A stretch of 47,044 bases of DNA, taken from assembly GCA_903887485.1 (NCBI GenBank), contig CAISPV010000115.1, positions 1 through 47,044 of the forward strand, given 5' to 3'. The position numbers were made by a program, and so were the translations under genes. The DNA is from an uncultured Desulfobulbaceae bacterium. Its GTDB lineage: Bacteria > Desulfobacterota > Desulfobulbia > Desulfobulbales > Desulfocapsaceae. The notes below the pieces were generated by a model that saw nothing but the letters and a program-made list of their open reading frames with translations, was not told where the DNA came from and ran no database searches. Of the stretch, positions 1 to 47,044 are shown one piece after another. Every line of letters begins with the position of its first letter. Positions within the stretch are counted from its first letter, which is position 1.

Positions 1-56
1 CGATGATCCATCTCGGTGATTTGAACTAACAATTTAGAAAAGGACTCGTTCTCCAT
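1..56 (-). CDS. 5' end of an unidentified gene, cut by the window edge
   Basis: The window opens inside a minus-strand gene whose ATG lies at 54-56. A strong ribosome binding site (AAGGAGGG on the minus strand) stands just upstream, which supports a real start. Only about 18 residues are visible (MENESFSKLLVQ...), too few to name a family. It diverges from the roadblock/MglA cassette across a long AT-rich spacer. Confidence 0.6.
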   Translation of the reverse strand, partial: MENESFSKLLVQITEMDH

Positions 57-639
57 GGTTCCCTCCTTCTTGTGATATATCAAAAAGATAAGAACCATTG
101 CTTATTTTTCAACACTTAACGGGAACAGAGCCTAATTTTTTGACGCAATGTTGAAAATGTGAGAGAAAAGTTTGCTTTTTTCTTTTAATGTAGGATACAG
201 TTTAAGTTGTATGTGTTTGTTCAGATTATTTGCGTTATAGTCTAAGTGAAGATTATATAAAAAAAGTATATAAAAGATTTTTAATACATCTTCGATCTTT
301 CTTTATGCCGTGCAGGAAGGAAAAGGAAATGTCGTTGGGAAGTTGAATGTTCATCTGGGTGGTATAATTTCTGTCAATTAATAAAAAAGAAGGCTCATCT
401 TAAAAAAATCTGTCATATACTGATAAATAATGTATGTATATAGTAATGTATTATCTTTTCATAAAGAGAGACTTGTATAGCATATTGTTGAAATTGTTAA
501 CGTACTAATTAATCTAAAATCGACAGTGAGTCGTGCGCTTTGAGCTGTTTTGATGTCCACGTTGTTTGCAGTGTATGGATATTGAGAAAAAGCAGGTTCC
601 CGATTCTGGTGGGCTTTAATCAAGAGCAAGAGGTAGAGT
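57..639. other. AT-rich intergenic region with no gene found
   Basis: About 580 bases separate the divergent partial gene and the roadblock gene. The stretch is AT-rich with many short T and A runs. I see no convincing reading frame, RNA gene or strong terminator hairpin. It must carry the promoters for both directions, but no -35/-10 pair stands out enough to mark. Confidence 0.5.
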
Positions 640-1041
640 ATGAATTATGGTATTGTAAGTCAGGAACAGCTTGAGCAAATTGAGGAAATTTTGTATCAGA
701 AGCTGGTTAAACTCGGTGTCGATTGTGCCATTATCATCGATATGGCGGGAAATATTATCACTGTTAAGGATAATGGAAAGAGCAAATATGATATTTATTC
801 TTTTGCCGCATTGGCCGCAGGGAATTTTGCGACCGTGGATGCCATGGCAAAATTAGTTGGTGAAACTGAGTTTTCACTTCTTTTTCATAAAGGTCAGGAA
901 TCCAATATTCATTTCAGCAAGATTGATGATGAGCTTTTGTTGATATCCATGTTTGGGAGGGACATCTCTTTGGGTTTTCTTAGGCTTAATGTGGTTGAGG
1001 CCATAGAACAGATCCAGAAGGTTTGGGCAAGGCAGGATTAG
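640..1041 (+). CDS. Roadblock/LC7 domain protein (MglB-like)
   Basis: The 133-residue product fits a single roadblock/LC7 fold: an N-terminal helix (residues 6-24), a strand with DCAIIIDMAGNII (about 28-40), a central helix rich in Ala (54-71) and a strand pair ending in DDELLLISMFG. Proteins of this family bind small Ras-like GTPases; MglB in Myxococcus is the activating protein for MglA and helps to set cell polarity. The gene directly precedes an MglA-like GTPase, which supports that pairing here. An SD-like AAGAGGT precedes the ATG. Roadblock membership is clear from sequence; the GAP role is inferred from the family and the neighbour. Confidence 0.85.
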   Translation: MNYGIVSQEQLEQIEEILYQKLVKLGVDCAIIIDMAGNIITVKDNGKSKYDIYSFAALAAGNFATVDAMAKLVGETEFSLLFHKGQESNIHFSKIDDELLLISMFGRDISLGFLRLNVVEAIEQIQKVWARQD

Positions 1042-1129
1042 GGGATTTTTAAGGTTGATCATTGTTATTAAAGAAAGATCGTTCATTTGCCATGGATTAA
1101 GGCTGAAATAAAAGTTTGGGGGTGGCGGG

Positions 1130-1735
1130 TTGAGTTTTATCAACTTAAAAGACAAGGTGGTCCAGGTTAAGATTGTCTATTATGGTCCTGGTCGTTGTGG
1201 AAAAACAACAAACCTGGAGTATATCAATCGTAAATTTAGGGAACAGATCCAGTCGGAAATGGTGAGTTTGAAGACCCATGGCGATCGAACACTGTTTTTT
1301 GATTTTCTTCCCTTTCATATGGGCCAGATTAAAGGATATGATATTAAGATACAGCTTTATACCGTGCCTGGTCAGGTTAAGTATAATGCGACCAGAAAGC
1401 TGGTGTTAAAAGGTGTGGATGGAATTGTTTTTGTTGCCGATGCCATGGAAAAACAGCGAGAAAAAAATATCCGTTCACTTAACCAGCTTCATGAAAATCT
1501 GCTATCGTATAAGGAGTCTATTTTTAAGATTCCATTGGTGATGCAATACAACAAGGTGGATTTGAAAGACCATGGGATTCCTGTCTTGCCGATTTCTGTT
1601 CTGCAACAGGACCTTAACAGCAGGTTGCAGGTTCCTTATTTTGAGGCAAGCGCGATTACGGGATATAATGTTGCCGCAACGTTGAAGAAAATAATCTCAT
1701 CGACTGTTGTCTCAATACAGAAAAAATTACTTTAG
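1130..1735 (+). CDS. MglA-like small Ras-family GTPase
   Basis: The 201-residue protein carries the GTPase motifs in order: P-loop GPGRCGKT (about 19-26), the MglA-type switch with GDRTLFFDFLP (51-61), TVPGQ in place of the usual DxxGQ G3 box, NKVD for guanine recognition, and an SAIT G5 box. The TVPGQ and FDFLP signatures are typical of MglA rather than of Rab, Rho or Arf proteins. MglA in its GTP form marks one cell pole and recruits motility or type IV pilus regulators. The start is a TTG at 1130 behind a G-rich SD; no ATG lies close to it. It follows the roadblock gene by 88 bases and precedes the large acidic repeat protein by 12, so the three probably form one operon. Confidence 0.88.
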   Translation: MSFINLKDKVVQVKIVYYGPGRCGKTTNLEYINRKFREQIQSEMVSLKTHGDRTLFFDFLPFHMGQIKGYDIKIQLYTVPGQVKYNATRKLVLKGVDGIVFVADAMEKQREKNIRSLNQLHENLLSYKESIFKIPLVMQYNKVDLKDHGIPVLPISVLQQDLNSRLQVPYFEASAITGYNVAATLKKIISSTVVSIQKKLL

Positions 1736-1747
1736 AGAGAATGTACG

Positions 1748-4054
1748 GTGGCACAACAAACTAGACGTCAATATGACGATGATCTGACCGTTGGTGCGGA
1801 TGAGTATAATGAATCATTCTCAACGGGGTCTGTAGATCTATTCGAACCTCTTGGTGATGACGATGCCCCTATTGCCAAGCTTAAGACAATTGTCTTGTCG
1901 ATTGACTGGGAGATAACAGATGATATCCTCCATCAATTACATGATGAGCTCCAAGACCTGAAAGATGTTTGGGCGGGGAATAAGATTAATCTGCTTTATA
2001 TCCAGGCATTGGAGAAGATTGGTCAATATATCTTTGCAGAAAAAGCACGTTCCCATCCTAATGCCATTAAATTACTTCTTACCTTTTATTCTAATCTAGA
2101 AAGAATAGTCTCTTCTGGGTCCATGAGTGAAGAAGAGAAAAAACAGTTATTGCTCCAAGATATTAAAAAATTTGATCAATTCAAAAATCAGATAGCTCCT
2201 GTCTCTAAAGAGAAAAACAAGGTGGCAGAGAGTCCGGTTGCTGCTCGGTCACAAGTTGTTGCGCCTGCTGTTGGTATTCCTTTGCCAACCTCCCAAGGGA
2301 AAAGGAATGTTTTAACGAATCTGAAGGCGATTGTACTGGGCATAGATTGGGAAATCAGCGATAATGAGCTTGTTCGTTTGAGTGAAGAGGTAAGCAAGCT
2401 GGAAAAAGTTTTCAGCGAAAACAGGGCCAAATTAATTTTCCTGCAGGGTCTTGGTGCTCTTGGTAATTATATCCGTTCTACAAAAAGTAATGCCCACCCA
2501 GATGCCTTTAAGCTTTTGCATTCTTTTTATAAAGGATTGGAAAAAACGTACGATGAGGTTTTGTCAGGGGATCAGGAAAAAGAAATTCTTCTGGCTGAGG
2601 TTAAAAAATTTAATGCTTTTAAGTCGGTTATTGCAACAGTAGCATCCGAAGTAGTGGTTCCGGTTGATGATTCCGCGCCCCGTGCAACAGAAAAGCATTC
2701 GGATGAAAAAGGTGGCTTTATTGCTCCGGCATTTGCTGATATGCCTGAGGGCGTCCGTGGCTTTCGTGAGGATGCTGAGATCATTAAGAGTGATGTCGAC
2801 AAGAGTGTGGCCAGCTTTTTGGGTGAAGAAGAGGTGGTGACGGATTATGCGGCAGTCGGAGAAACACCCGATACGTTTTCAGAAGGCCCTGAGGTAGCTT
2901 CTAGGCTGGATGCACTATTTGGTAATGTTGCAGAATCTGAGTCGATAGGTGTAGCAGCGGTATCTGCTGATCTTGCCTTGTCGGGTGTTGATGTGGAGAC
3001 AGAGGCTGATGATGACTCCGGTGAAATGGCCTTGCCTTTCCAGGGTGGAGCGTTGGCGCCAGCGTTGGCTGAGGCCAGTGGTGAGAGCCTCTATGCTGAA
3101 GCCGTGTCCTCTGAAAAAGCACCACTTACATCCTCATTTGCTGATACATCGGTCATCCCCGGTGTTGATGTGGAGACCGAAGCGGATAATGACTCAGATG
3201 AGGCGGTTTTACCCCGTGAGCAAGGAGGAGTGGCTCCCGCGCTGGTTTTTAGTGGCGAGACTACTGGCTTTCGTGAAGCAGTGTTTGTTGCTGATCCCGA
3301 TGAGGAGGAATTTGATCTTGAAGATCGGCTTGATTCCTTTTTTGGGGCAGAGATTGAAGAAGCATCTCAGGGAAGTGCCCTTAATGTTACTGATGATGTC
3401 CATGAAGAAGTGTTGGCCGGCAAGATTTCTCCAGAGGAGAATCGTTTAACTAAGAGTAAAGAAATAAAGTCTGGTGGCTTTGCAGAAGAACCAAAAAAAT
3501 CGATTTCAGAGCCATTGTCTGCAATTGAGAAAGTTGGGCCCATGATTGAAGGGGAGAGTGCAGGGTTCTCTGTTGAGGCAAGGAGTGAAAGGCTGGCGGT
3601 TGTCTTTGAGCCTGTTGGTGATGATGTGGAAGTTGATGAGCTTCCCGTTGAGCTTGGATTTGGTGCAATTGATGACGAGCGCATCTTGGCGCAAGAATCT
3701 CTTGCCGTGCTTCGGGAAAGCGTTGCCTCAATTGTTTTGAAAAAATATGAGGTTGCTTTTCCCACCTTCTTTGTTGAAATCAACAAGTTGCGTCTTGGGT
3801 GGCAGTCGCAGTATGCAAAGAATATCTTTCTGCAGCTTTTGCTCACCGTTGGACAGTACATTGATACATATCGAACGATGGCGGACCCTGAAGCATTGAT
3901 ATTGTTGCAATCTCTTTGTGATAAACTTGAACAGGTCTGTCAGAGAAAAACGGGTCTGAATGACGGCCGAGAACAAATACTTTTTAAAGAGATGTGTACT
4001 GTATTACTCTGGCAACAAAGATTGATTGCTGTTCTGATGACAAGGAAAGACTGA
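1748..4054 (+). CDS. Large acidic repeat protein of the MglA/MglB operon, function unknown
   Basis: The 768-residue product starts at a GTG twelve bases after the GTPase gene. It has three related helical modules: residues about 44-146, 191-294 and 653-760. The first two share the core IDWEIxD, then LxxLxxIGxYI-like and HPxAxKLLxxFYxxLE; the third is more diverged but keeps the YID/DPEA/LLQ/KLEQ register. The 350-residue middle is acidic and probably disordered. It holds a duplicated segment starting GVDVETEAD (DNA at about 2983 and 3162) and recurrent short motifs of the form RLDxxFG (RLDALFG, RLDSFFG) plus SFLGEE. No signal peptide, membrane segment or enzyme motif is visible. I do not recognise a named family. 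Context suggests a scaffold or effector for the GTPase. Confidence 0.75.
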   Translation: MAQQTRRQYDDDLTVGADEYNESFSTGSVDLFEPLGDDDAPIAKLKTIVLSIDWEITDDILHQLHDELQDLKDVWAGNKINLLYIQALEKIGQYIFAEKARSHPNAIKLLLTFYSNLERIVSSGSMSEEEKKQLLLQDIKKFDQFKNQIAPVSKEKNKVAESPVAARSQVVAPAVGIPLPTSQGKRNVLTNLKAIVLGIDWEISDNELVRLSEEVSKLEKVFSENRAKLIFLQGLGALGNYIRSTKSNAHPDAFKLLHSFYKGLEKTYDEVLSGDQEKEILLAEVKKFNAFKSVIATVASEVVVPVDDSAPRATEKHSDEKGGFIAPAFADMPEGVRGFREDAEIIKSDVDKSVASFLGEEEVVTDYAAVGETPDTFSEGPEVASRLDALFGNVAESESIGVAAVSADLALSGVDVETEADDDSGEMALPFQGGALAPALAEASGESLYAEAVSSEKAPLTSSFADTSVIPGVDVETEADNDSDEAVLPREQGGVAPALVFSGETTGFREAVFVADPDEEEFDLEDRLDSFFGAEIEEASQGSALNVTDDVHEEVLAGKISPEENRLTKSKEIKSGGFAEEPKKSISEPLSAIEKVGPMIEGESAGFSVEARSERLAVVFEPVGDDVEVDELPVELGFGAIDDERILAQESLAVLRESVASIVLKKYEVAFPTFFVEINKLRLGWQSQYAKNIFLQLLLTVGQYIDTYRTMADPEALILLQSLCDKLEQVCQRKTGLNDGREQILFKEMCTVLLWQQRLIAVLMTRKD

Positions 4055-4143
4055 AAAGACGCATCTTCTGGGGCGTGGATTGTTTGACATATCTTTTTTT
4101 AGATAAGTAAGAGATTGTTTTAGGTTGTTTTTCGATAGGAAAC

Positions 4144-4185
4144 ACAATGGCGGTTATTCTCCTCTGCGGGAGTAACCGCCATTGT
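4144..4185. terminator. Strong hairpin after the Mgl cassette
   Basis: A perfect 13-base inverted repeat (ACAATGGCGGTTA at 4144-4156, complement at 4173-4185) extends inward with a few more pairs to a short loop. There is no clear T run on either side, so it may act as a terminator, an RNA-stability hairpin, or both. It lies 72 bases before the lpxA start. Confidence 0.5.
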
Positions 4186-4256
4186 ATTATAAATGTCAAG
4201 ATGCCAAAAAGATTTTGATTAATAAACGTTATTATTATAGCGGAAGAAAGAGTGTT

Positions 4257-5051
4257 ATGTCCATACATCCAACAGCAGTTATTGATAAAAAAGCAGAACT
4301 TGATTCTTCAGTTCATGTGGGTGCCTATACCGTTATTGAGAAAGGCGTTCGTATTGGTGCGGGAACCAGGATTGAGCCGCACGCGGTTCTTGCTGGTCTG
4401 ACTACTATTGGTGCGGGGAATGTGGTTGGCTCTTTCACCTCCATTGGCACGCCGCCTCAGGATCTTGGTTATGCTGGGGAACCTACGCAGTTGGTTATTG
4501 GTGATCATAATCAGATCCGTGAATATACGTCTATCCATCGGGGAACGGTTAAGGGTGGTGGGATAACAGTCATTGGTAACAATAACCTGTTTATGGCCTA
4601 TTGTCATATCGGCCATGATTGCCGTATTGCCAGTCATGTCATTATGGCCAATGTGGCCACCCTTGCTGGTCACGTGGAAATTGATGATTATGCCTCAATC
4701 AGTGGTCTGGTCGCTGTGCATCAATTCTGTCGTATAGGTGCATATGCCTATATCGGTGGGATGTCGGGTATTAGTCTTGATGTTGCCCCGTATATGATTG
4801 TCACCGGAACGAGGAGTCGGATGCGGGTTTCGGGAATCAATAAGGTCGGCCTCAGGCGGCAGGGTTTCAGTAAAGAGACCATTGGCAAGCTCGATCAGGC
4901 ATTTCGCCTGCTTTTTCGTTCTCCTGACCTGTTACAGGCAGATGCCCTGGCACAGGTGCGTAAGGAATTGCCTGATTGTGCCGAGGTAGAATCTTTGGTG
5001 CATTTTTTTGAGAGTTCTAAGCGTGGTGTTGCCAAGCGCACTGAAGATTAG
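4257..5051 (+). CDS. lpxA: Acyl-ACP--UDP-N-acetylglucosamine O-acyltransferase LpxA
   Basis: LpxA transfers a 3-hydroxyacyl chain from acyl carrier protein to UDP-GlcNAc, the first step of lipid A synthesis in the cytosol. The 264-residue protein is dominated by left-handed beta-helix hexapeptides (IHPTAVID, IGAGTRIEPHAVL and so on) and has the active-site region with the conserved histidine (YCHIGHDC), followed by a C-terminal helical part. Length matches the E. coli enzyme (262). I choose ATG 4257 because MSIHPTAVID is the usual N-terminus and GAAGAAAGAG precedes it; an upstream in-frame ATG at 4182 overlaps the hairpin and is unlikely. lpxI follows. Confidence 0.95.
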   Translation: MSIHPTAVIDKKAELDSSVHVGAYTVIEKGVRIGAGTRIEPHAVLAGLTTIGAGNVVGSFTSIGTPPQDLGYAGEPTQLVIGDHNQIREYTSIHRGTVKGGGITVIGNNNLFMAYCHIGHDCRIASHVIMANVATLAGHVEIDDYASISGLVAVHQFCRIGAYAYIGGMSGISLDVAPYMIVTGTRSRMRVSGINKVGLRRQGFSKETIGKLDQAFRLLFRSPDLLQADALAQVRKELPDCAEVESLVHFFESSKRGVAKRTED

Positions 5052-5055
5052 GTGT

Positions 5056-5097
5056 CATTACGAAATAACTATTACATCTTTATTCATTTCGTTACGG
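5056..5097. repeat. Dispersed palindromic repeat, copy 1
   Basis: Arms CATTACGAAAT (5056-5066) and ATTTCGTTACGG (5086-5097) are near-perfect inverted complements around an AT-rich centre. The same arms recur in other intergenic gaps of this window (9806-9853, 27691-27741, 40450-40500 and elsewhere). Confidence 0.7.
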
Positions 5098-5103
5098 TTT
5101 ATG

Positions 5104-5131
5104 CCGTTCACGATATTCCGTTCACGATATT
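5104..5131. repeat. Exact 14-base tandem repeat
   Basis: CCGTTCACGATATT occurs twice head to tail with no mismatch, between two copies of the dispersed palindrome in the lpxA-lpxI gap. It may be a local slippage product or part of the repeat. Confidence 0.7.
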
Positions 5132-5169
5132 CTTATGTTACAGTTATTTTTTGACAACGGCTTAGGATC

Positions 5170-5212
5170 TGTTGTGAAATAACTATTGTATTTCCGAGCA
5201 GTTCGTTATGGT
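5170..5212. repeat. Dispersed palindromic repeat, copy 2
   Basis: GTTGTGAAATAACTATTG followed about 15 bases later by TTCGTTATGG is a degenerate version of copy 1, placed only 70 bases downstream of it and just before lpxI. Confidence 0.6.
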
Positions 5213-5233
5213 TTGTTTTAATGGCTTTGTGGT

Positions 5234-6076
5234 ATGCGTATTCATCCTGAGAAAATTGGTATTATTGCCGGAAGTGGTCAGTTTCCGCTTCTTTTTATCA
5301 TGGCAGCCAAGGCGGCTGGGCGGATTGTGGCGGTGGTTGCCCATAAGGGGGAAACTATACCGGAAGTTGCGGCGGCGGCGGATATGACCTGTTGGGTAAA
5401 ACTTGGTCAGCTGGGGAAAATAATCAAGTTTTTTCATAATGAAGGGGTAGGGGAGGCGGTTTTTCTCGGTGCCATTACCAAAACCCAAATATTCAAAGAT
5501 GTTTTTCCTGATTTGAAAGGGTTGACCCTGTGGAACAAGATTGATACCAGGCAAGATGATGCCATCCTTCGGGCCGTAGCGAGCGTCCTTGAACAGGAAA
5601 ATATCAAGGTGTTGGAGTCCACGTTTTATCTGCGTCATCTTCTGTTTCCGGGAGGAGTGCTGACCAAAAAGAAACCCAACCAGGAACAACGTCTGGATAT
5701 TGAATTTGGTTGGCGGAATGCTCGGGCCATCGGGCAGCTTGATATCGGACAGTGTGTGGTGGTAAGAAATCTGTCCGTGCTGGCTGTTGAGGCCATCGAA
5801 GGAACAGACGCCACTATTCTTCGCGGCGGGGGGCTGGCTAGGGAAAAGGCAGTGGTGGTCAAGGTCAAGAAACCATCCCAGGATTTCCGTTTTGATCTGC
5901 CGGCAACCGGTCTGAAAACAATCGAAACCCTGGCCAGTGTCAAGGGTGCGGTCCTGGCAGTTGAAGCCGGTCAATCTCTGCTTTTTGATCGTGAGATCAT
6001 GGTTGCTGCGGCTGACAAGGCGGGTATTGTGGTGGTTGGGGTTACTGAGAATCCCGATGGAACCCTGGTGTTTTGA
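5234..6076 (+). CDS. lpxI: UDP-2,3-diacylglucosamine pyrophosphatase LpxI
   Basis: LpxI hydrolyses UDP-2,3-diacylglucosamine to lipid X and UMP, the fourth lipid A step; it replaces LpxH in many non-enteric bacteria. The 280-residue product has the N-terminal IGIIAGSGQFP segment, the central LGAITK region and the C-terminal domain with DATILRGGG (about 195), KPSQDFRFDLP and GLKTIETL, all typical of the family (formerly DUF1009). Length is as expected. The ATG at 5234 has only a weak SD. It follows lpxA across a repeat-filled gap and overlaps or abuts the nucleotidyltransferase gene. Confidence 0.93.
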   Translation: MRIHPEKIGIIAGSGQFPLLFIMAAKAAGRIVAVVAHKGETIPEVAAAADMTCWVKLGQLGKIIKFFHNEGVGEAVFLGAITKTQIFKDVFPDLKGLTLWNKIDTRQDDAILRAVASVLEQENIKVLESTFYLRHLLFPGGVLTKKKPNQEQRLDIEFGWRNARAIGQLDIGQCVVVRNLSVLAVEAIEGTDATILRGGGLAREKAVVVKVKKPSQDFRFDLPATGLKTIETLASVKGAVLAVEAGQSLLFDREIMVAAADKAGIVVVGVTENPDGTLVF

Positions 6077-6117
6077 ATGGCTCTCTTCCTCTTTTCCTTC
6101 ACCTCTATTTCCTTCTG

Positions 6118-7011
6118 ATGCAGGCCATGATCCTGGCGGCTGGCTTCGGCACCCGTCTCTTGCCTTATACCCTTGTTCGTCCTAAACCCCTTTTCCCCAT
6201 CCTGAATAAGCCCTTGTTGTTGCTTACAATTCAACGCCTGCAGCAGGCCGGTTGTGATCATATTGTGGTGAATTGTCATTATCTGCGGGAGCAGATCGTT
6301 TGTGCCCTGCACGGTATCCCTGGCGTGCTGGTGCAGGAGGAGACCTCTGTCCTTGGGACGGGCGGTGGCCTGCGGCTGGCTCTTGATCAGTTTCGTGATG
6401 AACCTGTTTTGGTGACCAATGGAGATATCTATCATACCATTGATTATCATCGTCTCTATCAAGATCACAAGCGAGAGGGGGCACCAGTGACCATGGCCAT
6501 GCATGATTTCCCTCGTTTTAATACAGTGGCCGTTCGGGATGGGCGGATTTGCAGCTTTGATGACCAGACTGATCGGACAAAAGATGACTTGCTTGCCTTT
6601 ACCGGTCTGCATGTCCTGGAACCTGAGGTGCTGGCAGGGATTCCCGTAGAAGAAGAATATTCAATTATTGATAGGTATCGACAGCTGTTACAACAGGGCC
6701 AGCCGATTGTTGCCGTGCGTGTGGATGACTGTTTCTGGACGGATATGGGGACGGTGGAAGATTATCTGGCGCTTCATGCTGGTCTGTTGACCGGGGGAAT
6801 TCCGGTCTGGCCTGAGCTCGTATGGTCGGCAAAAAGTCCTTTTTGGGTTGCTGACAAGACAAAAAAGGGAGACGGGCTGGTGTTGCGGGACTGGGTCTGC
6901 GTGGGTGATGCCATTATTGGCAAGAATACGCATCTGCAACGGTCGGTGGTCTGGGATAGATCCACGATTGCCGAGGGCTGCAGGGTCGTGGACCGATTGG
7001 TGGTTCAGTAA
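6118..7011 (+). CDS. Sugar-phosphate nucleotidyltransferase (MurU/mannose-1-P guanylyltransferase type)
   Basis: The product begins MQAMILAAGFGTRLLPYT, the nucleotide-binding signature of NDP-sugar pyrophosphorylases, with KPLFPILNKPLL next (the PK motif) and VTNGDIYHTID as the metal-binding GD segment. FWTDMGTVEDY near residue 222 is the usual second metal site. At about 297 residues it is larger than MurU proper but in the same subgroup, which activates MurNAc-1-P or hexose-1-P with UTP or GTP. I chose ATG 6118 over a TTG at 6073 because it puts the signature at the N-terminus. An AmgK-like kinase, the usual partner of MurU, lies 3 kb downstream. Substrate is not decided by sequence. Confidence 0.82.
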   Translation: MQAMILAAGFGTRLLPYTLVRPKPLFPILNKPLLLLTIQRLQQAGCDHIVVNCHYLREQIVCALHGIPGVLVQEETSVLGTGGGLRLALDQFRDEPVLVTNGDIYHTIDYHRLYQDHKREGAPVTMAMHDFPRFNTVAVRDGRICSFDDQTDRTKDDLLAFTGLHVLEPEVLAGIPVEEEYSIIDRYRQLLQQGQPIVAVRVDDCFWTDMGTVEDYLALHAGLLTGGIPVWPELVWSAKSPFWVADKTKKGDGLVLRDWVCVGDAIIGKNTHLQRSVVWDRSTIAEGCRVVDRLVVQ

Positions 7012-7060
7012 GGCACAAACAAAGGGAAATTTCCCGCATCCCCTTTGTCTGTGCCTTTTA
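7010..7060. terminator. Hairpin terminator between convergent genes
   Basis: AAGGCACA-AACAAAGGG (from 7010) pairs with CCCTTTGTCTGTGCCTT (ending about 7058) and is followed by TTTT; the complementary A residues on the other side allow it to serve both converging genes. Confidence 0.7.
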
Positions 7061-7071
7061 TGGTCAGCCTT

Positions 7072-8076
7072 TTAAAAGGAGTATCCCATATTCAAGGCCA
7101 GGGCATGCTGGGTTGAATCAAGTCCCTCATATACCGTATGGTTGGGGATCACTCCGTAAATATACAGGTAGGTGTTAGAAAATTCCGCGCTCATGGTTCC
7201 ATCCGTCTTCATTTTCTTGAAGTCATAGGATGCGGTCATAAACCAGTGTTCATTGAAGTCATACTTCCCTTTGATGTTGAACATCCAAGAATAACCATCG
7301 AGGTCGCCCTTGTTGACCTTTTCCCGAAGCAGGTGTTGGTCAACATCTTCAGCCTTCACCAGTGGTGAGTAGCTGATATTGCTTTCCATGGAGAACTGTT
7401 TGGCCAGGTTGACCTTGCCGCCTATCTGGATATAGGGGATATTGTATTCAAGTTTGTAGTTGATACCAGGGGCGCCGTCACCCAGGTAGTTGTAGCCTGT
7501 CTGGCCAGAGGGCGAGTATTGCTGGACGAGGTTAGCGGTATATTGCCAGTTCTGGTAGATGTAGCCAAGTCCGCCGTTCAAGGACCAGTTCTCCCCAAGC
7601 AAAAATTTGTATTTGGCATTGACGTCAAACTCATAGCCTTTAAATTCCGTGATATTGCTGTTGGAATAGACGTCGAGCTGGCTGGGGTTGCTTGCGGTCA
7701 ACCAATCCTGGTCAATCATCTGGTTGTCAGGTGAGGAGATATCTTTTTTGACAGAGGCGGAAAGCATCCAGGTATCATGAAATTCTGCATTGCCTCTGGC
7801 TGTAACCATATAAATATCCAAAGGGAATTCCAGTTGGCTGAAAGGTGAATAGCCATTTTGGACTACCCCGTCAAACCAGTGGACAGGATACCCAATCTGA
7901 TAGGTATTGTCACCTGACCATGATTCAACACCAAGCATGATCTCTGCTTTGGCCTGTCCTGTAGTCACGGTGACGGGCTCGGTTGTAGCCTTGTCGCTGG
8001 AAGCGGCAATAGCCGGCAAAGCAGTCATTGCTGTGATCCCTAAAGCCAGCCACGCAGTCTGTACTTTTCTGTTCAT
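7072..8076 (-). CDS. Omptin-family outer-membrane protease
   Basis: The 334-residue protein has a signal peptide (MNRKVQ...ALPAIAA, cleavage near 25) and ends in F, as outer-membrane barrels do. Colinear matches to OmpT that I recall from memory include SQLEFPLD (about 80-87), MIDQDWLTASNP (120-131), the NIPYIQIGG strand (212-220) and EDVDQH (243-248). The residues that form the omptin site are in place: D122 and D124 (OmpT D83/D85) and D246 with H248 (D210/H212). A further Asp, D244, lies where OmpT has the P1-binding D208. Omptins cleave peptides between basic residues at the cell surface and need LPS. Alternating-strand length and loops fit a ten-strand barrel. Target here is unknown. Confidence 0.8.
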   Translation of the reverse strand: MNRKVQTAWLALGITAMTALPAIAASSDKATTEPVTVTTGQAKAEIMLGVESWSGDNTYQIGYPVHWFDGVVQNGYSPFSQLEFPLDIYMVTARGNAEFHDTWMLSASVKKDISSPDNQMIDQDWLTASNPSQLDVYSNSNITEFKGYEFDVNAKYKFLLGENWSLNGGLGYIYQNWQYTANLVQQYSPSGQTGYNYLGDGAPGINYKLEYNIPYIQIGGKVNLAKQFSMESNISYSPLVKAEDVDQHLLREKVNKGDLDGYSWMFNIKGKYDFNEHWFMTASYDFKKMKTDGTMSAEFSNTYLYIYGVIPNHTVYEGLDSTQHALALNMGYSF

Positions 8077-8204
8077 ATTCCCTTCTCCTTCCTTTGATAA
8101 AATATTTCGATAACAAACAAAAAATACTCCTTGTTATTTTTATAGAAAATAAAAATGCAAGCAATGTCAAGAGATTATTTTTTTTGAGAGAGTGAGCGGC
8201 ATGA

Positions 8205-9734
8205 TTATTTCGGTTCAGAATCAAGCTTGTTGTGATCCCGTCCGGCAAAATAATTGAGCCAGGAAGAGGTTCCCTGCAGAGACCAGTCTTTGGGGGGCAG
8301 GGGGGGGCAGTTGGGAAGATCCCCAGTATGGTGGGGTGGATTGCTCTGGTAAACTTTTACCCAGAAGCAGAGTCTTTCCTGGGGATAGACTTCACAAAAA
8401 CCATGCAGGGAGCCGCCGCAGGGACCGTTGATCATCCTCTTGGGGCATCCCGATTGTGGGCAGTGATAGCTGGATTCGGCCAGGGTACAGTCTCCACACA
8501 TGCGACAGCGAAAAAGAAGGGTCTTGATCAGGTGTTCACAAAAGGTGTACAGGCTGCGGGCCTGCTTATTCTGATCAGCCTGGAGACAGATTGCTCGGGC
8601 CAGAGGGAAAATGAGGCCCTCTGGTCTGAAGGTGGAATCGTGGACTCGCTGGTTGATACGAAAAAGAACTGACGGTCTCTGGGGTAGGTCTTGTTGTTCT
8701 GATTTGGGAAAGAGGTACCATGTGGATGGGGTTGGAAAATTCACCTCTTGACGCAGTTCCTGCAGGTTGGCTGTCTTGGTAAAGTGTTCTGCCTGGTCGA
8801 GAAGAAAGGCGATCTTACTGAAATCCAGATTATTGCCGCCAAGATGAACCCCGGCATAGCCCATGTCCTTGAGTCCGGCTACCATTCTGGCCCCCCGCAG
8901 TAAACGTGCCTCTTCGCCTTTGTCTTGGCTTGTTGCCTCCTGGCGTATGCGGCGTACCAGGGATTCGGGAAAGAGGATGCCCGGGACCTTGCCCTGGCCC
9001 ATGATCTCGGCAACCTTGATGCTGGGAATAAAGACACTGGCGAGGAGGGGCAGGGTAATGGTGTTCTGGCGACAGAAGAGAAGCAGCTCCTGGTACTTGC
9101 TCATGTCAAAACCAAGCTGGCTGATGACAAAATGGGCGCCGGCGCAGACTTTGGTGAGCAGTTTGGCATATTGGAAGACCTGTTCAGCCTTGGTGGTTTT
9201 AAAAGGCGAGACTACGCATCCGGCCAGAAAATCCATTGCGGGCAGGGGCATGACGCCTCCCGGGGCCATCTTTTCCAGGGAAAGTGTCTGGCGCAGTCGC
9301 TCAATGAGGGTCAGGAGCTGGGGAGAGTCCAGGTCAAAGACCGGCTTGGCCTGACCGTGGAAACCGTAACGGGGGTAGTCGCCACTGAGGACCAGCAGGT
9401 TGAGAAGGCCGTGTCGGTGGCATTCAAAGAGCTGGCTTTCAGCCATGTTCCGGTTCTTGTCCTTGAGGGAGAAGTGGATCAGGGGTTCAATGCCCAAGGA
9501 CTGGATGTCAATCCCTAACGACGTGGGGGCAAGCGCGGGATGGCCTCCAGGATTGTCGGTGATCGATAAGGCCTTGATCCGGCCATCTTTTCTGGCCTCT
9601 TCAGCAAACGTGAGGATATCGTCCAGTCGTTTCCCGCCTGATCCACGGCCTGGCACCAGTTCAAAGGTGATGGTGAATTCTTCGGTCTTGAAGAGAGAGG
9701 CCCTGAAGATATCGGTTGCTTGTGAGGTGGGCAT
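8205..9734 (-). CDS. Methylenetetrahydrofolate reductase (MetF) fused to MTHFR C-terminal cysteine-rich domain
   Basis: Residues about 18-320 form the MetF-type TIM barrel (FELVPGRGSGG, SITDNPGG, LVLSGDYP, FVISQLGFD) that reduces 5,10-methylene-THF to 5-methyl-THF. Residues about 395-465 form the cysteine-rich MTHFR C-terminal domain: C410, C413, C416, C425, C430, C439, C447 and C456, with the NGPCGG signature. In acetogens this domain belongs to MetV, a separate zinc-containing partner of MetF. Here both lie on one 509-residue chain. In Desulfobacterota such enzymes can serve the methyl branch of the Wood-Ljungdahl pathway or methionine synthesis; the window does not tell which. No pathway neighbours are present. 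The omptin gene follows after 128 bases. Confidence 0.88.
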   Translation of the reverse strand: MPTSQATDIFRASLFKTEEFTITFELVPGRGSGGKRLDDILTFAEEARKDGRIKALSITDNPGGHPALAPTSLGIDIQSLGIEPLIHFSLKDKNRNMAESQLFECHRHGLLNLLVLSGDYPRYGFHGQAKPVFDLDSPQLLTLIERLRQTLSLEKMAPGGVMPLPAMDFLAGCVVSPFKTTKAEQVFQYAKLLTKVCAGAHFVISQLGFDMSKYQELLLFCRQNTITLPLLASVFIPSIKVAEIMGQGKVPGILFPESLVRRIRQEATSQDKGEEARLLRGARMVAGLKDMGYAGVHLGGNNLDFSKIAFLLDQAEHFTKTANLQELRQEVNFPTPSTWYLFPKSEQQDLPQRPSVLFRINQRVHDSTFRPEGLIFPLARAICLQADQNKQARSLYTFCEHLIKTLLFRCRMCGDCTLAESSYHCPQSGCPKRMINGPCGGSLHGFCEVYPQERLCFWVKVYQSNPPHHTGDLPNCPPLPPKDWSLQGTSSWLNYFAGRDHNKLDSEPK

Positions 9735-9805
9735 GGGAGGCTCATGAAGTGTTTTTGCTTTTCAAATTTATGCAGGGACTTCTTTCTCCATGCACATCTC
9801 TTTAG

Positions 9806-9853
9806 GAGCCGTTACGAAATAACCAATATATTTAAATCATTTCGTTACGGCTC
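9806..9853. repeat. Dispersed palindromic repeat, copy 3 (best-preserved)
   Basis: Perfect 15-base inverted arms GAGCCGTTACGAAAT (9806-9820) and its complement (9839-9853) flank an 18-base AT-rich centre. It sits between the divergent metF-like and amgK-like genes and gives the clearest view of the repeat. Confidence 0.8.
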
Positions 9854-9931
9854 TTTATGTCGTCTTGGGTCTTGACCGTTCAGCTGTTTATTTTCTTTAC
9901 GACGGCGGCGACAGTAGGTACTATTGTACGC

Positions 9932-11014
9932 ATGACTGAGAAAAATGAAAGTGAAAACGTATGGGCGCTTGTTGCCTTGCTCCATGGCACTGGTCTTATC
10001 TCCCGACAGGAGGCTGATGCGCCTCTGACTTCCCTTGTGGTTCAGCGTCTGGCAGGCGATGGTTCCAGCCGGCGATTCTGGCGGGTCGGACGGCGGGATG
10101 GCGGGCCGATTTGTCTGGCGGTGGCGCCTGCCGGCAGGACGGAACAGGATATGATGGAGGCCAGATCGGCCCGGATGATCGGCGTTCATCTTCGTGATCG
10201 TGGGGTTCGGGTTCCGGCGCAATATGGCTGGGATGCAGAAGCTGGGCTGCTGCTTTTTGAGGATCTGGGGGATATGAAACTCCATGATCTGGTGGAGCAA
10301 AGCCGGAACCCGATGGGTGAGATGGATCTGCATGCTGTCCGTCCCTGGTATGTTCAGGCCGTGCAGCAGCTGGCCAGGATGCAGATTCGTGGCGCTGTCG
10401 GGTTTAATCGTGATTGGTGCTGGGATACCCGGGAGTATGACCGTCCCTTGATGCTGAACCGGGAGTCCGGTTATTTCCTGCGGGCATTCTGGCAGGAACT
10501 GCTGGGGCAGGAACCGGTGCCGGGAATTGCCGAAGAGTTTGAGCTGATCGCGACGGCGGCCTCTCAGGCTCCAGCCACTTTTTTCCTGCACCGGGATTTT
10601 CAGTCAAGAAATATCATGGTTCAGAATGGTCAGCTTGGTTTTATCGATTTTCAGGGCGGCAGGATGGGGCCTCTGGGGTATGATCTGGCCTCGCTGCTCA
10701 TTGACCCCTATACCGCCTTGCCATCCTCGTTACAGGAGGAGCTGCTCCAGGTGTATCTTGATGCGGTGATGGCCCTGCATCCTGTGGATACGCAGCAGTT
10801 CCGGCGGGAATACAGCTTTCTTGCCCTGCAACGGAATCTGCAGATCATCGGCGCTTTCTCGTTTCTGAGCAGGGTGCGGGGGAAGGTCTTTTTCGCCCAT
10901 TTTATCGCGCCGGCCTTGACGTCTCTGGTCGAGCGGCTAAGGGATCAGGATCTGCGTGATCTGCGGGTACTGCCGCTGATGGCGACCCGGGGTCTGAAGC
11001 TTTTCTGCAGGTAG
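9932..11014 (+). CDS. Aminoglycoside-phosphotransferase-fold sugar kinase (AmgK-like)
   Basis: The roughly 360-residue protein has the APH/choline-kinase fold: a nucleotide-binding lobe with GDGSSRRFWRV, the LLFEDLGDMKL hinge, the catalytic loop FLHRDFQSRNIMV and the metal-binding segment LGFIDFQGGRMGPLGYDLASLL. This layout is that of AmgK, which phosphorylates the anomeric hydroxyl of MurNAc or GlcNAc in peptidoglycan recycling and feeds MurU. A MurU-like nucleotidyltransferase lies at 6118-7011 on the same strand, separated by two minus-strand genes. I chose ATG 9932; an ATG at 9857 would add 25 hydrophobic residues that the family lacks and would begin at the palindromic repeat. Substrate is inferred. 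Confidence 0.8.
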   Translation: MTEKNESENVWALVALLHGTGLISRQEADAPLTSLVVQRLAGDGSSRRFWRVGRRDGGPICLAVAPAGRTEQDMMEARSARMIGVHLRDRGVRVPAQYGWDAEAGLLLFEDLGDMKLHDLVEQSRNPMGEMDLHAVRPWYVQAVQQLARMQIRGAVGFNRDWCWDTREYDRPLMLNRESGYFLRAFWQELLGQEPVPGIAEEFELIATAASQAPATFFLHRDFQSRNIMVQNGQLGFIDFQGGRMGPLGYDLASLLIDPYTALPSSLQEELLQVYLDAVMALHPVDTQQFRREYSFLALQRNLQIIGAFSFLSRVRGKVFFAHFIAPALTSLVERLRDQDLRDLRVLPLMATRGLKLFCR

Positions 11015-11045
11015 TGTAACAGAATCGAGAGTAACCACCTTTATT

Positions 11046-11678
11046 TTAAATCTTTTCTTGTCTCCCCATTAGTTCTTCCTCTTCTCCCGCAGTCTGTAAA
11101 TCCTCAAAGGCGTGGCGCACCTTGTCCAGTTCTTGCCGGTAGCTCTCGGCATCCCCATATTCCAGGAATTTGCTGTAGCGGCTGTGAAAGCCGCTGGTTC
11201 GTCGCGCGTGTTTGATCGGGCACCAGTATTGTTCAGTCCTTCCTGCTATCTCATGGATATAGGCGATCAGTCCGTTAAAATATCCACAGTACATGCAGTT
11301 CAGCTTTTCAATGGCGTTGAGGTAACTCAGGGCATGTCGGTCGATAACAATGTAGCTGCTGCGTTTGACCTTGGGGATCTTGTAGATGGGAAAACAGACG
11401 GCTTGAAACAGGGAGACGAAGGCATCCAGGAACAGGGCTGGGATCAGGCAGGCCCAGATAAAGGGAACGGTCAGGATGTTCTGGAGCTCCGCCTCTTTCA
11501 GATAGCGGGAGATCCTGGTGGCAAAGAGTTTGTGCTGCTTCCTGATCTCTTGGTCAAAGCGTATCTTTTTACCTTGGATCTTGTAGGAGAATTCAGCCTG
11601 TTTTTTTTGGAGCTCCTGAGCAAGTTCCTGCTCCAGTTTTTTAATGGCTTCGATCAGGCTCTGCAGTTTGGTATCCAT
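11046..11678 (-). CDS. Conserved coiled-coil membrane protein of unknown function
   Basis: The 210-residue protein begins with a charged heptad-like helix (residues 3-65, many K, E and Q), followed by hydrophobic stretches around 69-98 that could form one or two membrane segments or a hairpin. The second half holds C128, C131, C153 and H157 (CMYC then WCPIKH), a spacing that could bind a metal. The C-terminus is acidic. I do not recognise the family name. It lies convergent to the AmgK-like gene and 52 bases downstream of the VWA-OmpA lipoprotein, so it may be cotranscribed with that gene. Confidence 0.7.
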   Translation of the reverse strand: MDTKLQSLIEAIKKLEQELAQELQKKQAEFSYKIQGKKIRFDQEIRKQHKLFATRISRYLKEAELQNILTVPFIWACLIPALFLDAFVSLFQAVCFPIYKIPKVKRSSYIVIDRHALSYLNAIEKLNCMYCGYFNGLIAYIHEIAGRTEQYWCPIKHARRTSGFHSRYSKFLEYGDAESYRQELDKVRHAFEDLQTAGEEEELMGRQEKI

Positions 11679-11730
11679 GGAAATCCTATGTAATTGAAGA
11701 AAGGAAGGCGCGTTCTTTTTAGGGTACCCT

Positions 11731-12801
11731 TTATTTGTTGGTGATGGTTGCCATCACCCGGCGGTTCTGCTGGCGGCCTTTTTCCGTGGCATTGGAGGCA
11801 ACGGGGCGTGAAAACCCATAGCCAACAGTGGTGAGACGGGCCGGGTCGATGTGGAATTTCCGGACCATATATCTCTTGACGCTTTCTGCCCGTTGCCGTG
11901 ACAGGGAGCGGTTGTGTCTCTCGGAGCCCATGTCGCAGGTATGACCTTCCAGGGTAATGGCTATCTGCGGATGAGTGGCCAGAAAACTGCCGATTTCGTC
12001 AAGGTTATCTTTCGCATCCGGGCGGATAGTGTCCTTGTCAAGATCAAATTTGACATTGAGCAGGAAGGATACCGGCGGAGGGGCGAGTTTTTCAAAGAAG
12101 ACCTTTTCGACAAACTCATTCATTCCTATGGTGCTGGCCACCGCATTTTCGGTGGTGGCAAAGCCGCATTCCCCGGCCTTGGCAATTGCGGCCATGGTTT
12201 TCTGTCCCTCAACGTCATTGCCCATGAGAATGGTGTAGAGACAGATCCTGTCGCCGTAAGCGGCCTTGAGCCGGATTGCGGCCGTTTCTGGAGATGTCGT
12301 GTCGGCTGAGACCTGCAGGCCATCACTGACGACGATAACGGCAATCTTGCCGGTGCTGTTTTTCAAGGTCTCGACGCTCTTGGTCAAGGGGGTACTGATA
12401 GGGGTAAGGCCCTTTACGTGCACACTGTTTACTGCCTGGGCAAACGTGGCAGGGGTGTAGTCGGTCATGCCGTAGATGAGGGTGTCGTTTGCCAGGGTAT
12501 CTTTGGTTGCGGCCGTGTCGCCAATAATGTGCAAACCAGCCTTGAGCTTCAGGTCGCTAACGGCTTGATTGATGCCCAGGATAATGTTTTTGGACTGGGA
12601 AAATTTCCGGCTGCCGTTATAGGTGTCCCACATCGAGGATGAACCATCAAAAATAACGAGGAAATTATTAACTTTTTGATGATATCCCTTGTTGAGTAAT
12701 TCTTGATGATTGCTGTTGATGTAAAGACATTGATCTTTTTGGGCACAACCAAAGCTCAGTGTCATGAGCAAAAAGAGTAAAAACGTTTTCAGTTGATTCA
12801 T
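11731..12801 (-). CDS. Lipoprotein with von Willebrand A domain and OmpA-like peptidoglycan-binding domain
   Basis: The protein starts MNQLKTFLLF with a lipoprotein signal ending LSFGC (Cys 19). A VWA domain follows (about 45-215) with the metal-ion site FDGSSSMWD and a later VVSDG strand. The last 120 residues are an OmpA-family domain with LEGHTCDMGS, NRSLSRQRAESVKRYM and QQNRRV, which binds diaminopimelate in peptidoglycan. The product is therefore a periplasm-facing lipoprotein that ties a ligand-binding VWA domain to the cell wall. Partner unknown. ATG 12801 is chosen over an upstream ATG at 12840 because it gives a clean lipoprotein signal. Confidence 0.85.
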   Translation of the reverse strand: MNQLKTFLLFLLMTLSFGCAQKDQCLYINSNHQELLNKGYHQKVNNFLVIFDGSSSMWDTYNGSRKFSQSKNIILGINQAVSDLKLKAGLHIIGDTAATKDTLANDTLIYGMTDYTPATFAQAVNSVHVKGLTPISTPLTKSVETLKNSTGKIAVIVVSDGLQVSADTTSPETAAIRLKAAYGDRICLYTILMGNDVEGQKTMAAIAKAGECGFATTENAVASTIGMNEFVEKVFFEKLAPPPVSFLLNVKFDLDKDTIRPDAKDNLDEIGSFLATHPQIAITLEGHTCDMGSERHNRSLSRQRAESVKRYMVRKFHIDPARLTTVGYGFSRPVASNATEKGRQQNRRVMATITNK

Positions 12802-12866
12802 TTTTTCGGTCCATGCTTGAAAGGCAGTGTGATCTTCCACCCCATAAAGAAGAGATTGTGACTATA

Positions 12867-12897
12867 CGTTATTTCGTAAGCCATTGTAACTAAATAA
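12867..12897. repeat. Degenerate copy of the dispersed palindrome
   Basis: CGTTATTTCGTAA (12867-12879) is the complement of the usual arm TTACGAAATAACG; a weak partner TGTAACTAAATAA follows. It sits upstream of the VWA-OmpA gene. Confidence 0.4.
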
Positions 12898-12900
12898 TAT

Positions 12901-12936
12901 CGTCATCTGTATGCCAAGAATGGCATACAGATGACG
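12901..12936 (-). terminator. Perfect 15-base hairpin downstream of the permease gene
   Basis: CGTCATCTGTATGCC (12901-12915) and its exact complement (12922-12936) enclose a six-base loop. It begins 3 bases past the permease stop on the minus strand. The downstream side is AT-rich rather than a clean T run, so termination may be partial. Confidence 0.6.
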
Positions 12937-12938
12937 GT

Positions 12939-14069
12939 TCAGCTTTTATTGTTTATATCAGGGAAGCCGCTGCGAAAGGTGAGTTGTGGCTTTTGACGTC
13001 CGGTCTTTTTCTTCAGCCAGATGGTCAAAGGCCTGATAGAGAGGAGCAGGAGCAATAAGGCCCCGCCCAGTTTTGCGCCATAGGGAACGAGTTCTGCCGC
13101 TTCCCCGATGACAGCCTGGGGAGAGATGCCCGCCATCTTGTAGATTTGATCAACGGCGAGGCCAAAGAGGATTGCGCAGCCGGAAAGAATAAACAGATAC
13201 CGAAAAGTACCTTTCTTCCCCAGGATGCCAACCAATACGGCAAGGGAGGTGATATTGGTGGCAGGACCAACGAGCAGGAAGACCAGAGCCGCGCCCGGAC
13301 TGACCCCTTTCAGGATCAGGGCGGCAGCCACGGGGGTAGAGGCTGTGGCACAGATGTAAAGCGGGATACCAACAGCCAGCATGATCAGCATGGAAGAAAA
13401 CCCTCCATCCAGCCATTTGAGCATGAGCTCATCGGGAATCAGGACCATAATCAGGCCGGCAATGAACAGGCCGCCGAAGAACCAGATGGCAATATCTCCC
13501 CAGACATCGATCAGGGCATACTTCAAACCCATCATGATCTTTGTCCATAGGCCATGAGGGCTGACATGGACAGCAGGGATGCCGGTTTTATCTGCCAAGC
13601 ATTTATCCTCAATGGGACAACAGGCATCAGTGGCAATGTGGGCACAAGGTTGCGGCCAGTCAATAATATTCTCGATAAATCCGGCGATAATGGCGGTGAC
13701 AAAGGCGGCAACCGGCCTGATCACGGTCATGATCGGGTCGAGAAGGGCGTAGCTGATGGCAATCGAGTCCACACCGGACTCTGGAGTGGAGATGAGAAAG
13801 GCCGTGGTCGCCCCCTTGTTGGCCCCCTGTTTCTTTAGGGATACCGCAGCGGGGAGGACCCCACAGGAACAGAGAGGCAGCGGGACCCCCAGGAACGCCG
13901 CCTTGATAACCGAGCTGAACCGCCCGGAACCCAGATGCTTTACCACTGTCGCCGGATTCAAGACCATTTTAAGTAATCCGGAAATCAGGATACCGAACAG
14001 GATATAGACCGAAGAATCGAGCAGGAGTGACCACGATGCTGCGATGACGGCGTTTATGAGATGGAACAT
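12939..14069 (-). CDS. Membrane permease of the SO_0444/ArsP type (heavy-metal efflux)
   Basis: The protein of about 376 residues has eight or more hydrophobic segments in two halves of the DUF318 permease fold. The first half holds the GVPLPLCSCGVLP signature with paired cysteines, the second CATASTPVAA. A cytoplasmic or periplasmic loop between them holds CCPIEDKC, likely a metal-binding hairpin. Related proteins export copper, zinc or organoarsenicals; the cysteines fit a soft-metal substrate, but the sequence does not fix which. ATG 14069 is chosen because AAGGAAAG stands just upstream; the extra basic residues from 14102 are not needed. No ArsR-type regulator is adjacent. Confidence 0.8.
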   Translation of the reverse strand: MFHLINAVIAASWSLLLDSSVYILFGILISGLLKMVLNPATVVKHLGSGRFSSVIKAAFLGVPLPLCSCGVLPAAVSLKKQGANKGATTAFLISTPESGVDSIAISYALLDPIMTVIRPVAAFVTAIIAGFIENIIDWPQPCAHIATDACCPIEDKCLADKTGIPAVHVSPHGLWTKIMMGLKYALIDVWGDIAIWFFGGLFIAGLIMVLIPDELMLKWLDGGFSSMLIMLAVGIPLYICATASTPVAAALILKGVSPGAALVFLLVGPATNITSLAVLVGILGKKGTFRYLFILSGCAILFGLAVDQIYKMAGISPQAVIGEAAELVPYGAKLGGALLLLLLSIRPLTIWLKKKTGRQKPQLTFRSGFPDINNKS

Positions 14070-14235
14070 GGCTTTCCTTTTTCTGCAGATTTTAAAATTC
14101 ATTGTCCAAAAAACTGAATTTAAGGCAGGATGACAGTGAGATCAAGAAAGCAGATGCATTTTGCGGCAGGATTGTTCATAATAGCTCACTTATTTGTTCT
14201 TTTCCCTATTCTCAAAGACTCCCCTATGATCCTAG

Positions 14236-15105
14236 ATGAATCAAACGAACTCCAATAGTATCGGAACGCTTTATGTGGTTGCCACCCCCATCGGCAATCT
14301 TGAAGATATCACCCTGCGGGCCCTGCGCATCCTCAAAGAAGTTGATCTGATTGCAGCAGAAGATACCCGGCATACCAAACAGCTTCTGAACCACTTTGAT
14401 ATCCATACACCGCTCATTAGTTATTACCGGGAAAAAGAGGCTGAACGGTCGGAAGAGCTGGTGCAGAAACTGCTTGCCGGGGACACTGTCGCCCTGGTCA
14501 GTGACGCCGGCACCCCCGGAATATCCGACCCCGGGGCGGTGCTGGTTAAAAAAGCAAGGGAGGCCGGGATCACCATTGTCCCTTTGCCCGGCCCTTCCGC
14601 CCTGACTGCGGCCCTTTCTGCCGCCGGGATTACCGATGGCACTTTTCTGTTCCTGGGTTTTCCCCCTGCCAAAAAAGGGCAACGGCAAAAATTGCTCTCC
14701 ACCTTTATCGAGGCCCCATGGGCCTTGGTTTTTTATGAATCTCCCCATCGGATTGACGCCCTTCTGGCCGATGTGCTGGCCATATTGGGAGATCGTCAGG
14801 CATTCTGGGCCAGGGAATTGAGCAAGCTCTATGAGGATCTGCAGGCAGGATCGATCAGCCAGTTGCTGGCCCTGGCCACGGGCAAGAAAAATCGGGGCGA
14901 ATTTGTGCTGATTATCCAGCCAGGTTCCTGCCGGCAGGAGGCCACAGGTGAAAATGTGGAGGAAATCCTCCTCTGGTATAAGGAAAATACCGAACTTTCC
15001 TTAAAGGATGTGAGCCGTCGAATCGCCAAGGATCTTGGGCTCTCCCGTTCCGATATCTATCAAAAGGCCCTGGAGGTCTGGGCCGCGACCACAGAAGAAT
15101 CATGA
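14236..15105 (+). CDS. rsmI: 16S rRNA (cytidine(1402)-2'-O)-methyltransferase RsmI
   Basis: RsmI methylates the ribose of C1402 in the ribosomal P site. The 289-residue protein has the tetrapyrrole-methylase-fold signatures: GTLYVVATPIGNLEDIT at the N-terminus, AAEDTRHTKQLLNH, VSDAGTPGISDPG (about 90-102), PGPSALTAAL and the ESPHRI segment near residue 170. Length is normal. The ATG has only a weak SD. Its stop overlaps the start of the next gene by four bases (ATGA), which suggests translational coupling with that unknown protein. Confidence 0.95.
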   Translation: MNQTNSNSIGTLYVVATPIGNLEDITLRALRILKEVDLIAAEDTRHTKQLLNHFDIHTPLISYYREKEAERSEELVQKLLAGDTVALVSDAGTPGISDPGAVLVKKAREAGITIVPLPGPSALTAALSAAGITDGTFLFLGFPPAKKGQRQKLLSTFIEAPWALVFYESPHRIDALLADVLAILGDRQAFWARELSKLYEDLQAGSISQLLALATGKKNRGEFVLIIQPGSCRQEATGENVEEILLWYKENTELSLKDVSRRIAKDLGLSRSDIYQKALEVWAATTEES

Positions 15106-16754
15106 ACAAACTTCGCACCTGCATCACCCCGGAGAAACAGTTTGTCTATGGCATTCATAAGCCATCCTATACGGTCTGCAACCTCAGGGCCGGCAAGAAG
15201 ATTGAACGCTTAGGCGCCATTAAAGGCAGTGATGATGAACCGGCGCTCGACAACAGCGGCAATTTCCCGGACGGCACCCTGTCTATCGGCAAGGCCGACT
15301 GGATCTTTGAGATCCCTAACCCCTTTCCGTTCCGGGGTACGACCTTTATCGATCAGGAGTGGGCGGATGCCAGCGCTGCTGATTACCGCCGGATCTCCCT
15401 GCCGGCCAAAGAGCAGGCATCTCTGACCCAAACCCTGCAGGAGGCAGGGGTGTCATCCACCCTGTTTGGCAAACTTCCTGCGGCCGTGCTGCTGGCGCTT
15501 GCTACCTGCTCGACCGATCCCCGTGATCTCATCCAGCTGGCAGAACTCAGTTGTCAGATTGAAAAAGATGCCGCCGGTCTGCCTGTTGGTCTGCTCTATA
15601 AAAGAAAAAAAAATGGTCGGATTCGCCCTGTCATGCTTGACCATGCCCTGTTTGAGGCCGTGGCCAATAACCCCTGCCTGCCGGACAGTTATAAAAAAGT
15701 TATGGTGGTCAGGCCAGGCGCTCAAGGGGGCAGTGAGATTGTGGGGGAATGGCCGGGGAATGGTGATAGCTCTGATACCCACGTCTTTGAATATTTGCGC
15801 CGGAACTCCTATATTGCCGGCGGCCATTACGCGGCAAACATGGCCGATGATGCCATTCGTTATGCAATCAAGGATCTTTCTGCGGCTGATATTCAAGGGG
15901 TGCGCCATCTTTACTATCAGCGGACCTATATCCGGTTGGCGGAGTTTCTGGGTCTTGAGCTGCCCACGGCTCAACAGGGTTTAACCCCTGAACAACTGGA
16001 GGGCTTGCGGCAGAAGATCCAGTGTGCACTTAACAATCAGGATATCGCATCGCCTGCGACCCTGTGGGGCTGGAATTTCGGCTTCGATTACGCGCCCAGC
16101 GGCTATCGGCTCCATGCCTCGCATCAGCAGATCCATCAACAATATGCGATGATCCCGGAGACGGTTGCCGCCTATGCGGGTGATCTGGAGAATCCCTGCG
16201 GGGAATTGCCGGCCTTTGGCTGCGGCGATATGGTCGCCGAGGTGATGCTGCACTATCGGGAACAGTCTGGCGCTGATTTTTTTGATGATTATATCGATTG
16301 CATCAAAAATAACAGACGGATGGATGGCCGCACGGACCGGGAAAGCAGTCTGGTAGTGTGGCAGGATGAGCATGCCATGCTCTTTGTCCCCAAAGCCCAG
16401 ACCTCCCAGTGGGAGCTGCAGTTGATGGCCCTGAATGATGAGGAAGGAAAGGCGGTGGGTAATATTGTGGAGGCGGGGCCTGCCATGCGGGCATCACTGG
16501 ATAGAGGTATCCTGCTGGCGCAAAAGGCCCTGGCCGGTCTGGGCGTGCGGATGGTGACCTCCATCGAATACCCGAAACGAATAGCCAGTAAGGGCAGAAA
16601 GGGAGAGCCCGGTCAACATCTGATCTACGCCTTTCTGCCTCGTCTGCCGGAATCACCCGGCGCCTTCAGCGAGGCCCAGCTTCGGTTTATCAATGGCCAC
16701 TATCCGGAAGATTTTGCTGCCGTGTGTCGGCAGCAACTTATCAATTTTGGATAA
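15102..16754 (+). CDS. Large protein of unknown function coupled to rsmI
   Basis: The 550-residue product overlaps the rsmI stop by four bases. It has no signal peptide or membrane segment. The central part holds GWNFGFDYAPSGYRLHASHQQIHQQY, given here as the segment at about residues 323-348, whose histidines (HxxHxxxH spacing) loosely recall the HIT/GalT nucleotide-transferase site; this likeness is weak and I do not rely on it. The C-terminus (about 470-550: MVTSIEYPKRI, LRFINGHYPEDFAAVCRQQ) is copied in a diverged form at 17565-17805. I do not recognise a named family. GC content and codon use match the surrounding core genes. Confidence 0.75.
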   Translation: MNKLRTCITPEKQFVYGIHKPSYTVCNLRAGKKIERLGAIKGSDDEPALDNSGNFPDGTLSIGKADWIFEIPNPFPFRGTTFIDQEWADASAADYRRISLPAKEQASLTQTLQEAGVSSTLFGKLPAAVLLALATCSTDPRDLIQLAELSCQIEKDAAGLPVGLLYKRKKNGRIRPVMLDHALFEAVANNPCLPDSYKKVMVVRPGAQGGSEIVGEWPGNGDSSDTHVFEYLRRNSYIAGGHYAANMADDAIRYAIKDLSAADIQGVRHLYYQRTYIRLAEFLGLELPTAQQGLTPEQLEGLRQKIQCALNNQDIASPATLWGWNFGFDYAPSGYRLHASHQQIHQQYAMIPETVAAYAGDLENPCGELPAFGCGDMVAEVMLHYREQSGADFFDDYIDCIKNNRRMDGRTDRESSLVVWQDEHAMLFVPKAQTSQWELQLMALNDEEGKAVGNIVEAGPAMRASLDRGILLAQKALAGLGVRMVTSIEYPKRIASKGRKGEPGQHLIYAFLPRLPESPGAFSEAQLRFINGHYPEDFAAVCRQQLINFG

Positions 16755-16759
16755 AATCC
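16510..16759 (+). repeat. 3' end of the 550-residue gene: first arm of a direct repeat
   Basis: This 250-base stretch, up to five bases past the stop codon (GGATAAAATCC), recurs at 17565-17805 at about 90% identity by eye, with one 9-base in-frame gap. The two arms bracket about 800 bases of AT-rich DNA. Confidence 0.9.
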
Positions 16760-17182
16760 CGGTATGCAGACAATACGACTGGGGTGTGTCGACACCATAA
16801 AATTTGGATGCTCTGTTATCATAAAAAAAGGACTTTTGCTCGGTCTTTAATTAGGGGTTTAGGAAACAAAATTAATGAAAGAAACAAGTGAAAAGCCTCA
16901 TACGAGCTACGGAGACCAAAACATAGTGGGTGAAGTTGCTCATCTAAAAGAAAAAAATACAAGGCCCATCCTGGTATAATAACCCAAGATGGGAGAATAT
17001 TTTCATTTAAATATACTACATGGAGAGTCCTTTATCGTGCCTGTTATGGATGTCTGGCAATTCTGCTTTGTTATGTCATTGTTTTTGGGGACACAGAGCA
17101 ATGTCCTAGTTTGTTTTCGTTTTTATTCCGGCAAATATTTGGTGGAATTTTACTGCAATTGTGTGTGCTTAGGCTATTAGAT
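16760..17182 (+). other. AT-rich foreign-looking DNA with at most a 34-codon reading frame
   Basis: Base use shifts sharply to AT just after the 550-residue gene. The only start with a plausible SD is ATG 16875 (after TAGGGGTTTAGG), which would give a 34-residue hydrophilic peptide ending at 16979; I do not call it a gene. A frame from 16989 encodes an aromatic- and cysteine-rich 63-mer without an SD and looks accidental. Confidence 0.4.
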
Positions 17183-17518
17183 ATGATATTTACCAAAGAA
17201 ATCATCTTGTATCCTCATAAGATTGCGCATACATGGCGCTTTGGCCTTAGAAGAGATGTCGTTTTTACAAGTTCAAGATTTGGGGCACAGCAGACAATAT
17301 CTTACAGTTCAAAAAGGTTTTATCCTTCCAGGTACAGCAATTTTTTTACGCCAATCCTTGGTGTGCTTTATGATGAATATCTGGTTGAGTCGGAAGATGT
17401 TCGTATAATGAATAAATACTTAGCCGAGATTTCGGGAAGAGATCTCAGTACTTTTGAATTAAGTGGGGGGAGCGTTTCATTAAGATCTTTTTTAAAAGAG
17501 GAAAACACACATGAATAG
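17183..17518 (+). CDS. AT-rich hypothetical gene in the inserted patch
   Basis: From ATG 17183 a product of about 111 residues is predicted (MIFTKEIILYPHKIAHTW...), with charged and aromatic residues spread through it and a hydrophilic C-terminus ending EENTHE. Its codon use is far more AT-rich than that of the flanking core genes, which points to transfer. It overlaps the next frame by a few bases (ATG 17510), as in a compact operon. I do not recognise a family. An alternative start at 17111 would add a hydrophobic stretch. Its reality is plausible but unproven. Confidence 0.45.
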   Translation: MIFTKEIILYPHKIAHTWRFGLRRDVVFTSSRFGAQQTISYSSKRFYPSRYSNFFTPILGVLYDEYLVESEDVRIMNKYLAEISGRDLSTFELSGGSVSLRSFLKEENTHE

Positions 17519-17584
17519 TGATAATAACGACAATTTTCAGAACATATTAATGGGTTTTACTCAGTCCTGCTGGCGCAAAAGGCC
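17510..17584 (+). pseudogene. Start of a second AT-rich gene, cut off by the repeated gene end
   Basis: ATG 17510 overlaps the end of the preceding frame and opens with MNSDNNDNFQNILMGFTQ, a hydrophilic start of normal look. At 17565 the sequence switches abruptly to the GC-richer copy of the 550-residue gene end, and the frame then runs into a TAG stop after a few residues (17582-17584). The gene therefore lost its body at this junction. Confidence 0.5.
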
Positions 17585-17805
17585 TTAGCTGGATTGGGGG
17601 CGCGGATGGTGACCTCCATCGAATACCCAAAACGAATCGGCAGAAAGGGCGAGCCCGGTCAACATCTGCTCTACGCCTTTCTGCTTCGTCTGCCAAAATC
17701 GCCTGGCGCCTTCAGCGAGGCCCAGCTTCGGTTTATCAATGGCCACTACCCGGAAGATTTTGCTGCCGTGTGCCGGCAGCAGTTTGTCAATGTCGGATAA
17801 AATCC
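17565..17805 (+). pseudogene. Diverged second copy of the 3' end of the 550-residue gene
   Basis: This copy matches 16510-16759. The reading frame from about 17570 to the TAA at 17798-17800 is still open and encodes the same C-terminus (MVTSIEYPKRI then LYAFLLRLPKSPGAFSEAQ). Most differences are silent or conservative, and the 9-base gap keeps the frame. So the copy diverged while under selection as part of a full gene, probably in another lineage, rather than by decay after a local duplication. It has no 5' part and no obvious start, so it is a fragment. Confidence 0.85.
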
Positions 17806-17812
17806 TGATTAG

Positions 17813-18377
17813 TTGGCAACAATATGGAAATAGGTGGAGTGTCCCTGGTTTTCCTTTGACGATGAGGATCGGCAAACCTATCTGCGGTTTGCTGACCGGC
17901 TACGCGCGGACGCACGCAATGCAGATCTGGGCCTACTGTCTGATGGATAATCATGTTCACCTACTCGCCGTTCCAGAGACGGAAATCGCCTTGGCGCGAG
18001 GCATCGGCCTGACGAATCAGGTTTACACCCAGTATCTTAATCGCAAGTTGAGCCAGTCCGGTCGCATCTGGCAGTGGTTGTTCCCTGCCAAGCAATTGAC
18101 CAGGGAGAACGGAACGGGAGAATTGCAGCGCTACCATCTGTATGCGCCCCATGTGCAGAAGGCTATCAAGCGGGCAGCAGAAGACGCGAGCGTCTGCAAG
18201 CGCGTCACCGCTCATACTTTTCGCCACAGTTTCGCCAGCCATCTCCTCCAGAAGAATTTTGATATCAGAACGATTCAGGAGTTGCTCGGGCACAGTGACG
18301 TGCGGACAACCATGATTTACACGCATACGGTAAAGAGCGTTACTCTGAAAGAGGTCAGAAGTCCGTTGGATTTTTAA
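17813..18377 (+). pseudogene. Chimeric remnant: REP-type transposase (RAYT) fragment joined to integron integrase C-terminus
   Basis: Two unrelated recombinases share one frame. The 5' part is a Y1/RAYT transposase: in one frame DDEDRQTYLRF (about 17857-17889), then after a one-base shift AYCLMDNHVHLL with the NHVHL metal-binding motif (about 17930-17965) and GRIWQ. At about 18069-18080 it passes into WLFPAKQLTRENGTGELQRYHL, the stretch typical of integron integrases, followed by HTFRHSFASHLL, LLGHSDVRTTMIYTH and the terminal VRSPLDF. The integrase part keeps box-II His and Arg, the LLGH His and the tyrosine nucleophile, but lacks the N-terminal domain and box-I Arg. The RAYT part has a frameshift and no C-terminus. 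Neither enzyme can be active. Confidence 0.85.
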
Positions 18378-18483
18378 AGAGTAAATGTTGTGTCGAGTGC
18401 CCGACAGGATCAAATTATGGTAACAGGAGCAATAGGCAGTACAAAAATAACAGGGGAAATATTCATTTCCTGCCCTTCAAAAT

Positions 18484-18521
18484 AAAAAATCCTGTTCCGG
18501 TGAACCGGAACAGGATTTTTT
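18484..18521 (-). terminator. Intrinsic terminator of ppaC
   Basis: AAAAAATCCTGTTCCGG (18484-18500), a TGAA loop and the exact complement ending in TTTTTT (18505-18521). It can work in both directions, since A runs flank it on the left and T runs on the right; it lies 51 bases past the ppaC stop. Confidence 0.85.
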
Positions 18522-18571
18522 CTCTACAAAACTTTCTTAAAACTTATAGAAAGTTTCTTTCTTTTTTCAAA

Positions 18572-19501
18572 TTAGCAACCACAGGCCTTCTGCAATGGCG
18601 GAACGGTCTGTTTCTTGCGGCTCATCATACCAGGAATCCACATGCAACCATTCTCAATTTTGCCGCCAAAGGCCTTCTCAACCAAAGCAGGCTCATCGGA
18701 AAGAACGATCAGCTCGGTACCTTCTTTGACGACATCGGTAAGCATGAACAGAACAGAATGGCGACCATCTTTCTTTACATCTTCCAGGGCCTTCAATAGA
18801 TCAGCACGGATAGCAGCAACCTGATCAAGGGCAGCAAGCTCCAACTGGCCAATACCCATTTTCTTGCCGTTCATGTCAAAGTCCTTGTAGTCACGGAAGA
18901 CCAGGTCTTTCATGGCATACCCATCAATGGAAGACTTGGCGCGGAGCATATCCATGAACAGGGCGTCGGTATCATCAACACCGGCAACCTTCTTCAGGTC
19001 GGCCACAGCGGCCTTGTCATCAGGGGTACAGGTTGGGGACTTGAAATTAACGGTGTCGCTGAGGATAGCGGCAAGCATTCCGCCGGCAATATCCTTAGGA
19101 ATGGCAACGCCTGCATCCTTGAACATCTTGTTCAGGACGGTACCGGTACAGCCCACAGGCTCGGCACGGAACAGGATTGGCTGATTGGTGGTGATGTCAC
19201 CAATTTTATGATGATCAACAATGGCAACCACCTCGGCAGAGGTGATGTTGGCTGGAGCCTGTCCGATATCGCTGAAGTCAACCAGGGCAACTTTCTGACC
19301 GGCAGCATCCATCATGGTCTCAGGGGCGGCAAGACCAAAGCGTTTCAGAACCACTGTTGACTCTGGGTTGAGCTGATCAGCGGCGATCTGCATACAGGCC
19401 TTAGCAGTTTGACCCTGAGCATTGAGAAGCGCTGCAAAGGCAATGGCTGAAGTTACTGAATCGGTATCAGGGTTTGAGTGACCTACTACACAAATTGTCA
19501 T
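18572..19501 (-). CDS. ppaC: Manganese-dependent inorganic pyrophosphatase (family II)
   Basis: The enzyme splits pyrophosphate to phosphate and drives biosynthetic reactions; family II enzymes use Mn or Co. The 309-residue product has the DHH-family metal motifs: GHSNPDTDS (H8, D12, D14), VDFSD (about 74-78) and VDHHK (about 95-99), and the C-terminal DHHA2 domain in the last 110 residues. The basic SRKKQ motif that binds substrate is seen near the C-terminus. GGAGG stands just before the ATG. In sulfate reducers this enzyme pulls sulfate activation by sulfate adenylyltransferase, a fitting but inferred role here. Confidence 0.95.
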   Translation of the reverse strand: MTICVVGHSNPDTDSVTSAIAFAALLNAQGQTAKACMQIAADQLNPESTVVLKRFGLAAPETMMDAAGQKVALVDFSDIGQAPANITSAEVVAIVDHHKIGDITTNQPILFRAEPVGCTGTVLNKMFKDAGVAIPKDIAGGMLAAILSDTVNFKSPTCTPDDKAAVADLKKVAGVDDTDALFMDMLRAKSSIDGYAMKDLVFRDYKDFDMNGKKMGIGQLELAALDQVAAIRADLLKALEDVKKDGRHSVLFMLTDVVKEGTELIVLSDEPALVEKAFGGKIENGCMWIPGMMSRKKQTVPPLQKACGC

Positions 19502-19980
19502 CGGGGTATTCCTCCATACATAATGAATTATTTAAATCGGCCAAAACGGACGATCTCCAATACTGCTTATTTCCTTTCTCAGACTACTTATTATCTACAT
19601 ATACAAAATTCAGGATCTCTTTTTATCACAATAAACTTTGCCACATTAGTGCCTTCCCCATAGGGAGTCAAGTAGAAAAAAGAGATAAAAAAACTTGATA
19701 ATCATGCCACCAAACCATTATTCTGTCAATAAAAGCTTCGTGACTTTACCCTGCCCCTCAAGTATATTTAGAAGCCGTTATCCAAAAATCATCGCCATTG
19801 ACACTGCTCCATTGTTGACCATTTCATGACGATGGCCATGGACGTCCGCCAGAAGTACTTTTGGTGTAGAGATAAAGGACTGCCTCCAGTAGTATGATGA
19901 TTTGGAAACGACGGCTTATAGGGCAAGATTCCTGATTTTTTGCAGATCATCTTCTCTCCTTCAAACCATAAGGGCCTATA
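19502..19980. other. Long intergenic gap between divergent genes
   Basis: About 480 bases separate ppaC and the next plus-strand gene. The first 200 are AT-rich and probably hold the ppaC promoter. At 19774-19835 there is a diverged copy of the dispersed repeat. I see no gene or RNA in the rest. Confidence 0.5.
19774..19835. repeat. Dispersed repeat, longer variant
   Basis: GCCGTTA at the left, then CACTGCTCCATTGTTGACCA and TTTCATGACGAT at the right, matches the copy at 40577-40640 along most of its length. Both are longer than the simple palindromic copies and share the same end sequences. Confidence 0.55.
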
Positions 19981-20859
19981 ATGAAATCAACATCCAAACG
20001 TTCATCATCTTTGTTTATTCCTCTCGTTGTCTTGACCTTGATGGCAACAGGCGCTTTCTGGTTTTTCTTTCACCACAGCGCCTCGCAACCGCCACCACAA
20101 CCACCTGCCGTTGCCGAAGACTTGCAGGCAAATCCATCATCAGCCCCTCTTGCCGATGAGACACTGCTTCCAGGAACACCTGGCAACCCACAGGAACAGG
20201 CTGTCCCGACCCCTATTCCTGCCCTGCCAACCAAAGACGACCTGCCGCAAGCGGTCGACAAGATCAAGGCGTTTTACCAATACCTGGATCAGCAGCAATA
20301 CATTCAGGCCCGTCACTTGGACGCCCCAAGCCATATCTATATGACCAGACTGATCCAGTTGCTGCTGGACGCCCCGCCTGTCGTCACGCGAGAAACAGAT
20401 GAACTCTCGACCATTCTCAAGAACAGCACTCACCTCTTTCGCATCCTTGGCAAAGACAACATCCTGTTAAGTAAAGAAATCCTGAATCGAGAAAAAGAGA
20501 AGACAGAAGAGCTCATGGCAAACTATTTTCTCCTCACTGAGCACCCAGAGGCCTTTGACAAGGATCTATCCCTCAAAATTCCTGAAGGCGCCCTGTACCA
20601 ATATGCCTGTTTCTTTCTTAACACCATGGGGGGCAAACTTTATCTATCAAGAAGGGATTCTCTCACCCGCATGGTTGTCAGCTATTATGCCATCCTGATC
20701 GTTCACCAGGCAAACGCTCAAGGAAAGAATGCACATGGCCTCCAGCTTCAACCAGCCCTCGACCTTTTGACAACCGAGATCGAAGAAGGTGGCAATCATC
20801 TGCATTATAAAGAGGCATACCTCGACACCCTGTATGATCTGAAAGAAAAATATCAATAA
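19981..20859 (+). CDS. Membrane-anchored periplasmic protein of unknown function
   Basis: The 292-residue protein has one N-terminal membrane segment (about 12-31, LFIPLVVLTLMATGAFWFFF) after a basic start, then a Pro/Ala-rich linker (36-80) and a helical C-terminal domain from about 85. No enzyme motif or cysteine pair is visible and I do not recognise the family. The layout suggests that the globular part lies outside the inner membrane. The next gene (GYF/AIM24) begins 45 bases later on the same strand, so the two may be cotranscribed. Confidence 0.7.
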   Translation: MKSTSKRSSSLFIPLVVLTLMATGAFWFFFHHSASQPPPQPPAVAEDLQANPSSAPLADETLLPGTPGNPQEQAVPTPIPALPTKDDLPQAVDKIKAFYQYLDQQQYIQARHLDAPSHIYMTRLIQLLLDAPPVVTRETDELSTILKNSTHLFRILGKDNILLSKEILNREKEKTEELMANYFLLTEHPEAFDKDLSLKIPEGALYQYACFFLNTMGGKLYLSRRDSLTRMVVSYYAILIVHQANAQGKNAHGLQLQPALDLLTTEIEEGGNHLHYKEAYLDTLYDLKEKYQ

Positions 20860-20904
20860 TTTTTACAAGATATCCCCGTCACCTTCACAACAAGGAGTCA
20901 AATC

Positions 20905-21909
20905 ATGGATACCTGGTATGTCGCGCTGAATGGCGTACAGCATGGCCCTTTCAGTCAGGATCAGATCCAACAAGGATTGGCTACCGGCGTTTACACCCGA
21001 GACACGCTGGTCTGGCGCCAGGGTTTTGCCAACTGGCTGCCCCTGGCCCAGGCGCCGGAACTGCAGCAGCCCACGTTCACCCGGCCACCCGTCAATCTTG
21101 GCGCCGCCAGACAGGCCGACGAGATCGATTACCAGATCCATGGCAATGAGATGCAATTTGTGGAGATTGAACTTGACCCCCAGGAAAGCGTCGTCGCCGA
21201 GGCCGGGGCCATGATGTATATGTCAGACGGCATCCAGATGGAGACCGTCTTTGGCGATGGCAGTTACGGCTCTGAGGTCGGCGGCTTTATGGACAAGATG
21301 CTGGGGGCCGGCAAGCGGCTTATTACCGGCGAGAGTCTGTTCACCACCGTTTTCACCTTTATGGGCCAGGGGAAAGGCAAAGTGGCCTTTGCCGCCCCGT
21401 ATCCCGGAAAAATCATCCCGTTCGATCTGAAAAACTATAACGGCAAGCTCATCTGTCAAAAATCCGCCTTTCTCTGCGCCGCCAAAGGCGTGGCCCTGGG
21501 GGTCGCCTTCCAGAGGAAAATCGGCGTCGCCCTCTTTGGCGGCGAAGGCTTTATCATGCAGAAGCTGGAAGGCAATGGCCTTACCTTTGTCCATGCCGGC
21601 GGCACGATTATCGAAAAAGAACTGCAGGCAGGAGAAACCCTGCGGGTGGACACCGGCTGCCTGGTCGCCCTGACCCAGACCGTGCAGTATGATATCGAAT
21701 TTGTCGGCGGCGTCAAATCAGCCCTCTTCGGCGGCGAAGGATTCTTCTTTGCCACCCTGCGGGGACCAGGACACGTCTGGCTGCAATCCCTGCCCTTCTC
21801 TCGCCTGGCTGGCCGTATCCATGAGGCAGCCCCCCAGAATAAAGGCGGTTATTCCACCCAGGACGAAGGATCGGTGCTGGGGGCGCTCGGCAATCTTCTG
21901 CAGAAATGA
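20905..21909 (+). CDS. AIM24 (TIGR00266-type) protein with N-terminal GYF_2 domain
   Basis: Residues about 3-50 form a GYF_2 domain ([18 protein letters not shown], then [13 protein letters not shown]), a small fold seen in membrane-associated bacterial proteins. Residues about 75-300 form the AIM24 double beta-sheet domain with the repeated glycine-rich signatures ([49 protein letters not shown]). The function of bacterial AIM24 proteins is not established; the yeast protein supports mitochondrial inner-membrane organisation. An AAGGAG-type SD precedes the ATG. It is GC-rich like the neighbouring core genes. Confidence 0.85.
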
Positions 21910-21924
21910 CAGGAACCTTCAATT

Positions 21925-21957
21925 GTCGGGTTACGCTGCTGTTGCGGCTAACCCGAC
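21925..21957. terminator. Bidirectional hairpin between convergent genes
   Basis: GTCGGGTTA (21925-21933) pairs with TAACCCGAC (21949-21957) around a GC-rich loop, exactly between the stops of the AIM24 and thermonuclease genes. Confidence 0.65.
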
Positions 21958-22560
21958 TTATTTATGGTCCTGCTTCCATTTCCAAGGAGGCACAGGATTA
22001 TCATTTTTCCATAGCCCACGTCTGGCCATCCTGGCCTCTTTCTCCAACTGGCGCCATTTTCGGCAAATCGGTTCCTTACAATAATAAATATGCACCCACG
22101 CCAACCCCTCTCTGAGTAACTCCTCATTGAGTGAATCTCCACCGACATGAACCAAGGCTACCAGGCGGCCATATTTATCCCAGGCCTTTGACTGCAACTC
22201 AACCCGCTGTCCCTCAACCCGTTGCCGGGCAAATTCTTTCGCCTGATGAGAAAACTCCTGCTGCCATTCAGGGGCATCAATGCCAAAAAGACGGACACGC
22301 AGTTGTCTCCCCTGATACCTCACCTCAAGGGTGTCGCCATCAATCACCTTGACGACATGGGCAGAAAAGACCTCATTATAACCATTTGTATTTGCCAGAC
22401 AGAGCTCATATCCCGACACAAGGAAGATGCAGGACACCAAGAAAAGAAGACCAAGAGGCCATGGTCGACACCACAGAATTTTACGCCACCCTCCCAAACA
22501 ACGACCCACAGCCCCTGCCATCTTCTCCAGCTCGCTATAATCACACAGGAATGGCGGCAC
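21958..22560 (-). CDS. Thermonuclease-family protein (SNase-like), membrane-anchored or secreted
   Basis: After a hydrophobic segment (about 36-53, LGLLFLVSCIFLVSGY) comes the staphylococcal-nuclease OB fold: VVKVIDGDTLEVRY, LRVRLFGIDAPEW, the AKEFARQRVEG helix, KAWDKYGRLVALV and LREGLAWVHIYY. The catalytic Arg of RLFGIDAPE, the DGDT aspartates and the YGR arginine are all present, so the enzyme is probably active as a Ca-dependent nuclease. The 200-residue length is normal. The start is a GTG at 22560 behind an AAAGGAAAAGAA stretch; an ATG at 22521 is an alternative. A role in nutrient scavenging or self-protection outside the cytosol is inferred. Confidence 0.85.
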   Translation of the reverse strand: MPPFLCDYSELEKMAGAVGRCLGGWRKILWCRPWPLGLLFLVSCIFLVSGYELCLANTNGYNEVFSAHVVKVIDGDTLEVRYQGRQLRVRLFGIDAPEWQQEFSHQAKEFARQRVEGQRVELQSKAWDKYGRLVALVHVGGDSLNEELLREGLAWVHIYYCKEPICRKWRQLEKEARMARRGLWKNDNPVPPWKWKQDHK

Positions 22561-22589
22561 CTTCTTTTCCTTTCTGATTTGATATAAGC

Positions 22590-23786
22590 TTAGCTGAGTC
22601 TACTCGCTTCCTGGACAATGGCCAGCATGTCACGAACGGCCTGGTCAAGTCCTACGAAGGCGGCCCTGGCGATAATGGCATGTCCTATGGACAACTCTTC
22701 AATGGTGTCGAGGGCGGCGATACGGGCTGTAGTCTGGTAATTCAAGCCATGTCCGGCATAGACCCGCAGGCCTGTCTGGTAGGCCTCTTCGGCCATTGCG
22801 GCGATGATTTGGAATTCCTGATCGCGTGTCTTTTCACTGGTGGCGTCACAGTAGCGGCCTGTATGGATCTCGACAAAGGTGGCCCCAATCTCCTGGGCGG
22901 CCTTGATCTGCTTGGAATCAGGGTCGACAAAAAGAGAGACCGGAATCCCGGCCTTACGCATCTTGTCGATGGTCTTGGCCAGCATCTTTTTCTGGGCCGC
23001 TACATCAAGCCCACCTTCGGTAGTCAGTTCCTGCCTTTTTTCCGGGACCAGGGTCACCATGTCCGGCTTGAGGGCAAGGGCAATACCTATGATCTCCTTG
23101 TTGGCTCCCATTTCCAGATTAAGTTTAGTCTTGACCGTTTCCCTGAGCACCATGATGTCCCGATCCTGGATATGCCGCCGGTCTTCCCGAAGATGGACGA
23201 CAATGCCTGCGGCCCCGGCCATTTCGCAGATGGCGGCGGCGGCAACCGGGTCAGGCTCAACGCCCCCCCTGGCCTGACGGATGGTGGCGATGTGATCGAC
23301 ATTAATGGCAAGATGGGTCATGGCGGTGCTCCTGGAGTGTTGTAATTTGCTGAGTAGTTCCTGTTCCTTGTCCTGCATGAGAATCGCATCTGCCTCTGAT
23401 CGCTCATGGTCGTAACCAAGCAGATGGAGGAGGCCATGGGTGATGAGCCAGGTAAGCCGATCATGCAGGGATTGTTTAAATTCTTTGGCCTCTCGCAGGG
23501 CGGTGTCCACCGAGATGATGATATCGCCCAACTCCTTGACCGGCACCAGGGCAAGCGAGCTGTCTGCCCCGTCGGCAAAGGGGAAGGACAGGACATTCGT
23601 CGGTCCGCTCTTGTGCCGGTAGTGGTCGTTAAGCCAGCTTATCTCCTGATCATCGACCAGAAGGATGCTGAGACTATAGCCGGAAACCCGGCATTCTCGC
23701 AGGAGGGCTCCGGCGCGTCGTTGCAGGAGACGGCTGTTGATGCGGCAATCCGGGCAGTTGGTATGAAAAGAGAGATCAACGGGCAT
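22590..23786 (-). CDS. ybeY-pdxJ: Fused endoribonuclease YbeY and pyridoxine 5'-phosphate synthase PdxJ
   Basis: One open frame encodes two enzymes. Residues 1-155 are YbeY, the metal-dependent RNase of 16S rRNA maturation, with GPTNVLSFPF and the zinc motif HGLLHLLGYDHE (about 116-127). Residues 156-398 are PdxJ, which condenses 1-deoxyxylulose 5-phosphate with aminoacetone phosphate to pyridoxine 5'-phosphate; LAINVDHIATIRQARGG, the VHLREDRRHI segment, TRDQ and GHGLNYQT mark it. The linker is short (LQHSRSTA). An internal ATG at 23321 has CCAGGAG eight bases upstream and would give a PdxJ of 243 residues, the E. coli length, so free PdxJ may also be made. phoH lies upstream, the usual partner of ybeY. 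Confidence 0.92.
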   Translation of the reverse strand: MPVDLSFHTNCPDCRINSRLLQRRAGALLRECRVSGYSLSILLVDDQEISWLNDHYRHKSGPTNVLSFPFADGADSSLALVPVKELGDIIISVDTALREAKEFKQSLHDRLTWLITHGLLHLLGYDHERSEADAILMQDKEQELLSKLQHSRSTAMTHLAINVDHIATIRQARGGVEPDPVAAAAICEMAGAAGIVVHLREDRRHIQDRDIMVLRETVKTKLNLEMGANKEIIGIALALKPDMVTLVPEKRQELTTEGGLDVAAQKKMLAKTIDKMRKAGIPVSLFVDPDSKQIKAAQEIGATFVEIHTGRYCDATSEKTRDQEFQIIAAMAEEAYQTGLRVYAGHGLNYQTTARIAALDTIEELSIGHAIIARAAFVGLDQAVRDMLAIVQEASRLS

Positions 23787-23817
23787 AGCGGCTGGGAGTA
23801 TGGATTGTGGAGACGAG

Positions 23818-24873
23818 TTACGCAGATTTTTTTATGATCTTGCTGATTGTCGCATTTGGCTCGCTGGCAATAACACCGCTCTCCTGCTTTTTTTCATAGG
23901 CGGTGATAATCTTCTGGACCAGGGGGTGACGGACCACATCGGCCTGGGTAAAGGGGCAGAAGGCGCTACCCTCCAGGGATTGAAGAAGCTGCCTGGCTTC
24001 AAGGAGTCCTGACTGTTTGGGAACCGGCAGATCCACCTGGGTGACGTCGCCGGTGATGACGGCCTGGGAGTCAAAACCGATGCGGGTCAGAAACATCTTC
24101 ATCTGCTCGCGCGTGGTATTCTGGGCCTCATCAAGGATGATAAAGGCGTTACTGAGGGTACGGCCCCGCATGAAGGCCAGGGGGGCAATCTCGATAATGC
24201 CCTGCTCAATCAGGGCCGCGCTCTTTTCAGGTCCCAGCATGTCACTCAAGGCATCATACAAGGGCCGGAGATAGGGGTTGACCTTCTGGGCCAGATCGCC
24301 GGGCAGAAAGCCAAGTTTTTCCCCAGCCTCAACCGCAGGACGAGCGAGAATGATGGAGCGTACCTGACCATTGGTTAAGGCGGAAACCGCCATGGCCACC
24401 GCCAGATAGGTCTTACCGGTTCCAGCCGGGCCGATACCGAAGACGATGTCATTGGTACGGATGGCGTCGATATAGGTCTTCTGGTTGCCGGTTTTGGGTG
24501 AGATAATCCGGTTTTTGGTGGTGATATAGACCTTGTCCAGAAAGATCTTGTCAAGCCTGGCATGGGGATTTGCCTCCAGGACTCGCAGCCCAAAGGCAAA
24601 GTCAGAGGAGAAGACCTTCAATCCCTTGCGGATCAGACCATAAAACTGTTCCAGCAGTTCTGCGGCCAGATCCACTTCATGTCCGAGGCCGGTGATATGA
24701 ACCCCATTGCCCCGGACATGGATTGTGACCCCGCAGCATTGTTCCACGGTTTGCAGATTTTTATTCAGATCGCCGAACAGGATAGCGGTCAGCGCATTAT
24801 CCGAAAAATCAAGATCACGGCTCAGCGGCTGAAGGGCCGTGTTATTTTTTTGCCGGTTTGCCAAGGGCCGCAT
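23818..24873 (-). CDS. PhoH-family ATPase
   Basis: The 351-residue protein has an N-terminal domain that includes a KH-like fold (about 30-90) and a PhoH NTPase domain with Walker A GPAGTGKTYLAV (about 140), FLPGDLAQKVNPYLRPLYDAL, the Walker B IILDEAQNTT and GDVTQVDLP. PhoH-like proteins of this kind (PhoL/YbeZ) interact with YbeY and are tied to rRNA processing. Here the gene lies 31 bases upstream of ybeY, as in many bacteria. Its start at 24873 overlaps the end of the selenoprotein gene by about 30 bases. Confidence 0.92.
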   Translation of the reverse strand: MRPLANRQKNNTALQPLSRDLDFSDNALTAILFGDLNKNLQTVEQCCGVTIHVRGNGVHITGLGHEVDLAAELLEQFYGLIRKGLKVFSSDFAFGLRVLEANPHARLDKIFLDKVYITTKNRIISPKTGNQKTYIDAIRTNDIVFGIGPAGTGKTYLAVAMAVSALTNGQVRSIILARPAVEAGEKLGFLPGDLAQKVNPYLRPLYDALSDMLGPEKSAALIEQGIIEIAPLAFMRGRTLSNAFIILDEAQNTTREQMKMFLTRIGFDSQAVITGDVTQVDLPVPKQSGLLEARQLLQSLEGSAFCPFTQADVVRHPLVQKIITAYEKKQESGVIASEPNATISKIIKKSA

Positions 24874-25726
24874 CTATTTTTTTCTGAAAGTCTTCGACAG
24901 TGCGTTCCCGCAGAGGATGGCCATTAACAAAGATTGATGGGGTGCCGTTTATCCCTGCTTTCTGGGCATCCATCATATCCTGGTCAACCTTTTGCCTGAT
25001 CTTGGGCGAGGCCATATCGCTCTTGAACTGGTCCATCTTAAGGCCAAGTTTGACGGCAATATCGTCAATAGCCTTATCATTAAGGGCTATATTGAGAGCC
25101 GGTAAAGCAAAGAGGGCATCATGAAATTCCCAGAATTTACCCTGTTCGCCGGCAGCAAGCGCGGCTCGGGCCGCCGGATCGGCAAATTGATGCATCCCCA
25201 GCGGTAGATTTTTCAGGACGATTTTAACGGTATCTGGATTTTTTTCGAGCACCTGCTCGAGAAGCGGCGAAACCTTGCCGCAGTGAGGTCACTGAAAATC
25301 CGTAAAAACAGCGATGGTCACCGGGGCCGTAGCCAAACCCCGAAAGGGCGAGCCAGCAGTGTTAATGTCGGCAACAAAGTCAATGTTGAGATCAGAAAAG
25401 GCCTTGGTCTCCTGATTGATGAGGAAGAGTTTTTCCCCGCGTGGCGCGATATCAATAGCCGAAACTCCTTTATCCACCGGAATTGAGCCTGACAGCTCTC
25501 CCAGATTGTCATAGACCAGCACAGTATGCTGGTCGGTCAGGATGAATACATGCTTCCCATCCAGGGAATAAACGATATCCAGCGGTTTTGCCGGAAGATT
25601 CCAGGTCTTTTCCACATTCCAGTCTATCTTGGATGGAGTCTTTGTGTTTACCGCCGCAAAGGCCTGGCCGGTGCAAAGGGATGCAAGGAGCAGAGCGCAG
25701 CCCGTTACTTTCTGCTTGTATTTCAT
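24842..25726 (-). CDS. DsbA-like thioredoxin-fold protein, candidate selenoprotein (UxxC)
   Basis: The frame is open for 294 codons if the TGA at 25289-25291 is read as selenocysteine. It would be residue 146 of FTDFQ-U-PHCGKVSPLL, where homologues have Cys of a CxxC pair. A signal peptide (MKYKQK...GQAFA) is followed by about 110 residues with propeller-like repeats (PLDIVYSLDGKHVF, AIDIAPRGEKLFL), then the DsbA-type domain with its helical insert and the cis-Pro segment GTPSIFVNG. The protein would act on thiols in the periplasm. Start ATG 25726 follows CGGAGGAAATTT. The codons after TGA stay in frame and keep family features to the end. A candidate SECIS lies directly downstream of the TGA. 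If Sec is not inserted, only the propeller-like half would be made. Confidence 0.85.
25245..25281 (-). promoter_or_regulatory. Candidate bacterial SECIS region of the DsbA-like gene
   Basis: Two hairpins follow the TGA. The first (25264-25281, starting 8 bases after TGA) has five GC pairs, GCGGC/GCCGC, and an eight-base loop AAGGUUUC with the GG near the usual distance for SelB recognition. The second (25245-25260) is a perfect TCGAGC/GCTCGA stem with an AGGU loop. Which one is used cannot be told from sequence. Confidence 0.55.
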
Positions 25727-26037
25727 AAATTTCCTCCGAGGTTGCATGATGTCATAAAAGAGATCGAAGCGTTTCTATTGGTAGAGATACTAAGAAAAAA
25801 AATAATAGTCGCTGTTACTGGATTTGGCAAGAAATGAATCTGCAAGCTTTGTAAATGCCTGATCTGACCCTGCGGAACAAATTGAAAGAGCTATTTCCGA
25901 ATAATGCACACTCATTTAGCCGCTTCCAAGTTGAATCTTTCTTGACTGCCCGAAAGATGTGAATTATTAGATAACACATTGAACTGAAGGTTGAAGGCGA
26001 AATTTGCATTTTGTCGTTTCAGCTTGTTGAAAATATT
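25727..26037. other. Intergenic gap upstream of the selenoprotein gene and tRNA-Leu
   Basis: About 310 bases with no convincing reading frame or hairpin. It must hold the divergent promoters of the thioredoxin-fold gene and the tRNA-Leu/tig transcript. Confidence 0.4.
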
Positions 26038-26121
26038 GCGAGGGTGGCGGAATTGGTAGACGCACTGGTCTTAGGAACCAGCGCCTTGTGCATGGGGGTT
26101 CGAGTCCCCCCTCTCGCACCA
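26038..26121 (+). tRNA. tRNA-Leu (anticodon UAG)
   Basis: An 84-base class II tRNA. The acceptor GCGAGGG pairs with CTCTCGC with one G-U; CCA is encoded. Anticodon stem CTGGT/ACCAG encloses loop CTTAGGA with TAG, and a variable arm GCGCCTTGTGC-like precedes the T arm GGGGGTTCGAGTCCCCC. It reads CUA and, by wobble, other CUN leucine codons. Confidence 0.95.
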
Positions 26122-26221
26122 TTTGTGTTAAAAAATTGAGCAAGAATAATTTGGATCCCCATTAGACTCGCCATGTTTTTTTAACGCCTTGGGAATAATC
26201 TCTATTGAAAGGATGTTAACG

Positions 26222-27547
26222 ATGGATGTTGTTGTTGAAAAACTCACTGATCTTACAAGAAAACTTACCATCACCTTGCCAAAAAGTGATGTGCAGAAAG
26301 AACTGAAAAACGGCTACGACAAGGTACAGAAGGATGTGAAGTTAAAAGGATTCAGGCGTGGCAAGGTGCCTCGTTCCATTGTCCTGAAAAGTTTCAAGCC
26401 GCAAGTTGAGTCCGAGGTAGCGGAAAAACTGGTTCAGGATACTTATTTTACCGCCATTGAGCAGGGAAAAATTGATCCGGTCGTGCATCCTGAAATCAGT
26501 GAACCACGGTTTAATGATGATGGCACCTTCACCTATGTGGCCATGATCGATACCAAGCCTGAATTTGAGATCGAAGGCTACAAGGGACTTGAGATCGAGA
26601 AACCCGTGATCACGGTAAGCGATGATGAGGTTGCCGCAGAGGTGGAGTCCTTGCGGGTTGAAATGGCCCCCCTGCGTTCCGTAGGTGATCGGGAGGTGGC
26701 GAAAGGAGATATCGCCGTTGTCGATTTTCAAGGGTTTCATAATGATAAGCCCATGAAAGAAGTAAAAAACGATAATTTCTCCGTAGATGTTGGTTCCGGT
26801 CGTATCAGTCCTGAGTTTGAGGAAAAACTTGTTGGGATGCGGAACGGGGAAGAGGCCAGCCACGAAGTAGAATTTCCAGCCAAATATCCCAATCCAGTGC
26901 TTGCCAGCAAGAAAGTGACATTCAAGGTCAAGGTCAAAGAAGTGAAAGAACGTATTCTCCCTGAGCTTGACGATGAATTTGCCAAGGATGTGGGCAGTGA
27001 ATATACGACTCTGGCGGAATTAAAAACCGCTATCCATGACCGCCTTCTTAAACAGAAAGAAGAAAAAGCGGATGGTGACCTGACTGATCGGATTATGCAC
27101 AAACTTCTCGACCTGCATACCTTCCCTGTCCCTATCCGTCTGGTACGCTACGAAGTGGAAGAGATGATCAAGGCCACGGTCAAGTCTTTGGAAGAAAATG
27201 GCCTGGACCTGGAGTCTGCCGGCATCAACCGTGAAGAGTTGGCCGAGCGTCACCGGCCAATAGCAGAAAAACGGGTCCGTGGTGACTTCATCCTGAAAAA
27301 GATTGCAGAAGTTGAGGCAATCAAAGTTAATGATGAGGATATGGATCGCGGGTTTAAACGTATCGGCGACCAGTACAATATGCCGGTGGCGCAAGTAAAA
27401 CAATATTTCGGCGGCAATCGTGACGACCTGCTTCCCTTTGTCAATGAACTGTTGAATGAAAAAATCCTCACATTCTTGCGGGCTGAGGCCAAGCTGATTG
27501 ATACCCCTGTTTCTGTGGCGGTTTCTACAGAGAACGCAGAGGCTTGA
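26222..27547 (+). CDS. tig: Trigger factor
   Basis: The ribosome-bound chaperone and peptidyl-prolyl isomerase meets nascent chains at the exit tunnel. The product of 441 residues has the ribosome-binding domain (VVVEKLTDLTRKLTI, with GFRRGKVPRSI near 45-55 as the docking signature), the FKBP-like domain (about 150-240) and the helical C-terminal arms. I chose ATG 26222 because it gives the standard N-terminus and AAAGG stands nine to ten bases upstream. It heads the block tig-clpP-clpX-lon, a common arrangement. Confidence 0.95.
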   Translation: MDVVVEKLTDLTRKLTITLPKSDVQKELKNGYDKVQKDVKLKGFRRGKVPRSIVLKSFKPQVESEVAEKLVQDTYFTAIEQGKIDPVVHPEISEPRFNDDGTFTYVAMIDTKPEFEIEGYKGLEIEKPVITVSDDEVAAEVESLRVEMAPLRSVGDREVAKGDIAVVDFQGFHNDKPMKEVKNDNFSVDVGSGRISPEFEEKLVGMRNGEEASHEVEFPAKYPNPVLASKKVTFKVKVKEVKERILPELDDEFAKDVGSEYTTLAELKTAIHDRLLKQKEEKADGDLTDRIMHKLLDLHTFPVPIRLVRYEVEEMIKATVKSLEENGLDLESAGINREELAERHRPIAEKRVRGDFILKKIAEVEAIKVNDEDMDRGFKRIGDQYNMPVAQVKQYFGGNRDDLLPFVNELLNEKILTFLRAEAKLIDTPVSVAVSTENAEA

Positions 27548-27593
27548 TGCAGTCAGTATCTTAAAAAAAGAGTGTGATCGTTAAATGATTCTT

Positions 27594-27640
27594 TTCGACT
27601 GCAGATGGCCGTTGCATGGCCGCTGCAGTCGAACTGTTTT
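27594..27640 (+). terminator. Terminator hairpin after tig
   Basis: TTCGACTGCAG (27594-27604) pairs with CTGCAGTCGAA (27623-27633), with an inner GGCC/GGCC pair, followed by CTGTTTT. Confidence 0.7.
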
Positions 27641-27690
27641 AAGCCGTTATTAAATATAATCGGAACATTGAAAAGCCGTGACCGGCAGAA

Positions 27691-27741
27691 GGAGCTGTAA
27701 CGAAATAGTCAGGATGAAAAGGTTATTTCGTAACGATTCCT
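27691..27741. repeat. Dispersed palindromic repeat, copy before clpP
   Basis: GGAGCTGTAACGAAATAGTC (27691-27710) and GGTTATTTCGTAACGATTCC (27721-27740) are imperfect inverted complements with the family arms. The right end abuts the clpP ribosome binding site (TAAGGAG), so the element lies in the clpP leader. Confidence 0.7.
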
Positions 27742-27755
27742 AAGGAGAGTGTGAC

Positions 27756-28370
27756 ATGAATCTGGTCCCTATGGTTGTCGAACAAAGTCCCCGGGGTGAG
27801 CGGGCCTTTGATATTTATTCCCGCCTGCTCAGAGAGCGGATTATCTTTCTGGGAACATCGGTAGGCGATGAGGTCGCCAGTTCTATTGTCGCCCAGATTC
27901 TTTTTCTGGAGGCCGATGATCCCGATAAGGATATAACCTTCTATATCAACTCTCCTGGTGGATCGGTTACGGCCGGCATGGCTATTTATGATACCATGCA
28001 GTATGTGAAATGCGATATCGCCACCTTGTGTATGGGGCAAGCGGCCTCAATGGGCGCCTTGCTGCTTGCCGCCGGAACCAAAGGAAAACGCTACGCCCTG
28101 CCCAATTCCCGGATCATGATCCATCAGCCCATGGGCGGATTTCAGGGGCAGGCCACCGAGATTGATATCCATGCCCGGGAGATCCTGCGGATGCGTGATG
28201 ATCTGAACCGGATTCTGGCCCATCATACCGGCCATCCAATCAAAAAGATCAAGACGGATACGGATCGCGATAATTTTATGAGCCCGGTCGAGGCCAAACG
28301 GTATGGCATCATAGATGAGGTGCTCTTGAAACGAAAAGTTTCGGACGAGGAAAAGGAAGATGGCCGATAA
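27756..28370 (+). CDS. clpP: ATP-dependent Clp protease proteolytic subunit
   Basis: ClpP forms the tetradecameric serine-protease chamber used by ClpX. The 204-residue protein has the N-terminal [20 protein letters not shown] segment, [11 protein letters not shown], the nucleophile S98 in GQAASMGA, H123 in HQPMGG and a conserved Asp in TDRDNFM. TAAGGAG precedes the ATG. It overlaps clpX by 11 bases, so the two are translated together. Confidence 0.97.
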
Positions 28371-29628
28371 GAAAAAAAAAGAAATCCACTCAAATTGTTC
28401 ATTTTGTGGAAAAAGCCAGGATGAAGTAGCCAAGTTGATTGCCGGTCCTGATGTCTATATCTGCGATGAATGTATCGCCCTGTGCAACGAGATTGTCCAT
28501 GATGACGACCAGGATGTGACTGCCCAGGCAGATGGACAAAGGCCAGCCGCCCTGAAACCGATGCAGATCAACGACCACCTGAACGAGTATGTCATCGGCC
28601 AGGAATTTGCCAAAAAAGTCCTCTCGGTTGCTGTTCATAATCATTATAAACGCATAGAGGCCCCGATGGATGATGGTCAGGTGGAATTGCAAAAGTCCAA
28701 TATCATCCTGATCGGACCAACGGGTAGCGGCAAGACCCTGGTGGCCCAGACCCTGGCTCGGGTACTGAATGTCCCTTTCTGTATGGCCGATGCCACCACC
28801 TTGACGGAAGCCGGTTATGTCGGTGATGATGTCGAAAATATCCTGGTTAATCTCCTGCAGGCGGCTGATTTTGATATTGAACGGGCGGAAAAGGGAATAA
28901 TCTATATCGATGAGATAGACAAGATTGCCAGAAAATCAGACAGTCCCTCGCTGACCCGTGATGTGTCAGGCGAAGGGGTGCAGCAGGCCTTGCTGAAAAT
29001 CATTGAAGGGACGGTGGCCTCCATTCCACCCAAAGGCGGCAGAAAGCATCCGCAACAGGAACTGGTCAAGATCGATACCACCAACATCCTTTTTATCTGT
29101 GGCGGCGCCTTTGTTGGTCTGGAAAATGTGGTGAAACGGCGCGGCGGCAAAAAATCCATCGGTTTCGGCGCCAAGGTGACCAGCGAAAGCAAGAAGAATA
29201 TCGGCGAACTCCTGGCTGGCGTCCAACCCGAAGATCTGTTGAAGTTTGGCCTGATTCCTGAACTTGTCGGCCGACTGCCGGTCATTGCCACCATGGAAGA
29301 GCTGGTGGAGAAAGATCTGATCCGAATCCTCCGTGAGCCTAAAAATGCCCTGGTAAAACAGTATCAGCGCCTTTTTGAACTGGAGGGGATCAAACTCTCT
29401 TTTACGGAAGGGGCATTGACTGCCATTGCCCAAAAGGCCCTTAAACGCAAGTCCGGGGCCAGGGGATTGCGCTCGGTGCTCGAAGCTGCCATGCTTGATG
29501 TGATGTATGAGCTGCCTTCAAAAGAGAACGTCGAGGAATGTGTGATCAGTGAACAGGTCATAACCGACGGAGAATATCCGGTCATTCTTTATGGCAATAA
29601 TGCGGATCAAAAATTGCAAAACAGCTGA
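28360..29628 (+). CDS. clpX: ATP-dependent Clp protease ATPase subunit ClpX
   Basis: ClpX unfolds tagged substrates and threads them into ClpP. The 422-residue protein has the N-terminal C4 zinc domain (CSFC at about 13-16, CDECIALC at about 35-42), Walker A GPTGSGKT (about 119), Walker [11 protein letters not shown], sensor regions and the IGF loop ([10 protein letters not shown]) that docks on ClpP. It overlaps clpP by 11 bases and is followed by lon after 50 bases. Confidence 0.97.
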
Positions 29629-29678
29629 TTACTGAAGAGCGTTTTTTACCTTCCGGCTTGGCCGGTTCAGGATAAGAT

Positions 29679-32084
29679 ATGAAAGAAAAAGAGACCAAGT
29701 TGTATCCACTCATGCCTCTGCGTGATATTGTCATCTTCCCCCACATGGTTGCCCCTTTGGTGGTAGGAAGAACACGATCAATAGAGGCACTTGAAGATGC
29801 CATGGAGAAAAGAACCGAGATCTTCCTGGTAACCCAGAAGGATTCTAAAGTCGATGATCCAACTGAGAAAGAGATGAACTCAGTTGGAACCCTGGCGGTA
29901 GTCATGCAGCTTCTGCGTCTGCCGGATGGGACGATCAAGGCCTTGGTGGAAGGGAAACAGCGGGCCAAGATCGTCTCTTTTGTCGCCAGTGCGACCTTTT
30001 TGCAGGTGGAGGTGCAGGAGCTGCCGGAGACTGAAGACACTGGCGGTCAGATCCTTGCCTATGACCGGGAGTTACGCAAGATCTTCGATGAGTTCTGTGA
30101 AGCGACCAAGAAGCTCCCCAAAGAGGTGGTAAAATCCGTCAATAATATCGAGAAGTCCAGTAAACTTGTCGATGTGATCTGTGCCCATCTGCCGCTGAAG
30201 ACCGAAGAGAAACAAGAGGTCTTGGAATGTGATTCGCTGGTGCTGCGGATGGAAAAAGTCATGGAGTTTATCCACCGAGAGATTGAGGTCTCCGAACTGG
30301 AAAGGGATATCAATGAAAAGGTAAAAAAACGCATGGGCAAGATCCAGCGTAATTATTATCTTGGCGAGAAGGCCCGGGTGATTCAGCGGGAGATGGGGCA
30401 GAACGAAGACGGCCTCGACGAGATCGCCGAACTTGAGGAGACCGTCAAAAAGAAAGATTTACCGGTTGTTGCCCGGGACAAGGCGGTAAAGGAGCTGAAA
30501 AAGCTCAGAAGCATGCCTCCGATGTCGGCTGAGTCCACCGTAGTCAGAAACTATATTGACTGTATCGTCAGTCTGCCCTGGAAAAAGAAAACCAAGATCG
30601 CCATTGATATCAATAAGGCCGAGGTGATCCTCAACGAAGATCATTATGGCCTGGAAAAGCCAAAAGAAAGAATCCTGGAGTATCTTGCAGTTCAGGCCCA
30701 GGTAAAAAAAATCAAGGGGCCGATTCTCTGTCTGGTTGGGCCTCCGGGCGTTGGCAAGACATCTATCTGTAAATCCATTGCCAGGGCTATGGGCCGCAAG
30801 TTTGTCCGGCTCTCTCTGGGCGGGGTACGTGATGAGGCCGAGATTCGAGGGCACAGGCGCACCTATATCGGCGCCATGCCGGGAAAGATCATCCAGTCGA
30901 TGCAGAAGGCCGATGTGGCCAATCCCGTGTTCTGTCTTGATGAAGTGGACAAGATGAGCACCGATTTCCGGGGCGATCCCTCTTCCGCGCTTCTGGAGGT
31001 CCTGGATCCCGAGCAGAACAATACCTTTAACGACCATTATCTGGATCTGGATTATGATCTTTCCGAGGTCTTTTTCATCACCACGGCCAACAATCTGCAT
31101 GGCATTCCTTTGCCTCTGCAGGACAGGATGGAGATTATCCGCCTGAACGGCTATACGGAGGGGGAAAAGCAGAAGATCGCCGAAGGGTATCTAATCCCTA
31201 AACAGCTGGAAGCCAATGGCTTTAAACCCGGTGATATCCAGATTACCGATGGCGGAATCCTGGAGTTGATCCGGCGTTATACCAGGGAAGCCGGAGTCAG
31301 GAGCCTGGAGCGGAATCTGGCCTCTCTCTGTCGGAAGATTGCCCGGGATCGGTTGAAGAAAAAACTGAAGGACAAACATTACCGGATTACCGCCCAGTCT
31401 GTCCTGAAATATCTGGGAACCCCGATATATCGATTTGGCCTGGCGGAAGAACGTGACGAGATCGGACTTACCACCGGACTTGCCTGGACTGAGGTGGGTG
31501 GGGAGTTATTGCAGATTGAGGCGACCCTGATGCCGGGAACCGGCAAGCTGACCATTACCGGCAAGCTCGGTGATGTGATGCAGGAGTCTGCCCAAGCGGC
31601 CTTGAGTTATGTGCGTTCCCGAGCCCTACGCCTGGGACTGGAGTCAGATTTTTATCAAAAGCTCGACATTCATATCCATGTCCCGGAAGGGGCTATCCCC
31701 AAAGATGGGCCATCGGCTGGAATCACTATTGCCACCACCCTGGTATCGGCGTTGATCAAGGCCCCGGTGCGCCACGAGATTGCCATGACCGGTGAAATCA
31801 CCCTCAGGGGGCGGATTCTGCCCATTGGGGGCTTAACGGAAAAATTGCTGGCCGCCAAACGGGGCAATATCACCCATGTCCTGATCCCCAAGGATAATGA
31901 GCGGAATCTGGAAGATGTACCAGCCAATATCAGGAAGAGCCTGGTGATTGAGTGTATGGAGCATGTGGATGATGTCCTTGAGCGGGCCATTGTCCTCAAA
32001 GAGGGAGAGACACTTTTCAAAGACCTGCCGGTTCCTGTTGTCTATGGTGAGGTAACATTGCCTGCAGATAATAGCCGTCATTGA
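29679..32084 (+). CDS. lon: ATP-dependent protease Lon (LonA)
   Basis: Lon degrades misfolded and regulatory proteins in the cytosol. The 801-residue protein has the N-terminal LON domain (YPLMPLRDIVIFPHMV), a coiled middle, Walker A GPPGVGKT, Walker B PVFCLDEVDK and the C-terminal protease domain with the Ser-Lys dyad S679 (PKDGPSAG) and K722 (GGLTEKLLAAKRG). Size and domain order are standard. It ends the proteostasis block; two tRNA genes follow within 60 bases. Confidence 0.97.
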   Translation: MKEKETKLYPLMPLRDIVIFPHMVAPLVVGRTRSIEALEDAMEKRTEIFLVTQKDSKVDDPTEKEMNSVGTLAVVMQLLRLPDGTIKALVEGKQRAKIVSFVASATFLQVEVQELPETEDTGGQILAYDRELRKIFDEFCEATKKLPKEVVKSVNNIEKSSKLVDVICAHLPLKTEEKQEVLECDSLVLRMEKVMEFIHREIEVSELERDINEKVKKRMGKIQRNYYLGEKARVIQREMGQNEDGLDEIAELEETVKKKDLPVVARDKAVKELKKLRSMPPMSAESTVVRNYIDCIVSLPWKKKTKIAIDINKAEVILNEDHYGLEKPKERILEYLAVQAQVKKIKGPILCLVGPPGVGKTSICKSIARAMGRKFVRLSLGGVRDEAEIRGHRRTYIGAMPGKIIQSMQKADVANPVFCLDEVDKMSTDFRGDPSSALLEVLDPEQNNTFNDHYLDLDYDLSEVFFITTANNLHGIPLPLQDRMEIIRLNGYTEGEKQKIAEGYLIPKQLEANGFKPGDIQITDGGILELIRRYTREAGVRSLERNLASLCRKIARDRLKKKLKDKHYRITAQSVLKYLGTPIYRFGLAEERDEIGLTTGLAWTEVGGELLQIEATLMPGTGKLTITGKLGDVMQESAQAALSYVRSRALRLGLESDFYQKLDIHIHVPEGAIPKDGPSAGITIATTLVSALIKAPVRHEIAMTGEITLRGRILPIGGLTEKLLAAKRGNITHVLIPKDNERNLEDVPANIRKSLVIECMEHVDDVLERAIVLKEGETLFKDLPVPVVYGEVTLPADNSRH

Positions 32085-32144
32085 TTCTTTTTTCTTGACG
32101 ACAGCCGGGGTTCTTGTTAAAAAGATTTCCACGATTGATTGCGG

Positions 32145-32220
32145 GGGCGGTTAGCTCAGCTGGGAGAGCATCGGCCTTACAAGCCGAGGGTCACAGGTTC
32201 GATCCCTGTACCGCCCACCA
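32145..32220 (+). tRNA. tRNA-Val (anticodon UAC)
   Basis: A 76-base tRNA with acceptor GGGCGGT, anticodon arm TCGGC-CTTACAA-GCCGA (TAC), T arm ACAGGTTCGATCCCTGT and encoded CCA. Confidence 0.96.
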
Positions 32221-32247
32221 TTCAATTTTTAATTTTTTCAGTGTTAT

Positions 32248-32324
32248 GGAGTGGTAGTTCAGTTGGTTAGAATGCCGGCCTGTCACGCCGGAGGTCGCGG
32301 GTTCGAGCCCCGTCCGCTCCGCCA
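32248..32324 (+). tRNA. tRNA-Asp (anticodon GUC)
   Basis: A 77-base tRNA with acceptor GGAGTGG, anticodon arm CCGGC-CTGTCAC-GCCGG (GTC), T arm GCGGGTTCGAGCCCCGT and encoded CCA. It lies 27 bases after tRNA-Val. Confidence 0.96.
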
Positions 32325-32356
32325 ATTCAATGTCCAAGCAAGTCCGAATATGCACC

Positions 32357-32393
32357 AAAACCCGCTTCCTTACAAGGTTTGCGGGTTTTTTTA
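32357..32393 (+). terminator. Terminator after the tRNA pair
   Basis: AAAACCCGC (32357-32365) pairs with GCGGGTTTT (32381 on) and runs into a stretch of T residues. It closes the tRNA transcript just before the insertion-sequence debris. Confidence 0.8.
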
Positions 32394-32460
32394 TGTCCAG
32401 CGCTGTTCGATCAAATCCATTGAGAATCAACTCTTATCAGGGTAGGATTACGGGTAAAAG

Positions 32461-32545
32461 GGCTCTTCGACGTTTGGTGTGGATTTGCGAAAAACCATAT
32501 ATGGCACTGGTTTTCGGCCTGTCCGAATATAAAACACGAAGAGCC
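32461..32545. mobile_element. 85-base element with ISL3-like inverted ends
   Basis: GGCTCTTCG (32461-32469) and CGAAGAGCC (32537-32545) are perfect inverted ends of the kind found on ISL3-family elements. The 67 bases inside are too short for a transposase. It is either a miniature element or two ends left after an internal deletion. No 8-base target duplication is visible. Confidence 0.5.
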
Positions 32546-32566
32546 GTATCATTGTTGCCCGTGCCT

Positions 32567-33712
32567 TAGTGTTTACTTGCAAATGTTTGAGATAGTAATT
32601 CTCAATTGAGATCCTTTGACTTCTCGTTTACGCCACACAAAAGGCTTGGCGTTCTTTTGATAAACTTCAACAAAGGCTTTGATGGCAGCACATAGCTCAT
32701 CAACGCTTTGAAAGCTGGCATTCTTCAAGGCTTTTCGGGAAAGGATGCCGAACCATATCTCCACCTGGTTAAACCAACTTGCAGAAGTTGGTGTGAAATG
32801 AAATCTGACGTTTGGATGCTGGGATAAACATTCGTCGTTGCGCTTGTGAATGCAGTAATTATCGAGAATTACATGGATCTCTTTCTCGTTGCTGCCTGGT
32901 AGCTCCAAGAGCACCTGATCCATAAAGGCCAAAAACTCCACCCGCCTTTTAAGCTCGGTGGTCTGTGTATGAATGGCACCCGTGGCCATGTTGAGCGCCG
33001 CAAAAAGGTTCAAGGTGCCATGGCGCTTATAGGTGCTCTTGAGTCCACGGACGACTTTGCCGCTACTGCAGGCATAACCAGTTGTTCGTTCTAATGCCTG
33101 AATGCTTGGTTTTTCGTCCACCGAGATCACCAAAGCTTTTTCAGGCGGAGCCAGGTAGAGCCCAACAATATCAGCAGCTTTTTGGGCAAACTCTGGATCA
33201 GTGCTGACGCACCAGCTTCGTTGTCGGGCTAGACAAATGTTCTGTTTGCGAAGTACGCGCCGAACCGCATCGTCCGATGCACCAAGGCACTTGGCAACCA
33301 CCGGGCCGTCCCAGCATGACTGGCCGGGAGGAGGTGGCTACTCCAAGGTTTTTAAGACGCGTGCACGAAACTCTTCATCATATTTTGGGGCTTACCGGAT
33401 CGTGGCCGGTCGTATAACCCAGCAATTCCTTCAGCTGAAAAGCGGTTGCGCCAATCGATAATTGTGTTCAGACGCACTTTAAGGTCACTGGCAACCTTAG
33501 TGACAGATTCTCCGTCTAAAAGTTTGCAAATCATTCGTGACCGTTCCACTAAACGGGCCTCCATGCTTCTACTGACTGCCCATTCCTTAAGGGTTTGGCG
33601 ATCTTTGTCGTTGCATGGTGGAGGCAAGGCTTTTCTTGGCATAGGCGACTCCTTTCATGTAGAGAATGAAAGGAGCCTGCAATTTATCGTTTAGTTTTGC
33701 AAGCAAACACTA
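32567..33712 (-). mobile_element. IS630-family insertion sequence (inactive)
   Basis: The element is about 1,146 bases, with terminal inverted repeats TAGTGTTTACTTGCAAA at 32567 and TTTGCAAGCAAACACTA ending at 33712 (one mismatch). TA at both ends fits the TA target of IS630/Tc1 elements. It carries a single transposase gene, broken as described in the next entry. It sits against an IS21 remnant. Confidence 0.85.
32573..33642 (-). pseudogene. IS630-family transposase, broken by a frameshift and a nonsense codon
   Basis: The N-terminal helix-turn-helix part (ATG 33642, MPRKALPPPCNDKD...; LDGESVTKVASDL) runs to GRPRSGKPQ. At a CCCCAAAA run near 33385-33395 the family sequence continues in another frame as KYDEEFRARVLKTLE, then meets TAG where relatives have Gln before PPPPGQS. 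The catalytic part (DDE: VISVDEKP, HVILDNYCIHK, NQVEIWFG) is open from about 33340 to 32573. A programmed slip could explain the first break, but not the TAG, so the gene is most likely dead. Confidence 0.85.
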
Positions 33713-33956
33713 GAAGCTCTACAAGCGAACATCGCTGATCATTACGACCAACCTGACCTTTGGGGAATGGCCGCAGGTGTTCGGCGACGGCAAAATGACC
33801 ACTGCCCTTCTGGACAGGGTTACACATCACTGCGAAATAATCGAAACAGGCAACGAAAGCTGGAGAATTAGATCAAGAATCAATAACTGAAAAACACTGC
33901 CTGAGGGGGATCAATTTTGGACGCGATGGTGGGTCAATTTTCAATGCCGATTGACA
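33713..33956 (+). mobile_element. 3' end of an IS21-family element (istB end and terminus)
   Basis: Frame 33713-33890 encodes the C-terminus of IstB, the ATPase helper of IS21 transposition: [19 protein letters not shown], then [14 protein letters not shown] and a stop at 33888-33890. After it come GGGTCAATTTTCAATGCCG and the terminal TTGACA (ending 33956), a typical IS21 end. istA, the N-terminal part of istB and the other terminus are missing. The IS630 element abuts the broken side directly. Confidence 0.85.
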
Positions 33957-34003
33957 GTGCCGACCGCCGGGAAGCACGTGCTTCTAACCTGCCGGGCAAC
34001 TAA

Positions 34004-34199
34004 TCATCTCTCTTTTTTCTGATAGTCAAAGTGCTTGACGTGGCAGGGGAGGCATTTCGGGTTGAGCGCATGGTCTTGTTTCTGCAAGGTTTGATGGGCC
34101 CTGGCATGGCGCGTTGTCTGCCGGAATTTGGTTTGTACTGGATGGCAACTCTTACAGCCATCGTGACCAAGGAAGGGGGACGTTTAGCCTTTACTGGTC
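34004..34199 (-). pseudogene. Detached di-haem cytochrome tail of the UshA-like gene
   Basis: On the minus strand, just after the TAA of the UshA-like gene and in a different frame, a reading frame encodes HDGCKSCHPVQTKF, then TTRHARAHQTL and KCLPCHVKHFDY, ending at TGA 34004-34006. CKSCH and CLPCH are c-type haem sites, and the HxxAxQTL pattern is that of cytochrome c554-like domains found at the C-terminus of related proteins. A one-base loss in the AAATAAG region and a TAA in GGC-TAA-ACG separate it from the upstream frame. It has no start codon or SD of its own. Confidence 0.75.
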
Positions 34200-35387
34200 T
34201 TATTTCTGGTGCAGGGCATTGATCTGTTGCTTGGTCTCGGTGACTATAGCCTTGATCTCAGGGGCTTCGGCCATGGATTGCTGCAGGGCCAGGAAGGTAT
34301 TGTTGAAGCTGCAGGATGCTGTCTGTCCGCCTGCAGAGTCAGGGACCAAGGGTTGTTCCATGGTCTTGATCTGCTGTTCCACTGTCTTTTTGTCTTTTTC
34401 AATCAGGGCAATTTTATCGATGTACTCCGGTTGCTGAAGATCTGTTCGCTGGCGCATCCGCTGAATCTGCCAGTCAAGGGCGCCCCGTCTGTTGCGCAGG
34501 TCGGTCAGCTCTTCTTCCTTTGCCTTTCCCCATCTGCCGCTTTTATGCCAGTCAATAGTCAGGATCCCTTGATATTTCCCCTGGCGATCGGTCTGGGTGA
34601 TCAGGGTGTTGTTGACTTGCTGCGGGTTCATGTTGCCACTGCCCAGGTCAGCCGCCAGAACGAGGTGGAGGGCCGGGAATTGCCGGGCTATCTCCTGGTT
34701 CTCGGCAGGAGTCAGGCTGGAGAGCAGGATCAGGATGTCACATTGGCGGGCGGTTTTTTTAATCAGGGCGGGCAACACTGTCCGCCAGTCGGCACGAGTG
34801 ACACCTGCGGCCAGGGAGGAAACAGCGCCGGTCAGACCAATGATCCCAGCCTTTATCTTCCCGATTTTTTTGATTCGTACCGGCTGAAACAGTGGGCGGC
34901 CATGCTGGTCAAGGAGATTGGCGGACAGCCAGGGGAATCCCTGTTGCTGACTGGTTTTCAGCAAGGCAAGGCCTGCAGCCAGATCAAGGGGGCCGACCGC
35001 CACCGCATCCACCTGCATGGCAGTATAGGCCTTGATGATTCCCTGGGCGGTCAGTTGTTCCTGCGATGGCACGGCTGAAATTTGCGGTTGTTTGAAGAGC
35101 AGATTGCCGGAGTCAACAAAGAGATGTGGCCGGTGTTGTTCTGTCGCAATATTTTTGATCTGGAATGCTTTTTTGGACAGCCCGCCCAATTGATTGGAGT
35201 GTCAGCCGCAGGGTTCAGTCTCTCCCTGGATATTGTTGGAGTAAAAGATGAGAAAGGATTCCGGGGGAGCGGCGTGGAGTCGTGTCGATACCATGGATGC
35301 CAGAAGGGTTATGAGCAGCATGACGGGAAAGATGCCCTTGCTGACGAGCCTGCTGGTAAGGGAGTGGAAATTATTTTTTGTTTCCAT
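34200..35387 (-). CDS. UshA-like (5'-nucleotidase-like) protein, candidate selenoprotein
   Basis: Reading the TGA at 35202-35204 as selenocysteine gives a 395-residue exported protein: signal peptide (to about LHAA, residue 40), then FLIFYSNNIQGETEPCG-U-HSNQLGG. Related UshA-like proteins of Desulfobacterota and Geobacter-type bacteria have a CGC motif at this point, so Sec replaces the second Cys. The rest fits the metallophosphoesterase fold of UshA only in part (LFVDSGN, VGPLDLA), and several usual metal ligands (GNHE) are not seen, so nucleotidase activity is doubtful. A charged coiled stretch (about 270-330) ends the protein. The start overlaps the end of rarA by 17 bases. The C-terminal haem part of the family lies out of frame downstream. 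Confidence 0.8.
35173..35189 (-). promoter_or_regulatory. Candidate SECIS hairpin of the UshA-like gene
   Basis: Starting 13 bases after the TGA, UUGGG pairs with UCCAA (last pair G-U) around the loop CGGGCUG. Distance and a loop GG fit the loose bacterial SECIS pattern. The stem is short and the case is weaker than for the thioredoxin-fold gene. Confidence 0.4.
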
Positions 35388-36747
35388 CGTGTTGCTGTTT
35401 CCGCTGTTGAAGGATCTGGCGCCATTTGTCGAGCCGGTCTTTGATCACCGCCTCATAGCCTCTGGTGGTGGGCGTATAAAAATGAGTGCCGGTAAGCTCC
35501 GGCGGCAGATGGTTCTGCTCCACCAGGGCCTGATTTTGATCGTGGGCATACTGATATCCCTTGCCATAGCCCAGCTTCTTCATGAGGCTGGTTGCGGCAT
35601 TGCGCAGGTGCATCGGCACCGGCAGGGAGCCGGTCCGGCCTATATGGTGGCGAAGGTCTGATTCTGCGGTGTACAGGGCATTGCTTTTGGGGGCGGTGGC
35701 GAGATAGACTACGGCCTGGGCCAGGGCCAGCGTCCCTTCCGGGAGGCCAAGGGTCTGGAAAGCCTGTTGACAGCTGATGGTCTGGCTGAGGGCCTGCGGG
35801 TCGGCAACACCAATATCCTCTGAGGCAAAGCGAATCAGGCGGCGAAGGATATAGAGCGGTTCTTCGCCCGCCTCCAGCATCCGGTACAGCCAGTAGAGGG
35901 CGCCGTCCGGGTCGGAGTCGCGCAGGCTTTTGTGCAGGGCCGAAATCAGGTTGTAATGTTCCTCGCCATCCTTGTCGTAGCGCAGGGATTTATGCTGTCC
36001 CGCCTCTTCGATATCGGTGGTGGTGATGGTCGGGGGCTCTGTATCCGGCGCAGTTTGAAAACGGTGCAGGGCCAGGGTCGCTGCGATCTCCAGGATATTG
36101 AGACCCGTTCTGGCGTCACCGTCGGCCAGGCTGATCAACTGGGCCAGTGCTTCATCGGTAAAACGGAGCTGAAAGTGCCCCAGACCATTGTCAGGATCGG
36201 CCAGGGCGCGGAGGAAGATGGTCTGCAGATGTTCCCGCGCCAGGGCGTGGAGGACAAGGACCCGGCAACGGGAGAGCAGGGGGGCGGTGACGTGAAAAGA
36301 AGGATTTTCGGTGGTGGCGCCGATAAGGGTAAAAAGGCCGGATTCCACATGGGGAAGAAAGGCATCCTGCTGACTTTTGTTGAATCGGTGGATCTCGTCG
36401 ATGAAAAAAACGGTGGCCCTGTTTTCGGTCGCGCGGAGGCGCTCGGCCTGTTCGACAATCTGCCGGACTTCTTTCACCCCTGAGAGAACGGCTGAGAAAA
36501 AGACAAAAGAGGCAGCAGTGGATTCCGCCAATATCTTGGCAAGCGTGGTCTTGCCCGTGCCGGGCGGTCCCCAGAGGATCAGGGACGGCAGGGCGCCGGA
36601 GCTGATTACGGTACTCAGCATCTTTCCTGGCCCGAGAAGGGTCTCCTGGCCGGCAAAATCTTCCAGGGTATGAGGACGCATCCGTTCAGCCAGGGGGGAT
36701 GAGCTATGAAGCGGGGATTTGTCTCTGGTTATTTTGGTTGAAGTCAT
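35371..36747 (-). CDS. rarA: Replication-associated recombination protein RarA (MgsA)
   Basis: RarA is a clamp-loader-like AAA+ ATPase that acts at stalled replication forks. The 458-residue protein has LAERMRPHTLEDFAGQ, Walker A GPPGTGKTTLAK (about 60), Walker B VFFIDEIHRFNKSQQD, sensor GATTENPSF and the C-terminal tetramerisation domain with LRYDKDGEEHYNLISALHKSLR and the GYGKGYQYAHD segment. Its start overlaps the dus stop (ATGA), and the selenoprotein gene overlaps its end, so dus-rarA-ushA-like form a tight operon. Confidence 0.95.
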   Translation of the reverse strand: MTSTKITRDKSPLHSSSPLAERMRPHTLEDFAGQETLLGPGKMLSTVISSGALPSLILWGPPGTGKTTLAKILAESTAASFVFFSAVLSGVKEVRQIVEQAERLRATENRATVFFIDEIHRFNKSQQDAFLPHVESGLFTLIGATTENPSFHVTAPLLSRCRVLVLHALAREHLQTIFLRALADPDNGLGHFQLRFTDEALAQLISLADGDARTGLNILEIAATLALHRFQTAPDTEPPTITTTDIEEAGQHKSLRYDKDGEEHYNLISALHKSLRDSDPDGALYWLYRMLEAGEEPLYILRRLIRFASEDIGVADPQALSQTISCQQAFQTLGLPEGTLALAQAVVYLATAPKSNALYTAESDLRHHIGRTGSLPVPMHLRNAATSLMKKLGYGKGYQYAHDQNQALVEQNHLPPELTGTHFYTPTTRGYEAVIKDRLDKWRQILQQRKQQHDGNKK

Positions 36748-37706
36748 CCCTGCTCCTGCTGATTATTCCGGCTGCTCTCTCTGATCAGGGACAGGGCGTG
36801 ATGTAGGGCCACAAGGTCTTTGCAGTCATAGATCATCTTCCGGTAGCGGGCGCTCTCGGGCAGCCCTTTGAAATAACGGCCCATATGATTTTTGATGCAG
36901 CCCGGCATGTGTCCTGGCGGCAGCGATTCCTCAATCAGCTCCAGATGGCGGAAGACACCATCGAGCAGAGGGGACAGCTCCGTTGGTTTGCCGTCAGGAG
37001 AAAAGACCCAGGGGTTGCCAAGGGCCGCCCGGCCAATCATGATCCCGTCGCAGCCGGTCAGGCGCATCATCGCACACCCCTGAGCATGGGAGTGGATGTC
37101 GCCATTGCCGATGACCGGCAGCGCAACCGCCTGTTTCACCTGGGCGATGATATCCCAGTCGGCTATGCCGGTGAACCCCTGGGCCCAGGTACGGCCATGG
37201 ATCGTGATGGCTGCAGCCCCGGCTTCTTCAGCCATCCGGGCAAAATCAACGGCCGAGATATGCTGGCTATCCACCCCAATTCTGGTCTTGACTGTGACCG
37301 GAACCGTGCTGTTTTTGATGACGCTGGTAATGATTGCCTTGGCCAGTTGCGGATCCTGCATCAAGGCGGCGCCTGCCCCCCGCTTGGTCACTTTTTTGAC
37401 CGGACAGCCCATGTTGATATCAATAAGATCAGGGTGAAAGGTGCTGAGCAGGGCCGCGGCCTGACCCATGATAGCCGGATCAGCCCCAAAAAGCTGGAAG
37501 GAGACGGGACGTTCTGCAGGGTTTGAGGCCAGCATAGCCAGGGTATTGGCCTGTTTGTAGACCAGGCCGTGACAGCTGATCATCTCGGAGACCACCAGGC
37601 CGGCCCCGAACTCGCGGCACAACCGGCGAAAGGGGAGATCGGTATATCCGGCTAGAGGGGCAAGCAGAAAGGGGGAAACGAGTGTCAGGTTGGCGATCTG
37701 GAGCAT
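36744..37706 (-). CDS. dus: tRNA-dihydrouridine synthase
   Basis: The FMN enzyme reduces uridines in the tRNA D-loop. The 320-residue product has LAPLAGYTDLPFRRLCREFGA at the N-terminus, DINMGCPVKKVTKRGAGAAL with the catalytic Cys, VTVKTRIGVD, ITIHGRTWAQGF, VIGNGDIHS and GCDGIMIGRAALGNPW. It is a DusB-like subgroup by eye. ATG 37706 is chosen over a TTG at 37733. It is the first gene of the dus-rarA operon. Confidence 0.93.
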   Translation of the reverse strand: MLQIANLTLVSPFLLAPLAGYTDLPFRRLCREFGAGLVVSEMISCHGLVYKQANTLAMLASNPAERPVSFQLFGADPAIMGQAAALLSTFHPDLIDINMGCPVKKVTKRGAGAALMQDPQLAKAIITSVIKNSTVPVTVKTRIGVDSQHISAVDFARMAEEAGAAAITIHGRTWAQGFTGIADWDIIAQVKQAVALPVIGNGDIHSHAQGCAMMRLTGCDGIMIGRAALGNPWVFSPDGKPTELSPLLDGVFRHLELIEESLPPGHMPGCIKNHMGRYFKGLPESARYRKMIYDCKDLVALHHALSLIRESSRNNQQEQG

Positions 37707-37859
37707 ATTTTTCTTGCTGATATTTTTTTGCAAACAGGGTATTTTACAGTTTTTCCGTCTTTTTCAGGCCAAGGTTGTTATTGGAACGACGATTTGGCCG
37801 ATCAACTTAAGAGAACCTACTTCTTTATCCGTTTCTTATTACCATAATTGGAGAACCAT

Positions 37860-39791
37860 ATGCCACTGCAATTAAATATGCAATCAAGTGAATTGTCCGC
37901 TCAGCAGTTGCAGGGATTGCGCGAGATGCGCGTTCGTTGCGCCAAGAACATTCTGCTTTCCACCAGCCTTGCCGCCTCCGGGCATCCCGGCGGTTCTCTC
38001 TCTTCCCTCGATATGTTGCTGGTCACCTACGGCTGCATCAAGCATGATCCCAAAGATCCGGATATGGAGGAAAGGGATCGGGTGGTGGTCAGCATGGGCC
38101 ATATTTCTCCCGGTGTCTATTCCACCCTGGCAGAATATGGATATTTTAGTTCTGATGATTTCTTGGCTGGTTTCCGCCGCACCGGTTCCGGGTTTCCCGG
38201 CCATGTGGAGCGCATCGTCCCCGGCGTTGAGTGGGATACCGGCAATCTCGGCCAGGGGCTGTCCACGGCCGTTGGCATCGCCCATGCCTTCAAGATCCAG
38301 GGCCGCCCGAACAAGGTGATTGTTTTTATGGGGGACGGTGAACAGCAGAAGGGCCAGATCTGTGAGGCGATTCGTTTTGCCAATAAATATAAACTTGATA
38401 ATCTGATCGTCGTTATTGACCGCAATCATCTGCAGATCTGCGGCGCCACCAACGATATCATGCCCCAGTCGGTCAGGGCCATGTATGCCACCAATAACTG
38501 GGATGTCAAATATCTGGAAGACGGTCATGACTGCAACAGTTATTTCCGGGCCTTGGCCGACGCCTACACTAAACCCTGCGGCAGGCCGTCGGTGATCGTC
38601 GCCCGGACCACCATGGGCAAGGGAATCTCCTTTATGGAAAACCTGGCCAAGTATCATGGCTCGCCCCTGAACCGCACCATGTTGGCTGATGCCCTGAAGG
38701 AGTTGGGCGTTGACAATGATGTGGAGAAGTGGGAGGCCTTGCGGGCTCTGCCGGTGGCCACTCATACCATTCGCAAGTATGTTTCCAATGCGCCAGCGAT
38801 TGCCACAGGAACCCCTGTTTTGTATGGTGCTGACGCCAAGACCGACAATCGTTCCGCCTATGGCAATGCCCTGCAGGGGCTGGCCGAGGCTAATAATGTG
38901 GGAGGGGCGATCAAGATCAGCGGCATCTCCTGCGATCTGGAGGGATCGGTGAAGATGGGCGGGTTTCGCAAGCATTCACCCGGCGCCTATATCGAGGCGG
39001 GTATCCAGGAGCATCATGCCGCCAGCATGGCCGGCGGCATGAGTTCTGTGGGGATGGTGCCTTTCTTCAGCACCTTTGGGGTTTTTGCTCTCTCCGAGGT
39101 CTATAACCAGACCCGGATCAATGACTTTAATCACACCAATGTCAAGGTGGTCGCCACCCATGTGGGGCTGGATGTGGGCGAGGATGGCCCGACCCATCAG
39201 TGTATTGACTATCTGGGGCTGACCCGCAACTTCTTCCGCTTTTCGGTATTCATGCCGGCTGATCCCAATCAGACTGACCGGATTATCCGCTTTGCTGCCA
39301 CCCATGCCGGCAATGTCTTTGTCGGTATGGGGCGATCGATCACCCCGGTGATCCTTAAGGAAGATGGAACCCCCTTCTATGATGCCGACTACACCTTCCA
39401 GGCCGGCAAGGCCGACTGGCTGCGCCGCGGCTCTGAGGCCACCCTTATCACCTATGGGGCGCTCACCCCAACGGTGATGGAGGCCTGGGCCCTGCTTGCC
39501 GGTGAGGGGAAATCTGTAGGGGTGCTGAATATGGCCTCCCTGGTGCCCATGGACAAGGATGCCGTGCTTGAGGCTGCGGCCAAGGGGCCAGTGGTAACTG
39601 TAGAAGATCATCATGTGGATACCGGACTGGGGGCCATGGTTGCTCTGGTTCTTGCCGAGTCCGGCAAGGCGGTTCCTTTCAAAAGATGCGGGGTGCAGTT
39701 CTATGGCGGATCAGGGCAGCCTGCGGAGTTGTATGCCAGACAAGGCCTGGATGCCGGTTCCATAGCTGCGGCGGTGAAAGGATTGCTGTAA
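37860..39791 (+). CDS. tkt: Transketolase
   Basis: Transketolase moves two-carbon units between sugar phosphates in the pentose phosphate pathway and needs thiamine diphosphate. The 643-residue single chain joins the PP domain (SGHPGGSLSSLDML, GDGEQQKGQICEA as the TPP/metal motif), the Pyr domain (AGIQEHHAASMAGG with the catalytic Glu, GPTHQCIDYLGLTR) and the C-terminal domain. ATG 37860 is preceded by TTGGAGAAC; a TTG at 37848 is less likely. It is a stand-alone gene diverging from dus and closed by a strong terminator. Confidence 0.95.
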   Translation: MPLQLNMQSSELSAQQLQGLREMRVRCAKNILLSTSLAASGHPGGSLSSLDMLLVTYGCIKHDPKDPDMEERDRVVVSMGHISPGVYSTLAEYGYFSSDDFLAGFRRTGSGFPGHVERIVPGVEWDTGNLGQGLSTAVGIAHAFKIQGRPNKVIVFMGDGEQQKGQICEAIRFANKYKLDNLIVVIDRNHLQICGATNDIMPQSVRAMYATNNWDVKYLEDGHDCNSYFRALADAYTKPCGRPSVIVARTTMGKGISFMENLAKYHGSPLNRTMLADALKELGVDNDVEKWEALRALPVATHTIRKYVSNAPAIATGTPVLYGADAKTDNRSAYGNALQGLAEANNVGGAIKISGISCDLEGSVKMGGFRKHSPGAYIEAGIQEHHAASMAGGMSSVGMVPFFSTFGVFALSEVYNQTRINDFNHTNVKVVATHVGLDVGEDGPTHQCIDYLGLTRNFFRFSVFMPADPNQTDRIIRFAATHAGNVFVGMGRSITPVILKEDGTPFYDADYTFQAGKADWLRRGSEATLITYGALTPTVMEAWALLAGEGKSVGVLNMASLVPMDKDAVLEAAAKGPVVTVEDHHVDTGLGAMVALVLAESGKAVPFKRCGVQFYGGSGQPAELYARQGLDAGSIAAAVKGLL

Positions 39792-39812
39792 GCTGACGAC
39801 GCTGAAACGAAG

Positions 39813-39859
39813 AAAGCAAAAAGGCCGTCCCTGGTTTCAGGGACGGCCTTTTTGCTTTC
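39813..39859 (+). terminator. Strong terminator between tkt and lptE
   Basis: A 21-base perfect stem, AAAGCAAAAAGGCCGTCCCTG (39813-39833) paired with its complement (to 39859), and a TTTC-type loop. It has A and T runs on both sides, so it can serve both converging genes. Confidence 0.9.
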
Positions 39860-39893
39860 AAAGAGAGAGAAAAGAGATCGAAATAATCAACCG

Positions 39894-40424
39894 TTAGGTG
39901 TTAGGTGTTGAGAGTCTATCAAGTGCCTTCATGTAAATCTTCTCAGAAAGATTATCGATAATGGTTGCCAAGGCCCGATCTTCATTGTCGGTGGTTGCTG
40001 TTGCGCTTTGTGTGGTTCGTGAATCTTCAGACCATCTTTCGCTTGGAACCTCCAGAAGTACTTCACCTGTTTTGATGTCTTTGAGAATATAGCGGACAGT
40101 GAGAATGACCTTGACTGTGGTGGCATTATTGCCAAGACCATATGAGAGGCTTGGCAGTTGAATAGAAAGCACTTCGCCTGCCAGGATAAGATCGGCTCCG
40201 GCCTTTGCATTTGTTACCTTGATTGAGTTGGACTTTTGAAACCAGCGGGTGAGGGATTGATAGATCTTGGTGTCCAGTTGCAGGGCATTGGTCTTGTTTT
40301 TCCAGTGGGTTACATAGACAGATTTTTCCGGCCCGGTATAGATGTAGGGATTATGATATCCGCAGGCAGTAAGAATCAGGGCTGTCAGGAGAAAGAGTGA
40401 GCTGAGGCGCAGTGATGTTTTCAA
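39894..40424 (-). CDS. lptE: LPS-assembly lipoprotein LptE-like
   Basis: LptE plugs the LptD barrel that inserts lipopolysaccharide into the outer membrane. The 176-residue protein has a lipoprotein signal (LTALILTAC, Cys about 21) followed by GYHNPY, the usual start of LptE/RlpB, and a mixed alpha/beta body with LDTKIYQSLTRWF and ATTVKVILTVRYILKD strands. It lies downstream of leuS, as lptE does in E. coli. Family assignment rests on size, lipobox and position, because LptE proteins diverge quickly. Confidence 0.8.
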   Translation of the reverse strand: MKTSLRLSSLFLLTALILTACGYHNPYIYTGPEKSVYVTHWKNKTNALQLDTKIYQSLTRWFQKSNSIKVTNAKAGADLILAGEVLSIQLPSLSYGLGNNATTVKVILTVRYILKDIKTGEVLLEVPSERWSEDSRTTQSATATTDNEDRALATIIDNLSEKIYMKALDRLSTPNT

Positions 40425-40449
40425 CAGATTACTCCAATATTTAAGTTTA

Positions 40450-40500
40450 GGTGCCGTTATGAAATAAGCGGTGCTGTTTTGCTTATTTTATTACGGCACC
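40450..40500. repeat. Dispersed palindromic repeat, copy upstream of lptE
   Basis: GGTGCCGTTATGAAATAAGC (40450-40469) and GCTTATTTTATTACGGCACC (40481-40500) are inverted complements at 18 of 20 positions, with the family arm sequence. Confidence 0.8.
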
Positions 40501-40504
40501 TTAT

Positions 40505-40553
40505 GCCGCTTCAAAGAAACAGCCAATCTCTGCCAGCTGTTTCTTTGAGCGGC
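40505..40553. terminator. Long hairpin between leuS and lptE
   Basis: GCCGCTTCAAAGAAACAGC (40505-40523) pairs with GCTGTTTCTTTGAGCGGC (40536-40553) with one bulged base. It lies between two dispersed repeats. It lacks a T tail and could end leuS transcription or stabilise the message. Confidence 0.5.
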
Positions 40554-40576
40554 GCCTGGCAGATAACATACAAGAA

Positions 40577-40640
40577 GACGTTACGAAATAACCATTGCCG
40601 TTGCCACTGCTACATTTCTGACCATTTCCTTACAACGATC
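40577..40640. repeat. Dispersed repeat, longer variant (second)
   Basis: GACGTTACGAAATAACCATTG at the left and CATTTCCTTACAACGATC at the right, with CACTGCTACATTTCTGACCA between; colinear with the copy at 19774-19835. It ends 26 bases past the leuS stop. Confidence 0.6.
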
Positions 40641-40665
40641 AATGAAAAGTTTAATTAAAATATCC

Positions 40666-43170
40666 TTAAAGAACAATATTAACAAGCTTCTTCTGCACGA
40701 TAATAATTTTTTTGACAGGCTGGGCAAGAATAATTTTCTGCACATTCCGGTCGTTCAGCGCCATTTCCTTGATTGCCTCATCGTCCATGTCTGCTGGAAC
40801 CTGGAGACGGGAACGCACTTTCCCGTTGACCTGAACAACGACTGTCAGTTCCTCTTCTTTGGCGGCCTCAATGTCGAAAGTCGGCCATTGCTCCTGGTCA
40901 AGGGGATGGGTATTGCCGATCTGCTGCCAGAGTTCGGCGCAGAAATGCGGAACCATGGGGGAGAGCAGGAGGAGAATCGCCCGAACCGCTTCATGGACTA
41001 CGGCAGGGGTCAGTTTATTCTGGGGCCTGTCGCCTTCCATCGGCGCCAGGGTGGTCAGGGTATTGAACAACTCCATGATTCCACTGATGGCAGTGTTGAA
41101 GTGGAAGTTGTTCTCGATGTTCAAGCTCACCCTCTGGATCGTCTGGTGGGTCTTGCGATGGAGGGCCTGGTCCGCCTCACTGCGGATCTCGATTGTCCCG
41201 TCTGTCTGGGTCAGCAGTTCCTTGTTGCCCATAACATAGCGATAGATCCGGTTGAGAAAACGAAAGGCCCCTTCCACGCCCTTGGCATTCCATTCGAGGT
41301 CTTTTTCCGGAGGGGCGGCAAAAAGGCTGAACAGGCGCACCGTATCCGCCCCGTATTCGTTGATCAGGTCATTGGGGTCAACCACGTTGCCCTTGGATTT
41401 TGACATCTTGGCGCCATCCTTGATCACCATCCCCTGGGTCAGGAGATTGGTGAAGGGTTCGTCGATGTCAAGGTAGCCCAGATCCCGGAGGACTTTGGTG
41501 AAAAAACGGGAGTAGAGCAGGTGGAGGATGGCATGTTCCACGCCGCCGATATACTGATCCACCGGCAACCAGTGCGCGGCCTTGGCGCGGTCTATGGGTG
41601 CATCGGTATTACGGGGACTGGTATAACGGGCAAAATACCAGGAGGATTCGACAAAAGTGTCCATGGTATCGGTCTCGCGCCGGGCCTCGCCACCGCAGGC
41701 TGGACAGGTGGTCTGGATGAAGGAGTCGCGCTGGTGCAGGGGGGAACAGGTATGCTGTCCTGAGTCGGTGTCTTCCGGCAGGATCAGCGGCAGTTGTTCT
41801 ACCGGCACGGGCTGGACTCCGCATTTTGGGCAATGAATCATGGGGATCGGAGCCCCCCAGTAACGTTGCCGGGAGATCCCCCAGTCGCGCAGCCGATAGG
41901 TGGTATGGGCCGCGCCAAAACCCTGGGCGGTGGCGTGATCGATAATTGCCTGTTTGGCCTCAAGCGATGGCATGCCGCTGAATGTCCCTGAGTCGGCAAG
42001 CAGGCCTGGGTCAATAGCTGCCGCCTCCATCCCGCTTGCCGTGATCGTCGTGCCTTCCGGGATGACCACCGGCTTGATGGCCAGATTGTATTTCCGGGCA
42101 AATTCAAAGTCGCGCTGGTCATGGGCCGGCACAGCCATGACGGCCCCGGTGCCATAGCCCATGAGGACAAAATTGGCCACATAGACCGGGACCTTGTCGC
42201 CGTTAAAGGGATTGAGGCAGTAACGTCCGGTAAAGATACCCTTTTTTTCCTGTTCATCATCGGGTTTTTGTTGCTGCTTTTCGACGAGCGTGGCGGCAAT
42301 AAAGTCCCGTACCTCCTGTTCCCGCTCCGCCCCCTTGATGAGCGTCTCGATCAGGGGATGTTCAGGGGCAACGGACATGAAGGTCACGCCAAAGATGGTG
42401 TCGGGGCGGGTGGTGAAAATGGAAAGGAGTTCTTTACTGCCTTCAATTTTGAAATCACAGGTGAGGCCCTCTGATTTGCCAATCCAGTTGCGCTGCATGG
42501 TCACAACCTTATCCGGCCAGCCGCTCAGTTTGTCAAGATCGCGGAGCAGTTCCTCGGCATACGCGGTGATCTTGAAAAACCAGCCATTCATCTGCCGGGG
42601 GGTGACAGGTTCGTCGCACCGCCAGCAAGTTCCGTCAATAACTTGTTCATTGGCCAGTACGGTCTGGCAGGAGTTGCACCAGTTGACGGTGGTATTTTTC
42701 TGATAGGCGAGCCCTTTTTCATACATCTGGAGGAAAAGAAGCTGCTCCCAACGATAATAGGCGGGGTTGCAGGTGGCAATCTCACGGCCCCAGTCGTAGG
42801 ACAGACCGAGCTGGCGCAACTGGTTGCGCATGTAGTCAATGTTGTCGTAGGTCCAGCGGGCCGGGTGGGTATTGTTTTTCTGGGCGGCATTTTCCGCAGG
42901 CAGGCCAAAGGCGTCCCAGCCCATGGGATGAAGGACATTGAAACCCCGCAACCGCTTGTAGCGGGCGATGACGTCCCCGATGGAATAATTACGGACATGA
43001 CCCATGTGAATGCGTCCCGAAGGATAAGGAAACATCTCCAGGACATAATACTTTTCCCGCGGGTCATCTTCAGAGACCTTATAACTCGCTTCCCGCTGCC
43101 AGAACTCCTGCCAGTTGGCCTCTATGGTTTTGAAATCATATTTTTTATCTGATTCTGCAGTGATGGACAT
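40666..43170 (-). CDS. leuS: Leucyl-tRNA synthetase
   Basis: The class I synthetase charges tRNA-Leu. The 834-residue protein has the HIGH motif as HMGH (YPSGRIHMGHVRNYSIGD, about 53), WDAFGLPAENAA, the zinc-binding region with CNSCQ/CWRC cysteines, the editing domain (about 225-410, FTTRPDTIFGVTF and GTGAVMAVPAHDQRDFEF) and KMSKSKGN (about 590). The C-terminal anticodon and VxVNGKVR segments are complete. It precedes lptE on the minus strand. Confidence 0.97.
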   Translation of the reverse strand: MSITAESDKKYDFKTIEANWQEFWQREASYKVSEDDPREKYYVLEMFPYPSGRIHMGHVRNYSIGDVIARYKRLRGFNVLHPMGWDAFGLPAENAAQKNNTHPARWTYDNIDYMRNQLRQLGLSYDWGREIATCNPAYYRWEQLLFLQMYEKGLAYQKNTTVNWCNSCQTVLANEQVIDGTCWRCDEPVTPRQMNGWFFKITAYAEELLRDLDKLSGWPDKVVTMQRNWIGKSEGLTCDFKIEGSKELLSIFTTRPDTIFGVTFMSVAPEHPLIETLIKGAEREQEVRDFIAATLVEKQQQKPDDEQEKKGIFTGRYCLNPFNGDKVPVYVANFVLMGYGTGAVMAVPAHDQRDFEFARKYNLAIKPVVIPEGTTITASGMEAAAIDPGLLADSGTFSGMPSLEAKQAIIDHATAQGFGAAHTTYRLRDWGISRQRYWGAPIPMIHCPKCGVQPVPVEQLPLILPEDTDSGQHTCSPLHQRDSFIQTTCPACGGEARRETDTMDTFVESSWYFARYTSPRNTDAPIDRAKAAHWLPVDQYIGGVEHAILHLLYSRFFTKVLRDLGYLDIDEPFTNLLTQGMVIKDGAKMSKSKGNVVDPNDLINEYGADTVRLFSLFAAPPEKDLEWNAKGVEGAFRFLNRIYRYVMGNKELLTQTDGTIEIRSEADQALHRKTHQTIQRVSLNIENNFHFNTAISGIMELFNTLTTLAPMEGDRPQNKLTPAVVHEAVRAILLLLSPMVPHFCAELWQQIGNTHPLDQEQWPTFDIEAAKEEELTVVVQVNGKVRSRLQVPADMDDEAIKEMALNDRNVQKIILAQPVKKIIIVQKKLVNIVL

Positions 43171-43248
43171 GCTTGTGCCTCGGTGTAAAAAACTGGAAGG
43201 GATATAGGGAAAACCGGCCTGGATATACGTTTTTGTCTGCAGTCGGGG

Positions 43249-44649
<1,401 letters not shown>

Positions 44650-44672
44650 GAAAGAAAGAGGATGTAAAATGA

Positions 44673-44712
44673 CAACACACCGAAGAGGATGGGGCCTCTT
44701 GACGGTGTGTTG
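44673..44712 (-). terminator. Hairpin between rplI and dnaB
   Basis: CAACACACCGAAGAGG (44673-44688) pairs with CCTCTTGACGGTGTGTTG (44695-44712) with a two-base bulge. No long T run follows on the minus strand, so it is more likely an attenuator or processing site that lowers dnaB output relative to ribosomal proteins. Confidence 0.5.
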
Positions 44713-44751
44713 ACTGGCAGGGCATGGCGTTCGATAAAGTTAACCTGTCAA

Positions 44752-45207
44752 TCAGGCTTTCTCTATGCTGGGCACGATCTTGACAATTATATCAGTGGTC
44801 AGTTGAAAACCAACCTTGATCTTAACAGTGAATTCGCCCAAAGTCTTGATGGGATCAGCAAGAACGATCTGCTTCTTGTCGATGGCAATGCCCATCTCTG
44901 CCAGTTTCTGATGAATATCGGTACTGGTGACTGAACCAAACAGCCGGGAATCATCTCCTGCAAGTTGGACGATGGTAATGGTGATTCCTGCCAGTTTTTT
45001 GGAGAGCCCTTCTGCCTGTTGACGTTCCTGCTCCAGTTTAGCCTTGATGGTGGCAAGGCTCCGGTCCAGAATCGACTTGTTCTGGACGTTGGCCAAAACC
45101 GCCTTGCCCTGTGGCAGCAGATAGTTGCGGCCATATCCAGCTTTTACGTTAACGATGGCGCCTTCCTGGCCGAGGGTGCTTATGGTTTCTTTCAATATAA
45201 GTTCCAT
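44752..45207 (-). CDS. rplI: 50S ribosomal protein L9
   Basis: L9 joins two globular domains by a long helix on the L1 side of the large subunit. The 151-residue product has the N-terminal signature MELILKETISTLGQEGAIVNVKAGYGRNYLLPQGKA, a central helix (about 45-75) and the C-terminal domain with LFGSVTSTDI. An AAGGAGCAAC-type SD stands before the ATG. Confidence 0.96.
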   Translation of the reverse strand: MELILKETISTLGQEGAIVNVKAGYGRNYLLPQGKAVLANVQNKSILDRSLATIKAKLEQERQQAEGLSKKLAGITITIVQLAGDDSRLFGSVTSTDIHQKLAEMGIAIDKKQIVLADPIKTLGEFTVKIKVGFQLTTDIIVKIVPSIEKA

Positions 45208-45266
45208 GGTGTTGCTCCTTAAAGTTGTTTGCGTAGAGAGGCTTGTTCTGATTCGCAGAAATATCT

Positions 45267-46211
45267 TTATAAAGTTTTTTTCTGATTCGAATCCTGACTG
45301 CTTGTATGTCTAAAATCAAACCAGACATCAGCAAGTCCGATCACTGATAAAAAAAGAGTTCCCAATGATTGAAAAACGATAATCACATAGAGAAGGGAAC
45401 GGATAAATAAAGGGGCTTTCCATTTATTTAAAAAAAAGAGGACAATGGAAAGGCCCTGGAAACAATAAATAACACTGGCAATCAATAACAGATTAAAGCC
45501 AATAGGTCTGATCATTGGCAAAGGCAGCAGGGCCAGGACTGCTGCGGCGATAACTGCCCAGACAAGCTTGTCTGGAAGTTGCCAGTATTGATATTCCGGC
45601 CAAGGGCTCTGTCCGGTATTTTTAGAGAGCAGCCTGTTGCCGAGAGCCATCGTCAACCATACAATAAATAAGGCAATACTAGTCAATATTGCCGGCATGA
45701 GTTGGGACAGTCTTTCTTTTATCTCCGAGAACGTCTGGGTCAGTACATACAAAGACTCAGCCGGGATCTTCTCATTTTTCTGATATAACTTCAACGCTTC
45801 ATCCATACCCTGGTTGATTGACAGCAAGAGCATGGAATAAGGATGGCTCCCTTCGGTGATGGCTACCATCCCGGAAAAGAGAAGCCATGAAATGCTTAAA
45901 ACAGCAAATCCTTTAAGTCCGGCCAGCGGTGGCGCTTCTTCTTGAACAACCGAACGGGCCAAGATAAAACCGGTCGGGACCAGGGTCATTGCCAGCAGGA
46001 TCTGGCTGGCCACCTGCAGAAACGCTCCTGCGAACAGGGCGACAAGTGCCCCGTACAGGATGTACTTGCCGCCGGCATTGCTGCCATATCTGCAGAGATA
46101 ATAAAAAACAAGCAATGGCACAAGGCCATAGAGCCAGCCAAAAACAGCGATCTGCAGACCGGGTAGTAAAAAAACTCCTGCCACGATGAAGATATGTTTG
46201 AATATCTTCAT
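45267..46211 (-). CDS. DUF2232 (YybS-like) membrane protein
   Basis: The product of about 314 residues has some eight hydrophobic helices and few charged residues outside the loops. The central loop (QGMDEALKLYQKNEKIPAESLYVLTQTF) and the pattern of helices match the DUF2232 family, which in many Desulfobacterota and Firmicutes sits between rpsR and rplI. Its function is not known; transport of a small molecule has been proposed from its fold. ATG 46211 is chosen over a GTG at 46241 because it gives a basic start before the first helix. Confidence 0.8.
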   Translation of the reverse strand: MKIFKHIFIVAGVFLLPGLQIAVFGWLYGLVPLLVFYYLCRYGSNAGGKYILYGALVALFAGAFLQVASQILLAMTLVPTGFILARSVVQEEAPPLAGLKGFAVLSISWLLFSGMVAITEGSHPYSMLLLSINQGMDEALKLYQKNEKIPAESLYVLTQTFSEIKERLSQLMPAILTSIALFIVWLTMALGNRLLSKNTGQSPWPEYQYWQLPDKLVWAVIAAAVLALLPLPMIRPIGFNLLLIASVIYCFQGLSIVLFFLNKWKAPLFIRSLLYVIIVFQSLGTLFLSVIGLADVWFDFRHTSSQDSNQKKTL

Positions 46212-46277
46212 TCCGTCAGGATTCTCGGCCACCGGGATCACTGTTGCAATGTACCTTTTAATACGTCGTAAACCTTC

Positions 46278-46520
46278 TTATTTTGATATGATACCAGAGT
46301 ATGGTATCAGCGCAATCTGGCGTGCTTTCTTTATAGCTTCACATAACTGCCGCTGGTGGGTGGCGCAGGTTCCAGAGATGCGGCGAGGCATAATCTTTCC
46401 TCGCTCTGAAATAAAATAACGAATTGTTTTCAAGTCTTTATAGTTGATAATCGTTTCCTGGTCGGTGGTGCAGAACCTGCAGACCTTTTTTCGTGCAAAA
46501 ACGCGTTTTACGGGAGGCAT
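46278..46520 (-). CDS. rpsR: 30S ribosomal protein S18
   Basis: The 80-residue protein has the basic N-terminus [33 protein letters not shown] and the conserved [23 protein letters not shown]. Cysteines CRFC and C-ATHQRQLC suggest the zinc-binding form. It follows rpsF after 43 bases, as S6 and S18 bind 16S rRNA together. Confidence 0.97.
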
Positions 46521-46563
46521 TTGAGTTTCCTGTATATGTAGTTAATGATAGATGAGAGAGTTT

Positions 46564-46977
46564 CTATTCGTCAGAACTGTTTATGTCGTCAGCGTCGAAT
46601 CCTTCCGTCTCTTCAGCTTCTCCAGATTCTTTCGCGGCCTTACGTGTTGCAATATCTATCTTGGCCTGTTCAATCTTCTCGGCAGTGATATTGTCAGCAA
46701 GTTTGACGGTCATATATTTGAGGACAGAGTCATCAATCCTGAACTTCCGCTCCAACTCCAATACTGCGGCTGGTTCGGTCGCGTAATCACACAAAATATA
46801 AGTGCCTTGGCTCTCTTTCTTGATCGGATAGGCGAGTTTTCGCAAGCCCCAGCGGTCAAGAAGGATGATGGTGCCGCCTTCTTTGAGAATAATGGCATTT
46901 GTGTTGTCAATAATTGTGTTGATCTCTTCTTCGCTAAGGTTTGGTCGAAGAATATAGATCGTTTCGTACCTGCGCAT
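46564..46977 (-). CDS. rpsF: 30S ribosomal protein S6
   Basis: The 137-residue protein has MRRYETIYILRPNLSEEEI, the central WGLRKLAYPIKKESQGTY and a C-terminal acidic tail (KESGEAEETEGFDADD), common in S6. A strong SD (GAGGAGGAACAC) precedes the ATG. It is the first gene of the rpsF-rpsR-DUF2232-rplI-dnaB run on the minus strand. The 67 bases upstream of it in the window hold a small GGGAT/ATCCC hairpin and no gene. Confidence 0.96.
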   Translation of the reverse strand: MRRYETIYILRPNLSEEEINTIIDNTNAIILKEGGTIILLDRWGLRKLAYPIKKESQGTYILCDYATEPAAVLELERKFRIDDSVLKYMTVKLADNITAEKIEQAKIDIATRKAAKESGEAEETEGFDADDINSSDE

Positions 46978-47044
46978 GTGTTCCTCCTCGTGGACCCATG
47001 ATTGTCGGGATGTGTGTATCCCTGATTTTCGGCTCTCATCAATA

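Follow-up and report, generated by a model that had tools for sequence, protein, structure and literature searches.

DsbA-like selenoproteins with a UxxC redox motif have been in print since 2005, when nine such sequences were reported from the Sargasso Sea (PMC1088965), and a 2006 description includes members from Desulfovibrio and Anaeromyxobacter (PMC1794560). A 2026 AEM review names a 'DsbA-like protein form 1' (PF01323) with NIP15863.1 as its representative (PMC13188914). Among related thiol enzymes, the ScsC proteins of Caulobacter and Proteus (CcScsC and PmScsC) are isomerases whose trimers are held by an N-terminal module (PMC8900818), and Wolbachia alpha-DsbA2 is a homotrimeric isomerase (PMC6450060). 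Two-blade propeller pieces are described as forming tetramers (PMC6805158). In addition, deep-Sep was tested on Desulfolithobacter dissulfuricans GF1, for which a count of 22 is given (PMC12013277). This count may already include a member of the family described here; contig C1 of genome G088 carries one of its Sec-form genes (L082).

The window is the whole stretch of DNA analysed, 47,044 nucleotides from an uncultured bacterium of the order Desulfobulbales. It very probably encodes a selenoprotein of this known kind, and novelty at that level, as implied in the first-pass annotation, was overstated. The combination of propeller blades with a DsbA domain is less described: no propeller-fused or Desulfobulbales-specific DsbA selenoprotein is among the matches listed from the open-licence literature by title and start of abstract.

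A propeller-DsbA gene with an in-frame UGA

We assign positions 24842-25726 of the minus strand to a single gene for a propeller-DsbA selenoprotein, with a probability of roughly 0.93. Its main features, all on the minus strand, are as follows.

24842-25726 (-): probable Sec-DsbA gene, 294 aa and a TAA stop with one UGA read through; 150 listed homologues span the blades and the DsbA domain
25655-25726 (-): probable signal peptide, residues 1-24, MKYKQKVTGCALLLASLCTGQAFA, read by eye; pLDDT 53-58 in residues 1-30
25385-25585 (-): two predicted beta-propeller blades, residues 48-114, YVTN/WD40-like; seven strands, block pLDDT 96-98, with matches to 1l0q
24866-25321 (-): DsbA-like thioredoxin-fold domain, residues 136-287, from Pfam and a VIA-align Z of 22.9 to 3gyk
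25289-25291 (-): putative Sec codon UGA, residue 146, position 1 of the UPHC redox motif; TGA in 61 of 150 homologues and a Cys codon in 89
25280-25282 (-): codon of the putative resolving Cys 149 of UPHC, invariant in alignment A1 (79 sequences)

Two minus-strand frames had been joined at the TGA at 25289-25291 in the first-pass annotation, and translation bears out the coordinates, the frame and the residue number 146. This TGA is the sole internal one in the 294-aa frame, where it stands in the context FTDFQ-U-PHCGKV, and the downstream family features that had been named, including the cis-Pro of GTPSIFVNG, follow in the same read-through translation. A GGAGG just 5' of the ATG at 25726 supports this start codon. 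The expectation that automatic calling would yield two wrong genes also holds, since the mechanical ORF list (table 11) cuts the gene at the TGA into pieces of 152 and 136 aa; a plain list of this kind would miss the well-supported selenoprotein that the joined frame adds. The possibility of two truly separate genes was considered and rejected, like the other rivals treated below. Sec146 and Cys149 are the only Cys or Sec residues after the signal sequence, and the product very probably has an exported thiol-redox role.

The catalytic domain and its redox role

Residues 125-286 match the Pfam families Thioredoxin_4 (E = 2.6e-24) and DSBA (E = 6e-22), both above the cut-offs. In structural comparisons by VIA-align, Z-scores reach 22.9 to 3gyk, 21.8 to 6eez and 20.8 to 7rgv. 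The closest folds to the catalytic domain are 3gyk, BdbD, Wolbachia alpha-DsbA2 and the ScsC proteins of Caulobacter and Proteus, and BcfH is also a neighbour. The domain carries the marks of the DsbA-like UxxC group, namely a DSBA/Thioredoxin_4 domain, the UPHC motif and a GTPS cis-Pro loop.

The analysis suggests a reductase or isomerase in preference to a DsbA/DsbB oxidase, at about even odds. This tilt comes from the fold neighbours and from the patchy occurrence of DsbB and VKOR, whereas this protein is listed in full length for at least 138 of the 193 genomes sampled from the order. Among 60 genomes of the family, DsbB is found in 9 and VKOR in 21, in 10 of which it is over the cut-off. 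A Sec-containing DsbA oxidase that is reoxidised by VKOR, DsbB or another quinone reductase would draw on these occurrences, on a DsbA fold with a GTP cis-Pro loop, and on the presence of BdbD (whose name is disulfide bond formation protein) and several DsbA proteins among the close fold neighbours. However, the partner expected for a DsbA/DsbB oxidase pair is not seen in the host genome (G000), where neither DsbB (PF02600) nor VKOR (PF07884) has a match at E <= 0.001; a missed gene is possible in a genome that is 97.7% complete. Low redox potentials are usual for Sec nucleophiles, which also favours reduction or isomerisation, and we regard the oxidase as rather unlikely.

Less probable again is a Sec-dependent reductase of peroxides or oxidised periplasmic molecules in which the blades would serve as the docking site for an electron donor. 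Most uncharacterised thioredoxin-fold selenoproteins are considered likely to be redox proteins in the 2026 review (PMC13188914), which would suit this reading, but the domain is DsbA-like and not peroxiredoxin-like. The only DsbD_TM-like protein found in the host genome (L179, on contig C64) adjoins what reads by eye as an ACR3-type arsenite transporter, so that no electron donor is evident.

Two propeller blades at the N terminus

The AlphaFold2 model, built from 79 aligned sequences, has a mean pLDDT of 92.5. Seven strands in residues 48-114 stand between an ill-defined signal region and the DsbA-like domain. Because the VIA-align rows of the whole model spanned residues 113-292 only, the N-terminal part was also predicted alone, and it returned the same strands with a pLDDT of 92.2. 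Its sequence profile matches the YVTN propeller 1l0q (E = 8e-21) as well as WD40-type proteins. Foldseek also finds 1l0q for this part (E = 4.9e-4) and, among short targets, the two-blade piece 6r5x (E = 1.2e-3, TM 0.71 by target length), four copies of which, according to its title, make an eight-bladed propeller. The propeller-like N-terminal half that had been proposed is borne out as two blades in the model with matches to 1l0q and 6r5x. The chain falls short of a complete propeller, which would have four or more blades per chain, in that it has two blades of seven strands in all. Pfam gave no match in the N-terminal part of the window member, and no Pfam family appeared there in more than 15 of the 79 members.

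Chains may assemble through these blades, although this is less likely than not; the blades could instead bind a partner without ever oligomerising. Their position also raises the question of two products from one gene. Since the UGA falls downstream of the blades, early in the catalytic domain, selenium-poor cells could release a 145-residue exported propeller piece with its own role, and selenium would permit the full enzyme. This is very improbable, given that Cys homologues retain the blades without such a split and that the blades, judged from the alignment, are less well conserved than the catalytic domain: just 2 of the 16 invariant columns of A1 lie before residue 131.

The UGA column across homologues

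Of the 193 genomes sampled from the order, 189 gave a match to the protein, although in a few the match is weak or covers just the DsbA part. The alignment set comprises 150 listed places (30 loci and 120 taken by place) from 138 genomes, with the weaker matches left outside it. At the column of residue 146, every one of these homologues has either TGA (61) or a Cys codon (59 TGC and 30 TGT). This agrees with the earlier placement of the TGA where a DsbA-like CxxC motif has its first Cys, and it answers the check proposed at the same time, that the column should hold Cys or Sec. The 61 Sec-form copies occur in 56 genomes, and 82 further genomes have Cys forms only. A recurrence of TGA at exactly this column in 61 of 150 homologues is far beyond chance, and its occurrence in 56 genomes excludes the read error that had been named as a possible refutation. 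The existence of 89 Cys homologues implies that Sec is dispensable for the fold.

In-frame TGA codons are otherwise nearly absent from the family. The totals are 62 among the 17,542 codons of the 61 Sec frames and 1 among the 25,960 codons of the 89 Cys frames. The one Sec frame with a second TGA is that of L173, where it lies about 143 codons further on, at the C-terminal end.

Beyond the order, 36 of the 38 listed full-length homologues were fetched, the remaining two having no TGA flagged, and the column holds Sec in 16, Cys in 19 and Ser in 1. The Ser form (L242, SPYC) stands in tandem with a UPYC copy (L229) in genome G570. A set of 19 shorter homologues from outside the order (L206-L224) has TGA at the same column in every case; these were chosen for having one TGA, and TGA-free shorter homologues were left out. 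The N-terminal blade profile has no match in any of these 19.

A predicted bSECIS hairpin downstream of the UGA

Two hairpins can form in the sequence that follows the UGA.

25264-25281 (-): first (lower) hairpin, possibly accessory, loop not conserved; pairs in most Sec sequences
25245-25260 (-): predicted bSECIS apical hairpin of 6 bp with an AGGU loop at 25254-25251, which 34 nt separate from the UGA; shared by all 61 Sec genes and by 4 of the 89 Cys genes

The 61-nt stretch has a predicted energy of -21.4 kcal/mol (z = -2.9), and a value as low was reached in 1 of 200 shuffles. When the T of the TGA is numbered 0, the second hairpin pairs positions 31-36 with 41-46 and leaves 37-40 as the loop. 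All six pairs together with an AGGU (57) or AGUU (4) loop are present in each of the 61 Sec genes, whereas the same combination is found in only 4 of the 89 Cys genes (Fisher p = 1e-37, with relatedness ignored). The mean energy of the second-hairpin stretch is -9.7 kcal/mol in Sec genes versus -3.0 kcal/mol in Cys genes. The codons that encode this hairpin are, by sequence comparison, frozen only in the Sec genes. At codons 11-14 after the UGA, 93-100% of the pairs of Sec genes that share the residue also share the codon; for Cys genes the figure is 34-56%, and the backgrounds are 42% and 46%, respectively.

The second hairpin lies within the published bSECIS constraints, which specify a loop of 3-9 nt, a stem of 4-16 bp, 16-37 nt from UGA to loop, a G in the first two loop positions and a minimum free energy of -7.5 kcal/mol or lower (PMC13188914). 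It has a 4-nt loop, a 6-bp stem, a G at loop position 2 and a distance of 34 nt, and its energy alone is -8.1 kcal/mol. Covariation is weak proof here, given how little the helix varies: when a seventh outer pair is counted, the paired fraction is 0.920 and the shuffle maximum is 0.922. We therefore rely on the presence or absence of the hairpin and on the freezing of its codons.

Two hairpins with GGU in their loops had been noted at the outset. Both are present, and GGU does occur in both loops here, but conservation is limited to the second loop. A GGU in the first-hairpin loop region (positions 15-22 after the T of the TGA) is found in 14 of 61 Sec genes, so its role had been overstated. 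The five lower pairs of the first hairpin form, pair by pair, in 46-56 of 57 distinct Sec sequences and in 28-54 of 89 Cys sequences. Since the second hairpin alone is invariant, we rejected the idea that the two are equal SECIS elements.

A simple scan outside the order finds a hairpin of -7.5 kcal/mol or lower in 13 of the 16 full-length Sec genes and in 2 of the 19 Cys genes (L185 and L241); the same scan finds none in the Sec genes L195, L197 and L226. The 19 shorter Sec genes are more varied, with a qualifying hairpin in 9, a weaker one in 5 and none in 5. These hairpins are of several other types, and 10 of the 19 genes fall below the simple bSECIS model.

These results bear directly on whether the TGA is a real stop, arising from a nonsense mutation in a pseudogene or from a sequencing error. 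In favour of this stands the division of the gene in the mechanical ORF list. However, the same TGA interrupts an otherwise open frame at the same column in 61 homologues, and the downstream hairpin accompanies it in all 61 and is missing from 85 of the 89 Cys genes. The recurrence, combined with selection on the sequence after the TGA, in effect refutes both versions of this explanation.

The selenocysteine machinery

The host genome has a complete set of the genes that the first-pass annotation had proposed looking for, each scoring above its cut-off: tRNA-Sec(UCA) at 68.3 bits (cut-off 47), selA at 620 (268), selB at 389 (242) and selD at 377 (125). The selD gene (L048, positions 75574-76515 of contig C3 in G000) has an in-frame TGA of its own in the context AAGUAAK, resembling GAAGUAAK, and is thus probably a selenoprotein gene too.

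We tested 80 genomes for selA, consisting of all 56 with a Sec form and 24 of the 82 that have only Cys forms. Of the Sec genomes, 52 gave a match (51 over the cut-off), as did 19 of the 24 Cys-only genomes. The four Sec genomes in which selA was not matched (G069, G086, G145 and G149) are drafts of 63-95% completeness. The five Cys-only genomes in which it was not matched include G041, in two contigs, and G049, in one.

The Cys/Sec column, the Sec machinery, the bSECIS constraints and the recurrence of the TGA all favour insertion of selenocysteine at residue 146, which on this comparative evidence is nearly certain. A genome-wide altered code, with TGA read as Trp or another ordinary residue, would also leave the frame open but can be dismissed, since the column is Cys and not Trp in the 89 TGA-free homologues of the order, 13 of the 61 Sec genes themselves end in TGA, and the genome has tRNA-Sec(UCA), selA and selB.

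Sec/Cys exchange and gene neighbourhood

A FastTree tree of the 150 homologues was built after removal of the 20 alignment columns from the active site onward. It has at least 28 Sec/Cys changes, of which at least 13 are forced by well-supported branches, with a warning from the tool that long branches meet; the direction of change was not inferred. Both forms occur together in genomes G067, G147 and G188. Within the genus of the window, Sec forms (L017, L018, L023 and L024) are interleaved with Cys forms (L019-L022, L025-L027 and L059). One Cys form of the order (L034, TGC) has a full 7-bp AGGU hairpin in the two-contig genome G041, which has no selA match. In sequence, this hairpin looks like a relic SECIS left after a recent change from Sec to Cys. 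The natural Sec/Cys swaps, which reach down to species of a single genus, together with L034 make the family a good system for studying why selenium is gained or lost in an exported thiol enzyme.

This gene is followed by phoH in all 30 of the loci L017-L046 and by ybeY in 29 of them; the contig of the remaining locus, L026, ends in phoH. Among 26 further loci (L180-L205), phoH adjoins the gene in 10 of 10 from the order and in 0 of 16 from outside it. The neighbourhood thus says little about function. A search of a plasmid collection returned 1716 records, all below 60% identity, and the first of the best 5 of these 1716 has 27% identity over 79% of the query.

Other features of the window

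Scanned for TGA codons that combine open flanks with a bSECIS-like hairpin, the window yielded five sites, one of which is the UGA of the Sec-DsbA gene. Another, the TGA at 15453-15455 on the minus strand, has a UHPC context and a hairpin of -10.1 kcal/mol. This TGA is covered, in antisense, by a 550-aa plus-strand frame (15102-16754) and was taken for a chance occurrence.

Two further proteins of the window join two domains each. Positions 22590-23786 of the minus strand form one 398-aa frame that Pfam divides into YbeY (residues 35-148), an endoribonuclease, and PdxJ (residues 159-390), which acts in pyridoxal phosphate synthesis. Each of the seven loci L052-L058 gave a match of 397-398 aa, which indicates that this fusion is kept in close relatives. 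Positions 20905-21909 of the plus strand encode GYF_2 and AIM24 domains in one protein.

Comparison with known systems

On comparative grounds, SelB and Sec-tRNA(UCA) would read the UGA at 25289-25291 as selenocysteine, guided by the 6-bp AGGU hairpin 34 nt downstream. The exported product would then consist of the two blades (residues 48-114) followed by the DsbA-like domain with its Sec146-Cys149 pair. Sec146 would act as the nucleophile on a disulfide or mixed disulfide, Cys149 would resolve the intermediate, and the blades may assemble the protein or hold a partner. A protein of this design would work like the oligomeric ScsC/DsbC-type reductases and isomerases and not like a monomeric DsbA oxidase that needs DsbB. 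A fuller version of this model, slightly more doubtful than assembly through the blades as such, is that the two-blade pieces form a composite propeller, of six blades from three chains or eight from four, that carries three or four Sec-Cys domains. The result would be an oligomeric periplasmic Sec disulfide isomerase or reductase in which a propeller replaces the helical stalk and Sec and Cys have been swapped repeatedly between close species.

The window protein shares with the DsbA-like UxxC selenoproteins the DSBA domain, Sec at the first CxxC position and widespread Cys homologues (PMC1088965, PMC1794560, PMC13188914). The N-terminal propeller blades appear to distinguish it, since the passages of these papers that describe the group make no mention of such blades. 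Among curated families, all 10 listed NCBIfam models score below their cut-offs. The top-scoring one, NF041057 (Rcas_1661 DsbG-like selenolipoprotein), aligns to residues 119-286 of the protein but scores 69.6 bits versus the curated 190 and has its profile positions before 74 unmatched.

The blades themselves share sequence and fold with 1l0q, a YVTN propeller from an archaeal surface layer protein, and with 6r5x. Those structures are whole propellers, made from one chain or from four copies, whereas each chain of the window protein carries two blades, joined to an enzyme. With ScsC of Caulobacter and Proteus, Wolbachia alpha-DsbA2 and Salmonella BcfH it shares a close catalytic fold and the possession of an extra N-terminal module. 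Its catalytic-domain fold is that of the trimeric ScsC/alpha-DsbA2 isomerase class (Z = 20.8 to 7rgv and 21.8 to 6eez), but seven beta strands stand where that class has an N-terminal helical stalk. CcScsC and PmScsC use Cys where the window protein would use Sec, and BcfH and alpha-DsbA2 likewise use Cys. The N-terminal module is helical in CcScsC and PmScsC and consists of two beta-propeller blades in the window protein. If the blades do assemble the chains, this would be a new principle for the construction of disulfide isomerases.
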